This document shows, in pieces, positions 1-64,000 of a DNA stretch of 64,000 nucleotides. Within the stretch, counting starts at the first letter, position 1. Every line of letters begins with the position of its first letter. Below the pieces are notes generated by a model. That model saw nothing but the letters and a program-made list of their open reading frames with translations. It made no database searches and was not told where the DNA came from. The translations under genes were made by a program, and so were the position numbers. The DNA is from Rhodothermus marinus DSM 4252 (GTDB lineage Bacteria > Bacteroidota > Rhodothermia > Rhodothermales > Rhodothermaceae), in NCBI RefSeq assembly GCF_000024845.1, contig NC_013501.1, forward strand, positions 1,058,001-1,122,000. Reading direction: 5' to 3'.

Positions 1-1
1 C

Positions 2-214
<213 letters not shown>

Positions 215-236
215 AATCGAAACCTCGAAGCCGCCC

Positions 237-1313
237 ATGACGCAGACGTTCGTGCTGCCTGAATTCGAGCTCGAAAGCGGCGTGGTGCTGCGCCAGGTGC
301 AGGTGGCCTATCGGACCTGGGGCCGCCTGAACCCGGAAGGCACCAACGCGCTGGTGGTCTGCCACGCGCTGACCGGGAGCGCGGACGTCGACCAGTGGTG
401 GGGCGATCTACTGGGGCCTGGCCGGGCGTTCGACACGGACCGCTTCTTCGTGGTGTGTGCCAACGTGCTGGGCTCGCCCTACGGCACCACCTCGCCGCTG
501 ACGATCAACCCCGACACCGGCCGTCCCTACGGACCGGAATTCCCGCTGGTCACCATCCGCGATACGGTCAACCTGCACCGCCGGCTGCTGGAGCACCTGG
601 GTGTGCGACAGGTGGCCGTGGCGGTGGGTGGCTCCATGGGCGGCATGCAGGTGCTGGAGTGGGCCTTCCAGGGCGATTTCGTGCGGGCGATTATCCCGAT
701 TGCCGTGGGCGGCCGCCATTCGGCCTGGTGCATTGGCTGGAGCGAGGCGCAGCGCCAGGCTATCTACGCCGATCCGCGCTGGCGCGGCGGCTACTACGAC
801 CCCGACGATCCGCCGGTACACGGACTGGCCATCGCCCGCATGATCGCCATGATTTCGTATCGTTCTTACCAGTCCTTCGAGGCCCGCTTCGGCCGCCGGC
901 GTATGCTCCGGGGCGAGCAGGAGCTCTTCGCCGTGGAAAGCTACCTGCACTACCAGGGCGAAAAACTGGTGCGCCGTTTCGATGCGAATTGCTACGTGCG
1001 TCTGACGCAGAAGATGGACGCGCACGACGTGTCGCGGGGACGGGGGCCGTATCCGGAGGTGCTGGCCGAGGTGCGCCAGCCCGCCCTGGTGGTCGGGATC
1101 GACTCGGACGTACTCTACCCGCTGGCCGAGCAGGAAGAACTGGCCACGCATCTGCCCAACGCCTCGCTCTACGTGCTGCACTCGCCCCACGGGCACGATG
1201 CGTTCCTGATCGAAACGCAAACCCTCAACGAAGTCCTACGCGAATGGATCTCCGCGAACGTTCCGGTGCAGGCGGCGCCGAGCCCCTGGCCCTCCAGCGA
1301 GACCGCCGCCTGA
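237..1313 (+). CDS. metX: Homoserine O-acetyltransferase MetX
   Basis: This cytoplasmic alpha/beta-hydrolase acyltransferase (358 aa, normal family length) acetylates homoserine from acetyl-CoA in the first committed step to methionine. The nucleophile elbow GGSMGGMQ carries Ser133. An Asp in GIDSDVLYP (about residue 291) and the His in HGHDAFL (about residue 320) complete the triad. I chose the ATG at 237 because it gives the usual MTQTFVLPEF-type start; an upstream in-frame ATG at 171 would run into metY. The gene sits between metY and an aspartokinase, and its 3' end overlaps or abuts the aspartokinase start, suggesting translational coupling. MetX-family members can be succinyltransferases, and sequence alone does not exclude that. 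Confidence 0.92.
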   Translation: MTQTFVLPEFELESGVVLRQVQVAYRTWGRLNPEGTNALVVCHALTGSADVDQWWGDLLGPGRAFDTDRFFVVCANVLGSPYGTTSPLTINPDTGRPYGPEFPLVTIRDTVNLHRRLLEHLGVRQVAVAVGGSMGGMQVLEWAFQGDFVRAIIPIAVGGRHSAWCIGWSEAQRQAIYADPRWRGGYYDPDDPPVHGLAIARMIAMISYRSYQSFEARFGRRRMLRGEQELFAVESYLHYQGEKLVRRFDANCYVRLTQKMDAHDVSRGRGPYPEVLAEVRQPALVVGIDSDVLYPLAEQEELATHLPNASLYVLHSPHGHDAFLIETQTLNEVLREWISANVPVQAAPSPWPSSETAA

Positions 1314-2227
1314 AAGTGCTCAAGTTCGGTGGTACGTCGGTCGGCTCGGCCGAACTGGTGGCCCGTGTGGCCGATCTGATCGTCGAGGCGACCACGACCC
1401 ATCGCGTCGTGGTCGTGGTGTCGGCCGCGGCCGGGGTCACGAACGAGCTGGTGGCCGCCTGGGACGCGCTGCAGCAGGGCACGCTGGACATGCCGGCCCT
1501 GCTGGCGCGGCTGCGTCAGCGTCATCGGGCGCTGGCCCAGGTGCTATCCGAACATGTCGCGCTGCGGCGTAGCTACCTGGCCACGCTCGAAGAGACGCTG
1601 GTGCGGCTGGCCCGTCTGCTGGAGGTCGCCCGCCATGACCCGGATTCCGCCTGGCGCGACGAGGTGCTGGCCGTCGGCGAACGCCTGATGGCCCCGCTGC
1701 TGGCGGCCGTACTGCGAGCGCGGGGCGTAGCCGCCTTTGCGCAGGATGCTATCGCGCTGATCTGCACCGACGCGCAGTATGGCGAGGCCAACGTGGACCT
1801 GGAAGCCACGCGCGAGCGGGTGCAACGCTGGTTTGCCCGGATCGGCCGCCAGACGGTGCCCGTCGTAACCGGCTTCATCGGCGCCACGCCGGACGGCCGC
1901 ACCACCACGCTGGGGCGTGGGGGCAGCGACTACTCGGCCGCGTTGCTGGCCGCCCTGCTCGGTGCCGAGGTGCTGGAGCGCTGGACCGACGTGGACGGCC
2001 TCTACACCGAGGATCCGCGCAAAAGCCCGGACGCCCGGCGCTACCAGACGCTGGTGCTCGAAGAAGCCTGGGCCTGGAATCATGCGGGCAAGCTGGGCAT
2101 GCACCGCAAAGCACTCGATCCGCTGGTGGCCGCCGGCATTCCGGTGCACATTCGCTCCACAATGGCACCCGAGCGGCCGGGTACCTGGCTGCTTCCGGCC
2201 GATGCGCCCCAGTCGCTGACAGGTTGA
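1244..2227 (+). CDS. Aspartokinase, catalytic domain only (no ACT domains)
   Basis: Aspartokinase phosphorylates aspartate at the entry to the Met/Thr/Lys pathways. The amino-acid-kinase start KFGGTSVGS, the region RGGSDYSAALLAALLGAEV and the following WTDVDGLYTEDPRK are diagnostic. The protein ends right after the catalytic fold (about 300-327 aa), so the two ACT regulatory domains of ordinary monofunctional aspartokinases are missing. I see no in-frame remnant of them before asd. The start is uncertain: the ATG at 1244 overlaps metX by 70 bases, a GTG at 1316 lies just after the metX stop, and a CTG at 1310 would give the family-typical N-terminus. None has a good ribosome binding site. asd follows 38 bases on. 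Confidence 0.85.
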   Translation: MDLRERSGAGGAEPLALQRDRRLKVLKFGGTSVGSAELVARVADLIVEATTTHRVVVVVSAAAGVTNELVAAWDALQQGTLDMPALLARLRQRHRALAQVLSEHVALRRSYLATLEETLVRLARLLEVARHDPDSAWRDEVLAVGERLMAPLLAAVLRARGVAAFAQDAIALICTDAQYGEANVDLEATRERVQRWFARIGRQTVPVVTGFIGATPDGRTTTLGRGGSDYSAALLAALLGAEVLERWTDVDGLYTEDPRKSPDARRYQTLVLEEAWAWNHAGKLGMHRKALDPLVAAGIPVHIRSTMAPERPGTWLLPADAPQSLTG

Positions 2228-2265
2228 AAACAACTTTTGGGAAAACAAAACCCTGAGCAAAAAAG

Positions 2266-3348
2266 ATGGCACAGCCCCGTTTTCGTGTAGGTATTCTCGG
2301 CGCGACCGGCGCCGTCGGTCAGAAGTTCGTGGAATTGCTGGCCGATCATCCCTGGTTCGAAATCAGCGTCCTGGCGGCTTCGGACCGCTCGGCCGGCAAG
2401 CCCTATCGGGAGGCCGCCAACTGGATCGGCAGCCGTCCCATTCCGCCGCAGGTGGCCGATCAGGAGGTCGTGCCGATCTCGACCGAGCTGGATTGCGACT
2501 TTGTGTTTTCCGGACTCAGCGCCGACGTGGCCGGCGAGATCGAAGGCCAGCTGGCCGAAGCCGGCTATCCGGTCATTTCGAACGCGCGCAACTATCGGAT
2601 GCGCGAGGATGTGCCGCTGCTAATTCCGGAGATCAATCCCGAGCACACGGCGCTGATCGAGCGCCAGCCCTGGCGCGAAAAAGGTGGTTTCATCGTCACG
2701 AATCCGAACTGCTCGACGGTGGGGCTCGTGTGCGCGCTCTACCCGCTGGTCAAAACGTTCGGCGTCGAGCAGGTGCACGTGACGACGCTACAGGCGCTTT
2801 CGGGGGCGGGCTATCCGGGCGTGCCGTCGCTGGACGCCACGGCCAACGTGATTCCCTTTATCGGCGGTGAAGAAGAAAAAATGGCCACCGAGCCCCGCAA
2901 GATTCTGGGGCAACTGGTGGACGGCCGCATCGAACCCGCCACGATCCGCATCAGCGCCCAGTGCAACCGGGTGCCGGTGCTCGAAGGCCATCTGGAGTGC
3001 ATTTCGGTGAAGCTGGCCCGACCGGCGTCGGTCGAGGAAGTGCGCGAGGTGCTCTGCACGTTCCGGAGCCCGATTGCCGACCTGGGCCTGCCGACGGCAC
3101 CGGAGCAGCTCCTGCATGTGTTCGACGAACCGCACTTTCCGCAGCCGCGCCGCCACGCCGAGCTGGGGCGGGGCATGACCGTCTCGATCGGGCGCATCCG
3201 GCCCTGTGAGGTCTTCGACGTGAAGTTCGTGGCGCTGGTGCACAACACGATCCGCGGGGCGGCCGGTGGGGCCGTGCTGAACGCCGAACTGCTGGTGCGT
3301 CAGGGCTACCTGAAACCGCGTCGCAGCCCGGTCGTTGCCGAGGCCTGA
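2266..3348 (+). CDS. asd: Aspartate-semialdehyde dehydrogenase
   Basis: This enzyme reduces aspartyl phosphate to aspartate semialdehyde with NADPH, directly after the upstream aspartokinase. The 360-aa protein begins with a Rossmann motif (GATGAVGQ, residues 11-18) and carries the active-site cysteine Cys149 in TNPNCSTVG. The length and the VTNPNCST context fit the archaeal/fungal-type branch of the family, not the shorter E. coli-like type. It ends the metY-metX-aspartokinase-asd operon before a GNAT gene that starts 16 bases later. Confidence 0.94.
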   Translation: MAQPRFRVGILGATGAVGQKFVELLADHPWFEISVLAASDRSAGKPYREAANWIGSRPIPPQVADQEVVPISTELDCDFVFSGLSADVAGEIEGQLAEAGYPVISNARNYRMREDVPLLIPEINPEHTALIERQPWREKGGFIVTNPNCSTVGLVCALYPLVKTFGVEQVHVTTLQALSGAGYPGVPSLDATANVIPFIGGEEEKMATEPRKILGQLVDGRIEPATIRISAQCNRVPVLEGHLECISVKLARPASVEEVREVLCTFRSPIADLGLPTAPEQLLHVFDEPHFPQPRRHAELGRGMTVSIGRIRPCEVFDVKFVALVHNTIRGAAGGAVLNAELLVRQGYLKPRRSPVVAEA

Positions 3349-3364
3349 GAGCCCGGACGACGAC

Positions 3365-3868
3365 ATGCCCCAGGTTTCAATACGGCCGGCCCGTTGGGAG
3401 GACGCCGAAGCGCTGGAGGCGCTCTGGTGGCGCCTGCTTGAAGAACAGGCGGCGCTGGACCCGACCTTCGCGCCCGCCGAGGATGCCCGCCGCCGCTGGC
3501 GCAACGACTTCATGCTGTGGGTGCGCCAGCGGATGTACCGGTTGCTGGTGGCGGAGCGATCCGGCGAACTGGTGGGCTTCATCTCGGCGCATCAGTGGAG
3601 CCCGCCCCCGATCTACCGGCAGGAGCTGGAGGTTTACATCGACGAGCTGTACGTGTTGCCGGACTATCGGCGGCAGGGGATCGGGGCGCAACTGGTGGCG
3701 GCCGTCCGTGCCTGGGCGCAGGAGGTGGGCGCCGTGCGACTCCGACTGGGCGTGCTGGCCGCCAACCGCGAGGGACTGGCCTTCTGGGAACGCCAACAGG
3801 CCCGGCCGTTTTCGCTGACGCTGATCATCCCTTTGACGGAATTTCAAAAGCCGGATTCGGAAACCTGA
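3365..3868 (+). CDS. GNAT-family N-acetyltransferase
   Basis: This 167-aa protein has one Gcn5-related acetyltransferase domain. The acetyl-CoA pyrophosphate loop is visible as LPDYRRQGIGAQLV after the strand VYIDELYV (about residues 88-108). The substrate cannot be read from the sequence. I took the ATG at 3365; an ATG at 3335 in the same frame would overlap the end of asd by 14 bases. It is probably the last gene of the met/asp operon, since a tRNA with its own promoter follows. A role in amino-acid metabolism is only suggested by position. Confidence 0.85.
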   Translation: MPQVSIRPARWEDAEALEALWWRLLEEQAALDPTFAPAEDARRRWRNDFMLWVRQRMYRLLVAERSGELVGFISAHQWSPPPIYRQELEVYIDELYVLPDYRRQGIGAQLVAAVRAWAQEVGAVRLRLGVLAANREGLAFWERQQARPFSLTLIIPLTEFQKPDSET

Positions 3869-3904
3869 GCACCCCCTTGGGCGATAAAAGGCATCGCCAG
3901 CGGG

Positions 3905-3933
3905 TTGACAGGCGACGTTGAAAGTCGTATCAT
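3905..3933 (+). promoter_or_regulatory. Promoter of tRNA-Gly
   Basis: TTGACA (3905-3910) and TATCAT (3928-3933) are separated by exactly 17 bases. The tRNA begins 18 bases after the -10 box. The -35 box is a perfect sigma-70 consensus. Confidence 0.75.
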
Positions 3934-3951
3934 GAGACCCGCTGGCAACGA

Positions 3952-4027
3952 GCGGAAGTAGCTCAGCTGGTAGAGCGTCTGCTTGCCATGCAGAAGGTCG
4001 CGGGTTCGAGTCCCGTCTTCCGCTCCA
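3952..4027 (+). tRNA. tRNA-Gly (GCC)
   Basis: Full cloverleaf of 76 nt with encoded CCA. The acceptor stem GCGGAAG (3952-3958) pairs with CTTCCGC (4017-4023), the discriminator is U and CCA is at 4025-4027. The anticodon stem TCTGC/GCAGA encloses the loop TTGCCAT, with anticodon GCC at 3985-3987. The T-loop GGTTCGAGTC is canonical. It has its own promoter upstream and a terminator directly downstream. Confidence 0.97.
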
Positions 4028-4060
4028 CCCGCCTGCTCACGTGAGCAGGCGGGTTTTTTT
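4028..4060 (+). terminator. Rho-independent terminator after tRNA-Gly
   Basis: A perfect 13-base inverted repeat (4028-4040 and 4041-4053; only the central bases can form the loop) is followed by seven T residues (4054-4060). It starts at the base after the tRNA CCA end. The T tract touches the 3' end of the convergent DUF192 gene. Confidence 0.9.
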
Positions 4061-4562
4061 ATGGGCGGGCGGCTGTGAGCGGGCGCGTATGGCGCCGCCA
4101 GCGAATCCGATCCCCTTCGAGAATGCCGTAGGTATCAGTGAAGCCGGCGGGCACTTCCACTACGAACCGTGCCGGGTACCGCGAAGAGATCGTCTCGGTC
4201 GAATAGGGACGCGTGTATTTGGCGATCGAGACGATCTGCGAGTCGCCGTTCACGAAGATGATGTCGAGCGACAGCGGCGTGTTGGCCATCCAGAAGCCCT
4301 GCATTTCTTCGCGTTCGAAGATGAACAGCATGCCACTGCGCTCGGGCAGGTGCGTACGCTCCATCAGGCCGCGTTGACGGGACGAGTCGGTTTCGGCAAT
4401 TTCGATGGCGATGGTCACAAGCGTGTCGCCGTCGCGCACGAAAGCCAGCCGGCCGTCTTCTCGAAAAGGAATGTTGCGTTCGAGGGAGGAAGCCGGGCGG
4501 CGGTTCGATTTGGTGCAGCCGAGGAGTAGCAGGCAAAGTGCAACGAGTGCCAGACGATGCAT
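4059..4562 (-). CDS. DUF192-family lipoprotein
   Basis: This 167-aa protein starts with a lipoprotein signal peptide (LALVALCLLLLGC, lipidated Cys16). A DUF192 domain follows, with the recognisable stretches RGLMERTHLPERSGMLFIF, WMANTPLSLDIIFV and ILEGDRIRW. DUF192 is a conserved small beta-barrel domain of unknown biochemical function, usually exported. The gene is convergent with tRNA-Gly and lies downstream of another lipoprotein gene, but a terminator separates the two. No motif gives a substrate. Confidence 0.85.
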   Translation of the reverse strand: MHRLALVALCLLLLGCTKSNRRPASSLERNIPFREDGRLAFVRDGDTLVTIAIEIAETDSSRQRGLMERTHLPERSGMLFIFEREEMQGFWMANTPLSLDIIFVNGDSQIVSIAKYTRPYSTETISSRYPARFVVEVPAGFTDTYGILEGDRIRWRRHTRPLTAARP

Positions 4563-4636
4563 AGCGCTGATCCGTTCAGTCCGTCTGTGGGGCTGGAGAT
4601 GCCCGAAAAATAGGAGAGCAGTCGCTGATCTTCCAC

Positions 4637-4668
4637 AAAAAAGCTCCCCCGAAAGGTCGGGGGAGCTT
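4637..4668 (-). terminator. Rho-independent terminator of the Ig-like lipoprotein gene
   Basis: On the minus strand a 12-base stem (AAGCTCCCCCGA with its complement, 4-base loop) is followed by six T residues (plus-strand A run 4637-4642). It lies between the stop at 4692 and the next minus-strand gene starting at 4562. Confidence 0.85.
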
Positions 4669-4691
4669 TCGAAAACATGGTGAAGGTCCGG

Positions 4692-6188
4692 TCAGTTCAG
4701 CGGAATGAACACTTTCAGACGATTTCCTTCGATCTGGATCTCGCCTGCTTCGGAGAGCACCTTGGCGGAGCCGGCTTCCGGACCGAACGTCCAGGTTAGC
4801 TTGCCATTGGGACCATCCACCTTGATGACGACCGCCTCGACGGTGGGGGTACCGCCTTCGTCGAGCGTTTGATCTTCGACGACGCGGAAGAAGAATTCGG
4901 TAATGCCCGGGCCGCGGAGGACGTCGTCGTAGGTCGTCTCGGCACCCAGTACCTGGAAGCCGGTGTCCCCGAGTTCCACATCGGTATGGCCGACGGCTTT
5001 GACTTTCGTGCCCTGCGCCTCTACGGAAATCCGGGTGCCCGGTGCCAGTGGATTGCCCAGATGGTCGGTGATTTTGAGCAGATAGGACTGGTTCAGTCGG
5101 GCGACCGGAATCCCCGGCAGACAGTTGTTCTGGTTATCCAGCATGCACGGATCGATGTTCGGCGGCCCGGAAAAGACGACCGGGATGCTCCGGGTGACCG
5201 GTTGCTGGTTGCGGTCGGCCGTGGTGGCCGTGATGATGGCGATGCCGTCAGGCGGCAGCGGATTGGCCGAGTAGAGCGTAACGCTTCCCTGGCCGTTGGC
5301 ACCGGTCAGCACCGAACCGGTGATGACGCCGTGCGTGGTCGTGAAATAGACGGCCGTGCCGGGCCTGACCGGATTGCCATACTGGTCGCCGACGATCACG
5401 CTGATCGTGTTTTCCAGGCCGTAGGCGACCCAGCCGGGGAAGTTGTACTGGGCCGGGGCCAGCGTGAAGAAGTTCTGATCCGGCAGACCGCCGTGGATGG
5501 CCAGGCTGACCGGCTGCGAGCGGATGGTGCGGCCGTTCACGTCGGCTTCGGCCACTACCTGCACGACGCCGGCCTTGGTGCCGCTGGCCACATGCACGCG
5601 CACGCGGCCGCTGTTGTCGGTCTGGGCTTCCTCGGGGAAGAGATACTCCCCGCCGCCCGGCTGCACCCCGAAGCGGAAGCGCACGCGCACGGCGTGATCG
5701 AGCACGACGGGACGCCCCATCGAGTCGGAGACCTGAAAGACCAGTTCGGCCGTTTCTTTCGAGCCGCTTTCGCGCACGCCAATGGCCTGGTCCGACTGCG
5801 ACAGCAGCAGAATGTTGGCCGCCTCGCCCGAAACAGGCTCCTCGGTGGCCGTGCGCGTCAGTCGAAGCACAGGCACCTCGATCGTACGATCCGGCACGGC
5901 CAGTACCGGCAGCGAGGCGCTACTGTAGCCGGTCTTGGTGGCGCTGACCGTCAGCTCCATCGTACTGTCGATGGTCACCTCGAAGCGATAGCGCCCCACC
6001 GAATCGGTCTCGGTGATGAGTCCCTGCGGCTGCAGTTGCACCAGTGCACCGACGATCGGGTCGTTCGTTTCGGCGTCGAGCACCTGGCCGGTCAGCGTAA
6101 CGATGCCGCCCGTCTCTTCCGTGGTCGCCTGATCACAGCCGGCCCAGAATAGCACGCCGGCCACCAGCAGGAAAAAAATGCGTCGCAT
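4692..6188 (-). CDS. Surface lipoprotein with carboxypeptidase-regulatory-like and Big-1-type Ig domains
   Basis: From the ATG at 6188 the 498-aa protein begins MRRIFFLLVAGVLFWAGC, a lipoprotein signal with Cys18. GGAG lies seven bases upstream; longer in-frame starts up to 6299 lack this and would bury the signal peptide. A carboxypeptidase-regulatory-like repeat (VTLTGQVLDAETNDPIVGALV, about residues 30-110) comes first. Then follow several bacterial Ig-like (invasin/intimin Big-1 type) modules with phrases such as GDQYGNPVRPGTAVYF, NGQGSVTLYSA and DHLGNPLAPGTRISV. It probably sits on the outer membrane as a structural or adhesive protein. The binding partner is unknown. Confidence 0.75.
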   Translation of the reverse strand: MRRIFFLLVAGVLFWAGCDQATTEETGGIVTLTGQVLDAETNDPIVGALVQLQPQGLITETDSVGRYRFEVTIDSTMELTVSATKTGYSSASLPVLAVPDRTIEVPVLRLTRTATEEPVSGEAANILLLSQSDQAIGVRESGSKETAELVFQVSDSMGRPVVLDHAVRVRFRFGVQPGGGEYLFPEEAQTDNSGRVRVHVASGTKAGVVQVVAEADVNGRTIRSQPVSLAIHGGLPDQNFFTLAPAQYNFPGWVAYGLENTISVIVGDQYGNPVRPGTAVYFTTTHGVITGSVLTGANGQGSVTLYSANPLPPDGIAIITATTADRNQQPVTRSIPVVFSGPPNIDPCMLDNQNNCLPGIPVARLNQSYLLKITDHLGNPLAPGTRISVEAQGTKVKAVGHTDVELGDTGFQVLGAETTYDDVLRGPGITEFFFRVVEDQTLDEGGTPTVEAVVIKVDGPNGKLTWTFGPEAGSAKVLSEAGEIQIEGNRLKVFIPLN

Positions 6189-6311
6189 GGGTAGCTCCGT
6201 AATCCCGTTCCGTTTCCCGTTTGCCAGAGAAAGGTCCGTGCCTGCAGCTTCTCCGCGGGTATCGGCGAAGAGCTTCGGCGCTTTAGCTACCGGCTGCAAA
6301 GTCGGTGCCGT

Positions 6312-7463
6312 TCAGAGCAGGCGGGCGACGATGGCGTCGCAGACGTGCCGGCCTTTCCGGCTCAGACGGAGCTTCCCGTTGCGGATGGGTTCGATCAGCC
6401 CCTCGGCTTCCAGTTCGGCCAGCTCGTCCAGCCGTTCGCTGAGCAGGTCCACCCCGTAGCGTTCGGCGTAATGATCCAGGTCCAGCCCCTCGGCCGTGCG
6501 AAGCCGCAGGTACAGATATTCTTCGGCGAGCTGGTCGTAGGAGAGTCCTTCGCGAAACTCCAGCGGCAGGTGGTGCTGGGCCAGCAGCGCTTCGTAGCGG
6601 CGGAGGTTGCGCACGTTGGCCCACCGGTAGGCGCCCGGCTCGGGTAGCTGGCCCCACCAGAACGAGTGGGCCGAGGGTCCGAAGCCCAGGTAGTTGCCGT
6701 GCCGCCAGTACGTGTGGTTGTGGCGCGACTGATAACCCGGCCGCGCGAAGTTCGAGATCTCGTAGTGCTCATAGCCCCGCGCCTCCAGATACTCCATCGC
6801 AAAGTCGTAGCAGGCCCGGTAGGTCTCCTCGTCGGCCGGCTGCACCAGACCACGTTCGACCTGCTTGTAGAGCACGGTACGCGGTTCGATCGTCAGGCTG
6901 TAGGTCGAAACGTGTGGAATGTCGCGATCGGCCACCTTCTGCAGGTTGGCCATCCAGTATTCGAGCGGCTGGTCGGGCAGTCCGAAAATCAGATCGACGT
7001 TGAAGTTTTCAAAGCCGGCGCGGCGGGCGTTTTCGATGGCCGCCTCGGCCTGCTCGGCCGTGTGCGCCCGGTTCATGAAGCGCAGATCGGCCTCGTAGAA
7101 CGACTGCACCCCGATCGAGAGCCGGTTGATGCCCAGGCTGTGCAGCCCGCTCAGATAGTCGCGCGAGGCGTCTTCCGGATTGACCTCGAACGTCACCTCC
7201 TGCAGCGCCGACAGGTCGAAATACCGGTAGAGCTCGTTCAGCACGCGGGCGACTTCTTCGAGCGAAAGGCGCGAAGGGGTACCGCCGCCGAAGTAGATCG
7301 TCTCGATCGGCTCCAGGCGGCCGTAGAGCTGGCCGTAGTATTCGATCTCGGTGCAGAGCGCCTGCACGAAGGTGGGGTGCAGCCGCTGGCCCGTGACGAA
7401 GTAAAAATCACAGTAAATGCAGCGCTGCTTGCAAAAAGGAATGTGAAGGTAGATGCCGGCCAT
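6312..7463 (-). CDS. hemW: Radical SAM heme chaperone HemW
   Basis: The 383-aa protein opens MAGIYLHIPFCKQRCIYCDF with the radical SAM cluster ligands Cys11, Cys15 and Cys18 (CxxxCxxC). It continues with FGGGTPSRL, the HemN/HemW-family VNPEDASRDYL and the C-terminal HemN_C region. It starts directly at the radical SAM barrel without the N-terminal extension of true coproporphyrinogen III dehydrogenase HemN. The known role of HemW is binding heme and delivering it to membrane respiratory enzymes. It is divergent from nurA, with 79 bases between the starts. Confidence 0.88.
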   Translation of the reverse strand: MAGIYLHIPFCKQRCIYCDFYFVTGQRLHPTFVQALCTEIEYYGQLYGRLEPIETIYFGGGTPSRLSLEEVARVLNELYRYFDLSALQEVTFEVNPEDASRDYLSGLHSLGINRLSIGVQSFYEADLRFMNRAHTAEQAEAAIENARRAGFENFNVDLIFGLPDQPLEYWMANLQKVADRDIPHVSTYSLTIEPRTVLYKQVERGLVQPADEETYRACYDFAMEYLEARGYEHYEISNFARPGYQSRHNHTYWRHGNYLGFGPSAHSFWWGQLPEPGAYRWANVRNLRRYEALLAQHHLPLEFREGLSYDQLAEEYLYLRLRTAEGLDLDHYAERYGVDLLSERLDELAELEAEGLIEPIRNGKLRLSRKGRHVCDAIVARLL

Positions 7464-7542
7464 TGCAAAAGGCTTGCGTGTGCGCTCGTTTGATCGGAAC
7501 TTAAACGCCAGAACGATCCCCCTATTCCAGCCGAGGGCATCG

Positions 7543-8703
7543 ATGCTCGATTTTGTTCGCCTCCAGCAGCAGTTGCGAGGCTTTGCCGCCTACCAGCAGC
7601 AGCAGCGCGATCTGCTGCAGGAAAAACTGCAGGCGGCGCTGGACGCCTGGCGGCAGGTCGGCGACGTAGAAGCGCTGCTGGAGGAAGTGGATCGCGCCCG
7701 GCCGAGCTGGCTGGTGGCCCGTCCGCTGGGCGAGCGCCTGCAGGAACGGGTGCGCGTACCGTCGCGGCCGGCGCAGGTGACCGTGGTGGCCGCCGACGGC
7801 TCCCAGATCTTTCCGGACCGTCACGTGGAGCCTCCGTGTTTTCTGCTGAACGTGGGGCGGGTGGCCTTTCAACTGGGCACGCACGAGCCGGTTCGGCTCG
7901 AGTCGATTCCGCGTTTCTGCTTCCGCCAGGAAGAGGTGCACGAGCTGCTGGACGATCGGCTGGAGTCGGTCTCCGTCGAGATCGTCTCGGCGTTGCGCGA
8001 CGAATTCGAGCTGGAGGCGCTGCTGGAGCTGGCGCGGGAGGCACGTCGGGATGGACGCCCGCTGGTGGCGTTGCTCGACGGTACGCTTATCCGCTGGATG
8101 ATCCGCCGCCTGCACCAGCGTGAGCTGGAAGAGCAGTTCATCCGGCGTTATGTGGCGCTGCTGGAGCAGTTTCGTCGGGAGCGGATTCCGGTCGCCTCGT
8201 ACATCAGCATGCCCGGCGGAGCGGAGGTGGTGAACCTGTTGCGCGTGGCGCGCGGTGAGTGCACGCCCGAGCCGCCGTCGCTTTCGCTGGACGGACTGGC
8301 CGACCGGCTGCTGTTTTCGCGTCTGCTGCGGCCCGGCGAGCGCTCGGGGCTGTTCCTTTCGGGCTCGCACATCCAGCGGGCCTACGCCGAGCCGCACCGG
8401 ATCGTCTGCACCTATCTGGCCGTGCCCGGTCCGTATGGCCAGGCCGAAATCGCCCGGGTCGAGTTTCCCCACTGGGTAGCCGAGGAGAACGGGTGGGTGG
8501 ACCTAGTCTGCGCCGTGCTCCTGAAAGAATGCGAGAAAGGTAGCGGCTATCCCATGGTGCTGGCCGAGGCGCACGAGCAGGCGGTGATCCGGGCGCCCGA
8601 GCGCGAGGCGTTTTACGAACTCATCGGCCGCCAGCTCTGGCGGAGTGGCCTCCCAGTGGGGCAGTCGCGCAAGCAGACCAGCAAGCGCCGGCCTGTACTC
8701 TGA
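7543..8703 (+). CDS. nurA: NurA-domain nuclease
   Basis: The 386-aa protein has the NurA fold signature: the strand VTVVAADGSQIFPD with the metal-binding Asp (about residue 87), then the helical insertion, ALLDGTLIRWMI, and a late VDLVCAVLLKECEKGSGYPMVLAEAHEQA block. NurA is a 5'-3' exonuclease/endonuclease that in archaea and Thermus works with the hexameric translocase HerA in DNA end resection. I used the ATG at 7543 (MLDFVRLQQQL). The upstream in-frame ATG at 7453 would overlap hemW. The next gene, 22 bases on, is a HAS-barrel protein, which supports a HerA-linked role. No HerA ATPase gene is in the window. Confidence 0.85.
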   Translation: MLDFVRLQQQLRGFAAYQQQQRDLLQEKLQAALDAWRQVGDVEALLEEVDRARPSWLVARPLGERLQERVRVPSRPAQVTVVAADGSQIFPDRHVEPPCFLLNVGRVAFQLGTHEPVRLESIPRFCFRQEEVHELLDDRLESVSVEIVSALRDEFELEALLELAREARRDGRPLVALLDGTLIRWMIRRLHQRELEEQFIRRYVALLEQFRRERIPVASYISMPGGAEVVNLLRVARGECTPEPPSLSLDGLADRLLFSRLLRPGERSGLFLSGSHIQRAYAEPHRIVCTYLAVPGPYGQAEIARVEFPHWVAEENGWVDLVCAVLLKECEKGSGYPMVLAEAHEQAVIRAPEREAFYELIGRQLWRSGLPVGQSRKQTSKRRPVL

Positions 8704-8725
8704 AGCAACCTGACCTGAGGTTAAG

Positions 8726-9310
8726 ATGCCCATAGGAGAAGTCATCGAGTCGAGCACGCGTCAGTTCGTGGCCGAGGTGTACCGGGATCAGCCGCCACCG
8801 GCTTTTGGAAGCTGGGTGCGGGTGGTGCAGCCGGACGGCCGCACGATCTACGGGCTGGTCAGCCATGTCGAGATGGGCAGCGTGGAGCCCGGCCGTCGGC
8901 CGATGGCGCTGGGCCGCTCGCCCGACGAGCTGCGCCGCGAGATGCCCCAGGTGCTGGAGTTGATCCGCACGACGTTTCGGGCGCAGGTGCTGGCCTACGA
9001 GGATCCGGACGGCCGCATTCACCAGACGCTGCCACCCTATCCGGCCGGCATTCATGCCTTCGTTGAGGCGTGCCCGCTCGAGATCGTCCGGCGACTGGGG
9101 CGGCCTTATGATTTTCTGCGCACGCTCGTGCAGAATCCCGATCCGGCCGTGCCGGTGGACGATCTGCTGGTGGCCGTGCTCCGGCAGATCCACGACGGCC
9201 ACAGCGACCCCGAGCGCGAGCAGGCGCTGATCGAAGCAGGCCGCGTGCTGAGCCGTCTGCTGCGCGACGACCACGAGCGGCTGCAGGCCATTCTGCGCCG
9301 CGTGGTGTGA
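8726..9310 (+). CDS. Stand-alone HAS-barrel protein (HerA N-terminal-like)
   Basis: This 194-aa protein matches the HAS-barrel found at the N-terminus of HerA and ATP-synthase-like ATPases. It starts MPIGEVIESSTRQFVAEVY, then GSWVRVVQPDGRTIYGLVSHVE, the small beta-barrel at about residues 1-60. It has no Walker A or B motif, so it is not the HerA motor. The rest is helical, with a charged C-terminus. It follows nurA in the same direction (22-base gap), so the two are probably one transcript. Possible roles are docking NurA to a separate HerA or acting as its adaptor; this is inference. Confidence 0.72.
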   Translation: MPIGEVIESSTRQFVAEVYRDQPPPAFGSWVRVVQPDGRTIYGLVSHVEMGSVEPGRRPMALGRSPDELRREMPQVLELIRTTFRAQVLAYEDPDGRIHQTLPPYPAGIHAFVEACPLEIVRRLGRPYDFLRTLVQNPDPAVPVDDLLVAVLRQIHDGHSDPEREQALIEAGRVLSRLLRDDHERLQAILRRVV

Positions 9311-9313
9311 GGC

Positions 9314-9811
9314 TTAGAAGATCACCCCGATGCGGACGGGCAGCACGACGTCCACGTTGCGTTCGCCCACGACCAGGGTGGGGTTGAGTTCATAGAAGAC
9401 CTGCGTTTCGCGCAGGAGCTGCACCCAGCCGAAGCCGAAATGAACGGTCGGGCCGCTCTCGCCGCTGTAGCGCTCCGAAAGCGGCGCGTAGGCGCCGAAG
9501 CCGCCCAGGATGTAGAAGGCCTGGCGTCCGTGGGGCGGAAACGTCACGATGGCCGAAAGCTGCGGGTCGAACACGTAGCTGGCCTCGTCGCGGCCCCGGA
9601 AGATGAAGCCCGTGAAGCCCAGATCGACCGCCAGCGACAGATCGGCGCTGACCGGCGCGGCGGCCCGGGTCCGCACGCCCAGTCCCAGCCCCTCGGCCGT
9701 CGTAAGCAGGGCGTTGAAGCCCAGTCCGACGCGCGCCTGCCGCTGTGCGGAGGCCGTTCCGGCCAGCGCCAGCAGCATCAGGACGAAAAGAAGGCTCCGG
9801 CAGTGCTTCAT
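9314..9811 (-). CDS. Small outer-membrane beta-barrel-like protein
   Basis: 165 aa with a clear signal peptide (MKHCRSLLFVLMLLALAGTASA, cleavage before QRQ). Alternating hydrophobic beta-strand segments follow (VGLGFNALLTTAEGLGLGV, YILGGFGAYAPLSERY, VVLPVRIGVIF). The protein ends in an aromatic residue (Phe), as outer-membrane barrels do. The size fits an eight-strand barrel of the OmpX/OmpW kind, though I cannot assign a family. The gene is convergent with the HAS-barrel gene, three bases apart. Function unknown. Confidence 0.65.
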   Translation of the reverse strand: MKHCRSLLFVLMLLALAGTASAQRQARVGLGFNALLTTAEGLGLGVRTRAAAPVSADLSLAVDLGFTGFIFRGRDEASYVFDPQLSAIVTFPPHGRQAFYILGGFGAYAPLSERYSGESGPTVHFGFGWVQLLRETQVFYELNPTLVVGERNVDVVLPVRIGVIF

Positions 9812-9850
9812 GGTTGGTGCCTGCGTTGATGGATGAGGTTGCTTGAGCGG

Positions 9851-9876
9851 CCGGCATGCCGGAATTTAGAAATTCC
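9851..9876. promoter_or_regulatory. Two adjacent palindromes between divergent genes
   Basis: CCGGCATGCCGG (9851-9862) is a perfect palindrome and runs into GGAATTTAGAAATTCC (9861-9876), a perfect inverted repeat with a two-base centre. They lie between the divergent starts at 9811 and 9985 and could be operator sites. No regulator is identified. Confidence 0.3.
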
Positions 9877-9984
9877 GCCGCACATAAAAAGCCCCGGCCT
9901 GTAAGGTCTTGTTGAAACCGACGTAACCGATCCTCCGGAAGTTGCGTATCTTTCAGACGATTTGAATCAAGCAGGGAGCAGATC

Positions 9985-10260
9985 ATGGGTTTCTGGGAAT
10001 TTCTGACCACGCTGGCCGTGGCAGTGGTGTTGCCGCTGGCTATTGTCCATCTGATTCTCAGCTACCGGCGCGAGAAGCTCAAGCTGCGGCAGGGGCCGTC
10101 GCTGGGCGCACGCGAACTGCAGCAACTGGTGCGGCAGGCCGTCGAGGAAGCCCAGCAACCGCTGTTGGCTCGGATCGAAGCGCTGGAGCGCCAGCTCAGG
10201 GCGTTGCCTGCATCCAGTGAAACGGTCACTCCAGAAAAAACGGCATCCCATGATTCCTGA
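9985..10260 (+). CDS. PspB-like membrane/coiled-coil protein
   Basis: 91 aa: a transmembrane helix at about residues 5-26 (FLTTLAVAVVLPLAIVHLI), a basic stop-transfer segment (SYRREKLKLR), then a helix with coiled-coil heptads (LQQLVRQAVEEAQQPLLARIEALERQL). This layout matches PspB of the phage-shock envelope-stress system, which is about 75 aa. No pspA or pspC is nearby. The following gene overlaps it and encodes a protein of the same design, so the two probably form a pair of interacting membrane subunits. The assignment to PspB is by layout and the RIEALE-type motif only. Confidence 0.6.
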   Translation: MGFWEFLTTLAVAVVLPLAIVHLILSYRREKLKLRQGPSLGARELQQLVRQAVEEAQQPLLARIEALERQLRALPASSETVTPEKTASHDS

Positions 10261-10537
10261 AAATCTCTTTTACCTCAGGCTTGTTACCCTTGTCATCGGC
10301 ATTTCGGCCCTGACGGTGTGGGCGATCGTCCGCTATCTGGCCCGGCGTCGTCCGGTGACGGAGGGGCCGGCGCTCACGAAGGGGGAGCTGGAACAGCTCA
10401 TCGAAACGGCCGTGCGACGGGCCATGGCACCGCTGGAAGCCCGGTTGGAGCGTCTGGAGCGTCAGCTAGCGCCTCCGTCCGAAGCGTCCCGACCGCCATT
10501 CCGCCGGGAGGCCGAACAACCGGAGCAGCCCGGCTGA
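10250..10537 (+). CDS. Second PspB-like membrane/coiled-coil protein
   Basis: 95 aa, starting at the ATG at 10250, inside the end of the previous gene (11-base overlap, so translation is probably coupled). It has the same plan as its neighbour: N-terminal transmembrane helix (LRLVTLVIGISALTVWAIV), a basic junction (RYLARRRP), then a coiled coil (LEQLIETAVRRAMAPLEARLERLERQL) and an acidic, proline-rich tail. The two look like a tandem duplication that has diverged. Envelope-stress sensing is a guess from PspB resemblance. Confidence 0.58.
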   Translation: MIPENLFYLRLVTLVIGISALTVWAIVRYLARRRPVTEGPALTKGELEQLIETAVRRAMAPLEARLERLERQLAPPSEASRPPFRREAEQPEQPG

Positions 10538-10596
10538 TTTCTGCAGTGCATGATGGGCAGCGCTCCTTGTGCCGGATACAATTCGGCAGATACGAC

Positions 10597-10621
10597 AGGG
10601 CGGACACAGCGGTCCGCCCTT
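10597..10621 (+). terminator. Hairpin, probable terminator of the PspB-like genes
   Basis: AGGGCGGAC (10597-10605) pairs with GTCCGCCCT (10612-10620) around a short loop. Only two T residues follow, so termination efficiency is uncertain. Confidence 0.45.
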
Positions 10622-10777
10622 ATGTGGTGGGGAGGTGGCACCGTAGTGTGCGCCCGCGCTTTCAGCCCGGGAGGAGGCGTGGTCATGGGATTTCGCGCAT
10701 ACGCACCATGCGGCCGGGAACGCATGATGCGTCCGTTCCGGCGTCGCTGATTGCATGGAGGGCACGTATTTGCAAAG

Positions 10778-10808
10778 AAAGGCCGCCGGCAAGTGACCGG
10801 CGGCCTTT
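10778..10808 (-). terminator. Terminator of ppdK
   Basis: The perfect 12-base arms AAAGGCCGCCGG (10778-10789) and its complement (10797-10808) have a seven-base loop. On the minus strand the stem is followed by CTTTG. It lies 30 bases beyond the ppdK stop. Confidence 0.7.
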
Positions 10809-10837
10809 CCTGTCCGTGCGGTTATTGTCCGGACAGA

Positions 10838-13519
<2,682 letters not shown>

Positions 13520-13594
13520 GGGACCCCCTTGGAAAGCGTTTTCGTGAAACAGATATTGAAAAGAACCCGATGCCTTTCGGCAACTTTTTGCCAT

Positions 13595-13622
13595 AAGATA
13601 GACTTCTATCGCCCGTTGTCAA
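13595..13622 (-). promoter_or_regulatory. Promoter of ppdK
   Basis: Read on the minus strand: TTGACA (plus 13617-13622), a 16-base spacer, then TATCTT (plus 13595-13600). It is 76 bases upstream of the chosen ATG. It has the same TTGACA/TATCnT architecture as the promoters of tRNA-Gly and of the arginine leader. Confidence 0.65.
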
Positions 13623-13697
13623 CCGGGCCGTGCAAAATGGACAGGTTTGTCAACAATCGAGGCATAAGCTGTTAAAATTTTGTTTTTACTTCACGAA

Positions 13698-13715
13698 CAG
13701 GAGTCTTTACTCCTG
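13698..13715. promoter_or_regulatory. Inverted repeat upstream of the Dps gene
   Basis: CAGGAGT (13698-13704) and ACTCCTG (13709-13715) form a perfect 7-base dyad with a 4-base centre, in an unusually AT-rich stretch between ppdK and the Dps-type gene. It may be an operator for oxidative-stress or iron control, or an mRNA leader hairpin. The sequence does not tell which. Confidence 0.35.
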
Positions 13716-13777
13716 AAAAGAATGGGTGAAGCGTAATTTTTAAAACGATTAAATTCCTGCAAACAAACGGAAAAGCC

Positions 13778-14329
13778 ATGCAAGGAGTTGAAAAACTACC
13801 ACAGGTTTTTGGCGAGCCGGCGCGGCCGCGCACGGAGGTGCGCATGAACACGGTGGGGCTGCCCCGGCCGGTGGTCGAGCAGTTGCTCCCGCATCTGGAC
13901 GCCTTCCAGGCTTCGCTCTGGGTGCTCTATCACCAGTATCACAAGCATCACTGGTTGGTCGAAGGGGAAACCTACACGGAGCTGCACCGCTTCTTCCAGG
14001 AGTGCTACGAACAGGTGCACGAGAGCCTGGACCGCATTGCCGAGCGGATCACGTTGCTGGGCGGCGTGCCTACCTGTCATCCGGAGGAGCTGATCAAGCG
14101 GTCGTTTCTGACGCACGAGCCGGAAGGCGTCTATGCGGTGGAGGCCATGTTGCAGCACGACCTGCGGGCCGAACGCGAGCTGTGCATTCAGCTTCGGGGT
14201 AGCATTGCGCTGGCGCTGGAATTGAACGAGCACGGCACGCGTCGCCTGCTGGAAGACGTGCTGCAGGCGGCCGAGGCGCGGGCCACGCAACTGGCGCACT
14301 TCCTGGGAGATCACGCCGCAACCGAGTAA
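13778..14329 (+). CDS. dps: Dps-family ferritin-like DNA protection protein
   Basis: 183 aa, a four-helix-bundle ferritin of Dps type: YHQYHKHHWLVEGETYTELHRFF corresponds to the family's LY..K..HWNV.G..F..LH..FE. It is followed by ESLDRIAERITLLGGVPTCHPEEL, giving the inter-subunit ferroxidase ligands (His in HHW, Asp and Glu in the next helix). Dps proteins oxidise Fe(II) with peroxide and shield DNA. An extension of about 25 residues precedes the core. The start at 13778 is preceded by GGAAAA. The upstream gap is AT-rich with a dyad. Glycerate kinase follows after five bases. Confidence 0.88.
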   Translation: MQGVEKLPQVFGEPARPRTEVRMNTVGLPRPVVEQLLPHLDAFQASLWVLYHQYHKHHWLVEGETYTELHRFFQECYEQVHESLDRIAERITLLGGVPTCHPEELIKRSFLTHEPEGVYAVEAMLQHDLRAERELCIQLRGSIALALELNEHGTRRLLEDVLQAAEARATQLAHFLGDHAATE

Positions 14330-14334
14330 GCCGC

Positions 14335-15654
14335 ATGAGTCATCATCAGGACCTTGTAGCCGACGCGCAGGCCATCTTCCGGGCGGCCGTGCGCGGCGCA
14401 CAGGCCGACGTTTTGCTGACGCAGACGCCCTGGACCACCTGGGCCCCGAAGCCGCTGGACCAGTACCGACGCGTGGTGGTGGCCGGTATGGGCAAGGCGG
14501 CCCTGGCCATGGCCGGCATGGTCGAGCAGCAACTGGGCGAGCGGATCGCCGAAGGCGCGGTGGTGGTCCCGCATGGCCACACGCAGACGCCTCCGCCACA
14601 TTGTCCGCCACCCCGACGCATCGAGGTGCTGGAGGCCGGACATCCTGTGCCGGACGAGCACAGCGTGCAGGCGGCCCGACGCATGCTGGCGCTGGCCGAA
14701 GATTGTGCGGAGGACGATCTGCTGCTGGTGCTCATCTCCGGCGGCGGTTCGTCGCTGTGTGCGGACTTCGAGCCGCCGGTAACGCTGGCCGACGCGCAGC
14801 AGACCTTCCGGCTCCTGCTCGAAAGCGGCGCCGACATCCATCAGATCAACACGGTGCGGAAGCACTTGTCGCGCATCGGCGGCGGGCGTCTGGCCCGGGC
14901 GGCCGCCCCGGCCGACGTGCTGGCGCTGGTCATCTCCGACGTGGTGGGCGACGATCTGTCGGTCATCGCCAGCGGGCCGACCGTGCCGGACCCCACCACG
15001 TTTGCCGAAGCGATCGCCGTACTGCGACGCTACGACCTGTGGCATCGTGTGCCCGAGTCGGTGCGCGTGCGCCTGGAAGCAGGTGTTACCGATCCGTCGC
15101 TCGAGACGCCCAAGCCGGCCGATCCGCGTTTTGCCCGGGTCGTGACGCGGCTGATCGGCACGAACCGGCGGGCGCTCGAGGCGGCCGCCGACGAAGCCCG
15201 CCAGCGCGGCTACTCGGTGCGCATCGTCACGGATCGGCTGACTGGCGAGGCGCGCGAAGTGGCGCCCCGACTGGTGACGGCCCTGCGCGACGTGCGCGAC
15301 GATCGGCCGGTGTGCCTGCTCTGGGGCGGTGAAACCACCGTCATGGTGCGGGGCAGCGGCCGGGGCGGCCGCAACCAGGAGCTGGCGCTGGCCGCCGCGC
15401 TCGCCATGGAGGGCTGGAACGCGGAGGCCGTGCTGCTCAGCGGCGGGACCGACGGCCGCGACGGCCCCACCGATGCCGCCGGCGCCTGGGCCACGCCCGA
15501 CACCGCGCCCCGGGCGCGCGCCTGCGGCATGGACCCCCGGGCTTACCTCGACAACAACGACGCCTACACTTTTTTCGAGGCGCTCGAGCAGCTGCTGTTT
15601 ACCGGCCCCACGCACACGAACGTGATGGACGTGCAGGTGGGGCTGCGGCGGTAA
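14335..15654 (+). CDS. Glycerate 2-kinase (GckA/TtuD, MOFRL family)
   Basis: 439 aa, the normal length for this family. The N-terminal DUF4147 domain shows VVVAGMGKAALAMA, VLEAGHPVPDEHSV and LVLISGGGSSLC. The C-terminal MOFRL domain carries LLWGGETTVMVRGSGRGGRNQE and LSGGTDGRDGPTDAAGA. These enzymes phosphorylate D-glycerate at C2, feeding 2-phosphoglycerate into glycolysis. It starts five bases after the Dps gene and is convergent with argB. Some relatives are called hydroxypyruvate reductase, but the motifs are of the kinase. Confidence 0.9.
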   Translation: MSHHQDLVADAQAIFRAAVRGAQADVLLTQTPWTTWAPKPLDQYRRVVVAGMGKAALAMAGMVEQQLGERIAEGAVVVPHGHTQTPPPHCPPPRRIEVLEAGHPVPDEHSVQAARRMLALAEDCAEDDLLLVLISGGGSSLCADFEPPVTLADAQQTFRLLLESGADIHQINTVRKHLSRIGGGRLARAAAPADVLALVISDVVGDDLSVIASGPTVPDPTTFAEAIAVLRRYDLWHRVPESVRVRLEAGVTDPSLETPKPADPRFARVVTRLIGTNRRALEAAADEARQRGYSVRIVTDRLTGEAREVAPRLVTALRDVRDDRPVCLLWGGETTVMVRGSGRGGRNQELALAAALAMEGWNAEAVLLSGGTDGRDGPTDAAGAWATPDTAPRARACGMDPRAYLDNNDAYTFFEALEQLLFTGPTHTNVMDVQVGLRR

Positions 15655-15669
15655 ACTGAAGGCTCGCGC

Positions 15670-16458
15670 TCAAGGAACGACGGAGGTGGCCCGACGGCGG
15701 GCGAGCAGATCGTCGGGAGCCAGGATGTGCACCTCGGGGATGCCGCGGTCCAGTGCCTGAAACGCCACCTCCAGCTTGACGCGCATGCCGCCGCCGATCC
15801 ATCCGTCGCGCAATCCGGCCTCGAAGGTGGCCCGGTCGCAGTGGGGCAGAAGACTGGAGGGGTCGTCCGGGTTGCGGTGTACGCCACCGGTTTCGGTCAC
15901 GAGCAGGAACGCGCGGGCCTGGAGCGCCTCGGCCAGCGCGCAGGCCACCGTGTCGGCGTTCACGTTGTAGAGCTGGCCTTCGTCGTCAATGCCGAGCGGT
16001 GCCACCACGGGCACGTAGCCACCTTCCAGCAGATGGCGCAGCAGGGCCGGTTCGACGCGCGCCACGTCGCCGACGAAGCCGAAGTCCACCGTTTCGCCTT
16101 CGATCGTCCAGGGCGGGCGGCGACGCACGCGTAGCGTGCCGCCGTCGGCGGCCGCCAGTCCAACGGCCGGGAGGCCATGCTGCAGGGCGGCGGCCACCAG
16201 GCGCAGGTTCAGCTCGCCGCGCAGCGCCCACTGGAGAATCTGCAGGTCCAGTTCGGTAGTCACGCGGCGGCCCTGTACGATGCGGGGCTGATGACCGAGC
16301 CGACGGGCCAGCGCCGTGGCCTGCGGACCGCCGCCGTGCACGACCACGACGGGCGCCTCTCTGCGCAGGTCGGCCACGCCTTTCCAGAAGGCGTCGAGCG
16401 CTTCGGGCGCTTCGAGCAGGGCGCCGCCGATTTTGACCACGATCGGGCGAATACTCAT
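15670..16458 (-). CDS. argB: N-acyl-L-glutamate kinase (ArgB)
   Basis: 262 aa from the ATG at 16458, which overlaps the carbamoyltransferase stop in an ATGA. The amino-acid-kinase motifs are VVKIGGALLE at the N-terminus, VVVHGGGPQATALARRLG, LYNVNADTVACALAEAL and GWIGGGMRVKLEVAFQAL. It phosphorylates the gamma-carboxyl of N-acetyl- or N-succinyl-glutamate, the second acyl-pathway step to arginine. Which acyl group it uses should match the neighbouring carbamoyltransferase, and that is unresolved. It is the last gene of the arginine operon. Confidence 0.93.
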   Translation of the reverse strand: MSIRPIVVKIGGALLEAPEALDAFWKGVADLRREAPVVVVHGGGPQATALARRLGHQPRIVQGRRVTTELDLQILQWALRGELNLRLVAAALQHGLPAVGLAAADGGTLRVRRRPPWTIEGETVDFGFVGDVARVEPALLRHLLEGGYVPVVAPLGIDDEGQLYNVNADTVACALAEALQARAFLLVTETGGVHRNPDDPSSLLPHCDRATFEAGLRDGWIGGGMRVKLEVAFQALDRGIPEVHILAPDDLLARRRATSVVP

Positions 16459-17498
16459 GGGTCGAAGGGAGGCAGATGCCACACGTACTCCAGGATGGCT
16501 TTCTGGGCGTAGAGTCGGAAGGCGGCCTGTTTCAGGTGAATGGCCTGCGGGCTGTCGAGCACGGCGTCGTCCACTACCACGTTGCGGCGGACGGGCAGGC
16601 AGTGCATGAAAGCGGCCTGGCGCGTGCGGGCCATCAGCTCGGGCGTGACCCGCCAGTGGCGGTGTTGCGCCCGCAGCGCCGCCTCGTCGTCAGGCGCGGT
16701 GTAGAGCAGCCGGCTGCCCCACGACTTGGCATAGACGATCGCGGCCCCCTCGAACGCTTCGGCCTGGTCGTGCACTACCGTCACGCGCCCGCCATGGGCG
16801 GCGGCGTCGGCCTGTGCCCGTGCCATGACGCCTTCGTCCAGCTCGAAACCCGGCGGGTGGGCCACGACGACCTCCATGCCCAGGCGGGCGGCCATCAACA
16901 GCGCCGAGTTGGGGACGGCCATCGGCAGCGGGCGCGGATGGTAGGCCCAGCTCAACACGAAGCGTCGGCCCTGCACGGCACCGCCCAGGTGCTCCAGGAT
17001 GGTGGCGGCGTCGGCCAGCGCCTGACAGGGATGGTAGAAGGCCGACTCCAGGTTGATGACCGGCACCGTGGCGGCGCGGACGATCGCCCGCAGCAGCACC
17101 TCGTCGCGGTCCTGCACGTAGTCGGTCTGCGAGGCGAAGACGCGTACGCCCAGCGCATCGTAGTATTCGGAAAGCACACCGATGGCCTCGCGGATGTGCT
17201 CGGCGGCCGGGCCGTCCATGACCACGCCGTCGCGCCACTCAATCTGCCAGGTGCCCTGGCCGGCCACCAGCGTGGTGGCATGGGCGCCGAGCTGCACGGC
17301 CGCCAGCTCCATGGACGTGCGCGTGCGCAGTGAGGGATTGAAAAACAGCAGCCCGAGGCTTCGATGACGGGCCGCCTGACTCCAGGCATGTTTGCCCTGG
17401 CGATAGTGCTCCAGCGTGCGCGTCAGACAGCGTTGCCAGGTGTCGTCGTCGATATACTGCCAGTCGATCAGATGCCGGGGAGGCGGAAGTTCTTCCAT
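16455..17498 (-). CDS. argF': N-acetyl- or N-succinyl-ornithine carbamoyltransferase (ArgF')
   Basis: 347 aa. The carbamoyl-phosphate loop FFNPSLRTRTS (residues 52-62), SAFYHPCQALAD, SWAYHPRPLPMAVPNSA and the FMHCLPVRRN block near the end place it with the N-acylornithine carbamoyltransferases of Xanthomonas and Bacteroides, not ordinary OTCase. The loop VVMDGPAAEHI holds Ala99 where the Xanthomonas acetylornithine enzyme has Glu92, the residue known to separate acetyl- from succinyl-ornithine use (Pro in B. fragilis). The substrate is therefore uncertain. The start codon shares one base with the argD stop, and its stop overlaps argB. Confidence 0.9.
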   Translation of the reverse strand: MEELPPPRHLIDWQYIDDDTWQRCLTRTLEHYRQGKHAWSQAARHRSLGLLFFNPSLRTRTSMELAAVQLGAHATTLVAGQGTWQIEWRDGVVMDGPAAEHIREAIGVLSEYYDALGVRVFASQTDYVQDRDEVLLRAIVRAATVPVINLESAFYHPCQALADAATILEHLGGAVQGRRFVLSWAYHPRPLPMAVPNSALLMAARLGMEVVVAHPPGFELDEGVMARAQADAAAHGGRVTVVHDQAEAFEGAAIVYAKSWGSRLLYTAPDDEAALRAQHRHWRVTPELMARTRQAAFMHCLPVRRNVVVDDAVLDSPQAIHLKQAAFRLYAQKAILEYVWHLPPFDP

Positions 17499-18685
17499 CA
17501 GACCGTCGGGGTTTCTGGCTGGTTAACAAGAACCTGCAGGAACGTTTCGAGGAAGGCGTCGATGGCGTCGTCCGGCGTGTTGAGCGGCGGCATGAGCCGG
17601 ATGACGTTCGGGTGGCTGGCGCTTCCGGCGAGCACGCCCTGCTCGCGCAGGCGGGCCAGCACCGGCGCCGCCGGGCGGTCCAGTTCCAGCCCGATCAGGC
17701 AGCCCCGCCCCCGCACCGCCACCACGTGGTCGGCCACGCCCTGGCGGATGCGTTCGAAGATGGCCGGTGCGCGCGCCATGAGCCCTTCGTCCCGGATCGT
17801 TTCGAGCGTGGCCGTTACGGCCGCCATGGCCAGCATGCCGCCGCCGAACGTGGTACCTTGGTCGCCCGGTTTGACGTGGGCGGCAATCTTGTCGGAAACC
17901 AGCACGGCGCCCACCGGCACGCCCGAGCCCAGACTTTTGGCCAGCGTGATCAGATCCGGGCGGATGCCGTACTGCTCCGAGATGGAGAAGGTACCGGTGC
18001 GGCCGACCCCCGTCTGCACCTCGTCGAAGATCAGGACGACGCCGTGGCGGTCGCACAAACGCCGCAGCTCCCGATAGTAATCCGCGGGTGCCTCGTAGAC
18101 GCCCGCCATGCTCTGGATGGGCTCCAGGATGATGGCGGCGATGTCGTCGTGACGGTCAAGCAGACGTTCGACGGCCTCCAGGTCGCCCATCGGTACAAAA
18201 TGCGTGGGTGGCAGCACCGACAGATAGGGTTTGCGGTAGCCGATGGGCTCGGTGGCGGCCAGGCTGCCCAGCGTGCGTCCGTGGAAACCACGCTCCAGCG
18301 CGATGAGGCCGGGCTTGCCCGTCCAGGCACGGGCCAGCTTGAGCGCCGTCTCGTTGGCTTCGGTGCCCGAATTGCAGAAGAACACGTGGCGCAGTCTTTC
18401 GGGTGCCATCTCGGCCAGCAGGGCGGCCGCGCGCGCCCGCACCGGACTGTAGACGACGTTCGAGTAGAACAGCAGGCGAGCGGCCTGCTCCTGAAGGGCC
18501 TGCACGACGCGCGGCGGGCAGTGCCCCAGCAGCGTGACGCAGTGGCCGCCGTAGAAGTCCAGATAACGGCGCCCTTCGGTATCCCACACGTAGCACCCTT
18601 CGCCGCGCACGAGCGCTACCGGATACTTGCGGTAGGTGGGAATCTGAAACGTGTCTTCCAGTTGAATGACTTCCTGCGTGTTCAT
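17498..18685 (-). CDS. argD: Acylornithine aminotransferase ArgD
   Basis: 395 aa, class-III PLP aminotransferase. FFCNSGTEANETALKLAR binds the PLP phosphate, IFDEVQTGVGRTG carries the PLP-contacting Asp, and TLAKSLGSGVPVGA contains the Schiff-base Lys. It transfers an amino group from glutamate to N-acylglutamate semialdehyde. It is followed directly by argF' (one-base overlap). A terminator hairpin separates it from argC upstream, so part of its expression may come from a separate start or from read-through. Confidence 0.93.
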   Translation of the reverse strand: MNTQEVIQLEDTFQIPTYRKYPVALVRGEGCYVWDTEGRRYLDFYGGHCVTLLGHCPPRVVQALQEQAARLLFYSNVVYSPVRARAAALLAEMAPERLRHVFFCNSGTEANETALKLARAWTGKPGLIALERGFHGRTLGSLAATEPIGYRKPYLSVLPPTHFVPMGDLEAVERLLDRHDDIAAIILEPIQSMAGVYEAPADYYRELRRLCDRHGVVLIFDEVQTGVGRTGTFSISEQYGIRPDLITLAKSLGSGVPVGAVLVSDKIAAHVKPGDQGTTFGGGMLAMAAVTATLETIRDEGLMARAPAIFERIRQGVADHVVAVRGRGCLIGLELDRPAAPVLARLREQGVLAGSASHPNVIRLMPPLNTPDDAIDAFLETFLQVLVNQPETPTV

Positions 18686-18753
18686 CGTTGCTTTAATCGC
18701 AAGTCGTTCTGTTTACAGAGGGCATGCTGCGCCGATGGTTCGGGAAGCACATG

Positions 18754-18782
18754 AAAAAAGCCGGGTCGATTGCGGCCCGGCT
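18754..18782 (-). terminator. Terminator between argC and argD
   Basis: On the minus strand AGCCGGG (plus 18776-18782) and its complement CCCGGCT (plus 18760-18766) flank a short loop, followed by six T residues (plus A run 18754-18759). It lies six bases past the argC stop but inside the arginine gene series, so it should reduce transcription of argD-argF'-argB. Confidence 0.8.
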
Positions 18783-18787
18783 CTGTA

Positions 18788-19825
18788 CTATGCGTGCACG
18801 TCAGCAGGTGCAGGGGTAGGGAGCAGGCCGGCCGTCTGGGGCAGCCCCAGCAGCAGGTTCAGGTTCTGGACGGCCTGGCTGGCGGCACCTTTGAGCAGGT
18901 TGTCGAGCGCAAAGCCCACCACCAGGTGGCCATCGCGCACGATCCAGCCCAGGTCGCAGAACGGCGTGTGGACGGCGTAGCGCAGCTCGGGAAGCTGGTC
19001 GGGCCACAGGCGCACGAAGGGGGCCTGGCCGTAGGCGGCTTCGTACCAGCTGGCCACCTCATCGGCACCTATGCCGTCGGGCAGCGCCACGTGCACCGTG
19101 CCCCAGATACCGCGCGTCCATGGACCCGAGGCCGGTACGAACGCAATGTGCAGGCCGGTGCCGACCACCTGCTGCACCTCGGGCAGGTGCTGATGCGCCA
19201 GCACCTTGTAAGCGCGGACGTTCCCGTCGCGCTCGGGGAAGTGGGTGGTGGCTTTGGGCTTAACGCCGGAGCCGGAGGCTCCGGTCAGTGCCGTGACGGC
19301 AACCGTGGCGTCCTTGAGGTGCCGGCTCAACGGCCAGAGCGCCAGTGCCAGCCCTGTGGCAAAGCAGCCCGGATTGGCCAACAGGCGCGTGTCGGCGGCG
19401 TAGGGCGCATAGACTTCGGGCAGACCGTAGACGAACCGGCCGAGCAGCTCGGGAGCGGGGTGGTCGAACCCGAACCATGCCGGGTAGACAGCGGCTTCCC
19501 GAAAGCGAAAGTCGGCGCTCAGGTCGATGATGACGCCCGGGTAGCCGCTTTCGAGCAGATGCTGTACGGTGCGGGCACCCTGGCCGTGCTCGGCGGCAAT
19601 CAGCACGGCGTCCAGCTCCGAAAGCGCCAGCGCGTCTTCCTCAACGAACGTCAGCTCGGTCTGGCCCCGGAGTGCCGGATGGGCGTGCCAGAGCGGTCGT
19701 CCCGCGAATGTGCGGCTCGTGACGGCCACCAGCTGACAGTGCGGGTGAGCCAGCAGCAGGCGGATGAGTTCGCCGCCGACGTAACCGGCACCGTGCAGGA
19801 TGGCGATCCGTTTCGTTCCAGTCAT
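18788..19825 (-). CDS. argC: N-acyl-gamma-glutamyl-phosphate reductase ArgC
   Basis: 345 aa. The NADP-binding start RIAILHGAGYVGGELIRLL, the active-site cysteine in LLANPGCFATG and the later HQHLPEVQQVVG region identify ArgC, which reduces acylglutamyl phosphate to the semialdehyde. The residue before GAGYVGGEL is His, where family members usually have a small residue. The protein is otherwise complete. It lies 24 bases after the P-loop protein and is followed by a terminator. Confidence 0.94.
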   Translation of the reverse strand: MTGTKRIAILHGAGYVGGELIRLLLAHPHCQLVAVTSRTFAGRPLWHAHPALRGQTELTFVEEDALALSELDAVLIAAEHGQGARTVQHLLESGYPGVIIDLSADFRFREAAVYPAWFGFDHPAPELLGRFVYGLPEVYAPYAADTRLLANPGCFATGLALALWPLSRHLKDATVAVTALTGASGSGVKPKATTHFPERDGNVRAYKVLAHQHLPEVQQVVGTGLHIAFVPASGPWTRGIWGTVHVALPDGIGADEVASWYEAAYGQAPFVRLWPDQLPELRYAVHTPFCDLGWIVRDGHLVVGFALDNLLKGAASQAVQNLNLLLGLPQTAGLLPTPAPADVHA

Positions 19826-19849
19826 TGGACTCCTTTGCCCTCAGATACG

Positions 19850-20944
19850 TCAGGATACGGCGACAGCTACGCCATTACCGTTGTGGTAATGGGGTAAAGG
19901 GCGGACGGCCGTCCGCACCGAGCGGGCAACAAGTTGCCCGAGCGCTTCGGCGTCCTGACGGGCGTTGAGCGCCGGGATGCCCATGGCGTGCTGGATGTAC
20001 CGCTTGCCGACGGCGTTGTCGGTGACCGGACCGGTGATGACCGTGATCTGTGCGTGATAGCGCGTCCGGAAGAGCTGGTCGGCGGCCCAGGCCCCGGCCA
20101 GGTCGGTAGCGGCCACCACATGCGCCCGCGTAAAGCGCTGCAATTCTTTGTCGAGCAGCAGCTCATCGACGCCGTAGTAGCCGATGAATCCGTCGCCGAG
20201 TTCGACGACGATCACATCCGGCGCGAACGTGTTCAGGTGGGCGATGAGCCCTTTGGCCAGCGGTGCCATTTCCTTGTTGGTGGAGGAGACGACGCCCGCG
20301 TCGATGAACGTGACGCTGGCGATGGCGCCATTTTCTTCCATGAGTCGGGCATCGCGCAGCAGCGCCGCGCCGGTGAGCTTGCCTGCGGCCACGCGCAGGC
20401 CGTGTTCGCTCAGGTAGCGGATGATCTGGGCAGCGGCGAACGTCTTGCCCGTGTTCATCGAGGTGCCGCTGACCATGACCAGCGGGGCCGAGTGCGTGAG
20501 CGAAAAGACCGGCTCCAGCGCATGGTCCTGCACGCGGGCGTGCCGCTTCTGGCCGTCCACGTCCACCACGACGGCGCCCAGCACCTCCACGCGCAGCGCC
20601 GGACCCAGGTCCGGGTGGTCCGAGGTGCACTGGCCCAGGATGCCGCCCATGTTCAGGATGTGTAGCACGTCGCCCACCTGGATGCGACGAGGGATGCGGC
20701 CGCTGTACCCTTTGAGCGCCTGGCGTTCACCCAGGGCCCCCACGATCAGATCGCCCCGGCGGATCGTCTGGAACGTACCGTCGGTGCATTCCAGCTGGTT
20801 GTACGTGGTTTTTTCTTCGAGCGCCCGTACCACCAGGCAGTAGCCTTCTTCGGCCACGATGTACGAGGTGATCTCGAGCTCGTGGGAGAGCCGGCACGGG
20901 GCGGTGCTCGATCCGATCTTGTCGACGGTCAGTTGCTGGTACAT
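19850..20944 (-). CDS. P-loop protein of unknown function in the arginine operon
   Basis: 364 aa, not recognised as a known arginine enzyme. The N-terminal ~150 residues look beta-rich, with Cys and charged loops (GGILGQCTSDHPDLGP). A P-loop NTPase domain begins at GTSMNTGKT (residues 160-168), continues AAGKLTGAALLRDARLMEENGA, and has an acidic strand end VVVELGDGFIGYYG that could act as Walker B. The fold resembles the BioD/CobB/DUF1611 type of P-loop protein, but I cannot place it. It sits between argG (18 bases) and argC (24 bases), on the same strand, so it is almost certainly co-transcribed. It could be an accessory, regulatory or missing catalytic component of arginine synthesis. Confidence 0.7.
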   Translation of the reverse strand: MYQQLTVDKIGSSTAPCRLSHELEITSYIVAEEGYCLVVRALEEKTTYNQLECTDGTFQTIRRGDLIVGALGERQALKGYSGRIPRRIQVGDVLHILNMGGILGQCTSDHPDLGPALRVEVLGAVVVDVDGQKRHARVQDHALEPVFSLTHSAPLVMVSGTSMNTGKTFAAAQIIRYLSEHGLRVAAGKLTGAALLRDARLMEENGAIASVTFIDAGVVSSTNKEMAPLAKGLIAHLNTFAPDVIVVELGDGFIGYYGVDELLLDKELQRFTRAHVVAATDLAGAWAADQLFRTRYHAQITVITGPVTDNAVGKRYIQHAMGIPALNARQDAEALGQLVARSVRTAVRPLPHYHNGNGVAVAVS

Positions 20945-20962
20945 GGCTCCAGGTGTTTTGGG

Positions 20963-22189
20963 TTAAGCGGCCGTCTGGTTGGTTTCGTAGGAAGAAGCCG
21001 ACTGGCGGGCCCGGGCAGCCAGCAGGGCCTGCACGCCGTAGATGCGTGTAAAGCCCTGCGCGTCGCGCCCGTCCCAGAGCCGGTTCTGTTCGCCGTAGGT
21101 GGCAATCTTCGAATTAAACAGGGAATAGGGACTGTCGCAGCCGAGCACGTCGATGTGGCCCTTGAAGAGCCGCACGCGCACGGTGCCCGTCACGGTCTGC
21201 TGGGAGGAATCCAGAAACGCCTCGATGTCGCGCATGACCGGGTCGAAGTACTGGCCTTCGTGCAGCAGCATGCCGTAGAAGTCGGCCAGGTGGTCTTTCT
21301 GATACCGCTGCCAGCGCGTCAGCACGATCTTTTCCAGTTCCCGGTGCGCGGTGATCAGGATCAGGGCGGCGGGTGCTTCGAAGCCCACGCGGCCCTTGAT
21401 GCCCAGGATCGTATCGCCTACGTGGATGCCCCGGCCCACACCGTGGGCTGCACCGAGCTGGTTGAGGCGTTCGATCAGCGTGACCGGGTCCATCGCCTCG
21501 CCGTCGAGGGCGGTCGGGATGCCTTGCTCGAAGGCGATCGTCAGCTCCAGCGGCGTGTCGGGTGCCTGCGCCGGCGGGACCGTGTCGGGGTAGGCGTCGT
21601 CGGGCAGCGGCTCGGTGGTCGTGTGCGTCTCGCGCCCGCCGATCGTCGTGCCCCAGAGGCCCCGGTTGATCGAATAAGCCGTTTTCTTTTCCGGCACCTC
21701 GATGCCCCGTTCTTTCAGGTAGGCCGTGGCGGCCTCACGGCTGAGACCCAGCTCCCGGATTGGCGTCAGGATCTCCAGGTCGTCGGCCAGGATGCGTAGT
21801 GCCACGTCGAAGCGGACCTGGTCGTTGCCGGCGCCCGTCGAACCGTGCGCAATGGCCCGGGCACCGAGCTGGCGCGCCACCTCTACTACCTTGCGGGCCT
21901 GTACGATGCGCTCCGGACCCACGCAGAGCGGATAGACGCCGCCACGCAGCACGTTGCCCTTGATCAGGTAGCTCAGATGATCCCGAAACAGGTCGTGGCG
22001 GCCGTCGATCGTGAAGTGGCCGGCCGCGCCGAGCTTCTGCGAAAGCGCCTCGATCTCGGCGATGGCCGCTTCGGTCAGGCCGCCCGTGTTGACGGTGACC
22101 GTGTAGACCGGTTCGCCGTACGTTTCCCGCAGGTAGGGGACGCAGAACGAAGTATCCAGACCGCCGCTGAATGCCAGAACGATGGACAT
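20963..22189 (-). CDS. argG: Argininosuccinate synthase
   Basis: 408 aa. The ATP-pyrophosphatase motif AFSGGLDTSF (residues 6-15), the early GNDQVRFDV, the TTTEPLPDDAYPD region and DPVTLIERLNQLGAAHGVGRG are all ArgG signatures. It condenses citrulline and aspartate with ATP. It is the first structural gene of the operon and starts 28 bases after a terminator-like hairpin that follows an arginine-rich leader ORF. Expression is therefore likely controlled by attenuation. argH, argE and an acylglutamate synthase are not in the window. Confidence 0.96.
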   Translation of the reverse strand: MSIVLAFSGGLDTSFCVPYLRETYGEPVYTVTVNTGGLTEAAIAEIEALSQKLGAAGHFTIDGRHDLFRDHLSYLIKGNVLRGGVYPLCVGPERIVQARKVVEVARQLGARAIAHGSTGAGNDQVRFDVALRILADDLEILTPIRELGLSREAATAYLKERGIEVPEKKTAYSINRGLWGTTIGGRETHTTTEPLPDDAYPDTVPPAQAPDTPLELTIAFEQGIPTALDGEAMDPVTLIERLNQLGAAHGVGRGIHVGDTILGIKGRVGFEAPAALILITAHRELEKIVLTRWQRYQKDHLADFYGMLLHEGQYFDPVMRDIEAFLDSSQQTVTGTVRVRLFKGHIDVLGCDSPYSLFNSKIATYGEQNRLWDGRDAQGFTRIYGVQALLAARARQSASSYETNQTAA

Positions 22190-22217
22190 CGTGTTCGCTT
22201 CGTTGGACTACAGGGTG

Positions 22218-22255
22218 AAAAAGAAAGGCGCCGGCTCCTCAACGGAACCGGCGCC
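22218..22255 (-). terminator. Attenuator terminator in the argG leader
   Basis: On the minus strand the 5' arm GGCGCCGGTTCC (plus 22244-22255), a five-base loop and the 3' arm GGAGCCGGCGCC (plus 22227-22238) form a 12-base-pair stem with one G-U pair. TTTCTTTTT follows. It stands between the leader stop codon and the argG ATG. The 5' arm is also complementary over 11 bases to the leader message at plus 22312-22322, giving an alternative antiterminator. Confidence 0.82.
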
Positions 22256-22286
22256 CTGTCTATTTTCGATCGTTCAGTTTAACACG

Positions 22287-22382
22287 TTACCAGACTGCCA
22301 CAGGACAGGATGCGCCGGTTCCACCCCCGCGGGGGCGACGGGGACGTCGCACAGGTCGGATGGGTCGAACCGGCTGCATCAT
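22287..22382 (-). CDS. Arginine-rich leader peptide of the arg operon
   Basis: A 31-codon ORF (ATG at 22382, a second ATG at 22379, TAA at 22287). A longer form from the ATG at 22403 would be nearly leaderless. After MMQPV the peptide has seven arginines in thirteen residues (RPIRPVRRPRRPR, codons at plus 22329-22367), then GGGTG and an ordinary tail. It lies just after a TTGACA-N17-TATCCT promoter and 31 bases before an intrinsic terminator, all upstream of argG. The peptide probably has no function of its own. Ribosome stalling at its arginine codons when charged tRNA-Arg is scarce would let the message at 22312-22322 capture the 5' arm of the terminator, so argG is transcribed. This reading is inference from the arrangement. 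Confidence 0.78.
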   Translation of the reverse strand: MMQPVRPIRPVRRPRRPRGGGTGASCPVAVW

Positions 22383-22413
22383 ATGGAATGTCTGCGGCAG
22401 CATGATGGCTGCA

Positions 22414-22442
22414 AGGATACGACAAAATATCGCCCCTGTCAA
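22414..22442 (-). promoter_or_regulatory. Promoter of the arginine leader and operon
   Basis: Minus strand: TTGACA (plus 22437-22442), a 17-base spacer, TATCCT (plus 22414-22419). A start about seven bases downstream puts the leader ATG at 22382 some 25 bases into the transcript. Confidence 0.75.
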
Positions 22443-22458
22443 GAGGGTGCACGTTTTC

Positions 22459-23484
22459 TTAACCGAAAGCGCTGCTTTGTTCCCCATCGCCATTTGAGGC
22501 CGGCCGCATCCAGGTGGCGCGTTCGAACGCCTTGGCCTCGTCGATAAAGAGCTGGCGGTGCGGGAAGGGAATCTCGATGTCGGCCTTGCGCAGCGCCTCA
22601 CGGATTTTTTCGGTGTACTCGAATTTCATCGGCACGGCGTCGTGCGGATTCCGGATGTAAAGCCGGAGTACCATGTCGACGCTCGAGTCGTTCAGCTTCG
22701 TGACTACCACCGAGGGGGGATAGTCGGGGTGCAGGCGCTCGTCGCCTTCGGTCAGGCGCAGCACCACGCGCCGCGCTTCTTCAGGATATTCCTTGTAGGC
22801 GATGCCGAAGGGAATCTCAATACGCAGGGCGTCTTTGAGGCCGTAGTTGATCAGCTTCTGGTTGATCATCTGAACGTTCGGCATCACCATCACCTCGTTA
22901 TTGAGCGTGCGCACGCGCGTCGAACGCAGCGTGATTTCTTCGACGATCCCGTAGGTCCCGCTGATCTCGACGGGATCGCCCACGCGGAAGGGGCGGTCGA
23001 TCAGAATGGTGAGGCCGGAGATGAAGTTTTCGAGCGTATCGCGGGCGGCAAAGCCGATGGCGATACCGGCAATGCTGAGTCCGGCCAGCAGGGCGGTGAC
23101 GTTGATCCCGAGCTGGGCCAGCACCATGACCGTGATGAACGACAGCCCGATGAGCCGGTAGGAGCGCATGAGCAGGTGCTCGAGCGTCGCGTCGATGCGG
23201 CGGCTGTGCCGCAACGCACGCCGGAGCACGGCGCCCACCACGCGATAGATCGCGTAGAAGAAAAGAAAAACGAACAGCGCGCCGGTCAGGCGTGGAATGG
23301 CCGAAACGGCCAGCCCGGCCAGTCCTTCCTGAATGCGAGGCAGCACCTGGTCCCACTGTCCGCTGACCAGGAGCTGGCCGGTGGCGCTCACCTGCTGGCT
23401 CAGCTCGGTGATCACGTCGGCGGTGTCGGGCGCGGCCGCCTGCGTATCGGCCAGCGTCTGAAGCGTGTCGGCCTGCAGGATCAT
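22459..23484 (-). CDS. MscS-family mechanosensitive channel
   Basis: 341 aa. A signal-like/periplasmic N-terminal stretch of about 65 residues is followed by three hydrophobic helices, the last being the pore helix LLAGLSIAGIAIGFAA. Then come the MscS beta domain (FRVGDPVEISGTYGIVEEITLRSTRVRT) and the alpha/beta domain up to EIPFPHRQLFI. It opens on membrane tension to release solutes under osmotic downshift. Its start overlaps the folD stop in an ATGA, so they form one operon. The arg promoter begins 16 bases before its stop codon on the map. Confidence 0.92.
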   Translation of the reverse strand: MILQADTLQTLADTQAAAPDTADVITELSQQVSATGQLLVSGQWDQVLPRIQEGLAGLAVSAIPRLTGALFVFLFFYAIYRVVGAVLRRALRHSRRIDATLEHLLMRSYRLIGLSFITVMVLAQLGINVTALLAGLSIAGIAIGFAARDTLENFISGLTILIDRPFRVGDPVEISGTYGIVEEITLRSTRVRTLNNEVMVMPNVQMINQKLINYGLKDALRIEIPFGIAYKEYPEEARRVVLRLTEGDERLHPDYPPSVVVTKLNDSSVDMVLRLYIRNPHDAVPMKFEYTEKIREALRKADIEIPFPHRQLFIDEAKAFERATWMRPASNGDGEQSSAFG

Positions 23485-24362
23485 GCGTAGGCGTAGCGTC
23501 GCTGGGCGGCGTAGAGCGTGTTGCGGAGCAGCAGGGCGATCGTCATCGGGCCAACGCCGCCGGGCACCGGAGTGATCCAGCTGGCTTTTTCGGCCACGGC
23601 CTCGAAGTCCACGTCGCCTACCAGCCGGTAGCCCCGGGGATGCGAGGGATCGTCCACCCGGTTGATGCCCACGTCGATGACGACGGCTCCTTCGCGCACC
23701 ATGTCGGCCGTAATGTAGCGCGGACGACCGATGGCGGCCACCAGGATGTCGGCCGTGCGCGTCAGGGCGGCCAGATCCCGCGTGCGGCTGTGGCAGACCG
23801 TGACGGTGGCATCGATGCCGCGGTGCAGCAGCAGGGCGGCCAGCGGACGTCCCACGATGTTTGAGCGCCCTACCACCACGGCATGCTTGCCGGTGGTTTC
23901 GATGCCGCTGCGCCGGAGTAGCTCCAGAATGCCGGCCGGCGTGGCCGGCACGAAGCCGGGTTCACCCAGCAGCAGACGGCCGGCATTGACCGGATGAAAG
24001 CCGTCCACGTCTTTGTCGGGACGAATCGCGTTCAGCACACGGCTCGGGTTGATATGGTCGGGCAGTGGAAGCTGCACCAGAATACCGTCCACGCCGTCGT
24101 CTTCGTTCAGGCGGGCGATTTCGGCCAGCAGTTCGGCTTCGGAAATGGACGTGTCGAAGTGCAGCGTGTCGCTGGCAATGCCCACTTCGGCGGCGGCTTT
24201 CGTTTTGCCACGCACGTAGGAAGCCGAGGCCGGATTGTCGCCCACCAGGATGACGGCCAGATAGGGCGGCCGGTTACCGGCCTGCACCCAGGCGTCAACT
24301 TCGGCCTTCACTTCGGCGCGCACCTGGGCCGCGATCGCTTTGCCGTCGATAATCTGTGCCAC
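23481..24362 (-). CDS. folD: Bifunctional methylenetetrahydrofolate dehydrogenase/cyclohydrolase
   Basis: 293 aa. The catalytic Lys lies in YVRGKTKAAAEVGI, the substrate loop is GILVQLPLPDHI, and the NADP-binding motif is VVVGRSNIVGRPLAALLL. PVPGGVGPMTIALLLRNT closes the protein, all as in FolD. It interconverts 5,10-methylene- and 10-formyl-tetrahydrofolate in the cytoplasm. It is the first gene of the folD-mscS pair and divergent from porU. Confidence 0.96.
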   Translation of the reverse strand: MAQIIDGKAIAAQVRAEVKAEVDAWVQAGNRPPYLAVILVGDNPASASYVRGKTKAAAEVGIASDTLHFDTSISEAELLAEIARLNEDDGVDGILVQLPLPDHINPSRVLNAIRPDKDVDGFHPVNAGRLLLGEPGFVPATPAGILELLRRSGIETTGKHAVVVGRSNIVGRPLAALLLHRGIDATVTVCHSRTRDLAALTRTADILVAAIGRPRYITADMVREGAVVIDVGINRVDDPSHPRGYRLVGDVDFEAVAEKASWITPVPGGVGPMTIALLLRNTLYAAQRRYAYA

Positions 24363-24465
24363 GACCTTTTCGGTTGGTTGCTCGTTGCGGGTTGCTCCAT
24401 AAACTACGGAACCGCGCGCTCCGGGGAAATGCGAAACCTTATGAAATAAAAAGGCGCAGGCGTAC

Positions 24466-24497
24466 TTGACCTTTAACGGGGCCGGTCGATAACTTTA
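24466..24497 (+). promoter_or_regulatory. Probable porU promoter
   Basis: TTGACC (24466-24471) and TAACTTTA (24490-24497) are 18 bases apart. The -10 element also fits the Bacteroidota TAnnTTT pattern. It would leave an untranslated leader of about 100 bases before porU. Confidence 0.5.
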
Positions 24498-24624
24498 ACA
24501 GAAGCGCGATCAACCGTTCACCTTTCGGCTCCTGCGTATCGCGACAGCGGGTACCACGTTGTAGTTTGAAGACGGCATCCGATCGGGTGCCAGAAGCATG
24601 AAGTCCGTGGTGTATACCGAGAGC

Positions 24625-27600
24625 ATGTGCATACGCAGGAGCGTGGCCTGTCTGCTGGGAGGCTGGCTGGCGCTGAGCGCCGCGGCCCAGCCGGTCACGG
24701 TCCGTTCGCTGGGAAGCACGCCGCAGGGTGACGTGCTGGAAGTGGTGGCGCAGTGGGTGCTCCCGCTGGCAGCGGCGCTCGACTCGGCCGGTGTATCGGC
24801 GCTTTCGTGGAAGGCCGTCGTGGCGGCTACTGGCAGCGCCTGGGAGACGTCCGAGACGATCTGGCTTCCCGCACCGGTAACGCCACGCGTCGAAATCGTG
24901 GCGGCCGACTACGAAGAGGTGCCACTGGCACTGGGAGCGGAGGGGGCGTCGCTGGCCGCCTGGCTCAACCAGCCACCCGTTGAGGTGGTGGGCGTGGGCA
25001 TGGAGCGCCGCCGTCCGGCCGCCACGCTGAATGCCCGCCTGCTGGTCTACGACGAAGCCCGGCAGGTACTCCGGCGCTACCGCCGGTTGCAGGTACAGTT
25101 ACGTTACCCCGTGGCACGGACTTCCATTCTGGGCACGAGCCTGCGACCGTCGAATAATCCGCATCTGCAGGTCACCCGCAGCGTGCTGGCCGACGGGGCC
25201 ATCGTCAAGTTCCCGATCCGGGAAGAAGGCATCTACCGTATCGATCGGCCCACGCTGGCCGAACTGCTGGCGCGCGTCGGGCGCTCCGTGGACGAGATCG
25301 ACCCCCGTCAGCTTCAGCTCTACGGCAACGGTGGCCGTCCCCTTCCGGCCCTGAACAGTGCGCCGCGCCCGGCCGATCTGATCGAAAACCCGGTCCTGGG
25401 CGTCGGGCTCGACGACGGTTCCTTCGACGAAGGCGATGCGCTGATCTTCTACGCGGCCGGTGTGCAGGGGTGGACCTACAACGCGCAGCGGGGCGAGTGG
25501 GAGCATTACACGCACCCGTTTTCCAATGCGAACTATTACTTTCTCAAGGTGGGAGACCGAGCAGGGCGCCGGATTGACACGGTGCCGTTCCCGAACGCCC
25601 CCGATGTGCAGCCGGTCGCGCAGCTCACCGGACGCTACGTGGTCGATCCGGAAGATTTCCTCTGGAGTAAGGAGGGGATTGCCGAGGGGAAGGGCAGCGG
25701 GCTGACCTGGGTAAGCGTGCCGATCAGTCCGGCCGGACGCCTGCGCATTCTGGAAGGCGTGACGCCGCCGGGTTTGACGGCCGGGACCGTCACCTACCGC
25801 GCCCGTGTGGCGATTCAATCGAATCCGGCAGCCTACGCCATATTCGTTTCACGGGGACAGGAACTGGCCCGCGCCTCGGCCGGGGTGGTCTTCCCGGATC
25901 CGGAAAGTCCTGTCGCGCGGGCCACGGAGGCAACCTTCACGCAGGCGCTGGCCACGGCCACGCCGCTGGAGCTGGAGATGACGCTGACGAACCCCGGGGG
26001 CGATCCACGGGCGGCGCTCGAGTGGCTGCGCGTGTTCTACCCCATGCGGCTGGTGGCCACCGAGGGCTACCTGCGCTTTTTTACGCCGCCGGGCCAGACC
26101 GGCACCTTCGAATTTCTGCTGGAGGGCTTTGCCGAAGCGCCGCAGGTGTGGGACGTGACCGAACCGGGCACCATGTATCGACTGGAGGTGCGGGCGACGT
26201 CCGGTGGGTATCGCGTGCAGGTGGTCTGCAACGATCCGGAACGCCCCCGCGAACTGGTGGCCTTTACGCCGAACGCCGTGCGTCCGCTCGATCCGTCCGG
26301 CGCCCGCCGCGTGCCCAACCAGAACCTGCACGGCATCGATTTCTACCCGGATCTGGCGATCATCACGGCCGATACGTTCCGCGTCTATGCCGAACAACTG
26401 GCCGAACACCGGCGCGACCAGGGACTCCGCGTGGTGGTGGCTACTGTCGAGCAGATCTACAACGAGTTTTCAGGCGGGGTGCCCGACATGCGGGCCGTGC
26501 GCGACTACCTGAAGTTCCTCTACGACCGGGCGCCCGACGAATCGTCGCTCCTGCGCTACGCGCTGCTTTTCGGCGACGGGCACTACAACTACCGGGAGCT
26601 CTGGCAGAAGCCGACGCTGAAAAACTGGGTGCCGCCTTACGAGACGGTCGATTCCTACCACCCGATCAACTCCTACACGAGCGACGACTACTTCGGGCTG
26701 CTCGACGACGACGAAGGCCTCTGGCCTGACTACGGCGCCGGCGCCTACAGCACGGAACGGCTGGATCTGGGCATCGGCCGCCTTCCGGTGCAGACGCCCG
26801 AGGAGGCGCAGCAGGTGCTCGACAAAATCTTGCGCTACGAAAACCCGGCCACCTACGGGCCCTGGCGCATGCGCTACACGTTCGTGGCCGACGACGGCCC
26901 GACGGGGGTGGCCGCGCAGCAGAACGACCTGGACCTGCACGTGCAGAACATCGACGTGGTGGCCGAGGAAGTGAAACAGTACTTCCCGGCCATCGACGTG
27001 CAGAAGATCTATGCTGTGTCCTACCCGCGCGTGTTCATGGGCATCTGGCGCATTCCCGATGCCCGGCGCGACATTCTGCGCGTGCTGGAAGAAGGCACGC
27101 TGGTGATCAACTACAGCGGACACGGCAGCAGCGACGTGCTCGCGCAGGAAGAGATCTTTACCAAAGACGACGCGGCCGCGCTGACCAACCGCGATCGCCT
27201 GGCCGTCTTTATCACGGCCACCTGCACCTGGGGCCGCTGGGACATGACCGAGGCGCAAAGCGGGGGCGAAGTGCTCCTGCTGAATCCCAATGGTGGCGCC
27301 GTGGCCGTCTTCAGCGCCGTGCGGCTCGTTTACACGTCGGCGGACACGAGTGTGCTGAACGTGGGCCTGAACCGCATGCTCAACAAGTACCTGTTCCGGC
27401 CGGAGCCGGACGGACAGATGCCCCGGCTGGGCGATGCGCTGCGCCGCATGAAGAACACGCGGGCCGGGCTGCAGAACAACAACCGGCGCTTCAACCTGCT
27501 GGGCGATCCGACGCTGCGCATCGGCTTCCCGCATCGGCGCGTCGTAGTGGAAAGCATCAACGACCAGGCGCCGGATCCCGCACAGCCGGTGCCCATGCGG

Positions 27601-28641
27601 GCGCTCGAGCGCGTGACGGTGCGCGGCTACGTGCAGGACGCCGCGGGCCAGCTCGACCCCGGCTTCAACGGGGTGGCCACGCTTACCGTCTTCGACGCCG
27701 AGCGGCAGAAGCCCCTGCCGTACTGGCGCTACATGCCCACGCCGTACTACCTGGTGCGGGAGGACCTGATCTGGCGTGGCCAGGTGGATGTGCGCAACGG
27801 CCGTTTTGCGGCCACTTTTGTCGTGCCCAAGGACATTCTCTACAGCAACCGGCGCGGGCGCATTTCGGCCTACGCCTACAACGCCGAGACGCACGCGGCC
27901 GGCTACACCGAGGGGTTCGTGGTGGGCGGAACGGCCGCCTCGATCCCGGACGACCGGGAAGGACCGGAAATCCGGCTCTATCTGAACGATACGACGTTCG
28001 TCTCCGGCGGACTGGTGCCGCCCAACCCGCGGCTGATCGTGCAGCTCTACGACGCCTCCGGCATCAACACGGTAGGGGCCGGGCTGGGGCATGAGCTGCT
28101 GCTGATCATCGACGGCGACGAGGCGCGTGCGCAGAACCTGAGCAGCGCCTTTCGGAGCGAGCCCAACTCGTATCAGCGCGGCCGGGTGGAGTGGACGCTC
28201 ACCGACCTGACGCCCGGACCGCATACGCTCACGGTGCGGGCCTGGGATGTGCTCAACAACGTCAGTACCGCCTCGCTGGACTTCATCGTCAGCGACGATA
28301 GCCGGCTCGAACTCCGCAACGTGTTCAACTACCCGAACCCGACGACCGGCCCCACGCAATTCGTCTTTGAGCACAACCAGCCGGCCGGCACCCCGGCGCG
28401 CGTGCAGCTCCGGATCTACACGCTGGCCGGACGTCCGGTGCGCACGCTCGACGGCATCGAGACGCTTCCGAGCGGCGTGTTGCCGGCCAACCTGGTCATG
28501 ATCCCCTGGGACGGACGCGACGAAGACCGCGACCCGCTGGCAACCGGTATCTACCTGTACCGCCTGCGGGTGGAAATAGAACGACCGGACGGCTCGCGCC
28601 AGGTGGCCGAGCACATCGACCGCCTGGCCATCATTCGCTGA
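24625..28641 (+). CDS. porU: Type IX secretion sortase PorU
   Basis: 1338 aa from the ATG at 24625 (MCIRRSVACLLGGWLALSAAAQ signal peptide); an in-frame ATG at 24598 is also possible. After a long N-terminal beta region comes a gingipain-like peptidase C25 domain (about residues 570-950) with RLPVQTPEEAQ, the catalytic His833 in NYSGHGSS and Cys867 in TATCTWGRWD. The last ~90 residues (NVFNYPNPTTGPTQFVF to IYLYRLRVE) are a FlgD-like/type IX C-terminal domain. PorU cleaves the C-terminal signal from type IX cargo at the outer membrane and attaches the anchor. porV follows directly. At least two cargo proteins with matching C-terminal domains lie further on in the window. Confidence 0.92.
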   Translation: MCIRRSVACLLGGWLALSAAAQPVTVRSLGSTPQGDVLEVVAQWVLPLAAALDSAGVSALSWKAVVAATGSAWETSETIWLPAPVTPRVEIVAADYEEVPLALGAEGASLAAWLNQPPVEVVGVGMERRRPAATLNARLLVYDEARQVLRRYRRLQVQLRYPVARTSILGTSLRPSNNPHLQVTRSVLADGAIVKFPIREEGIYRIDRPTLAELLARVGRSVDEIDPRQLQLYGNGGRPLPALNSAPRPADLIENPVLGVGLDDGSFDEGDALIFYAAGVQGWTYNAQRGEWEHYTHPFSNANYYFLKVGDRAGRRIDTVPFPNAPDVQPVAQLTGRYVVDPEDFLWSKEGIAEGKGSGLTWVSVPISPAGRLRILEGVTPPGLTAGTVTYRARVAIQSNPAAYAIFVSRGQELARASAGVVFPDPESPVARATEATFTQALATATPLELEMTLTNPGGDPRAALEWLRVFYPMRLVATEGYLRFFTPPGQTGTFEFLLEGFAEAPQVWDVTEPGTMYRLEVRATSGGYRVQVVCNDPERPRELVAFTPNAVRPLDPSGARRVPNQNLHGIDFYPDLAIITADTFRVYAEQLAEHRRDQGLRVVVATVEQIYNEFSGGVPDMRAVRDYLKFLYDRAPDESSLLRYALLFGDGHYNYRELWQKPTLKNWVPPYETVDSYHPINSYTSDDYFGLLDDDEGLWPDYGAGAYSTERLDLGIGRLPVQTPEEAQQVLDKILRYENPATYGPWRMRYTFVADDGPTGVAAQQNDLDLHVQNIDVVAEEVKQYFPAIDVQKIYAVSYPRVFMGIWRIPDARRDILRVLEEGTLVINYSGHGSSDVLAQEEIFTKDDAAALTNRDRLAVFITATCTWGRWDMTEAQSGGEVLLLNPNGGAVAVFSAVRLVYTSADTSVLNVGLNRMLNKYLFRPEPDGQMPRLGDALRRMKNTRAGLQNNNRRFNLLGDPTLRIGFPHRRVVVESINDQAPDPAQPVPMRALERVTVRGYVQDAAGQLDPGFNGVATLTVFDAERQKPLPYWRYMPTPYYLVREDLIWRGQVDVRNGRFAATFVVPKDILYSNRRGRISAYAYNAETHAAGYTEGFVVGGTAASIPDDREGPEIRLYLNDTTFVSGGLVPPNPRLIVQLYDASGINTVGAGLGHELLLIIDGDEARAQNLSSAFRSEPNSYQRGRVEWTLTDLTPGPHTLTVRAWDVLNNVSTASLDFIVSDDSRLELRNVFNYPNPTTGPTQFVFEHNQPAGTPARVQLRIYTLAGRPVRTLDGIETLPSGVLPANLVMIPWDGRDEDRDPLATGIYLYRLRVEIERPDGSRQVAEHIDRLAIIR

Positions 28642-28654
28642 ACTGGCGCTGTTT

Positions 28655-28666
28655 TTGTTTAAACAA
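28655..28666. promoter_or_regulatory. 12-base palindrome between porU and porV
   Basis: TTGTTTAAACAA is a perfect palindrome in the 75-base gap between porU and porV, which is AT-richer than the flanking genes. It may be an operator or part of a promoter. Nothing further can be said. Confidence 0.3.
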
Positions 28667-28716
28667 CAGAACCTGACTGGAAAACAATGGGTTATCCTTT
28701 AAAACGAGAGCACGCT

Positions 28717-29877
28717 ATGCGTACGGTTCAACACACACTGCGCACGTTTTGCGCACTACTGGGACTGGGTTTGCTGCTGGGATGGACGTACGTGGCCCGC
28801 GCACAGGTGGGCGGAGCCGCCGTGCTGTTTCTGCAGATCGAACCCGACAGCCGGGCCGCCGGTATGGGCAATGCCGGCGTGGCCGTGGCGGACAACGCCT
28901 ATGCGCTGTTCTGGAACCCGGCGGGGCTGGCGTATCAGCCCGAGGCCGTCGAGGTATCGCTCACGCACTCGAACTGGCTGCCGGAATTCAACGCCGGCCT
29001 GTACTACGAATACCTGGTCGGGCGCTTCTCGGTAGGTAAGTTCGGCAACATGGGCGCCCATGTGACGCTGCTCAACATGGGTGAGCACGAGTGGCGGGAT
29101 GAAAACAACAACCCGCTCGGCACTTTCCGCTCCTACGATGTGGCCGTGGGCGTCTCCTACGGCTATCCGATCAGCGAGCGACTGGCGCTGGGCCTGGGCC
29201 TCCGCTACATCTACTCGAACCTGGCTTCGGGCATTCAGGTCGAAGGCCGCGAGACCAAGGCCGGCAAGTCCTTCGGGATGGATCTGGGCCTGCTGTACCG
29301 GACGGCTCCGTTCAGTCTGGGCGGCCAGACGAAGGCGCAGTTCTCGGCCGGCTTCAACCTGAACAACATGGGGCCCCAGATCCAGTACTCCGACGGCGCC
29401 CAGAAGGACCCGATCCCGACGAACCTGCGCTTCGGCTATGCCTTTACGATCGATCTGGACCCCTACAATCGGATCACCTTCGCCAACGACTTCACGAAGC
29501 TGCTCATTCGCGTGCGGAGCGACTCGACCGGCTCGCGGGCCGATCCCTTCTACAAGGCGATCTTCACGGCCTGGCGGCCGATCAAGGTGCGCACGAACGC
29601 CCTCAACGAAGAGGAAGCCCGGTACCGCACGCTGAGCGTCTTCGAGCAGCTCATGATCGGGATGGGTGTGGAGTACTGGTACAACCAGCTCTTCGCGCTG
29701 CGGACGGGCTTTTTCTACGAGAACCCCTACAACGGCAACCGGCAATTTTTAACCTTCGGTGCCGGGTTGCGCTACAACATCCTGGGCGTGGACTTTTCCT
29801 ATGTGTACGCGCTCAAGGAGAACCATCCGCTGGCCAACACGATGCGCTTTTCGCTGTTGCTGAACTTCAAGAAGTAG
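28717..29877 (+). CDS. porV: Type IX secretion outer-membrane shuttle protein PorV
   Basis: 386 aa from the ATG at 28717, giving a signal peptide that ends ARAQ; the in-frame ATG at 28687 would only lengthen it. The start of the mature protein (AAVLFLQIEPDSRAAGMGNAG, then ALFWNPAGLA) is the signature of PorV/PorQ-family barrels. The C-terminal strand FSLLLNFKK is typical of outer-membrane insertion. PorV carries cargo from the translocon to the PorU sortase, and here the two genes are adjacent. A terminator follows. Confidence 0.92.
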   Translation: MRTVQHTLRTFCALLGLGLLLGWTYVARAQVGGAAVLFLQIEPDSRAAGMGNAGVAVADNAYALFWNPAGLAYQPEAVEVSLTHSNWLPEFNAGLYYEYLVGRFSVGKFGNMGAHVTLLNMGEHEWRDENNNPLGTFRSYDVAVGVSYGYPISERLALGLGLRYIYSNLASGIQVEGRETKAGKSFGMDLGLLYRTAPFSLGGQTKAQFSAGFNLNNMGPQIQYSDGAQKDPIPTNLRFGYAFTIDLDPYNRITFANDFTKLLIRVRSDSTGSRADPFYKAIFTAWRPIKVRTNALNEEEARYRTLSVFEQLMIGMGVEYWYNQLFALRTGFFYENPYNGNRQFLTFGAGLRYNILGVDFSYVYALKENHPLANTMRFSLLLNFKK

Positions 29878-29903
29878 CGGCGCAACAAAAGCGTAAAAGT
29901 CAG

Positions 29904-29933
29904 GCGCTTGCCTTTGTGGCAGGCGCTTTTTTT
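29904..29933 (+). terminator. Terminator after porV
   Basis: GCGCTTGCC and GGCAGGCGC pair with one G-T wobble around a five-base loop, followed by seven T residues (29927-29933). Confidence 0.88.
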
Positions 29934-29979
29934 ATTTAGCCCATTGTTTCCTCAGGGCCTATCTCAGGGAGGAAGCGTC

Positions 29980-31218
29980 ATGGTGCCGCGTCTGTTGAGC
30001 TATGCGCATGCGCTGGAAGCGCGCGTTTCGGTCAACTGGATCATCAACCGCCGGGCGGATCTGCTCTGGTTCATCGGCGGGGCCCTGGCCGGCTATGTGC
30101 TGTTCTTCATGCACGCCGGGCTGGGCTGGGACATGATCACCATCTGGTTCCTGTGGGTGGTCTTTCTCGACAGCCCACACTTTTTCGGGACGATCAGCCG
30201 CACCTATCTGGACAAGCAGGAACTCCGGCAACGTAAGAAATTGCTCACCTGGAGCCTGCTCTGGTTTGCCGCCGGTCCGTTCATGATCCTGCTTTCCTGG
30301 GGGCTGTACCGGCTGGGTATCGAAAACTACCAGCTTCCCTGGAAGGCGTTTCTGGTGTTTTTCGGCCTGTGGGCCTACTGGCACGTGGTGCGCCAGCACT
30401 ACGGCTTCATGCGGCTTTACCAGCGCAAAAACAATGACCTGAGCCTGATCGACTACCGGATCGATAGCGCGCTGCTCTACGGCGGGTTGCTGCTGCCGTT
30501 CGTGGCCTTCGTGGTGCGCCATCCGGAAGCCCGGCGGGGGCTCGGTCTGCCCGAGGCCTTTCCGGCTTACCCGCCGTTGCCGCACGGCAGTCGGCTGGAG
30601 GCTCTGTTTGACCTGAGCTACCTGCGGGCGCTTGCCTGGGAGCACTGGGTGGTGGCGATGACGGCGGCCGCCGTCGGCACGCTGGCTATCGTGTTTGTGG
30701 CGCGCCAGCTGGTCAGGCTACGCCGGGGCGAGCCGATCAACCTGCCCAAGATTCTGTTCATGCTGGCCGTCGTGCCGCTGCACGTGTACGTGTGCTACGC
30801 GCCGGCCGTGCTGACGGCTCCGCTCCTGGCTTTCGGCGCGTTCGTGACGATCTTTCACGACATCCAGTACCACGCGATCGTCTGGTTCCACCATCGCAAC
30901 CGGTATCACCGGCCGGGCGTGGACCAGCGGCAATTCGGGCTGGCGCCGAAGATCTCGCGCAACCTGCTCACCTACTTTGGCTGTGCCATTTTCTTTGCGG
31001 CGATCTTCCGGCTGCTGGGCTGCACGTTCGATGTGCATCCGGGCTGTGCGCCGTTCGTGATCACCAGCGAGGTGCCACTTTTCGGCGAGCTGCACACCGA
31101 CGCGCTCCTCAAGGGCTTTCTGATCGGCTTTCCGCTGCACCACTATTTTGTCGATCAATTCATCTGGAAGCCCAGCCGGAGCAAGGAGCTGCGAAAAGAC
31201 CTGAAACTCGAAGCCTGA
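29980..31218 (+). CDS. Histidine-rich polytopic membrane protein, unknown function
   Basis: 412 aa from the ATG at 29980, which has an excellent ribosome binding site (AGGGAGGAA). At least seven hydrophobic helices are visible. Conserved-looking polar motifs lie at helix ends: SPHFFGTISRTYLD, YWHVVRQHYGFMRLY, FHDIQYHAIVWFHHRNRYH and PLHHYFVDQFIWK. The HxxxxH and HH spacing resembles the histidine boxes of membrane di-iron enzymes (desaturases, hydroxylases, Brp/Blh-type carotenoid oxygenases). I do not recognise the exact family. It stands alone between two terminators. Confidence 0.75.
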   Translation: MVPRLLSYAHALEARVSVNWIINRRADLLWFIGGALAGYVLFFMHAGLGWDMITIWFLWVVFLDSPHFFGTISRTYLDKQELRQRKKLLTWSLLWFAAGPFMILLSWGLYRLGIENYQLPWKAFLVFFGLWAYWHVVRQHYGFMRLYQRKNNDLSLIDYRIDSALLYGGLLLPFVAFVVRHPEARRGLGLPEAFPAYPPLPHGSRLEALFDLSYLRALAWEHWVVAMTAAAVGTLAIVFVARQLVRLRRGEPINLPKILFMLAVVPLHVYVCYAPAVLTAPLLAFGAFVTIFHDIQYHAIVWFHHRNRYHRPGVDQRQFGLAPKISRNLLTYFGCAIFFAAIFRLLGCTFDVHPGCAPFVITSEVPLFGELHTDALLKGFLIGFPLHHYFVDQFIWKPSRSKELRKDLKLEA

Positions 31219-31227
31219 GCCGGCGAC

Positions 31228-31261
31228 AAGCCCGGTCCCGCCAGGGGGCCGGGCTTTTTTG
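31228..31261 (+). terminator. Terminator after the histidine-rich membrane protein
   Basis: AAGCCCGG (31228-31235) pairs with CCGGGCTT (31249-31256) and the stem is followed by T residues to 31260. Confidence 0.88.
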
Positions 31262-31287
31262 CAGAATCATGAGTGGAAGGGCTTGCA

Positions 31288-31341
31288 ATCGTGCCGGTCG
31301 TTTTGGTTCTTTGGGCATCATCCGGGAAGTAACGGCACGAT
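31288..31341 (+). promoter_or_regulatory. Long-range inverted repeat before the symporter gene
   Basis: ATCGTGCCG (31288-31296) and CGGCACGAT (31333-31341) are perfect complements 36 bases apart. The second copy ends seven bases before the ATG at 31348, where a ribosome binding site would be. It could be a split operator or an mRNA stem that masks translation. Confidence 0.4.
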
Positions 31342-31347
31342 GACACA

Positions 31348-32661
31348 ATGCCCTGGTATCGTAAACTGCACTGGCAGATTCTGATCGGGCTGCTGCTGGG
31401 TCTGCTTTTCGGCCTGCTGGCCGCGGCGCAGGGATGGAGCGGGTTTGTGACGCGCTGGGTGGCACCGTTCGGGACGATTTTCATCAACCTGCTGAAGCTG
31501 ATCGCCGTCCCGCTTGTGCTGGCCTCGCTGATCGTGGGCGTGACGTCACTTTCGGACCTGAAGCGCCTCTCCCGCATCGGGGGCAAGACGATCGCCATCT
31601 ACATTGCCACGACGGCCGTGGCCATCACGATCGGTCTGGTGATCGTGAACGTGTTGCGGCCCGGCCACACCGTGCCGCCCGAGATGCGGACGCGCCTGCA
31701 GGAAGCGTACGAGGCCGACGTCGAGGCGCGGGCCGAGCTGGCCGAGCAGACGCGCCAGCGGGGACCGCTCCAGGTGCTCGTGGACATCGTGCCCGAGAAC
31801 GTCTTCAGTGCGGCCTCGGACAACCGCAACATGTTGCAGGTGGTCTTCATCGCGCTGTTTGCCGGGATCGGGCTGCTGCTCATTCCCGCCGACAAAGCCC
31901 GGCCGGTGATCGCCTTTTTCGACGGGGTCAACGCGCTGGTCATCCAACTGGTCGAGCTCATCATGCGTATCGCCCCGATCGGGGTCTTCGCGTTGCTGGC
32001 CGACACGATCACGTCTATTGCCCGCGACAACCTGCAACAGGTCTTCGAACTGCTGGCCGCGCTGGGCTACTACAGCCTGGCGGTGGTGCTGGGGCTGGTG
32101 ATCCACACGCTGGGAACTTACCCGCTGCTGCTCAAGCTACTGGCCCGCGTGCCGCTGAAAACGTTCTTTTCCGGCATCGCGCCGGCGCAGCTTGTGGCTT
32201 TCTCTACTTCGTCAAGCGGGGCCACGCTGCCGGTAACGATGGAATGTGCCGAGAAGAACCTGGGCGTATCGGAGGAAGTCTCGTCGTTCGTGCTGCCGCT
32301 GGGCGCCACCATCAACATGGACGGCACAGCGCTCTATCAGGCCGTGGCGGCCGTGTTCATCGCGCAGACACTGGGACTCGGGCTGGATCTGGGCGCGCAG
32401 CTCACGATTCTGCTGACGGCCGTCCTGGCTTCGATCGGCACGGCGGCCGTTCCCAGTGCGGGCATCGTGATGCTGGTGATCATCCTGGAGTCGGTCGGCG
32501 TGCCCAGCGCGGGCATTGCGCTGATTCTGGGCGTGGACCGCATTCTGGACATGTGCCGGACCGTGACGAACGTCACGGGAGATCTGACGGTGGCCACGAT
32601 CGTGGCAGCTACGGAAGGACAACTGGCGTTGCCGGTACCGGAAACGAAAAGCGCCTCCTGA
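31348..32661 (+). CDS. Dicarboxylate/amino acid:cation symporter (DAACS family)
   Basis: 437 aa. The family hallmarks are the serine-rich hairpin STSSSGATLPVTMECAE (about residue 287), the metal/substrate helix GATINMDGTALYQAVAAVFIAQ and the second hairpin with GTAAVPSAGIVML, followed by LGVDRILDMCRTVTNVTGD. These inner-membrane carriers bring in C4-dicarboxylates, glutamate or aspartate with Na+ or H+. An insertion of about 40 charged residues (110-150) between early helices is larger than in E. coli GltP. The substrate cannot be fixed. An inverted repeat stands right before the start codon. Confidence 0.92.
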   Translation: MPWYRKLHWQILIGLLLGLLFGLLAAAQGWSGFVTRWVAPFGTIFINLLKLIAVPLVLASLIVGVTSLSDLKRLSRIGGKTIAIYIATTAVAITIGLVIVNVLRPGHTVPPEMRTRLQEAYEADVEARAELAEQTRQRGPLQVLVDIVPENVFSAASDNRNMLQVVFIALFAGIGLLLIPADKARPVIAFFDGVNALVIQLVELIMRIAPIGVFALLADTITSIARDNLQQVFELLAALGYYSLAVVLGLVIHTLGTYPLLLKLLARVPLKTFFSGIAPAQLVAFSTSSSGATLPVTMECAEKNLGVSEEVSSFVLPLGATINMDGTALYQAVAAVFIAQTLGLGLDLGAQLTILLTAVLASIGTAAVPSAGIVMLVIILESVGVPSAGIALILGVDRILDMCRTVTNVTGDLTVATIVAATEGQLALPVPETKSAS

Positions 32662-32681
32662 CGGGCAGGTGGGCGCTTTTC
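32646..32681. terminator. Shared terminator hairpin of convergent genes
   Basis: GAAAAGCGCC (32646-32655) and GGCGCTTTTC (32672-32681) are perfect 10-base arms. The symporter stop codon lies in the loop. The A-rich and T-rich outer ends allow it to work in both directions. Confidence 0.55.
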
Positions 32682-32716
32682 AGGCATCGCGTGCCGTGCG
32701 TGAATGAGGCGGAAGC

Positions 32717-32914
32717 TCAGTTTCGGGTCGTGTACTGCCGGAAGCGAACCCAGATGCGGCAGGCCATGTCGCTTTCGCCAAAGGGGCAGTTGAAATGGCG
32801 GTAGGCGATCCAGCCCATGCGGTCAGAAACGACGCGCAGCCGCTGTGAGAGCTCGTCCAGCTGACGCGACAGTTGTCGAAAAGCCTGGGCCATGCGTTCG
32901 TTGGGGCGTTCCAT
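32717..32914 (-). CDS. Small hypothetical protein with N-terminal helix
   Basis: 65 aa. The start at 32914 has a good ribosome binding site (AGGAG, eight bases before ATG). The N-terminal half is a charged amphipathic helix (MAQAFRQLSRQLDELSQRLRVVSDRM); the C-terminal half contains two cysteines and aromatics (HFNCPFGESDMACRIWVRF). It may be a small coiled-coil protein. No family recognised. Confidence 0.5.
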   Translation of the reverse strand: MERPNERMAQAFRQLSRQLDELSQRLRVVSDRMGWIAYRHFNCPFGESDMACRIWVRFRQYTTRN

Positions 32915-33022
32915 GAGCGCGTCTCCTGAAAGCTCCTCGGTGTGTCTGCCCCCAATGTGCAGACGCGTCCGCGAAGAAACATGCGCTTCTGGCGCATGTC
33001 GCTGCCCGATCTCGGCGCATTT

Positions 33023-33661
33023 TCAGGGGCGCCGGAGCGGACGTACGCTGATTTCTTTGAAGTAGACCACGTCGTCCGGACCGTGATTCTGCAGGCCGAT
33101 GTAGCCCTCCAGAGGACGCGGCCCCCGATCCGGCTCGTACCAGACCTTCTTGGGCGGCACGGGATCGCCCTCGGTGTAGTCGGTCACCAGCACGCCGTTG
33201 ACGTGCACGATCGTGCGCGGACCGTCCAGCGTGATTTCCATCACGTTCCATTCGCCGGGGCGGGAGGGACGGGCCCGGGCTTTCGTCAGCGAGTAGAGCA
33301 CGCCCGTGCAGTGGTAGTCGTCGCCGTGGTCGTCGATCTGCACCTCGTAGCCGCGGTTGACGGGCATCCAGGGCTCGGTGGGCGGCTCCGGAATGCGAAT
33401 GAACACGCCGGCGTTCTTGCCGTCCGGGTTTCTGTAAACGACGCGGATGACGACGTTGCCGAACTTCTGGCGCGTGTACCAGAGCAGGCCCATGCCGCCT
33501 TCGGTTTTGAGCAGGCCGTCTTCGACGACGAAGCGCCCTTCGCCCACGTGCTCCCAGCCGTCGAGGTCTCGGCCGTTGAAGAGCGGCGTCCAGAGCGTGT
33601 CCTGTGCGAGGAGACCCGGCGTCGGTAGCAGCGCCAGTAGTAAGCCGATCAGCAGACGCAT
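33023..33661 (-). CDS. Secreted DUF1080 (3-keto-disaccharide hydrolase-type) protein
   Basis: 212 aa with a signal peptide (MRLLIGLLLALLPTPGLLAQ). A single DUF1080/LamG-like jelly-roll follows: WTPLFNGRDLDGWEHVG, LLKTEGGMGLLWYTRQKFGNVVIRVVYR, NAGVFIRIPEPP, GYEVQIDDHG, EWNVMEITLDG and EGYIGLQNHG are all family signatures. Members are periplasmic or outer-membrane glycan-binding or hydrolytic proteins, and some cleave 3-keto-glycosides. The gene stands alone; its substrate is unknown. Confidence 0.88.
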   Translation of the reverse strand: MRLLIGLLLALLPTPGLLAQDTLWTPLFNGRDLDGWEHVGEGRFVVEDGLLKTEGGMGLLWYTRQKFGNVVIRVVYRNPDGKNAGVFIRIPEPPTEPWMPVNRGYEVQIDDHGDDYHCTGVLYSLTKARARPSRPGEWNVMEITLDGPRTIVHVNGVLVTDYTEGDPVPPKKVWYEPDRGPRPLEGYIGLQNHGPDDVVYFKEISVRPLRRP

Positions 33662-33694
33662 GGCATGAAAGAACTGGTTTCGGGCTTAACCTAC

Positions 33695-33720
33695 AAAAAA
33701 GCCGGCTGCAGGGAGCCGGC
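33695..33720 (-). terminator. Terminator of tRNA-Arg
   Basis: Minus strand: GCCGGCT (plus 33714-33720) and its complement AGCCGGC (plus 33701-33707) form the stem, followed by six T residues (plus A run 33695-33700). It begins three bases after the tRNA CCA end. Confidence 0.88.
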
Positions 33721-33723
33721 CTG

Positions 33724-33799
33724 TGGTGCGCCCGGCAGGATTCGAACCTGCGACACCCAGCTCCGGAGGCTGGTGCTCTATCCCCTGAGCTACGGGCGC
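33724..33799 (-). tRNA. tRNA-Arg (CCG)
   Basis: Full cloverleaf of 76 nt with encoded CCA (plus 33724-33726). The acceptor stem GCGCCCG/CGGGCGC is perfect. The anticodon stem CCAGC/GCTGG encloses the loop CTCCGGA, giving anticodon CCG. The T-arm GGTTCGAATC is canonical. It reads CGG codons, which do not appear among the seven arginine codons of the arg leader (CGA, CGT and CGC are used there). Confidence 0.96.
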
Positions 33800-33811
33800 A
33801 GCACGGAAAGA

Positions 33812-33841
33812 AATATAGGCGTGCGCTTTGGTTTTCGTCCA
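33812..33841 (-). promoter_or_regulatory. Probable promoter of tRNA-Arg
   Basis: Minus strand: TGGACG (plus 33836-33841), an 18-base spacer, TATATT (plus 33812-33817), 12 bases before the tRNA start. Confidence 0.5.
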
Positions 33842-33981
33842 TGCATTCGTCGTGAAGAGCACGCCCCTGCGGAAGTGCCGACGATACGCCCGGAGCCCGG
33901 CGCGCGTTCCCGGAAGGTCATGGCTTTTCCGGTAGAAGTCGCCTGCCGTATCTTCGTGCCTGGAAGCGAATCAGATGGCCT

Positions 33982-34908
33982 ATGGAGAAACAAAACGTCT
34001 GGCTGAACGGACCGCTGGAGCGGGCGCAGTGGCCGCCGCTACTGACGGCCATACTGGGCCTGCTGCTGGCGTTCGTGCTGTTTCAGCTGGTGATCAGTCC
34101 GCTGGTGCTCGTGCTGGGCGTCCTGAGCCGGGGGCAGGACCTGTCGGTGCTCATGGACCTGCCGCGCCTGGTGCAGGGCTGGCCCGGACTGCTGCTGCTG
34201 GCCAACACGGCCGGACAGGTGCTGGGGTTGGCATTGCCGGCCTGGTTGCTGACGCGGCTACACACCCGCCAGGCGCCGCGCTTTCTGCGGCTGCAGCCGC
34301 TTCGGGGAAGCGATCTGGGCTGGGCCCTGCTGGGGCTGGCCTTTCTGATGCCGGTGGTGCAGTGGCTGGGACACGTCAACGAGGCGCTACCGCTGCCCGA
34401 GTCGTGGCGGGCCTTCGACGCAATGCAGATGGAGCTGATCGAGGCGGCTCTGCGGGGTGGTCTCAACGTGGGGGCCAACCTGCTGGTGCTGGCCGTGGTG
34501 CCTGCTTTCTGCGAAGAATTGCTATTTCGAGGCTACGTGCAGCGACAGGCTGAACGGGCCCTGGGTGCCGTCGGCGGGATTCTTTTCTCCGGGATCGTTT
34601 TCGGCCTCTACCACCTGCGGCTGACGCAGGCGCTGCCGCTGTGCGTGCTGGGCGTGTACCTGGCCTACCTGGTCTGGCGAACCGGCAGCCTCTGGAGTGC
34701 CGTGGCCGTTCACCTGGCCAACAATGCGTTTTCGGTGCTACTGGCCGCTTACGCCGAGCACCATCCGCGTCTGAGCTGGCAGGACCTGGAACAGCTCGAG
34801 GTGCCCTGGTATCTGGTGGCGCTGGGGCTGATCGGCTTTGGTTGGGTACTTTTTCGGCTGGAGCGGCGTACCCGTTTGACGAACAACCTGACGGAGCCCA
34901 TGCCATGA
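33982..34908 (+). CDS. CPBP-family intramembrane glutamic protease
   Basis: 308 aa with about eight hydrophobic helices. The CPBP/Abi motifs are present: motif 1 AFCEELLFRGYVQRQ with the Glu pair, motif 2 VFGLYHLRLTQ with Phe/His, and motif 3 VHLANNAFSVLL. Such proteins include the Rce1 CAAX protease and bacterial relatives with roles in maturing membrane peptides. Cluster context here (DUF2007 and cdsA in overlapping frames) says nothing specific about substrate. The stop overlaps the next start in an ATGA. Confidence 0.9.
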   Translation: MEKQNVWLNGPLERAQWPPLLTAILGLLLAFVLFQLVISPLVLVLGVLSRGQDLSVLMDLPRLVQGWPGLLLLANTAGQVLGLALPAWLLTRLHTRQAPRFLRLQPLRGSDLGWALLGLAFLMPVVQWLGHVNEALPLPESWRAFDAMQMELIEAALRGGLNVGANLLVLAVVPAFCEELLFRGYVQRQAERALGAVGGILFSGIVFGLYHLRLTQALPLCVLGVYLAYLVWRTGSLWSAVAVHLANNAFSVLLAAYAEHHPRLSWQDLEQLEVPWYLVALGLIGFGWVLFRLERRTRLTNNLTEPMP

Positions 34909-35279
34909 CCGACACTTCCCGACACGAAGACTGGGTCGAGGTCTTCCGGACCAGCACCGACTACGAGGCCGACATCGTGCGCGATCGGCTGGACGATGCC
35001 GGCATTCCGGCCGTCGTTTTTACGCAGCGCGACCACGTCTTCAACCTGAACGTGGGCAATCTGGCACTTGTGAGCGTGCGCGTGCCAGCCCGTTATGCCG
35101 AGGCGGCCCGCCGCCTTCTGGCCGAGACGGTAGACGACGAAACGCTGCGCCTGGCGGCCGAAGCAGCCGATCCCGGAGCGCCGCCCGCACACGATCCGGA
35201 GACGGAGGCGCGGCTCGACTCGGGCGCCGATCATCTGGGACTGGACCTGCCCGACGATGAAGAACCGCCGACGGATTGA
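34905..35279 (+). CDS. DUF2007-domain protein
   Basis: 124 aa. VEVFRTSTDYEADIVRDRLDDAGIPAVVFTQ followed by VSVRVPARYAEAARRLLAE matches the DUF2007 (putative signal-transducing) fold, a small ferredoxin-like domain. The remaining 50 residues are acidic and probably unstructured. The ATG at 34905 overlaps the CPBP stop, and the 3' end overlaps the cdsA start by 23 bases, so the three genes are tightly coupled. Its function is not established in the family. Confidence 0.8.
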   Translation: MTDTSRHEDWVEVFRTSTDYEADIVRDRLDDAGIPAVVFTQRDHVFNLNVGNLALVSVRVPARYAEAARRLLAETVDDETLRLAAEAADPGAPPAHDPETEARLDSGADHLGLDLPDDEEPPTD

Positions 35280-36108
35280 GCGCAGTGCCGCGTCCAATCT
35301 GCTGCTCCGGGTGCTGACGGCCCTGGTGGGCATCCCGCTGCTGGTGGGGGCGCTGTGGCTGGGCGGATGGGTGTTCACCGGCGTGGTGGTGGCGATGGCC
35401 GTGGCCGGCATGATCGAAAGCTACCGGCTCCTGGGGCTGGCGGGGCTTCCGGCCTACCGAGCCGGCGGTCTGGTGCTGGGCCTGCTGCTCGTGCTGGCGC
35501 CGATCTGGCCGCCGGCTTTCCCGCTGGCCGTCGTCTGGGGGGTGGGCCTGCTTGCGCGGGCGCCATTTCGGCGCGTACCGCTTTCGGAAGCGCCGGTGCG
35601 GCTGGCCGCCACCTTCTTCGGCGCGCTGTATCCGGCCGCGCTGCTGGGCAGCCTGCTGGCGCTGCGGCTGCATCCGGGTCCGGAAGACCGGCAGGCCTTC
35701 TGGCTCACGCTGGGGCTGCTCGTGATGATCTGGGCGGCCGACACGCTGGCCTATGCCGTGGGGCGAATCATGGGAAAACGGCCGTTGGCTCCGCGTGTCT
35801 CGCCGGGCAAAACGTGGGAGGGCTTCGTCGGCGGACTGCTCGGAGCGCTGCTGGCGGCCGTCGTGCTGCGTCTGAGCGTGCTCGACTTCCTGGCCTGGCC
35901 GCACGTGCTCGTGCTGGGACTGCTCTGCGGAGCGATCGGGCCGCCGGGCGATCTGGCCGAAAGCCTGCTCAAGCGCGCGGCCGGCGTCAAGGACTCGGGC
36001 AACCTGCTCCCCGGACACGGCGGCGTGCTCGATCGCTTCGACGCGCTCGTCGTGGTGGCTCCGCTGGCCTACTGCTACCTGCGCTGGGTGGCCGGTCTCT
36101 ACGGCTGA
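35257..36108 (+). CDS. cdsA: Phosphatidate cytidylyltransferase
   Basis: 283 aa, multi-spanning. The CDP-alcohol signature near the C-terminus (KRAAGVKDSGNLLPGHGGVLDRFDAL) with the catalytic Asp residues is clear. WAADTLAYAVGRIMGK and RVSPGKTWEGFVGG precede it. It makes CDP-diacylglycerol from phosphatidic acid and CTP for phospholipid synthesis in the inner membrane. It begins inside the DUF2007 gene. Confidence 0.95.
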   Translation: MKNRRRIERSAASNLLLRVLTALVGIPLLVGALWLGGWVFTGVVVAMAVAGMIESYRLLGLAGLPAYRAGGLVLGLLLVLAPIWPPAFPLAVVWGVGLLARAPFRRVPLSEAPVRLAATFFGALYPAALLGSLLALRLHPGPEDRQAFWLTLGLLVMIWAADTLAYAVGRIMGKRPLAPRVSPGKTWEGFVGGLLGALLAAVVLRLSVLDFLAWPHVLVLGLLCGAIGPPGDLAESLLKRAAGVKDSGNLLPGHGGVLDRFDALVVVAPLAYCYLRWVAGLYG

Positions 36109-36171
36109 GCGTGGAACGGCCGGTCCTGCGTCCTGTATAAACTTCCGAACCGGAAATCAGGACGGCAGGGC

Positions 36172-36378
36172 ATGGGTATCTTCCTTCCCGGACGCAAGGT
36201 AACGCCCCGGCGCTTTGCCTACGAGCCGCGCTATTACAATCCGGAACGCGAAGAACGCCTGCGTCGGCGCCTGCGCATCGAGCGGCGGGCCCTTTCCAAG
36301 CGGCGCAATCCGCTCAGCCTGATTTATTTTATCATCCTGCTGTTGATGGCCCTCTACGTTTACAACGCACTGGGCTGA
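36172..36378 (+). CDS. Small basic membrane protein, unknown
   Basis: 68 aa: a very basic N-terminal two thirds (RLRRRLRIERRALSKRRN) and a single C-terminal transmembrane helix (LSLIYFIILLLMALYVY), so probably inserted tail-first with the basic part in the cytoplasm. It lies between cdsA and mutL in the same direction. GGCAGGGC precedes the start. I do not recognise a family; the codon use looks like its neighbours. Confidence 0.6.
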   Translation: MGIFLPGRKVTPRRFAYEPRYYNPEREERLRRRLRIERRALSKRRNPLSLIYFIILLLMALYVYNALG

Positions 36379-36409
36379 AAACCTGCCAGGTAGTACGAAG
36401 CGCAAGCCT

Positions 36410-38236
36410 ATGACGCCGGAAGCGGAAGCCACCGACAGCCTGATCCGGATCATGCCGGAATCCCTGGCGAACAAGATTGCCGCCGGGGAGGTGGTGCAAC
36501 GTCCGGCCTCGGTCGTCAAGGAACTCGTCGAAAACGCGCTGGACGCCGGTGCCCGCCACATCACGGTCATTCTGAAGGATGCGGGCAAAACGCTCGTGCA
36601 GGTGGTCGATGACGGCTGCGGCATGAGTCCGGCCGACGCCCGCCTGTGCTTTCAGCGACACGCCACCAGCAAGATTCGCACGATCGACGACCTCGAACGC
36701 ATTCACACGCTGGGCTTTCGCGGGGAGGCGCTCGCCTCGATTGCCGCCGTGGCCCGCGTCGAGTTAAAGACGAAGCGTGCGCAGGATGCGGCCGGCTACC
36801 GGGTGCAGATCGAAGGGGGCCAATTGATTGCGGCGGAGCCCTGCGCCACGGCCAACGGCACCTCGGTGGCCGTGCGCAACCTGTTCTACAACGTGCCGGC
36901 CCGTCGCAACTTTCTCAAGACGCCGGCCACTGAGTTCAAACACATCATCGAGACCTTCCAGGTACTGGCGCTCTCGCACCCGGAAGTGGGCTTCACGCTC
37001 ATTCACGACGACGTGGAGATCTATCGCCTGGTGCCTGAAACCGATCCGTCGCCGGCCGAACGGCTACGCCGGCGCATCGGGACGCTTTTCGGACCGGAAT
37101 ATGCGCTGCAGACGATCCCGGTCGAGGAGACGACCAGCTACCTGTCGGTGCGAGGCTTTCTGGGGCGGCCCGAGCTGCACCGAAAAAGCCGGGGCGAGCA
37201 GTTCTTTTTCGTCAACCGTCGCTACGTGCGCCATCGCTACCTGGAGCATGCCGTCACGAGCAGCTACGAGCACCTGATTCCGGAGGGAGCCCATCCGTTT
37301 TTTGTGCTGTTTCTGGAGTTGGACCCGAAGCATGTGGACGTGAACGTGCACCCCACCAAGGCGGAGGTCAAGTTTGACGACGAGCGGGGCATCTACGGGG
37401 TGCTCCGGGCCATCGTGCGTCGGGCGCTGGGCATGGCCGACCTGGTGCCGCAGCTGGAGTCGGCCGCCGCCGTGACAGTGCCGTCCGACGTGGCGCAGAC
37501 TGCCGCTGCACCGCGTACTGAGGTCTCAGGGGCAACGCCGCTGCGCATGCCGCCCGGCGAGGTGAGCCGTCGGCTTTACGCCGTGGAGCCGGAAATGGTC
37601 GAGCCGATTCCGCAGCAGACCGTACTTCCTTCGAGCGTGCGGCCGGAGAGTGACGAGGAGACGCCCGAGCACGATACGCTGATCTGGCAGGTGCACGACC
37701 GCTACATCCTGACGCAGATCCGATCGGGTCTGCTCCTGATCGATCAGAATGCGGCACACGAGCGCATCCTCTACGAGCGGGCGCTGCGTAACCTGGAAAG
37801 CGGCTTCGGGCTGTCGCAACAGTTGCTCTTTCCTCAGACGCTGGAATTCTCGCCAGCCGACTTTGCCCTGATCGAGGAACTAATGCCCGAGCTGCGGGCG
37901 CTGGGCTTCGACCTGGAGCTGTTCAGCGGGCGTACCGTGGTGGTGCGCGGGGTGCCCGACGACATCCGCCCCGGCGACGAACGTACCATGCTCGAAGACC
38001 TGCTGGCGCAGTACAAGGCCAACCTGCCGCTGCGGCTGCCCAGCCGGGAAAATCTGGCCCGGAGTGTAGCCCGGCGCAATGCGATTCGTCCCGGCACGCG
38101 TCTAACGGAAAAGCAGATGCGCACGCTCATCGACCAGCTCTTTCTCTGCGAGACGCCGTACGTGTCGCCCACGGGGCGGCCGACCATGATCCGCCTCACG
38201 CTGGAAGAACTGGAGCGGCGCTTCGGACGCGCCTGA
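36410..38236 (+). CDS. mutL: DNA mismatch repair protein MutL
   Basis: 608 aa. The GHKL ATPase motifs are complete: NKIAAGEVVQRPASVVKELV, ENALDAGA, DDGCGM and GFRGEALASI. In the C-terminal dimerisation domain the place of the endonuclease motif DQHA(x)2E(x)4E reads DQNAAHERILYE (residues 445-456), with Asn447 instead of His. The CPHGRP motif near the end is represented only by SPTGRP. The nicking activity may thus be changed or lost, while the ATPase clamp function is intact. tilS follows 14 bases on. Confidence 0.95.
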   Translation: MTPEAEATDSLIRIMPESLANKIAAGEVVQRPASVVKELVENALDAGARHITVILKDAGKTLVQVVDDGCGMSPADARLCFQRHATSKIRTIDDLERIHTLGFRGEALASIAAVARVELKTKRAQDAAGYRVQIEGGQLIAAEPCATANGTSVAVRNLFYNVPARRNFLKTPATEFKHIIETFQVLALSHPEVGFTLIHDDVEIYRLVPETDPSPAERLRRRIGTLFGPEYALQTIPVEETTSYLSVRGFLGRPELHRKSRGEQFFFVNRRYVRHRYLEHAVTSSYEHLIPEGAHPFFVLFLELDPKHVDVNVHPTKAEVKFDDERGIYGVLRAIVRRALGMADLVPQLESAAAVTVPSDVAQTAAAPRTEVSGATPLRMPPGEVSRRLYAVEPEMVEPIPQQTVLPSSVRPESDEETPEHDTLIWQVHDRYILTQIRSGLLLIDQNAAHERILYERALRNLESGFGLSQQLLFPQTLEFSPADFALIEELMPELRALGFDLELFSGRTVVVRGVPDDIRPGDERTMLEDLLAQYKANLPLRLPSRENLARSVARRNAIRPGTRLTEKQMRTLIDQLFLCETPYVSPTGRPTMIRLTLEELERRFGRA

Positions 38237-38250
38237 ACCGACCGCCGAGC

Positions 38251-39636
38251 ATGTTGCCCGAACGGGTTCGTCGTTTCATCGAGTCCGAAGCCCTGTTGCA
38301 GCCCGGTCAGCGGGTGGTGGTGGGCGTCAGTGGCGGTGTGGACTCGATGGTCCTGCTCGAAGTGTTGCGGCGTCTGGGCTATCGACCGGTGGTGGCGCAC
38401 GTCAACTATCGGCTGCGCGGGGCTGATTCGGACGCCGACGAAGCGCTGGTGCGGCGGTTCTGCCGCCGGCATCGCCTGCCGCTGCGTGTGGCCCGCATTG
38501 ACCTGAAAGTTCGTACGGGTGGCCGGGCCATTCAGGCGACGGCCCGGCAGGTGCGCTATGCATTTTTTCGGCGCGTGGCGCTTCGGGAGGGGATCGATGT
38601 GGTGGCCGTGGCGCACCAGCACGACGATCAGGCCGAGACGCTGCTGCTGAACCTGGTGCGGGGCAGTGGGCTGGAAGGATTGCTGGGCATGAGGCCGAAG
38701 CGCAGGCTAAGCCGGGAAAACGTCTGGCTCGTGCGGCCGCTGCTTCCGGTGAGCCGGGCCGAAATCGAAGCCTGGGCGCGGGCCGAGGGCATTCCCTGGC
38801 GGGAGGATGTGAGCAACGCCAGCCTGCACTACCGACGCGCCGTCATCCGGCACGAAGTGCTGCCCCTGCTGGCGCGACACTTCGGGCCGGGTGTAGCCGA
38901 ACGGCTGGCCCACACGGCCGAGCTGCTCCGGGCCTACTACGAGGCGACGTTCCTGCCCGACTTGCGGCGGCGCTGGCAGGAGGTGGCGAACGAACCCGAC
39001 CGGGCACTCCGCCTGGAGCCGCTCCGCATGCAGCCGCCGGTCTGGCAGCAGCGCCTGATCCTGGAAGCCCTGCGGCGCTGGCTGCCGGGCGCTCCCCAAC
39101 GCCACCGTGTGGTGGCGCAGGCGCTTTGTCTGCTGCAGGCGCAGCCAGGCCGTCGGCTGGAACTGCCGCAGGGGACTATCTGGCGCGACCGCGACGCGCT
39201 ACGCTTCCGACCGCGGCAGCGGGCTACCTGGCCCGACGAGGGTCTGCTGGAGCCCGACCGGCCGTTGCCGCTGGCCGGCGGTACGCTGGTCGCCACGCTG
39301 CTGGAAGCCGTACCCGAGCGTCTCGACGAAGGCGCACCGCTGGTGGCCTACGTGGACGCCGACCGGATCCGATGGCCGCTGCGCGTGCGTCGCTGGCGAC
39401 CCGGCGATCGCATGCAGCCGCTGGGCATGACAGGCCACCGGAAAATCAGTGATCTGCTGACCGACCTGAAGGTGCCCGTCGATCGACGCGACCGCTGCTA
39501 CGTGGTCTCGCAGGACGGTGAGATCGTCTGGCTGGTGGGCTACCGGCTGGCCGAGCCGTTTCGGGTGCGTCCGGAAACCCGCCGCGTGGTGAAACTCTGC
39601 TGGAAACCCGACCCGCCCCTACCCGAAAAGCAGTGA
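38251..39636 (+). CDS. tilS: tRNA(Ile)-lysidine synthase TilS
   Basis: 461 aa. The PP-loop SGGVDS (residues 27-32), VAHVNYRLRGADSDAD and the AHQHDDQAETLLLNLVRGSGLEGLLGM block are TilS signatures. The C-terminal domain ends with RRWRPGDRMQPLGMTGHRKISDLLTDLKVP. It attaches lysine to C34 of tRNA-Ile(CAU), changing its identity. It follows mutL closely and precedes hpt, an arrangement common in bacteria. Confidence 0.95.
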   Translation: MLPERVRRFIESEALLQPGQRVVVGVSGGVDSMVLLEVLRRLGYRPVVAHVNYRLRGADSDADEALVRRFCRRHRLPLRVARIDLKVRTGGRAIQATARQVRYAFFRRVALREGIDVVAVAHQHDDQAETLLLNLVRGSGLEGLLGMRPKRRLSRENVWLVRPLLPVSRAEIEAWARAEGIPWREDVSNASLHYRRAVIRHEVLPLLARHFGPGVAERLAHTAELLRAYYEATFLPDLRRRWQEVANEPDRALRLEPLRMQPPVWQQRLILEALRRWLPGAPQRHRVVAQALCLLQAQPGRRLELPQGTIWRDRDALRFRPRQRATWPDEGLLEPDRPLPLAGGTLVATLLEAVPERLDEGAPLVAYVDADRIRWPLRVRRWRPGDRMQPLGMTGHRKISDLLTDLKVPVDRRDRCYVVSQDGEIVWLVGYRLAEPFRVRPETRRVVKLCWKPDPPLPEKQ

Positions 39637-39661
39637 AAGTCCTAAATTAAGCGGACTTTTT
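39636..39661 (+). terminator. Possible weak terminator between tilS and hpt
   Basis: AAAGTCC (39636-39642) and GGACTTT (39653-39659) form a short stem with a ten-base AT-rich loop; the T run continues to 39661. It starts at the tilS stop codon. Confidence 0.5.
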
Positions 39662-39680
39662 AACCAGACCACAAGTGATC

Positions 39681-40262
39681 ATGGCCTGTACCAGTACTCC
39701 GGTGCCCTGCGAGATTCCCGAGGTGGTGGAATGTCGTGGTGAACGGTTTCGGCTGTTTCTGGATGCCGCCACGCTCCAGCAGCGCATCGCCGAGCTGGGG
39801 CGTCAGATCAGCCAGGACTACGAGGGAAAGCGACCCATCCTGATCGGCGTGCTCAACGGCGCGTTCATGTTTCTGGCCGATCTCATGCGCTACATCACAA
39901 TCGACTGTGAGGTGGATTTTCTGAAACTCTCCTCGTACGGGGCTGAGAAGGTATCGAGCGGACAGGTGTACGAACTGAAAAAGATCGACGCCGACATTCG
40001 CGGGCGGCACGTGCTGATCGTGGAAGACATCGTCGATACAGGTCTGTCCATGCAGTTCATTCTGGAGCGCCTCAAAGAATACGAGCCCGCCTCGGTGGCA
40101 ACGGTCACGCTGCTGCACAAGGTCGAGGCCACGCAGGTCGATGTGCCGCTGGACTATGTGGGCTTTCGCATTCCCAACAAGTTCGTTATCGGCTATGGCC
40201 TCGATTACGGCCAGCTCGCCCGCAATCTTGCTTCGATCTATATCCTGGACGATAATCCCTGA
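39681..40262 (+). CDS. hpt: Hypoxanthine phosphoribosyltransferase
   Basis: 193 aa from the ATG at 39681 (a GTG two codons earlier is possible). The PRPP-binding motif VLIVEDIVDTGLSM and the PILIGVLNGAFMFLADLM and KLSSYG regions identify a purine phosphoribosyltransferase of Hpt type. VGFRIPNKFVIGYGLDY gives the base-binding loop. It salvages hypoxanthine and guanine to IMP and GMP. The 237 bases that follow hold no gene and lead into the RiPP cluster. Confidence 0.94.
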   Translation: MACTSTPVPCEIPEVVECRGERFRLFLDAATLQQRIAELGRQISQDYEGKRPILIGVLNGAFMFLADLMRYITIDCEVDFLKLSSYGAEKVSSGQVYELKKIDADIRGRHVLIVEDIVDTGLSMQFILERLKEYEPASVATVTLLHKVEATQVDVPLDYVGFRIPNKFVIGYGLDYGQLARNLASIYILDDNP

Positions 40263-40499
40263 CGCCGAGAACGTAAGGTGGTCGGCGTTGGTAGCCGTTC
40301 CCGAAACTTACACGCCGGATGCGCCATCGGCGCATCCCGATCGACGCCACGGACCGTAACTTGCCGGCAACTTCCAGAACGGTCGGTAGGAAGCCACGAA
40401 AGCGACAGGTCGGAAGTGCCTCATTGACAGGCCTGAGGCCCCTGCTACGTGGCTATCTACAACGGCATTGAAAATTCGAGGTGTTGCCGGTTCTTTCGT

Positions 40500-41453
40500 A
40501 TGACAGATAACCCGGTTGCCGTGGATGTAAAAGCGAGGCTTCGGCGGGGGTGGCCCTACCACTATACGATCTATGGGCTGCATGTCTGCTCGGACGTGCC
40601 GCTTCCCGAGCTGAAGCCGGTGGCGCCGGCGGAGGGTGAGGTGTACATCTACCGGGACGTGCTGGCGCCGATGGCCGAAGGGCTGGAGCGGCAGGGGAAC
40701 CGCCTGCGCGTGACCCCCACCGAAGCGCTGCTGATTTACGACGAGGTCGGATTGTTGCGCATTGCGGACGGTCGGTACCTTACCTACGACGTGCCGCCCG
40801 AACTGCCCGACGAGACGCTCCGTGTGCTTCTGCTGGGCATCGGGCTGGGCATTCTGATGCACCAGCGGGGCCATCTGGTGCTGCATGCCAGCGCCGTGGC
40901 CATGGGGGATCGGGTGGTGGCATTCATTGCCGAAAAAGGGCACGGTAAATCGACGATGGCGGCTGCGCTGCATGCGCGGGGCTATCCGCTGGTGACCGAC
41001 GACGTACTCGTGCTGGAGGAGCAGCCGGACGGTCCGCCGCTGGTTCTGCCTGCCTATCCGCAACTCAAGCTCTGGCCGGATGCGCTGGCACAGGCCATGC
41101 AGACGGCACCTGACGGGCTTCCGCGCGTGCATCCAGCCATCGAGAAGCGCGTGGCCCGACTCCCGAACGGGGTGGATCGTCCGTTACCGCTGGCCGCGCT
41201 GTTTGCGCTCCGTCCGGGCGAGACCATCCAGATTCGTCCGTTGCGCGGGCAGGAAGCCTTTCTGGAGTTGCTCCTGCATACCTATACGCGGGTGCTGCTG
41301 GAGCAGACGCGCACCTCGGCCCGCCACCTGCAGCAAGTGGGCCATCTGGCCCGCTACGTGCCGGTGCTGGCGCTGGAGCGTCCGCCCGGGCTGGATCTGT
41401 TGCCCGACGTGGTGGCCGCCGTCGAAACGTTTGTCCGGCGGGAGCTTCCATGA
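40500..41453 (+). CDS. HPr-kinase-like protein of the RiPP cluster
   Basis: 317 aa, starting at the ATG at 40500. The HPr kinase fold is indicated by HLVLHASAVAM (about residues 125-135), the P-loop AEKGHGKST (144-152) and LVTDDVLVL (165-172). The N-terminal HprK domain proper is missing, as in the HprK-like kinases of lasso-peptide clusters (paeninodin type), where they phosphorylate the peptide's C-terminal serine. The precursors here do not end in serine, so its target is open. It is the first gene of the cluster, its stop overlapping the cyclase start (ATGA). The 237 bases upstream show TTGACA at 40424 but no good -10 at the right distance. Confidence 0.82.
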   Translation: MTDNPVAVDVKARLRRGWPYHYTIYGLHVCSDVPLPELKPVAPAEGEVYIYRDVLAPMAEGLERQGNRLRVTPTEALLIYDEVGLLRIADGRYLTYDVPPELPDETLRVLLLGIGLGILMHQRGHLVLHASAVAMGDRVVAFIAEKGHGKSTMAAALHARGYPLVTDDVLVLEEQPDGPPLVLPAYPQLKLWPDALAQAMQTAPDGLPRVHPAIEKRVARLPNGVDRPLPLAALFALRPGETIQIRPLRGQEAFLELLLHTYTRVLLEQTRTSARHLQQVGHLARYVPVLALERPPGLDLLPDVVAAVETFVRRELP

Positions 41454-43480
41454 GCGCCATCTTTGGCCTGATTCATTTCGACGGACGGCCCGTTGCGGTC
41501 GAAGCGCTGCGGCCGGCGCTGGACGTGCTGGCCCATCGGGGACCGGACGGTCAGGGGCGCTGGCACGAGGGCTCCGTGCTGCTGGCGCACTGGATGTTGC
41601 ACACGACGCCGGAGTCGCTGCACGAGCAGCAGCCACTTGTCGCTCCCGAAGGCGATCTGGTGCTGGTGGCCGATGCACGGATCGACAACCGCGACGAGCT
41701 GCTGGCAGCGCTGGGCCTCCGATCCACGGCGGAGCGGCCGGTGACGGACGCCGCGCTGATTCTGGCCGCCTATCGCCGATGGGGGAGCGATTGCCCGGAT
41801 CGGCTGATCGGCGATTTTGCCTTGGCCATCTGGGACCGACGGCACCGACGGCTGTTTGCCGCCCGCGACGGCATGGGTGTGCGACCGTTCTATTATTTCC
41901 ACGACGGCCGACGCTTCGCCTTTGCCACGTTACTCCCGGCCGTGCGTATGCTGCCCGACGTGCCGCAGGACATCGACGAAGAGATGATCCTGCGATTTCT
42001 GACCCTGAAGCTGGAAACGGAAAACGTGCGGACGTTTTACCGGGTGATTCGGCGATTGCCCGGGGGGCATGCGCTCCAGGTGGATGCCCGGGAGCTGCAT
42101 TGCTGGCGTTACTGGCGGGTCGATCTGGAGCAGGAGGTGCACTTTCGGTCGGAAACCGAGTACGTGGAAGCCTTTCGTGCCTGCTTCGAGGAGGCTGTAC
42201 GGTGTCGGCTCCGCAGCGCGTTTCCCGTGGGCACCCAACTCAGTGGGGGGCTGGATTCCTCGTCGGTGACTGGTATGGCGGCACATCTGCTAAAGGATCA
42301 GGTAGTGCATGCCGGGACGGCTGTCTTCGAAGATGTGCCTGAAACACAGCGAATGCAGGTTGATGAACGGCAATATGCTGACGCTGTTGTTCGACGCTTT
42401 CCGAATCTGTGCCATCACCTGTTTCATGCTGATCGCGTAAGTCCCCTGATACACCTGGACAAAGTGGTCGAGCTATACGGGCAGCCCTTCTTTTCGGCGA
42501 ATTATCACATTCCTGTCGGAGTAGCTCAGACGCTGCAATCACAAGGGGTGCGGGTTATTCTGAGCGGGCTGGATGGCGACAGTGTGCTGACCTATGGATG
42601 GGCGCGGCTGGCCGATCTTTTTTACCAAAAGCAATGGGAGCAATTTGCGCAGGAAGTAGAGGCGTTCGCGAAAGTGGAAGGATTGTCTCCGCAGCGCGTC
42701 GCGCAGAAATTCGGAGGCGCTGTTCTCGAAAAGTGGGCGCGATCCTTTCGCTGGAAAGCGTTCCAGGAAGGTGGACGATATCTGGCACAGCGCTTCGGGA
42801 TTCCCTTTGACCGGCTTGTGCTACAGACAGGCATCAAACCCTGGATACCCATTGCCTGGCGCCGTAAGCGAGCCCGCCCACGCTCTCAGGAACGATTCGT
42901 TCGATTTTCTGAAGCCTATCATCTCTCTCCATTGCTGGAGGACTGGCTGGCACGCCAGCCGTCTGAGCAGGCGAGCGGATGGCATCCGCGCCGGGATCAC
43001 TGGGAACAGTTGACGGGAGGCATCTGGCAGTGGGTGCTTGAATTTGCCAACGCGCGCGTTGGCTGGCTTCAGGTTGAAGAACGCTTTCCCTTTTTCGACC
43101 GACGGGTAGTCACCCTGAGTGTGCAATTGCCTCTGGCCTACAAACTGCGCCACGGATGGGCGCGCTACCTTCTGCGTATGGCGCTTGAGGGAATGCTGCC
43201 CCCTGAAGTGCAATGGCGGTCTTCCAAGGCAAATATCGGCTACGGGTTTACGACCGGATTGCTTCGGTTTGAAAAGGCGCGCATAGCCAGTCTGATCGCT
43301 TCCGCTTCGCAATTGAGGCCCTTCGTAGAACCGAAACGGTTGCGTCAGGCATGGGAGCACATGCAGCAGCACAAGGCGGACACTGATCCTTCTGTGGATA
43401 TGGCGTTGTATCTATGTTTGATCCTCCACCAGTGGCTGACGACTGTCTCCGAGGTACCGGTCTCGGCGCAGGCCGAGTGA
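41450..43480 (+). CDS. Asparagine synthetase-like lasso cyclase
   Basis: 676 aa. The N-terminal glutamine-amidotransferase-like domain (residues 1-210: LAHRGPDGQGRW, RRLFAARDGMGVRPFYYF) begins MSAIFG, so the catalytic Cys2 of true asparagine synthetases is Ser and it cannot use glutamine. The synthetase domain has the ATP-PPi motif SGGLDSSS (265-272), ILSGLDGDSVL and a C-terminal FFDRRVVTL region. With the precursor genes, PqqD protein and exporter nearby, it is best read as the ATP-dependent macrolactam-forming enzyme of a lasso-type RiPP. GC content falls inside the gene: 39 of 60 bases at 41581-41640, 30 of 60 at 42361-42420, 29 of 60 at 43381-43440. The downstream part may have a different history. 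Confidence 0.85.
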   Translation: MSAIFGLIHFDGRPVAVEALRPALDVLAHRGPDGQGRWHEGSVLLAHWMLHTTPESLHEQQPLVAPEGDLVLVADARIDNRDELLAALGLRSTAERPVTDAALILAAYRRWGSDCPDRLIGDFALAIWDRRHRRLFAARDGMGVRPFYYFHDGRRFAFATLLPAVRMLPDVPQDIDEEMILRFLTLKLETENVRTFYRVIRRLPGGHALQVDARELHCWRYWRVDLEQEVHFRSETEYVEAFRACFEEAVRCRLRSAFPVGTQLSGGLDSSSVTGMAAHLLKDQVVHAGTAVFEDVPETQRMQVDERQYADAVVRRFPNLCHHLFHADRVSPLIHLDKVVELYGQPFFSANYHIPVGVAQTLQSQGVRVILSGLDGDSVLTYGWARLADLFYQKQWEQFAQEVEAFAKVEGLSPQRVAQKFGGAVLEKWARSFRWKAFQEGGRYLAQRFGIPFDRLVLQTGIKPWIPIAWRRKRARPRSQERFVRFSEAYHLSPLLEDWLARQPSEQASGWHPRRDHWEQLTGGIWQWVLEFANARVGWLQVEERFPFFDRRVVTLSVQLPLAYKLRHGWARYLLRMALEGMLPPEVQWRSSKANIGYGFTTGLLRFEKARIASLIASASQLRPFVEPKRLRQAWEHMQQHKADTDPSVDMALYLCLILHQWLTTVSEVPVSAQAE

Positions 43481-43584
43481 GCCAAAAGCGCATGTAAGTG
43501 CCGCCATTCCTGGTACGGCCGGCCTCAAGAGCATTCGCATCTTTATTACCGAAACCTGTCAAATCAACGTTATGAGGTGCTGCT

Positions 43585-43734
43585 ATGCGTAACACCAAAC
43601 GCTCCTGGAAGACGCCGGTCCTGGTTGTTCACGGAAAGACGCAGGAAATTACGGCTGGCAGTTGCTGGTATGGGAAGCAGGGTGGGCAGTATGACGCCGA
43701 CCTGGGTCCTGGCACGCTCAGCGACTGCCGGTGA
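43585..43734 (+). CDS. Lasso-type RiPP precursor peptide 1
   Basis: 49 aa, GAGGTG five bases before the ATG. The leader has Trp8, Pro11, Leu13, Gly17 and Thr23, i.e. -17, -14, -12, -8 and -2 relative to Gly25, exactly the lasso leader pattern. The predicted core is residues 25-49: it starts GSCWYGKQGG, continues QYDADLG and ends TLSDCR, with two cysteines (core positions 3 and 24). There is no Asp or Glu at core positions 7-9; the first is Asp13. A normal 7-9-residue ring therefore cannot form from Gly1. A disulfide, a larger ring or another cleavage site are possible. Confidence 0.82.
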   Translation: MRNTKRSWKTPVLVVHGKTQEITAGSCWYGKQGGQYDADLGPGTLSDCR

Positions 43735-43788
43735 TTCCCGTCTGAAGCAAACTCCATCCCTGTTCACCATAATAGACTGGGTGCTGCC

Positions 43789-43944
43789 ATGAAGGGCGAA
43801 ACGATCAAGCGGCCCTGGCAGAAGCCGGCACTTGTAATGCACGGCAAGGCCACGGAGGTCACGACTGGTAAGTGCTGGTACGGGAAGCAGGGCGGTCGAT
43901 ATGACGCCGACCTAGGTCCTGGCACGCTCAGCGACTGCCGGTAA
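43789..43944 (+). CDS. Lasso-type RiPP precursor peptide 2
   Basis: 51 aa, paralogue of precursor 1. The leader again has Trp10, Pro13, Leu15, Gly19 and Thr25 at the lasso spacing before Gly27. The 25-residue core differs from precursor 1 at only two places: Lys for Ser at core position 2 and Arg for Gln at position 11. Both cysteines and Asp13, Asp15 and Asp23 are kept. The leader outside the motif positions is quite different, so selection is on the core. The ribosome binding site (GGGTG) is weaker than in copy 1. A terminator follows. Confidence 0.82.
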   Translation: MKGETIKRPWQKPALVMHGKATEVTTGKCWYGKQGGRYDADLGPGTLSDCR

Positions 43945-43964
43945 GGACACGGGATGTTCTTCGG

Positions 43965-44005
43965 AGAAAAGGCGTGGTGCCCGTAATGGGCATCACGCCT
44001 TTTCT
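43965..44005 (+). terminator. Terminator after precursors 1 and 2
   Basis: An 18-base stem with one G-T pair (43965-43982 with 43988-44005, five-base loop) ends in a TTTTCT tract. Partial termination here would make more precursor message than exporter message, as is usual in RiPP operons. Confidence 0.85.
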
Positions 44006-44112
44006 GGTTTGCGCCAGAAGCGCATCTGCGACGCGGAAAAGCACGTTGGTTTCGGAAGAACGCCTGTCTGAAATTTAAAAGCAGTTTCGATCATTCGAAG
44101 ACGAGGACAACC

Positions 44113-44331
44113 ATGAAGGACGCTATCGTTTCGAAAAAGCAGTGGGCGCGCCCGGTGCTAACAGAGTTCGGTTCGCTGGAGACGATGACCGGTTCGGGCT
44201 GGGGGCATCCTCCGGGTCTTCCGGGTGGTGGCTTGAAGTACAAGGGAGGGGGACGTGGCAAAGGCCGGAATCACTGGTGGCATGACCACTACAACAACCG
44301 CTGTCCGGATGACGATCTGAGCGGCCTCTGA
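44113..44331 (+). CDS. Lasso-type RiPP precursor peptide 3, long glycine-rich core
   Basis: 72 aa, GAGGAC before the ATG. The leader again fits: Trp11, Pro14, Leu16, Gly20 and Thr26 stand at -17, -14, -12, -8 and -2 if the core begins at Ser28. The core of 45 residues is unusual: SGWGHPPGLPGGGLKYKGGG, then basic (GRGKGRNHWWHDH), one cysteine (about residue 64), and acidic at the end (PDDDLSGL). No acidic residue lies at core positions 7-9. It may be a different product class using the same leader-recognition machinery. It follows a terminator and precedes the exporter by 82 bases. Confidence 0.75.
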   Translation: MKDAIVSKKQWARPVLTEFGSLETMTGSGWGHPPGLPGGGLKYKGGGRGKGRNHWWHDHYNNRCPDDDLSGL

Positions 44332-44413
44332 GATGGCCGTGCGAAACCGCCCGGTATTCCCCGGCGTCTCACGTTTCAATGAAATTTTTTAATGTGAACG
44401 TTTACTACTGGCC

Positions 44414-46294
44414 GTGTCGTGGCGCTGGGTTCTGAAAGAAGCGCGTCTGAAGACGACCTATCTGGTACGGGCGCTGCGACTCATCTGGGAAGCGACGGGC
44501 CGCTGGACGCTGCTCTGGCTGCTGTTGCTCCTGATCGGGGGCGTGCTCCCGGCCGCCCTGGTGTATCTGACGAAGCACCTGGTGGATGCCGTCGCGGCCG
44601 CCATCGGGGCCGGACTCTCCTGGGAGACCGTGCAGCCTGTCCTGTGGCCGGCCCTGCTGATGGGCGGCGTGCTGCTGCTCTCGCAGGGGCTGAGCGGATT
44701 GACGAGCTGGATCCGCACGGCCCAGGCCGAGCATGTGCTGGATCATGTGAAAGACCTGATCCACACCAAGGCGGCCGAGGTCGATCTGGCCTTTTACGAC
44801 AACCCGGACTACTACGACCACCTGGAGCGGGCCAACAGCGAGGCGGCCAGCCGCTCGCTCTCGCTGCTGGACAACCTGGGCAGCCTGCTTCAGAACGGCG
44901 TCACGCTCGTCAGCATCGCGGCCATCCTGGTGCACTACAGCATCTGGCTCCCGCTGGCGTTGCTCATCACCACGCTCCCGGCGCTGTTCGTCGTGGTGCA
45001 CCACCACCGGCGCGAACACGCCTGGTGGACGGCCCACACCGTCGATCAACGCCGCGCCGGATACTTCGACCGCCTGCTGACCATGGCGTTCTTTGCCCCG
45101 GAAGTGCGCGTGTTCGACCTGGCCGGCCACTTCCGTCAGCGGTACCAGGAGGTGCGCCAGCGGCTGCGGGAAGGGCGTCTGGACCTGATGCGTCGCCAGG
45201 CCTGGGCCAGTCTGGGCGCCGGACTGGTGGGCTTGCTGGCCACGGCGCTCGTGATGGTCTGGATGGTGGGCCGGGCGCTGCGCGGGCTGGCCTCGCTGGG
45301 TGACCTGGCGCTGTTCTACCAGGCCTTCAATCAGGGGCAGGGCCTCATGCGCGCGTTGCTCAGCAGCGCCGGACAGATGTACGCGAACACGCTCTTTCTG
45401 GAGCACCTGTTTACCTTTCTGGAAATTCAGACCGGCCTGCCCGATCCGGAGGATCCGGTGCCCGTGCCGCGGCGGCTCCGGGAGGGCATCCGCTTCGAAA
45501 AGGTCACCTTCCGCTATCCGGACAGCGAGCGACCGGTCCTCCGACAGCTCGATCTGTTCATTCCGGCCGGAAAGACCGTCGCCATCGTGGGCGCCAACGG
45601 CGCCGGCAAAAGTACGCTCATCAAGCTGTTGTGCCGATTTTACGATCCAGACGAAGGGCGCGTCACCCTCGACGGGATCGATCTGCGGCGCTTTCGCCGG
45701 CGCGAGCTGCTCGATGCGATTACCGTGCTGTTTCAGTTTCCCGTGCCCTATCAGGACACGCTGGCCCGCAACATCGCGCTGGGCGACCTCAAGGTGCCGC
45801 CCACCCGTGAGGCAATCGAACGGGCGGCCCGCAGCGCCATGGTGGACGAAATCGCCCGCAAGCTGCCCTACGGCTACGATACGCTACTGGGCAAGTGGTT
45901 TTCAGAAGAAGGGGCCGAACTCAGCGGGGGCGAATGGCAGCGCGTGTCGCTGGCCCGGGCCTTCTACCGGCAGGCGCCCATCGTCGTGCTCGACGAGCCC
46001 ACCAGTGCGATGGATTCGTGGACCGAGGCCGAGTGGATGGACCGTTTCGACGAGCTGGTGCGCGGCCGCACCGCGCTGATCATCACGCACCGGTTCACCA
46101 CGGCCATGCGGGCCGATCTGATCTACGTGATGGACGAGGGACGCGTCATCGAACAGGGCACGCATCACCAACTCCTGGCCCTGAACGGCCACTACGCCGC
46201 CTCCTGGCGACGGCAGATGCGGCAACATGACGAGCCCGAAGCTTCCGATCTTTCCGCGCAAGTTTTCTTGCCGGGTGCCGATAAAAACCAGTAG
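44414..46294 (+). CDS. ABC exporter of the RiPP cluster
   Basis: 626 aa, half-size ABC exporter: six-helix permease domain (about residues 1-330) and an ATPase domain with Walker A GANGAGKST (393-401), signature LSGGEWQR (503-510) and Walker B VVLDEPTSAMD. It starts with GTG. There is no N-terminal peptidase C39 domain, so it exports but does not cleave. It matches the D component of lasso clusters and probably secretes or confers immunity to the products of the three precursors. Confidence 0.88.
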   Translation: MSWRWVLKEARLKTTYLVRALRLIWEATGRWTLLWLLLLLIGGVLPAALVYLTKHLVDAVAAAIGAGLSWETVQPVLWPALLMGGVLLLSQGLSGLTSWIRTAQAEHVLDHVKDLIHTKAAEVDLAFYDNPDYYDHLERANSEAASRSLSLLDNLGSLLQNGVTLVSIAAILVHYSIWLPLALLITTLPALFVVVHHHRREHAWWTAHTVDQRRAGYFDRLLTMAFFAPEVRVFDLAGHFRQRYQEVRQRLREGRLDLMRRQAWASLGAGLVGLLATALVMVWMVGRALRGLASLGDLALFYQAFNQGQGLMRALLSSAGQMYANTLFLEHLFTFLEIQTGLPDPEDPVPVPRRLREGIRFEKVTFRYPDSERPVLRQLDLFIPAGKTVAIVGANGAGKSTLIKLLCRFYDPDEGRVTLDGIDLRRFRRRELLDAITVLFQFPVPYQDTLARNIALGDLKVPPTREAIERAARSAMVDEIARKLPYGYDTLLGKWFSEEGAELSGGEWQRVSLARAFYRQAPIVVLDEPTSAMDSWTEAEWMDRFDELVRGRTALIITHRFTTAMRADLIYVMDEGRVIEQGTHHQLLALNGHYAASWRRQMRQHDEPEASDLSAQVFLPGADKNQ

Positions 46295-46312
46295 TTTTAA
46301 AATGGAGTACTC

Positions 46313-46636
46313 ATGAGTCGAATGGACACACCGATGGCGCACGCCGTGCTGACGCTGGACACCGTTGTCGTCGCTTCTCCCGAGCAGGTCTCGTCAAAGC
46401 TGGGCGAGGAAGTGGTCATTCTGAATCTTCGCAACGGGGTCTACTACGGACTGGACCCCATCGGCACCCGCATCTGGGAGCTCATCCAGGAACCGCGCTC
46501 CGTGCGTCAGGTGTGCGAGGTGCTGCTCGAAGAGTACGACGTGACCTTCGAGCAGTGCGCCGAGGACGTGCTGGCCCTCATGCGCGATCTGCAGGCACAG
46601 GGCCTCATCGAGACACGCGACGCTCAGGGCACGTAA
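46313..46636 (+). CDS. PqqD-type RiPP recognition element (B1)
   Basis: 107 aa. SKLGEEVVILNLRNGVYYGLDPIGTRIWELI and the later VCEVLLEEYDVTFEQCAEDVLALMRDL are typical of PqqD/RRE proteins, which bind the leader peptide and present it to the modifying enzymes. In lasso clusters this is B1 and is normally next to or fused with B2, the transglutaminase-like leader protease. Here no B2 follows: the next gene is on the other strand and its 3' end overlaps this one by 13 bases. Confidence 0.88.
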   Translation: MSRMDTPMAHAVLTLDTVVVASPEQVSSKLGEEVVILNLRNGVYYGLDPIGTRIWELIQEPRSVRQVCEVLLEEYDVTFEQCAEDVLALMRDLQAQGLIETRDAQGT

Positions 46637-47400
46637 ACGACCACCTGCTGAAAGCGCCGGGCGCCTGCTTCCAGTCGAACAACGTACAGCCCCGCCGGCA
46701 GGTCGTGCGGGTGCCACGCATAACGATAGACGCCCGGGGTCAGCGCTCCTTCGAACAGGCGCGCCACTTCCTGGCCCATCAGATTGTAGACCATGAGGCG
46801 GACCCGTGTAGCTTCCGACAGATCCACCTGCAGCGTGGTGTGCGTGCGAAATGGACTGGGGTAGGCCGGATGCAGGCGCGTGGCGTCCGGAAGCCGCTCG
46901 TCCATCGGCTCCACCGGCGTGGGTTGCTCCGGCACGATGGCCAAGCGGGCCACCTTGTAGAGGGCATTGGGCTGGTAGATACCACGATTCAGAAACACAC
47001 CGCCCGAAGCGTACTGCACCTCGAGCCGACCGTTATCCGGGCCAAAATGCTGATCCCGTGTCCGATCCCACAGATGTATGAGGATCGTATCGCCCGGTGC
47101 AAAACCCTCCTTGGTGTCGGGGGTGATCAGCGGATCGTCGCCCCAGAGCGTCAGCACCAGCGGTTGCTCGCCATCCCATATGGCTACGCCTGCACAGATG
47201 CCCTCCGGTGTGTAGGCTGCCAGTTCGCTACCCGGTGAAATGGGCGCGCCGTCCAGCAACGGCGGCGTTTCCAGCGGGATGGTCAGCGTCGCATTGTTGT
47301 CGGTATCCCTGATGCAGTCGGTGAAAAACTGCTGGCCTTTCAGCGGTGATGCGATCAGCAACGAGAGCGCCAGGGCCCAACCTGCCCACTTCTGGCACAT
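46624..47400 (-). CDS. Secreted protein with type IX C-terminal sorting domain
   Basis: 258 aa from the ATG at 47400 (MCQKWAGWALALSLLIASPLKGQ signal). The middle part contains a module with PGSELAAYTPEGICAGVAIWDGEQP and APGDTILIHLWDR, seen in Bacteroidota secreted proteins. The last ~75 residues (HPAYPSPFRTHTTLQVDLSEAT, VYNLMGQEVARLFEG, YVVRLEAG) are a type A type IX sorting domain, so it should be a substrate of PorU/PorV. The function of the module is unknown. It is convergent with the PqqD gene. Confidence 0.82.
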   Translation of the reverse strand: MCQKWAGWALALSLLIASPLKGQQFFTDCIRDTDNNATLTIPLETPPLLDGAPISPGSELAAYTPEGICAGVAIWDGEQPLVLTLWGDDPLITPDTKEGFAPGDTILIHLWDRTRDQHFGPDNGRLEVQYASGGVFLNRGIYQPNALYKVARLAIVPEQPTPVEPMDERLPDATRLHPAYPSPFRTHTTLQVDLSEATRVRLMVYNLMGQEVARLFEGALTPGVYRYAWHPHDLPAGLYVVRLEAGARRFQQVVVYVP

Positions 47401-47623
47401 GGTACTACTGCTCGGGTTTGTCCGGGGTGAACGCCCGAAAACCAACCAATTCGAATGCCGGGCAACAAAACAGAGACAGATGGCCTCCCTGCGCAGGGCT
47501 CCCTGCAGATGGCCGGGTGAATGCGAAACCGGCGAAGTAAAAAAGAAGCGGGTGTGGTGTAACCAGACTGTGTTTTTTGCCGTAGCCTATCGCACGACGA
47601 AGTACGGTTTATCCTGCAATACA

Positions 47624-48517
47624 ATGCGTCGAGCTGTCTGGCTGCTACTGGGAGGATGGCTGTTGCTGGCCGGTACCGTCCGGGCCGAAGGGCTGGTGGA
47701 AATCACCGACGTGGTGAAGCGCGCCTTCAAGGCGACCCCGGGAGGGCATCTGGAGCTGGAGATGGACCGGGGGAACGTGGAAATTTCCACGACGGCGGAA
47801 TCAGCCGTTTACGTCGAGGTCATTCGCACGCTGCAGACCGAGCGCCGCGAGGAGGCCGAACGCTTGCTGGAAGGCCACCAGCTTACGTTCGAGCAGGAAG
47901 GCGAATCGATCTACATCAAATCGCAGCTCTCCGAGGATGGAAGCTGGCGCTTCTGGAAACGCAAAGACATCCGCATCCGTGTGGAAATCCGTATCCAGGT
48001 GCCCCGGCGCTTCAATGTGACCTTTACAACCGGCGCGGGCAATGTGGACCTTCGCGATCTGGAAGGCACCGTTGAAGGGGAAACCGGCGCGGGGAACGTG
48101 ACGCTGCGCAACCTTCGGGGAACCGTGCAGATCAGCACCGGGGCCGGCAATGTGGAGGTGACGGAGCTGGAAGGACACCTGGAGGCGGAGACGGGCGCTG
48201 GCAACATCACGGTGAAAGGACTGCGGGGAAGCGCCGACGCGGAGACGGGCGCTGGCAACATCACGGCCGAATTTGTCGCTCCGCCCGAAAAAGACAGCCG
48301 CTTTGAATCCGGCGCGGGCAACGTGACCGTCTTCGTGCCGGCCCGGGCCGGTTTCGTGCTGGACGCTTCCACGGGGATCGGCTCGATCAGCTCCGACTTC
48401 GAAGTGCGCATCGACCGCGACTGGATCAGCGCCGAAGCCCGGGGGACGGTCAACGGCGGGGGGCCGACCCTGCGTCTGGAAGCTGGCCTGGGTAATGTTT
48501 CGCTGCGTCGGCTATGA
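47624..48517 (+). CDS. Exported DUF4097 beta-helix-like protein
   Basis: 297 aa from the ATG at 47624, giving the signal peptide MRRAVWLLLGGWLLLAGTVRA. A DUF4097-type repeat domain follows, in which the motif TGAGN(V/I) recurs about every 18-20 residues (five to six times, for example TTGAGNVDLRDL, STGAGNVEVTEL, ESGAGNVTVFV). This predicts a right-handed beta-solenoid. The family is often called a putative adhesin; no activity is known. Longer in-frame starts back to 47240 have no signal peptide and overlap the divergent gene. Confidence 0.8.
   Translation: MRRAVWLLLGGWLLLAGTVRAEGLVEITDVVKRAFKATPGGHLELEMDRGNVEISTTAESAVYVEVIRTLQTERREEAERLLEGHQLTFEQEGESIYIKSQLSEDGSWRFWKRKDIRIRVEIRIQVPRRFNVTFTTGAGNVDLRDLEGTVEGETGAGNVTLRNLRGTVQISTGAGNVEVTELEGHLEAETGAGNITVKGLRGSADAETGAGNITAEFVAPPEKDSRFESGAGNVTVFVPARAGFVLDASTGIGSISSDFEVRIDRDWISAEARGTVNGGGPTLRLEAGLGNVSLRRL
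48185..48266 (+). repeat. 54-base tandem repeat inside the DUF4097 gene
   Basis: The same 28 bases (beginning GCGGAGACGGGCGCTGG) occur at 48185-48212 and 48239-48266, a period of 54 bases or 18 codons. The identity at DNA level points to recent duplication or conversion of one solenoid turn. Confidence 0.8.
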
Positions 48518-48903
48518 GCGACAGGCCGGACCCGGGGCCGCTGTGCGATTCCCCGGCCTATGGGGCCTGTGCGTGACATTCCATAACCACGCCTGGCTGA
48601 AACACGAGCGCCCACGATGATGCGCCCCGGCAACCCCATTCCCACTCCGTAGAGGGGGACCGCCGTGGGCGCCCTGTGGTAGCTGCAGATCACGTACGGC
48701 ACAGGGGACGTGACGCCACCAGGCACCGGTAAATCAGCGACCGCATTATTGCCGCCCTGAGCAAAATTCCATCACCCTTTCGGAAGCGGAGCAGGCGGCG
48801 GATAGCCTGCTCCGCTTCCGTCATGCGCCGGCGGGCGATAGCTCAGGGAGTGCGAGGCACGCCCGCACAGGGGGTGCGAATACGTCAGGTGCTTTTATCT
48901 CCT
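48518..48903. other. Intergenic region with a strong hairpin
   Basis: About 390 bases without a credible gene between the DUF4097 gene and the small minus-strand peptide. The only clear structure is a long hairpin at 48781-48820. The rest is GC-rich with short dyads and no motif I recognise as a riboswitch or small RNA. Confidence 0.55.
48781..48820. terminator. Perfect 16-base-pair hairpin
   Basis: The arms at 48781-48796 and 48805-48820 are perfectly complementary with an eight-base loop. It lies 84 bases beyond the stop of the minus-strand peptide. T tracts are poor on both sides, so it could be a terminator or an mRNA-stabilising structure. Confidence 0.5.
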
Positions 48904-49059
48904 TTACGAGAAATTAAATGATCCGCCCGTCTGTTCGGTCAGGCGTCCCTGGTATTTCAGACGCGGCGGCTCAAAGGGACGGCGGCGGACGGTTTCGTCG
49001 CGGTGGGCGCCCGTATGCTGCGACGTCGGGGTCGATGTATGCAGATGCAGCGCTTTCAT
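48904..49059 (-). CDS. Small peptide with lasso-type leader and six-residue core
   Basis: 51 aa, too short for routine gene calls. The ATG at 49059 is preceded by AGAGGA at a good distance. Residues 29-45 fit the lasso leader spacing: Phe29, Pro32, Leu34, Gly38 and Thr44 are at -17, -14, -12, -8 and -2 before Gly46. The remaining core would be only GSFNFS. It starts 25 bases after the stop of the large type IX-secreted protein on the same strand, so the two may be co-transcribed. No lasso ring can form from six residues. It may be a decoy, a degenerate precursor or a member of another peptide family using the same recognition protein. Confidence 0.58.
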   Translation of the reverse strand: MKALHLHTSTPTSQHTGAHRDETVRRRPFEPPRLKYQGRLTEQTGGSFNFS

Positions 49060-49083
49060 GTTGATCCTCTGATTATGTGAGAC

Positions 49084-51621
49084 TTACCGAACGAACGTCA
49101 GCAGTTGCGTATGCCGGTGGTAGGTGCCGTCGGCTTCGCGGACTTCCAGGCGCAGCAGGTAGGTGCCGCCCGAGAGGCCGTTCGGCTCCCATACGAGCCG
49201 ATGTGTGCCGGCCGGCAGTTCCCTGTCGGTGATTCGAGCCACCTCACGTCCCAGCAGATCGAACACGCGGGCCGTCACCCGGGCTGCCTGCGGTAGTTCG
49301 ACGGCAAGCGTCGCGCGGGTGTGGAAGGGATTGGGAGCGGCCCCGTGGACGGCGAACGTCATGGGCAGCGCGTCCTGGAAGCTGAAGTGCGGGTCCAGGT
49401 GTGCCTCCAGCGTGCCGTCTGGCTCGGAGGGACAGACCGTGGACACCTGCAGGAAGAACTGATTGGTGGGGTCGTTCGTGTCGATCCGCTGATAGTAGGC
49501 CCAGGCTTCGGTAGGTGGCTGGCCTCCGCCCGTGTATTCCCAGACGCCCGGCGAGGTCTCGGTAAAGACCGAATTGCCGTCACCGTCCGTCACACCTACG
49601 AGCTGCAGGTTGACGTTCGGCTGGAGCGGGCTGTTCTGTACTACCAGAATGCCGTCCGGTCCCAGAATCTGTGCTCGCCCGGTGCTGGAGTTCAGCTTCT
49701 GGAGCGTGCCCAGCGTGGCCAGCGTGCAGGTGCCTGTGGGGCCACCACAGCCCTCGATGTCGGCATGGGGTTCGGTGGCGTAGGGGCTGGTCACGACATT
49801 GCCGAACACATAGTTGCCTTCCGTAAACGTACCCGTGAAGAACACGGGGCCCGTAGGCTGGCCCCACCAGACATTCACCGCCTCCACCGTGGCATCACTG
49901 ACATTGGCCAGGCCGAAGCCATAGGTGCCGTTGTATTCGACCGTGCCGTTGTTAACGATACAGTTGTACCCGACATCGATCCAGGCGTCATCCGGCACGT
50001 CGTAGATCAGCACGCCACCCCGGGTAGCGTAACTGGTGGGCGTGTTGTCTTTGTAGAGGTAGCGGTCCGGTTCGTTGCCGTTGTTGACGATGGCACTGCT
50101 CACGATCGAAAGTCCCCGGCTCTGTCCCACATTGCCCCCGATGGCCACGCCGATGCTGTTGCTTTCAAAGTAGCTATCCTGGATCACCACGTCGTCCACC
50201 GAGGCATTTCCGTAATCGGCGCGGCCCTTGATGTGCAACCCTTCACCGATGGAACCGGTAACCGTCACGCGTTCGAAACGCAGCCGCTCGTAACCGCCAT
50301 ATTTCAGGTTGATGTCAATAGCTTCGGGATAGGCACAGTCGGCATCGGCGGCCGTTCCGCTGTTCCGGACTTCTACGTTCAGAAAGTGCGTGTGGGAGAG
50401 CTTCTCGGCATAGACGGCCTTGCAGGGGTTGTCGTAAAAATCCGTGTTAAAGATGTTCAGGTACCGTACATAGGTACTACCCGTGGCATCGCTCCCGTGG
50501 GTGGTGTACAGGCCGCTGTGTCGGTTCTGTTCGAAGAGCGAGCCGTTGATTTCGCCACCATCGAGCGAGCCCCGGATGCGAATGCCGATGAAGTTGCCGG
50601 CAAAATAGGAGGTAGAAATATTCAGCGTGGTGACGACCGCGTCGTTGTGAAGATCCAGCCCATGCCCGTAGAGACCGGCGTTGACCGATTCAATGTTGCT
50701 AAGGGTCAGGTTGGAGATCACCGAGTTCGTGTAGAGGTTGGCGTTGGTAGCTCCGGTGATGCAAAAGTCGGCCAGATACACATTGCTGGCTGTGATATTG
50801 ATGCCGATGGCATTGCCCGAGACGTCGATCACCACGGGCAGGCTGCAGCCGACGCTCTGCGTGCGGCGAGGCGCCGGGCGGCTGCGCGCGCGTTTGGCCA
50901 GCCAATCTTCCAGCATACCGATCAGGGAAATGGGACGGTCGATGGTGATGGATTCGGTATAAACACCCGGAGCCAGTGTGATCTCATCGCCCGGATCGGC
51001 ATTGTCGATGGCTTCCTGAATCGTGTGGTAGCTCAACCCTTTCGTTTCGTTGACCACCGGGCGGCTGATCAGCGTCTGCATCGGGTCGTTCGGATCGCCC
51101 GGCGAAGCGGTTGCGATAAACCATCCTAAAAACTCATCGTATTCCGAGCCAGAGCCAATCAGTTGCAATGATTCAGATGAGGAACCCGTCCCATCTTCGG
51201 CGACGCCGATGTCGGTTGAAGTGGTGCCGGCGGCGCAGCCGTCGGTGGCGGTGAAGGTGCCCTCGTAGCTGATAAACTGGATCACGTTGTCCTGGTAGCA
51301 GAGCGCCAGCCCGTCCGGCGTGCCGTTCTGAATGCTCTCGATGTACTTGTAGTAGAGCGTGTAATTGCCATCGGTCACCCCTTCGGTGAAGGTGTCGAGC
51401 GTGTGGGTGCCGTAGGCCTCACCGTTGGCGCCGTTGTAGAGGACCAGCGTAAAATCGCTCAGATTGAACGATCCGGCATTTTCGAGGACAATTTCGACGA
51501 ATTCCTTTTCATCGGTACTGGCGTTGTCGTAGTGGAACTCGTTGATCCAGGCGTTCTGGGCTTGCGAGGCCGGAAGCAGGAGCAGGATCGATCCGGCCGT
51601 AAGGAGTAGCCGTCGCATCAT
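49084..51621 (-). CDS. Large type IX-secreted protein: lamin-tail domain plus parallel beta-helix
   Basis: 845 aa from the ATG at 51621, with AAGG upstream and signal peptide MMRRLLLTAGSILLLLPASQAQ. The N-terminal lamin-tail domain (NAWINEFHYDNASTDEKEFVEIV, about residues 22-170) is followed by a right-handed beta-helix (DEITLAPGVYTESITIDRPISLIG and many turns rich in Asn and Ile, about 200-640). A type IX sorting domain ends the protein (NPFHTRATLAVELP, VFDLLGREVARI, YLLRLEV). It is probably a cell-surface or released polysaccharide-acting or adhesive protein. The activity cannot be read. A 51-aa peptide gene follows closely. Confidence 0.82.
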   Translation of the reverse strand: MMRRLLLTAGSILLLLPASQAQNAWINEFHYDNASTDEKEFVEIVLENAGSFNLSDFTLVLYNGANGEAYGTHTLDTFTEGVTDGNYTLYYKYIESIQNGTPDGLALCYQDNVIQFISYEGTFTATDGCAAGTTSTDIGVAEDGTGSSSESLQLIGSGSEYDEFLGWFIATASPGDPNDPMQTLISRPVVNETKGLSYHTIQEAIDNADPGDEITLAPGVYTESITIDRPISLIGMLEDWLAKRARSRPAPRRTQSVGCSLPVVIDVSGNAIGINITASNVYLADFCITGATNANLYTNSVISNLTLSNIESVNAGLYGHGLDLHNDAVVTTLNISTSYFAGNFIGIRIRGSLDGGEINGSLFEQNRHSGLYTTHGSDATGSTYVRYLNIFNTDFYDNPCKAVYAEKLSHTHFLNVEVRNSGTAADADCAYPEAIDINLKYGGYERLRFERVTVTGSIGEGLHIKGRADYGNASVDDVVIQDSYFESNSIGVAIGGNVGQSRGLSIVSSAIVNNGNEPDRYLYKDNTPTSYATRGGVLIYDVPDDAWIDVGYNCIVNNGTVEYNGTYGFGLANVSDATVEAVNVWWGQPTGPVFFTGTFTEGNYVFGNVVTSPYATEPHADIEGCGGPTGTCTLATLGTLQKLNSSTGRAQILGPDGILVVQNSPLQPNVNLQLVGVTDGDGNSVFTETSPGVWEYTGGGQPPTEAWAYYQRIDTNDPTNQFFLQVSTVCPSEPDGTLEAHLDPHFSFQDALPMTFAVHGAAPNPFHTRATLAVELPQAARVTARVFDLLGREVARITDRELPAGTHRLVWEPNGLSGGTYLLRLEVREADGTYHRHTQLLTFVR

Positions 51622-51781
51622 AGTACCTTGGGAGTTTGGGTGAGTCTGTCCCGGATCGCGGCCGTCGTTGGAAAAGTCGGGTGCTAACGGCCACGGATGC
51701 CTGTCGCTCAAAAACTTGAAGGCATGCGGGATATGCGGGAAGGCGAAATGGCAAAAAAGAAATGCGCCAATGGCGCAGGAG

Positions 51782-53641
51782 TCAGTTGCGGGGTAGCAGC
51801 TCCGGATTGAGAAAGGCGCGGCGTTCGATCTGGCGGCGGAGTTGCAGGATATGGTTCAGCCGGGCAATGATTTCGCGCACGCGCGCTTCATCGTGGCGGG
51901 TGCGCAATTGCTCCTCTTTGAGCCGGTGGATCATCTCGTCGATGCGCTGCAGCTTGAGGCGCACCATGGCGTCGGCCGCCGCCTCGTAGGCCCGGTCGCG
52001 CAGGCGGGGAACCGAAATGCCTTTGCGTTCCCAGTTCTCGGAGGGCTCGTAGGGCTCCATGAGCGCCTCGACGGTCAGGCGCTGCACTTCAGGGCCGTAG
52101 CGTCCCTCCAGAAAAGGCCGGGCATCGACGGCGCCGGCTTCGTACTGCTCCAGCAGTCGGGCGATGAGCTGACGGGGCGGACCTTCGGTGAACTCCTCCA
52201 GGGCCATGTGACCCAGTACGAAGGCGACCATCGGCCGGCCTTCTTCCAGCATCAGACGCACGAGCAGGCGTTCGGCTTCGTGCCACGTCGGCGAAGTAGG
52301 CGGCGGAGTGGAGGGCGACGGAGCGGGCGGCGGCGCCTCGCGGGAAGAAGGGGTGAGCTGAGCCTCCAGGATCTCCAGCAGGCGAACCTGCTGGATGCGG
52401 AGCAGCTCGGCCGCGCGGCGCACGTAGGGTTCGCGCAGCAGCGGGTCGGGCAGGCGTGCAATGGCGCTCACGATGGTGCGGGCCACTTCGGCCTCGCCCT
52501 CGGGCGTGTCGAGCCGTCCCTGGCGGCGGGCCAGCTCGTAATGGAAGGTGACGAAGTCGCGGCGACGCTGCCGTAGGTATTCCTGAAAGGCCCGGGCACC
52601 CTTGGCCCGCACGAACGAATCGGGATCCTCGCCAGGGGGTAGCGACACGACGTAGACGTTCAGCCCGCGCTCCAGAAACAGTTCGATGCTGCGCAGCGCC
52701 GCCTGCTGGCCAGCCGCGTCGGCGTCGAAAAGCAGCACCACGCGCCGGACGTAGCGCGCCAGCAGCCGCGCCTGATCGGGTGTGAGCGCCGTGCCGCTGG
52801 TGGCCACCACGTGCTCGATGCCGGCCTGATGCAGCGCAATGACGTCGGTGTAGCCCTCCACCAGGATGGCTTCTTCCTGGGTGCGCAGGGCCTGGCGGGC
52901 CTGGTAGAGCCCGTAGAGGATGCGCCCCTTGTGATAGACGGGCGTTTCGGGCGTGTTGATGTACTTGGGCTGCTCGGGATCGGGCTCCAGCAGGCGTCCG
53001 CCAAAGCCCACCACGCGGCCCGTGTGCGAAAAGATCGGAAACATGAGGCGGTGGCGAAAGCGGTCGTAGTAGCCGCCCCGCTCCTTGCGCGGAAGCACCA
53101 GCCCGGCCTGTTCGAGCACCTCGGGACGAATGCCCGCCTCGGTGGCGGCCTTCAGCAACGCATCCCAGGCATTGGGCGCATAGCCCAGCCCGAAACGGCG
53201 GACGGCTTCCGGATGAATGCCGCGTTGTTTCAGGTAGGCGCGGGCCACCTGTCCGGCTTCCGATTGCGTCAGCTGTTCAAAATAGAATCGGGCCGCAAAG
53301 CGCAATGCATGGTACAGGGCCGGGCGCGGATCGTCGGCCTCCTCCTCGCCGTCGGGGAGCGGAATGCCGGCGCGTTCGGCCAGCATCCGCACGGCTTCCA
53401 CAAAGCTGACGTGCTCGATCTGCTGGATGAAGGCGAACACGTCGCCCCCGCGCCCACAGCCGAAGCACTTGAAAATGCCCAGATGCGGATTGACGCTGAA
53501 GGAAGGCGTTTTTTCTTCGTGGAAGGGGCACAGCCCGAACCAGTTGGCCCCCCGGCGGCGCAGCGAGACGTACTCGCCCACAACCTCGACGATGTCGACG
53601 GCTGTGCGAATGGCTTCGATGGTTTCCTCGGGGATGCGCAT
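51782..53641 (-). CDS. dnaG: DNA primase
   Basis: 619 aa. The zinc-binding domain has Cys38, His41, Cys59 and Cys62 (GLCPFHEEKTPSF and IFKCFGCGRGGD). The RNA-polymerase domain shows RFRHRLMFPI and FGGRLLEP. The TOPRIM fold shows LVEGYTDVIALHQAG and LLFDADAAGQQAA with the metal-binding Glu/Asp residues. The C-terminal ~200 residues, with a proline-rich linker, form the helicase-binding region. It makes RNA primers for replication. It stands alone here, away from rpoD. Confidence 0.96.
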   Translation of the reverse strand: MRIPEETIEAIRTAVDIVEVVGEYVSLRRRGANWFGLCPFHEEKTPSFSVNPHLGIFKCFGCGRGGDVFAFIQQIEHVSFVEAVRMLAERAGIPLPDGEEEADDPRPALYHALRFAARFYFEQLTQSEAGQVARAYLKQRGIHPEAVRRFGLGYAPNAWDALLKAATEAGIRPEVLEQAGLVLPRKERGGYYDRFRHRLMFPIFSHTGRVVGFGGRLLEPDPEQPKYINTPETPVYHKGRILYGLYQARQALRTQEEAILVEGYTDVIALHQAGIEHVVATSGTALTPDQARLLARYVRRVVLLFDADAAGQQAALRSIELFLERGLNVYVVSLPPGEDPDSFVRAKGARAFQEYLRQRRRDFVTFHYELARRQGRLDTPEGEAEVARTIVSAIARLPDPLLREPYVRRAAELLRIQQVRLLEILEAQLTPSSREAPPPAPSPSTPPPTSPTWHEAERLLVRLMLEEGRPMVAFVLGHMALEEFTEGPPRQLIARLLEQYEAGAVDARPFLEGRYGPEVQRLTVEALMEPYEPSENWERKGISVPRLRDRAYEAAADAMVRLKLQRIDEMIHRLKEEQLRTRHDEARVREIIARLNHILQLRRQIERRAFLNPELLPRN

Positions 53642-53770
53642 GGCCAGGGGCAGTAAAAATCTGGACCCGAAGTGTACGCCGGAGCATCACCACGGGTCCG
53701 CTCCGACGTGCAACCGGAATGGAGTCCTCTTCGTCAAAGGAGCCGGCGCTGCTGACCTACCGACGTGTCT

Positions 53771-56032
53771 ATGCATCGAATCTACTGGCCTGTGCTGATC
53801 GGGCTGCTGCTGGTCGGAGGTGTCCGGGCGCAGCCGGCCACGATCAGCGGGTTCGTGCGGGATGCCACCACGGGCGAATCGCTCATTTTCGCGAACGTCG
53901 TGCTTAAAGGCACGCCCTACGGTACGGCCACCAACGCGGCCGGCTTCTACTCGCTGACCGGTATCCCGCCCGGCACCTACACGCTGGCCGTCTCCTATCT
54001 GGGCTACCGTCTCTTTCAGATCGAACTGACGCTGCAGCCTGGCGAAACCCGCCGTCTGGACATCGAACTGGAGCCGGAGCCGTTGACCACCGGCGAGGTG
54101 GTGGTCACGGCCGAACGCGAACTCGAAGAAGCCCGCAACCTGAGCGTCACGCAGGTCGAAACCCGCCTGGTGCAGGAACTGCCGGCCGCCTTCGAGCCGG
54201 ATGTGTTCCGGACGCTGCAGTTGCTGCCCGGCGTCAAGGCGGCCTCGGATTACTCCAGCGGCCTGTACGTGCGCGGCGGTAGCCCGGACCAGACGCTCAT
54301 TCTGCTCGACGGCACCACCGTTTACAATCCCACGCACGTCTTCGGCTTCTTTTCGACGTTCAACCCCGATGCGATCAAAGATGTCCGCCTCTACAAAGGC
54401 GCCTATCCGGCGGAGTACGGCGGCCGCCTTGGCTCGGTGCTCGACGTCTACAACAAGGACGGCAACCGCAACCAGACCCGGGGCAGCCTGAGCATCGGGA
54501 TGCTGGCCTCACGCCTGATGCTGGAGGGACCGTATCGGTGGGGCTCCTGGATGATCGCTTTTCGACGATCGACGATCGAGCCGCTGCTGGCCGTGCTCCG
54601 CAGCCAGAACGTCGAGGGCGCCCCGGACCGCTTTTATTTTTACGACCTGAACAGCAAACTGAACATCGACGCCTCGGCCAACGACCGGCTCTCGCTGGCC
54701 TTCTACGCGGGGACCGACGTACTGAAGCTGCCTTTCCTTGAAGACAGCCAGGTGCGCGTCGCCTACGGCAACCGGACGGCCACGGCGGGATGGACGCACC
54801 TGTTCTCGGAGCGGCTGTTTTCGAGCTTTCGACTGACCGGCTCCTACTATTTCAGCCTGCCCACGTTCGAGCTGGCCGGGACGCCCTTCGAGCGCACGAA
54901 CACGGTAACGGACTGGTCGGTGCGCGGTGACTTCGAATACTTCCCGAGCGACAAACACGCGCTGAAGCTGGGCTACTGGGGCGGGCTGTTTCGCTTTCGC
55001 CTGCAGGATCGCTTCGACGAAGAAGAAGGCCTGCGGGCGTCGATCGATGCACTCTACGGGGCGCTTTACCTGCAGGAGACCTTCCGGCCGTCGCCCTTCT
55101 GGGTGCTGCAGGGCGGACTGCGGCTAAGCTATTTCGGACGTGGGCGGTACGTGCGGCTGGAGCCGCGCCTGTCCCTCGAATACCGGCCGCGTGCCAACGT
55201 GCGGCTCCAGGCCGGCTATGGACGCTACTATCAGTACCTGACGCTCATCTCCAGCGAGCTGATCACGGCCTTCGACGTCTGGCTCACCGTCGACGAAGGG
55301 GTGCGGCCGGCCTGGGGCGATCAGTTCGTGCTCGGAACCAAGTGGGAGCCGCTGGCCGGGGTGAACGTGGAGCTGGAAGCCTACTACCGCACGATGCGGG
55401 CGCTGTTTGAGTTCGATCCCTTCCTGCCCGACGTGGCCGGGCTGTCTTACCGCGACCTGTTCCGGGTGGGCGACGGCTACGCCTACGGGGTGGAGGTGCT
55501 GCTGCAGCGCTCGGTGGGGCGCCTGACCGGCCTGCTGGGCTACACATGGGGGCGCACGCGCCGCCGCTTTCCAGGGGTCAACCTGGACGAACGCGGCCGC
55601 CCGCAGTTCTACGCGCCCAAGTACGACCGGACGCACGATCTGAGCCTGGTCGTCAGCTACGACCTGTCGCGTCACTGGCGGCTTTCGTCGGTCTTTGCCT
55701 ATGCGACCGGGCAGGCCTACACGGAGCCGTCGGGTCAGTATCGGCTCACGCATGATCCGTTCGGTGTGGATACGCGGAGCGTGATCCTGACGCCCGGCTA
55801 TAACAACGCCCGCCTGCCCGCCTATCACCGGCTCGATGTGGGGCTGACGCGCCGCGGGCGGTTTTTCGGCCTGGCCGACTACATGCTCCAGTTTCAGGTG
55901 CTGAACGTCTATGCCCGGCGTAACCTGTGGTTCTACTTCTTCGAATTTGAGCGGGAAGGAACGGTCAAGCGCAACGAGGTGCCGCAGATTCCGATCCCGC
56001 TGCCCAACCTGTCGTTCACCTTACGGTTCTGA
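53771..56032 (+). CDS. TonB-dependent outer-membrane receptor with carboxypeptidase-like domain
   Basis: 753 aa from the ATG at 53771, with signal peptide MHRIYWPVLIGLLLVGGVRAQ. A carboxypeptidase-D-regulatory-like domain (ATISGFVRDATTGESLIFAN, about 22-105) precedes the plug (TLQLLPGVKAASDYSSGLYV, RGGSPDQTLILLDG) and a barrel ending in LPNLSFTLRF with the terminal Phe. It takes up a substrate across the outer membrane with TonB energy. The immediately following DUF4249 lipoprotein is its usual partner in Bacteroidota. The substrate is unknown. Confidence 0.9.
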   Translation: MHRIYWPVLIGLLLVGGVRAQPATISGFVRDATTGESLIFANVVLKGTPYGTATNAAGFYSLTGIPPGTYTLAVSYLGYRLFQIELTLQPGETRRLDIELEPEPLTTGEVVVTAERELEEARNLSVTQVETRLVQELPAAFEPDVFRTLQLLPGVKAASDYSSGLYVRGGSPDQTLILLDGTTVYNPTHVFGFFSTFNPDAIKDVRLYKGAYPAEYGGRLGSVLDVYNKDGNRNQTRGSLSIGMLASRLMLEGPYRWGSWMIAFRRSTIEPLLAVLRSQNVEGAPDRFYFYDLNSKLNIDASANDRLSLAFYAGTDVLKLPFLEDSQVRVAYGNRTATAGWTHLFSERLFSSFRLTGSYYFSLPTFELAGTPFERTNTVTDWSVRGDFEYFPSDKHALKLGYWGGLFRFRLQDRFDEEEGLRASIDALYGALYLQETFRPSPFWVLQGGLRLSYFGRGRYVRLEPRLSLEYRPRANVRLQAGYGRYYQYLTLISSELITAFDVWLTVDEGVRPAWGDQFVLGTKWEPLAGVNVELEAYYRTMRALFEFDPFLPDVAGLSYRDLFRVGDGYAYGVEVLLQRSVGRLTGLLGYTWGRTRRRFPGVNLDERGRPQFYAPKYDRTHDLSLVVSYDLSRHWRLSSVFAYATGQAYTEPSGQYRLTHDPFGVDTRSVILTPGYNNARLPAYHRLDVGLTRRGRFFGLADYMLQFQVLNVYARRNLWFYFFEFEREGTVKRNEVPQIPIPLPNLSFTLRF

Positions 56033-56035
56033 ATC

Positions 56036-56932
56036 ATGCCGCGCGCTGCTCTCTGGCTGGTATTGATCGGCATGCTGGGATGGGCGGCCTGCGATCAGGT
56101 CGAGCCCGTCCGCTTCACGCCCGAGTATGTGGTCGAGTCGTACCAGATCGCGGGTGAGCCGCTGCAGCCGGTGTGGCTGACGCGGACGCTCCCGATCGAG
56201 GCCGTCTACGTGCCCGACTCGGTGCGGGTGCGGGGCGCGCAGGTGCGCATTGCGTTGCTGGACGAACAGGGCATGCCCGAGCGGTGGTATCCGTACGAGG
56301 AGCATCCGGATTCGCCCGGCTACTATGTGCCCGTGCCGTTGGTGCGTGAGGCGCGGGTGCGGCCGCTGCGCACCTACCGGCTGGAGGCCCGGATGCCCGA
56401 CGGGACCCTGCTGACGGCCGAAACCACGGTGCCCGACACGTTCCGGGTGCTGGGGGCGAATCTCGACTCGGTGCGCTATCAGAGCGAGGTGCGCCTGGAG
56501 CTGATCATGACGCGCAGCGAATATCCCGGCCGCCAGGCCGTCTACATCATCACGACCGAGGCGCTGGAGCCGACCGAGGAGAATCTGACGCCCTTCGGCC
56601 GGGCGCTCTACGAAGACAGCACCTTCACGCTCGAGGAGCTGCGCGTGAGCGGTTCGCCCATTCTGAACGAGGCCAACTACACGGAATTGCCCGACGGTAC
56701 GCTCCGGTTGCAGCTCCCCTGGCTGGCCGTGCTCTTCTACGGGCCCAATCGGGTGACGATCAGTGCGCTGGACGACAACCTGTACGACCTGATCCGCACG
56801 CAGAGCGTGCAGCAGGGCGGTTCGACACTCTCGCCCGGCGAGATCCCGGCCGTGCTGGAACATGTAGAAGGGGGGCGGGGTGTCTTTGGAAGCTATGCGC
56901 GGGTCCAGTACACGTTCGTGGTAGCGCGCTGA
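56036..56932 (+). CDS. DUF4249 lipoprotein partner of the TonB receptor
   Basis: 298 aa; lipoprotein signal MPRAALWLVLIGMLGWAAC with Cys19. The body is a beta-rich DUF4249 domain: EYVVESYQIAGEPLQPVWLTRT, YRLEARMPDGTLLTAETTVPD, SRSEYPGR-like segments and a final YTFVVAR. DUF4249 proteins accompany TonB-dependent receptors of this type and are thought to sit on the outer membrane beside them. It starts three bases after the receptor stop. Its role in substrate capture is inference. Confidence 0.82.
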   Translation: MPRAALWLVLIGMLGWAACDQVEPVRFTPEYVVESYQIAGEPLQPVWLTRTLPIEAVYVPDSVRVRGAQVRIALLDEQGMPERWYPYEEHPDSPGYYVPVPLVREARVRPLRTYRLEARMPDGTLLTAETTVPDTFRVLGANLDSVRYQSEVRLELIMTRSEYPGRQAVYIITTEALEPTEENLTPFGRALYEDSTFTLEELRVSGSPILNEANYTELPDGTLRLQLPWLAVLFYGPNRVTISALDDNLYDLIRTQSVQQGGSTLSPGEIPAVLEHVEGGRGVFGSYARVQYTFVVAR

Positions 56933-56985
56933 CCCGCCGCTGCGTCGCGTTTCCCGATCTTCAGAAGCATCCGCGAATCAGAACC

Positions 56986-58362
56986 GTGCGTTTGATCATT
57001 GCGGCCAACCGGGCCCCGCTGCGCTACACCGAGGACGAAGGCTGGGTCCCGGCCATTGGAGGATTGGCCACCGCCCTGTTACCCGTGCTGCAGGAGCAGG
57101 GGGGCGTCTGGATTGCCATGCAGGAAGACGCAAAGGCGCCGACGCGCCAACCCTACCCGCCCGAGGCGCCCGACCTGGAAATCCAGCGGATCCCGCTCAG
57201 TGCGCAGGAGCGCACGCACTACTACTTGGGGATGTCCAACCGGGTGCTCTGGCCCATCTGCCACTACATGCTGCAGCATCTGGAGCTGGAGCGGGCCTAC
57301 ATGGAGGCCTACCGCACGGTCAACCGGCGCTTTGCCGAGGCCATCGTACGCGCCTACCGTCCGGGCGATTTCATCTGGGTGCACGACTATCACCTGATGC
57401 TGGTGCCCCACCTGATACGCCAGGCCATTCCCGACGCGAACATCTCGTTCTTCTGGCACATTCCCTGGCCGGCCATGGAGGTCTATCGCATCCTGCCCTG
57501 GTCGCGGGAGCTGCTGCAGGGTATGCTGGGATGCGATCTGATCGGCTTTCACGTCGAGGAATATGTCGAAAACTTTCTGGAAAGCGCGCGCTACCTGCTC
57601 GGCGCCGAAATCGAAGACAACCGGGTGCTCTGGGAGGGGCGTGAGGTGCGCGTCGAGGCGCATCCGATCGGCATCGACGTCGCCCGATTCGAACAGCTCT
57701 CGGAGCGGGAGGACGTGCGTCGCGAGGCCGAACGGCTTCGGGAAGAAATGCATGCCGAGTGGCTGCTCATCGGTATCGATCGGCTCGATTACACGAAGGG
57801 AATTCTTTCGCGACTGCAGGCCTTCGAGCAGTTTCTGAAGGAGTATCCGGCGTATCACGGCCGCGTCACGTTCTATCAGGTCGCCACGCCGAGCCGCACG
57901 CAACTGGAGTCCTACCAGCAGTTGAAACGCGAGGTGGACGAGGCCGTGGGGCGCATCAACGGTTTTTTTGCGCGTGATAGCTGGGTGCCCGTGCACTACC
58001 GCTATCGCACCTATACGCAGGAGGAACTCTGCGTCTTTTACCGGGCGGCCGATGTGGCGTTGATTACGCCGCTGCGCGACGGGATGAACCTGGTCACGCA
58101 GGAGTTCATTGCGGCCAGTCGGAGTGGCGTGCTGGTGCTCTCGGAGTTGACCGGCGCTGCGCATCTGCTGCGGGAGGCCGTGCTGGTCAACCCCTACGAC
58201 CGGGACGGCATGGTGCAGGCCATCCGGACGGCCCTGGAGATGCCGGTCGAGGAGCGGATCGAGCGGTTTCGCTTTCTGAAGCGAACCGTGCGCGAACTGG
58301 ACGTGCACCGCTGGGCCCGCCGGTTCCTCGAAGCCATGCAGCAACGCCCTTCGGAAGTCTGA
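56986..58362 (+). CDS. otsA: Trehalose-6-phosphate synthase
   Basis: 458 aa, GT20 family, GTG start. IAANRAPLR, the glycine motif [27 protein letters not shown] (from residue 131), [23 protein letters not shown] (264-272) and [19 protein letters not shown] are the conserved substrate and UDP-glucose contacts. It makes trehalose 6-phosphate from UDP-glucose and glucose 6-phosphate for thermal and osmotic protection. otsB follows after six bases. A close relative making glucosylglycerol phosphate is the main alternative, made less likely by the neighbouring otsB. Confidence 0.9.
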
Positions 58363-58368
58363 GCGACC

Positions 58369-59085
58369 ATGGCCTATCCGCCACGCGTCGAAAAGCCGCT
58401 GTTTTTTCTGGACTACGACGGGACGCTGGCGCCGTTTGCGCCGGATCCGAAGCGGGCGCGACCGCTTCCAGAAGTGCCCGCACTGCTGGAGGCGCTGCGC
58501 CGGCACCACCCGGTCTGGATCGTCACGGGGCGGCGGCTTGAAGATCTGGATGAATTGCTTCCTGTTCCGCTTCCGGCCATCGGACTCCACGGGCTGCAAC
58601 GGGGGCAGATCGGCGGTCCCAGAGAATTTGTCGTGCCCGAAGTGGTGCGGCGGGAGCTGGCCCGGCTGCGGGCGGCCATTCCGCATGTGCCCGGCCTCTG
58701 GATCGAAGACAAGGGGCCGACGTTCGCGCTGCACTATCGCCAGGCGCCGGACGAATCGGCGGTGCTCCGGGCCCTGGAGCCCTGGCTGGCGCAGGTGCCC
58801 GATACGCTCGAGGTGATCCGCGGCAAAAAGGTGATCGAACTGCGGCCGCGCGACGTCCACAAAGGCACGGCCGTGCGGGCCGTGGCTGCGCAGTGGCCGG
58901 ATCGGACACCCGTTTATATCGGGGACGACACGACCGACGAGGACGCCTTCCGGGCGCTGGCCGAGCGAGGCGTTACGATCAAAGTGGGCGATGGAGCGAC
59001 CGCCGCCCGCTATCGCCTGCCGGACGAATCGGCCGTGGTGGCCTACCTCCGGCAGTATCTCACCAGCCCTCCTGCACCCGCTTGA
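58369..59085 (+). CDS. otsB: Trehalose-6-phosphate phosphatase
   Basis: 238 aa, HAD superfamily. The nucleophile motif FLDYDGTLAPF (Asp15, Asp17), VTGR as motif 2, and the metal-binding GDDTTDEDAFRAL as motif 4 are all there, with the TPP-type cap between. It dephosphorylates the product of OtsA to trehalose. It starts six bases after otsA. Its end overlaps the convergent GH15 gene by 26 bases. Confidence 0.93.
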   Translation: MAYPPRVEKPLFFLDYDGTLAPFAPDPKRARPLPEVPALLEALRRHHPVWIVTGRRLEDLDELLPVPLPAIGLHGLQRGQIGGPREFVVPEVVRRELARLRAAIPHVPGLWIEDKGPTFALHYRQAPDESAVLRALEPWLAQVPDTLEVIRGKKVIELRPRDVHKGTAVRAVAAQWPDRTPVYIGDDTTDEDAFRALAERGVTIKVGDGATAARYRLPDESAVVAYLRQYLTSPPAPA

Positions 59086-60895
59086 GCTCTTCCAGTCGAA
59101 AGACGACGTTGATCAGACCCAGGTGACTGAAGCCCTGCGGAAAGTTGCCCAGCAGGGCCAGCGTCTCCGGGTGTACTTCTTCGGCGTAGAGACCGAGCGG
59201 GTTCATGCGCTCGATCAGGCGGTCCAGGGCAGCACGGGCCCGACGCAGGTCGCCGGCCAGCGCCAGCACTTCTACCAGCCAGAAGGAAGGGAGCAGAAAA
59301 GCACCTTCAGGACCACCGACGCCGTCGTCGTTCAGGTAGCGATAGAGGAGCGGGAAGGGACCGGCCGCCAGTCGCTCCAGGCAGCGTTGTACGGTCTGTT
59401 GAAAGCGCTCGTCGGTGGCCGGTAGAAAGCCGACCAGCGGCATGATCAGTACCGAGGCGTCGAGCGCTTCCGCGCCGTAGTACTGGGTGAAGGCGCCGAC
59501 TTCCGGATTCCAGGCTTTTTCGAGCACCTCCTCTCGGATCGTATGAGCCTCGCGCTCCCAGGCTTCGACCGGGGCGTCGGCGCCCAGGCGGCGCGCCAGC
59601 TGCGCCGCGCGCGTCAGCGCCACCCAGGCCCATATCTTGGAGTAGGTGTAATGGAAGACGCCGCTACGCACTTCCCAGATGCCCGAGTCAGGCTCGCGCC
59701 AGCGGCGGCAGACTTCTTCGGCCAGCGCCTGCAGCCGTTCCCATTCGATGATGGTCAGCAGGCCGCCGTGCTGCTCGTAGCGCAGCGCGGCGTCGAGCAA
59801 GCTGCCGTAAATGTCGAGCTGAAATTGCTCGACCGCTTCGTTGCCGATGCGCACGGGGCGCGAGTCGAGGTAGCCCCGGAGCGGCAGCGTACGCTCGGGC
59901 ATGCCATGCTCGCCGCGGATCCCGTAGAGCACCCGCAACGGCTGGCCTTCGAGGCACTGGCCCAGCAGCCAGTCCAGATAAGCCGTCCCTTCTTCGACGT
60001 AGCCGGCCTGGAAGAGCGCGCGCAGAATGAAGGCCGAGTCGCGCACCCAGGAAAAGCGATAGTCCCAGTTGCGGGAGCCGCCCGGCCACTCGGGCAGCGA
60101 GGTGGTCGGCGCCGCCACGATGGCGCCGGTGGGTTCGTAGACCAGCAGTTTGAGCGTCAGCAGGCTGCGCTCGACGACGTCCCGGTAGCGGCCGTGGTAA
60201 TCCAGGCGATCGATCCAGCTTCGCCAGAACGTGCGCACCTTCCACAGCCGCCGATCCGGCTGATAGCTGCTTACCGGATGCACGCGGGCGGCGCCCCAGT
60301 CGGCTACCAGGAAGGTATCCTGACCCGCTTCCATGTGCAGGTGCCCGACGGCCCGGCCGTCCTCCAGACGCAGCGGTATCTCGCTGGAAAGCGCCAGCGT
60401 TTCGTCACCGTGTCGGGCCAGCACGCCGTACGGCGAGGCTTCAAACTCCGGTACCTGCAGTCCGTAGTCGAAACGCGGCTCGAAGAGAACTTCCAGATCG
60501 ACGTGCCCCTCGACGCATTCGAGGCGGCGATAGATTTCGGCCGTCGGGGTCCGGCGTCGTTGCATGTAGGGCATGAAGTCCCGCACGCGCACCCGACCCT
60601 GCGGCGTGAGGAATTCCGTCACGAGCACATTGGTGCCCTGCTCGTAGCGCTGCCAGGCCCGAAACGGAGCCAGCGGCCGGACGGCAAACCGTCCGGCCTT
60701 CGGGTCGAGCAACGCGGCAAACTGAGCCGGACTGTCGAAGTCGGGCAGACAGGCCCAGTCGATCGACCCGTCGGCGCCCACCAGGACGGCCGTCCGGCTG
60801 TCGCCGATGACGCCGTAGGCCTCCAGCGGTTTGTAATCCGGATACTGGCCGGGCTCGAAGCTGAACGACTGCATGTTGAACTTTTTGCTGAACAT
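59060..60895 (-). CDS. Glycoside hydrolase family 15 protein (trehalase or glucoamylase type)
   Basis: 611 aa from the ATG at 60895; an ATG at 60874 (MQSFSFEPGQ) and a TTG at 60979 are alternatives, and none has a clear ribosome binding site. The N-terminal beta-sandwich (YKPLEAYGVIGDSRTAVLV, DGSIDWACLPDFDSPAQFA) is followed by the alpha/alpha barrel with NWDYRFSWVRDSAFILRALF and the acid region EPDSGIWEVRSGVFHY. In prokaryotes GH15 proteins of this layout are glucoamylases or trehalases. Lying tail-to-tail with otsA-otsB, trehalose turnover is plausible. No signal peptide, so it should act in the cytoplasm. Confidence 0.85.
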   Translation of the reverse strand: MFSKKFNMQSFSFEPGQYPDYKPLEAYGVIGDSRTAVLVGADGSIDWACLPDFDSPAQFAALLDPKAGRFAVRPLAPFRAWQRYEQGTNVLVTEFLTPQGRVRVRDFMPYMQRRRTPTAEIYRRLECVEGHVDLEVLFEPRFDYGLQVPEFEASPYGVLARHGDETLALSSEIPLRLEDGRAVGHLHMEAGQDTFLVADWGAARVHPVSSYQPDRRLWKVRTFWRSWIDRLDYHGRYRDVVERSLLTLKLLVYEPTGAIVAAPTTSLPEWPGGSRNWDYRFSWVRDSAFILRALFQAGYVEEGTAYLDWLLGQCLEGQPLRVLYGIRGEHGMPERTLPLRGYLDSRPVRIGNEAVEQFQLDIYGSLLDAALRYEQHGGLLTIIEWERLQALAEEVCRRWREPDSGIWEVRSGVFHYTYSKIWAWVALTRAAQLARRLGADAPVEAWEREAHTIREEVLEKAWNPEVGAFTQYYGAEALDASVLIMPLVGFLPATDERFQQTVQRCLERLAAGPFPLLYRYLNDDGVGGPEGAFLLPSFWLVEVLALAGDLRRARAALDRLIERMNPLGLYAEEVHPETLALLGNFPQGFSHLGLINVVFRLEELKRVQEGW

Positions 60896-61113
60896 CGACC
60901 GATCAGGGCCGGCCTGAAATGGCAATCCCTGGAGACAGGTTTCCGGAATCTTCTTCAAGTCGCGTTCGTTTTTTAACAAAACCGAACAGACGTCCGGTCC
61001 CCATGCGCGCCTTCGGAATGTGTAGCGGCCGTTGCTGTTGTTGCAGGTCGCCGAGGGCGACGGTGGGGATCTGTTGCACTACGTAACTCATGCCGGATTA
61101 TATGAAAACCCCC

Positions 61114-61139
61114 GCGCCCTCGGCTGCTGTCGAGGGCGC
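61114..61139 (+). other. GC-rich hairpin upstream of the sulfurtransferase
   Basis: GCGCCCTCG (61114-61122) pairs with CGAGGGCGC (61131-61139) with an eight-base loop, followed by TTTGCTTT. It resembles a terminator for the plus strand, but no gene ends there. It may be a leader structure of the sulfurtransferase message. Confidence 0.4.
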
Positions 61140-61187
61140 TTTGCTTTATGAGCGCAGGCAAACCCGTAATCAAACCGGAGCAGGGCT

Positions 61188-62057
61188 ATGGCCACGTATG
61201 CGCATCCCGAGGTGCTGGTATCGACCGACTGGGTGGCCGAGCATCTGAACGACACCGAGCACGTCCGAATCGTGGAGTCCGACGAGGACGTGCTGCTTTA
61301 CGAGACGGGCCACATTCCCAACGCTGTCAAGATCGACTGGGTACAGGACCTGCAGGACCCGATCGTGCGGGATTACATCTCGAAAGAAAGGTTCGAAGAA
61401 CTCTGTGCCTCGCGGGGCATCGCGAACGACACGCTGGTGGTCTTCTACGGCGACAAAAACAACTGGTGGGCCTGCTATGCGTTCTGGGTCTTCAAGCTCT
61501 TTGGCCACGAAAAGTGTGCGATCATGGACGGCGGGCGCCAGAAATGGATCGCTGAAGGGCGGCCGCTGACGCGTGAGGTGCCGTCGTTCCCGCGGACGAC
61601 CTACCGGGCCAAAGCGCCGGATCCGTCGATTCGGGCATTCCGCGAAGAGGTGCTGGCCCACATGCGGGCCGGCAAGCCGCTGATTGACGTACGGACACCC
61701 GCCGAGTATCGGGGTGAACTCACGCACATGCCCGACTATCCGCAGGAGGGGGCGCTGCGGGCCGGACACATCCCCGGCGCGAAGAACGTCCCCTGGAGCA
61801 TGGCTGTCCGTGAAGACGGCACGTTCAAGCCGCGGGAGGAGCTGGCGCGCATTTACCTGCAGGAGAAGGGTCTGAAGCCCGACGACGAGGTGATCACCTA
61901 TTGCCGGATCGGAGAGCGCTCGAGCCATACCTGGTTCGTGCTGAAGTACCTGCTCGGCTTCGAGCACGTCAAGAATTACGACGGCTCGTGGACCGAGTGG
62001 GGCAACCTGGTCGGCGTGCCCATCGAGAAGGGCGACCCTGAAGCGGCACAATCCTGA
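61188..62057 (+). CDS. Two-domain rhodanese-type sulfurtransferase
   Basis: 289 aa with two rhodanese domains. The first is inactive-like ([23 protein letters not shown]). The second has the active loop [12 protein letters not shown] with Cys239, preceded by [13 protein letters not shown]. The CRIGERSS loop fits thiosulfate sulfurtransferases better than the CGSGVTA loop of mercaptopyruvate enzymes. It mobilises sulfane sulfur in the cytoplasm. sufE lies 106 bases downstream behind a terminator, which may be a functional neighbour in sulfur trafficking. Confidence 0.9.
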
Positions 62058-62073
62058 AAGCTATCCCGCTGAC

Positions 62074-62111
62074 AAAAGCCCTGCTCCGCCATTCTTCGGG
62101 GCAGGGCTTTT
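62074..62111 (+). terminator. Terminator after the sulfurtransferase
   Basis: AAAAGCCCTGC (62074-62084) and GCAGGGCTTTT (62101-62111) are perfect 11-base arms with a T-rich end. Confidence 0.85.
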
Positions 62112-62163
62112 CTGCTGGAGCAAAAGCTGTCGGCAACGCGTCTCTGTTAAAAACAAAAAAAAC

Positions 62164-62601
62164 ATGCGAAAGCTGGACGCCCTGCTTGAACTGTTTCAGG
62201 AGGCCGAGCCTGCCGAGCGGTTGCAGTTGTTGCTGGACTTTGCCGAGCGGCTGCCGCCGCTGCCGCCGGAGTACGTGCCGTTACGCGACGCCGGGCTGGG
62301 TATGGTGCACGAATGCCAGTCGCCGGTCTTCTTTCTGCCGGAGGTGCAGGACGGCCGCGTGCGCATCTATGCCGACGTGCCGCGCGAGGCGCCGACGCCC
62401 CGGGCTTTTACGGCAATGCTGGTCGAAGCCTTCGACGGCGAGCCGCCCGAGGTCGTGCTGGAGGCGCCCGAAGATCTGCTCTACCGGCTGGGCATCGCAC
62501 CGCTGCTGGGCATGCAACGCCTGCGGGGATTGACCGCCATCTATCAGAAGCTCCGGCGTGAAGTGGCCGAAAAGGCCGGTCTCTCGGCTAATCCACGGTG
62601 A
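62164..62601 (+). CDS. sufE: SufE-family cysteine desulfurase activator
   Basis: 145 aa. LPPLPPEYV, then GMVHECQSPVFFLPEV with the sulfur-accepting Cys51, and the C-terminal LGIAPLLGMQRLRGLTAIYQKL match SufE. It takes persulfide sulfur from the desulfurase SufS and passes it to the Fe-S scaffold. The other suf genes are not in the window. It overlaps the convergent Nudix gene by 14 bases. Confidence 0.92.
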   Translation: MRKLDALLELFQEAEPAERLQLLLDFAERLPPLPPEYVPLRDAGLGMVHECQSPVFFLPEVQDGRVRIYADVPREAPTPRAFTAMLVEAFDGEPPEVVLEAPEDLLYRLGIAPLLGMQRLRGLTAIYQKLRREVAEKAGLSANPR

Positions 62602-63223
62602 GCAGAGCCAGCAGTTCGGCCAGCATCATGGCCGTGGCACCCCAGATGCGATAGGAGCCTATCTCGAAAAAAGGCACCATTACGTCCCGTCCGCGAATCG
62701 TCCAGCGCTCCCGGCGCCGGCTGGCCGGGTCCAGCAATGCGGCCAGCGGCACGCGCAGCACGGCTTCCACCTCTTCGGGGCAGGGGTGCAGCTCTGGCAG
62801 CGGCGCAATGGCGCCGACGAACGGATGCACGCAGAAGTTGGAGACCGGTATGTAGAGCGGCGTCAGGGCCCCCAGCAGTTCGATCTGCTCGGGCGGCAGG
62901 CCCAGCTCTTCGTGGGCTTCGCGGAGGGCTGTCTCCTGAAGGGTTTCGCCCGGCTCGCGTCGTCCGCCCGGAAAGCCAATCTGACCGCCGTGTTCTTTCA
63001 GATGGGAGGGACGCGCGACCAGCAGCAGGTGCGGGCGTTCTTGTTCGGGAAACAGCAGCGCCAGCACGCCGGCCTCCCGGCAGGGCTTCCCCTCAATGCG
63101 AAGCTGTTCAGGCGCCTGCCGGTACTCCGGCGCCATCTGAAGCTGGGCGGCAGTGCCGGGCAGGGGACCGGCCAGCCGTCGGCGCAGCAGGGTGATGCAC
63201 TCGGCGAACGTCGGCGTACGCAT
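62588..63223 (-). CDS. Nudix hydrolase, probable CoA pyrophosphatase
   Basis: 211 aa. The Nudix box GGRREPGETLQETALREAHEELGL is complete. The preceding LKEHGGQIGFPGG is the extra signature (UPF0035) of CoA-cleaving Nudix enzymes such as NudL/YeaB and Pcd1. It hydrolyses CoA or its derivatives to 3',5'-ADP and phosphopantetheine, turning over oxidised CoA. It is convergent with sufE. Confidence 0.9.
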   Translation of the reverse strand: MRTPTFAECITLLRRRLAGPLPGTAAQLQMAPEYRQAPEQLRIEGKPCREAGVLALLFPEQERPHLLLVARPSHLKEHGGQIGFPGGRREPGETLQETALREAHEELGLPPEQIELLGALTPLYIPVSNFCVHPFVGAIAPLPELHPCPEEVEAVLRVPLAALLDPASRRRERWTIRGRDVMVPFFEIGSYRIWGATAMMLAELLALLTVD

Positions 63224-63247
63224 ACCGCCAGCGTACGCCGGGAGCGT

Positions 63248-63955
63248 TCAGGGGATTCCGATAGGTTCGAAGCGGTAGTCGCGATAGAAAAGCTCCTGCG
63301 TGATCAGCAGTGTGTAGCGGCGCATGCGCCGACGCACAGGATGCAGCCAGGTGAGCTGGCGATGCACGGGCAGATCGCGTCCCTCAATGCGCACGAAGCG
63401 GGTCTGGAGTCGGGCTGGAGTAGGCATTCGGGGACCACGCAGCAGCAGCCGACTCTGCACCAGGCGACCGTCGTCGCGGGCAAACCAGAGCGTGATGCGC
63501 TCGACGGGCGGACGAGCGGGCGGTTGCAGCTCGAGGCGCCAGCAGGCCACCCGATCGACCGAGTCGGCGACGGCTGGCCCCCACGGACGCAGCCCATCCA
63601 GCAGACGAAACGGGGGCCAGCGGTCCAGCAGCGGTTCCAGCCAGCGCGGCTCCGGGCGCACTACCCGCGGAAAAGCTTCAGTGAGTACGGTCCGACCGTC
63701 CACCTCCAGCAACCGGACCTGGCGTTCCATGCGGTCCGGTGTAATGTGCACCTCGGCGACAAAGCGCACGCGGCGCACGCCATACGGGGCGTCGATCACG
63801 TGATGCCCTTCCACCTCGACGGAAAGTTGCTGCCAGTCCTGCCAGGCCGCGCGCTGCCCGCGCAACCAGGCCGCCCACAGCGTGTCGGCGGACTGCGCCG
63901 CGACGCACGCCGTGGTCAGCAGGAAAAGCGCAACGAGATGGAGCACGTAACGCAT
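63248..63955 (-). CDS. Exported protein of unknown function
   Basis: 235 aa from the ATG at 63955, with signal peptide MRYVLHLVALFLLTTACVAAQ (an ATG at 63985 would only extend it). A lipobox is possible around Cys17 but the AQ cleavage looks better. The body is beta-rich with a repeated Tyr/Arg/Glu pattern (VRRVRFVAEVHITPDRMERQVRLLEVDG, ITLWFARDDGRLVQSRLLLRG, TRFVRIEGRDLPVHRQLTW), like periplasmic LolA/RseB-type lipid-binding half-barrels. This similarity is only in the strand pattern. Function unknown. Confidence 0.65.
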   Translation of the reverse strand: MRYVLHLVALFLLTTACVAAQSADTLWAAWLRGQRAAWQDWQQLSVEVEGHHVIDAPYGVRRVRFVAEVHITPDRMERQVRLLEVDGRTVLTEAFPRVVRPEPRWLEPLLDRWPPFRLLDGLRPWGPAVADSVDRVACWRLELQPPARPPVERITLWFARDDGRLVQSRLLLRGPRMPTPARLQTRFVRIEGRDLPVHRQLTWLHPVRRRMRRYTLLITQELFYRDYRFEPIGIP

Positions 63956-64000
63956 TGCGGTCCGGTCGCTTCCCACGGTATTCAATGCCGGCGAGCGCTT

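Follow-up and report, generated by a model that had tools for sequence, protein, structure and literature searches.

How might a lasso-type cluster close a ring when its core peptides lack the acidic residue on which such rings are known to close? The window analyzed here, a stretch of 64,000 nucleotides from the heat-loving bacterium Rhodothermus marinus DSM 4252, contains a lasso-type cluster encoding a kinase, a cyclase, three precursors (P1 to P3), an ABC exporter, and a PqqD-type leader-binding protein (B1), all on the + strand (Table 1). This is the composition originally predicted, and every gene was found at its predicted position. The cluster is of a known kind, and P1 and P2 are already catalogued as lasso peptides under the NCBIfam model NF033534 ("rhodolasso"), of which they are clear members (cut-off, 30). 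That model is named "lasso peptide" only and is silent on the ring; P3 does not qualify for membership at this cut-off, and its orthologue in genome G167 scores 17.1 bits. What is new is a Lys-Asp pattern in the precursors and the remote placement of the leader peptidase (B2). No peptidase domain was found in the ABC exporter.

Table 1. Genes of the lasso-type cluster, in window coordinates
Feature	Coordinates	Strand	Remarks
HprK-like kinase, 317 aa	40500..41453	+	ATG at 40500; TIGR04352 41.8 bits, below cut-off
Lasso cyclase (asparagine-synthetase-like), 676 aa	41450..43480	+	NF033535 837.8 bits, cut-off 525
Precursor P1, 49 aa, core GSCWYGKQGGQYDADLGPGTLSDCR	43585..43734	+	NF033534 rhodolasso 103.1 bits
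Precursor P2, 51 aa, core GKCWYGKQGGRYDADLGPGTLSDCR	43789..43944	+	NF033534 109.0 bits
Precursor P3, 72 aa	44113..44331	+	Same leader as P1/P2; 45-residue core
ABC exporter, GTG start	44414..46294	+	PF00005 + PF00664
PqqD-type leader-binding protein (B1/RRE)	46313..46636	+	PF05402; NF033536 lasso_PqqD_Bac 80.4 bits, cut-off 80

Missing ring acceptor and remote leader peptidase

All three leaders show the spacing first described for them (aromatic -17, Pro -14, Leu -12, Gly -8, Thr -2) and match the pattern Y/WxxPxLxxxG with Thr at -2. Counted from this Thr, the cores of P1 and P2 comprise 25 residues and that of P3 comprises 45. None has Asp or Glu at positions 7 to 9; the first acidic residue is Asp13 in P1 and P2 and Asp31 in P3. 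The P1 core contains Cys3, Lys7, Asp13, and Cys24. Lasso rings covered in reviews have 7 to 9 residues and start at the N terminus (PMC13352647; PMC9266682). An acid at positions 7 to 9 is present in 97 of 117 precursors outside the genus versus 0/15 in Rhodothermus, the 117 being precursors that adjoin homologous cyclases and pass the same leader rule, and being related in sequence and hence not independent. The missing ring acceptor, as originally claimed, is real and conserved, and judged on these sequences the lack of an acid at positions 7 to 9 is far from chance.

The cyclase retains all near-invariant residues of its family, including SGGLDS, DGD, and the Arg/Lys of WRxxK. The original prediction had singled out Ser2 in place of Cys2; the residue is indeed present in 8/8 Rhodothermus cyclases, but related lasso cyclases nearly all start with MSG or MSA, making Ser2 the norm for the family, and we rejected the idea that it signals altered chemistry. 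The Rhodothermus cyclases fall into a single, fully supported clade. Loss of the acceptor is accompanied by changes in a few cyclase columns (Glu161 to Leu, Glu244 to Ala, and Cys557 to Ser), whose interpretation would require a structure; a search by sequence found no lasso cyclase among solved structures.

The transglutaminase-like peptidase B2 (PF13471) is absent from the cluster, a gap that had gone unnoticed in the original prediction. No hidden copy was found in the window, and the only PF13471 match in the genome lies ~0.74 Mb away in a nucleotidyltransferase-B2-kinase-PqqD cassette. The split of B2 from the cluster occurs in 7/7 Rhodothermus species, with B2 intact in all. Two of these species retain B2 and its PqqD, whereas their cassette kinase (kin2) has been lost or disrupted and the nucleotidyltransferase is either missing or interrupted by stops, indicating that B2 is kept for some other job, most simply read as serving the lasso cluster in trans. 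No further precursor was found beside the remote B2 in G000 or in the other Rhodothermus species. In two relatives with canonical cores (G166 and G184), B2 likewise occurs only at another locus; a remote B2 alone therefore does not explain the odd cores.

A Lys-Asp block at fixed spacing

Comparison of homologous precursors, proposed as a check alongside the original prediction, placed Lys7 and Asp13 among the residues invariant in 10 aligned P1/P2-type precursors from six species, together with Cys3, Gly10, Leu21, Ser22, and Cys24. The conserved element is Cys...K-x-x-G-x-[YG]-D...Cys. Asp always follows Lys at i+6, although Lys itself sits at core position 7, 9, or 13, some orthologues having two extra residues ahead of Cys or five more in the Cys-Lys interval, which shift the block against the leader. 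A diverged paralogue in L065, a second cluster of one species, keeps the block as CLKPSGVGD. The core of P3 is of a separate kind, and the three precursors should not be lumped together as they were at the outset. Asp15 is replaced by His or Tyr in two orthologues, which contradicts the earlier suggestion of a start at core residue 9 with a ring closed on Asp15; with Asp13 invariant, this candidate was rejected.

Outside the genus, KxxGxxD occurs in 14 of the 20 cores without an acid at positions 7 to 9 versus 4 of 97 ordinary cores (Fisher value of 2e-10, which overstates the evidence, as the sequences are related). Core shuffling likewise tempers the evidence, the motif arising with a probability of 0.01 to 0.05 per core. 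The cores failing the acid rule in L064 (Salinibacteraceae), L085 (Rokubacteria), and L090 and L107 (Acidobacteriota) all contain it. In a sample from one Acidobacteriota class, fetched after the motif had been defined, both of two new failing precursors (L209) carry KxxGxxD, whereas the ordinary ones of the class do not. The motif is also present in 3/6 distinct failing cores beside a cyclase in Cyanobacteria and in 4/7 failing cores from Rokubacteria and a further Acidobacteriota class.

Six failing cores without KxxGxxD have Asp at position 10 (five cores) or 11 (one core), suggesting that alpha-amine rings of 10 residues may exist. Relatives with Lys4 and Asp10 could equally well form a 10-residue ring from residue 1. 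A clear case for Lys is made only by Rhodothermus, L064, and L107, and a weaker one by L209 and the Lys5-Asp11 cores. A Cys between leader and Lys and another after Asp are found in Rhodothermus, L064, L107, and L209. One tree places L064 next to the Rhodothermus clade, at modest support, and another places L107 there; a third tree does not fix the place of either. A single origin of the KxxGxxD type was not borne out, since its members cluster on the trees but do not form one clade.

Proposed ring closure and competing explanations

Among the possibilities raised originally, a different bond made by the cyclase is the one that we still consider the best reading. We tentatively favor, with a confidence somewhat short of even, an active lasso-type RiPP cluster with two kinds of product, in which the P1/P2 ring would be a side-chain lactam between Lys7 and Asp13, accompanied by a Cys3-Cys24 disulfide and presumed threading. 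PqqD (B1) would bind the leaders, B2 encoded elsewhere in the genome would cut after Thr-X according to the Thr-2 rule, and the cyclase would adenylate Asp13. The Lys7 side-chain amine, rather than the N-terminal amine, would then most likely attack Asp13, leaving a free 6-residue N-terminal arm that the predicted disulfide would tie to the tail. The ABC protein would export the product. By bond count, a Lys-Asp i+6 side-chain lactam spans 7 residues and 26 ring atoms, compared with 22, 25, and 28 atoms for N-terminal rings of 7, 8, and 9 residues closed on Asp (Glu adds one). As 26 atoms lies within the canonical range of 22 to 29, the cyclase could hold a familiar ring size while the nucleophile changes. 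Calculated monoisotopic masses for the P1 core are 2615.117 less one water, 2613.101 less a further 2H, and 2693.068 with phosphate; the corresponding values for P2 are 2684.222, 2682.207, and 2762.173.

A broader proposal, for which our confidence is slightly lower again, is that the nucleophile has switched in one branch of the lasso cyclases, which would join an internal Lys side chain to Asp at i+6 and leave the N-terminal arm free of the ring; this would apply to Rhodothermota and Acidobacteriota, with Cyanobacteria and Rokubacteria as further possible cases. To our knowledge, all characterized lasso cyclases use the N-terminal amine. A search of openly accessible literature found no reports on the Rhodothermus peptides or Lys-started lasso rings. 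Closure by the N-terminal amine fixes the position of the ring and limits both design and genome mining, the tools for which seek an acid at positions 7 to 9. If Lys can start a ring, lassos could be engineered within a chain whose N-terminal arm remains free, and the products of many precursors now skipped or misannotated would become predictable; such a ring is directly testable through the i+6 KxxGxxD rule.

The cluster resembles known lasso systems (NF033535) in its Thr-2 leader, B1/PqqD, lasso cyclase, exporter, and presence of B2 in the genome; it differs from them, with their acid at positions 7 to 9 and rings of 7 to 9 residues, in having no acid there, a Lys-Asp pair at i+6 further in, and B2 outside the cluster. 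The predicted Lys-Asp lactam would be the same type of bond as the side-chain to side-chain lactams of graspetides, although those are made by ATP-grasp ligases and the enzyme here is an asparagine-synthetase-like lasso cyclase. The asparagine-synthetase fold acting on a peptide is shared with the AS-like amidases and nitrile synthetases TsrC, ScdTA, and PesC (PMC13060819); AS-like amidases need ammonia or glutamine, whereas the cyclase here has Ser2 and groups with lasso cyclases.

The main rival that also builds on the Lys-Asp pattern is a shifted cleavage, or a second trimming, just before Lys7, so that Lys becomes residue 1 of a conventional 7-residue alpha-amine ring (K1-Q-G-G-Q-Y-D7). 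The fixed i+6 spacing would give exactly such a ring, and a related precursor from Cyanobacteria (L084) begins its core with Lys and has Asp7 under the normal Thr-2 rule. Less one water, the products of such a cleavage would have calculated masses of 1961.890 (P1) and 1989.933 (P2). In Rhodothermus, however, Thr-2 is kept with the canonical W-17/P-14/L-12/G-8 spacing, the distance from Thr to Lys varies, and the position immediately ahead of Lys is variable. Further, the invariant Cys between Thr and Lys, conserved alongside the C-terminal Cys, suggests that this segment stays in the product. We consider cleavage before Lys unlikely.

P3 bears on a different explanation. Its core is rich in Gly, Pro, Trp, and His, with conserved ends (SGWGxPP and LSGL) and no conserved acid among six orthologues, and P3 itself has no NF033534 match. 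The G167 orthologue (L052, 9442-9660) contains no Asp or Glu anywhere in its core, so that in this species, at least, an Asp/Glu lactam is impossible for P3. P3, or its start, accompanies a Lys-Asp precursor in every cluster read far enough. Certain cyanobacterial clusters combine similar leaders, kinase, exporter, and PqqD with cores that contain no acid, and carry a glycosyltransferase where the cyclase would be; as read from their gene content, they show that the chassis can serve cores that are apparently uncyclized. By analogy, P3 may be such a core, sharing the leader and export of P1 and P2 and probably not cyclized by Lys-Asp chemistry.

That an acid-free P3 orthologue is conserved beside the cyclase, and that the cyanobacterial clusters lack a cyclase altogether, would fit products with no macrolactam at all, either linear or only disulfide bridged and phosphorylated, with the cyclase otherwise active (for example, as an amidase) or serving only as a chaperone. 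AS-like enzymes of other RiPPs do amidate or make nitriles (PMC13060819). Against this, Asp13 and Lys7 are invariant, and the cyclase, itself strongly conserved, matches the lasso-cyclase model. It also lacks the glutaminase nucleophile Cys2, a feature of the AS-like amidating and nitrile-forming RiPP enzymes, with Ser2 in its place, making glutamine-fed amidation unlikely. We give the absence of a macrolactam the same low standing as cleavage before Lys.

A ring larger than any known, closed between residue 1 and Asp13 and so spanning 13 residues here, was also among the original possibilities. Asp13 is the only invariant acid, and the cores elsewhere whose first usable acid is at position 10 or 11 suggest that rings slightly larger than 9 residues may occur. 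Such a ring would, however, span 13, 15, or 19 residues across orthologues and 18 to 19 in L064 and L107, while the Lys-Asp spacing is constant, and characterized rings have 7 to 9 residues (PMC13352647). This weakens the proposal, which we regard as rather improbable.

Pairwise comparisons among four species gave dN/dS values of ~0.05 to 0.3 for P1, P2, and P3, with changes mostly at third positions; purifying selection acts on all three precursors. That the cluster is a degenerate remnant without a product, as its lack of B2 might suggest and as the original prediction had allowed for, is very improbable and was rejected, given this selection, the kept synthetase motifs of the cyclase, homologues intact in several species, an intact copy of B2 outside the cluster in all 7 Rhodothermus genomes, and the B2 found only away from the cyclase in the canonical-core relatives G166 and G184 as well.

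The kinase and the tail serine

HprK-like kinases accompany most lasso clusters of the order. The kinase encoded here carries LH129A, GHGK150S, and TD167D168, corresponding to the His-Lys-Asp-Asp residues of known lasso kinases, a motif described for lasso tailoring kinases (PMC9266682). In this motif, and in a conserved Ser near the core C terminus, the cluster resembles the paeninodin-type clusters for phosphorylated lasso peptides (PadeK/ThcoK/SyanK). The Ser of paeninodin-type clusters is terminal, whereas here it is Ser22 of 25 in P1 and P2 (4th from the end) and Ser43 of 45 in P3 (3rd from the end), and the role of the kinase is a predicted one. The tails TLSDCR and DLSGL resemble the LTFS tails of canonical relatives, suggesting that the tail Ser is the likely target and is probably phosphorylated by the HprK-like kinase.

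Precursors with a later aspartate and the P3 core

Cyclase-adjacent lasso precursors at loci L270, L271, L272, L323, L336, and L338 carry their first usable Asp at core position 10, or at position 11 in one L338 precursor, and lack the KxxGxxD motif. These precursors are candidates for 10- to 11-residue rings or, alternatively, for a cleavage site moved by one or two positions. In most species the core of P3, the third precursor in the window, contains abundant Gly, His, and Trp; it may function in metal binding or membrane activity.

Rhodothermus and Rhodothermaceae loci

A second lasso cluster with its own cyclase is found in Rhodothermus sp. G171; its Lys-Asp precursor is strongly diverged, with Ile at position -2, and adjoins a P3-type precursor. 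In the Rhodothermaceae, a lasso cyclase gene is split by ~1.2 kb containing a transposase-like coding sequence on the opposite strand. The Rhodothermus cassette encoding a nucleotidyltransferase, the leader peptidase B2, an HprK-like kinase, and PqqD stands alone, without a precursor (L079 and L159 to L164). In two species its kinase is lost or broken and its nucleotidyltransferase is broken or absent, with B2 and PqqD retained.

Coordinates of the features
Feature	Locus	Position
Stand-alone B2 cassette	L079	7208-10078
Second lasso cluster	L065	2432-2650 and 2762-2950
Gly/His/Trp-rich part of the P3 core	window	44236-44310
Split cyclase gene	L152	6001-8947

Cyanobacterial clusters with a glycosyltransferase

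Lasso-type leaders occur together with the kinase, exporter, and PqqD at L268, L269, and L273 (cyanobacterial genomes G497, G426, and G674). The cores (QVGGSGGF-TT...) have few or no acidic residues, and a glycosyltransferase, checked against Pfam for L268, occupies the expected place of the cyclase. The product is possibly a glycosylated, non-lasso RiPP.
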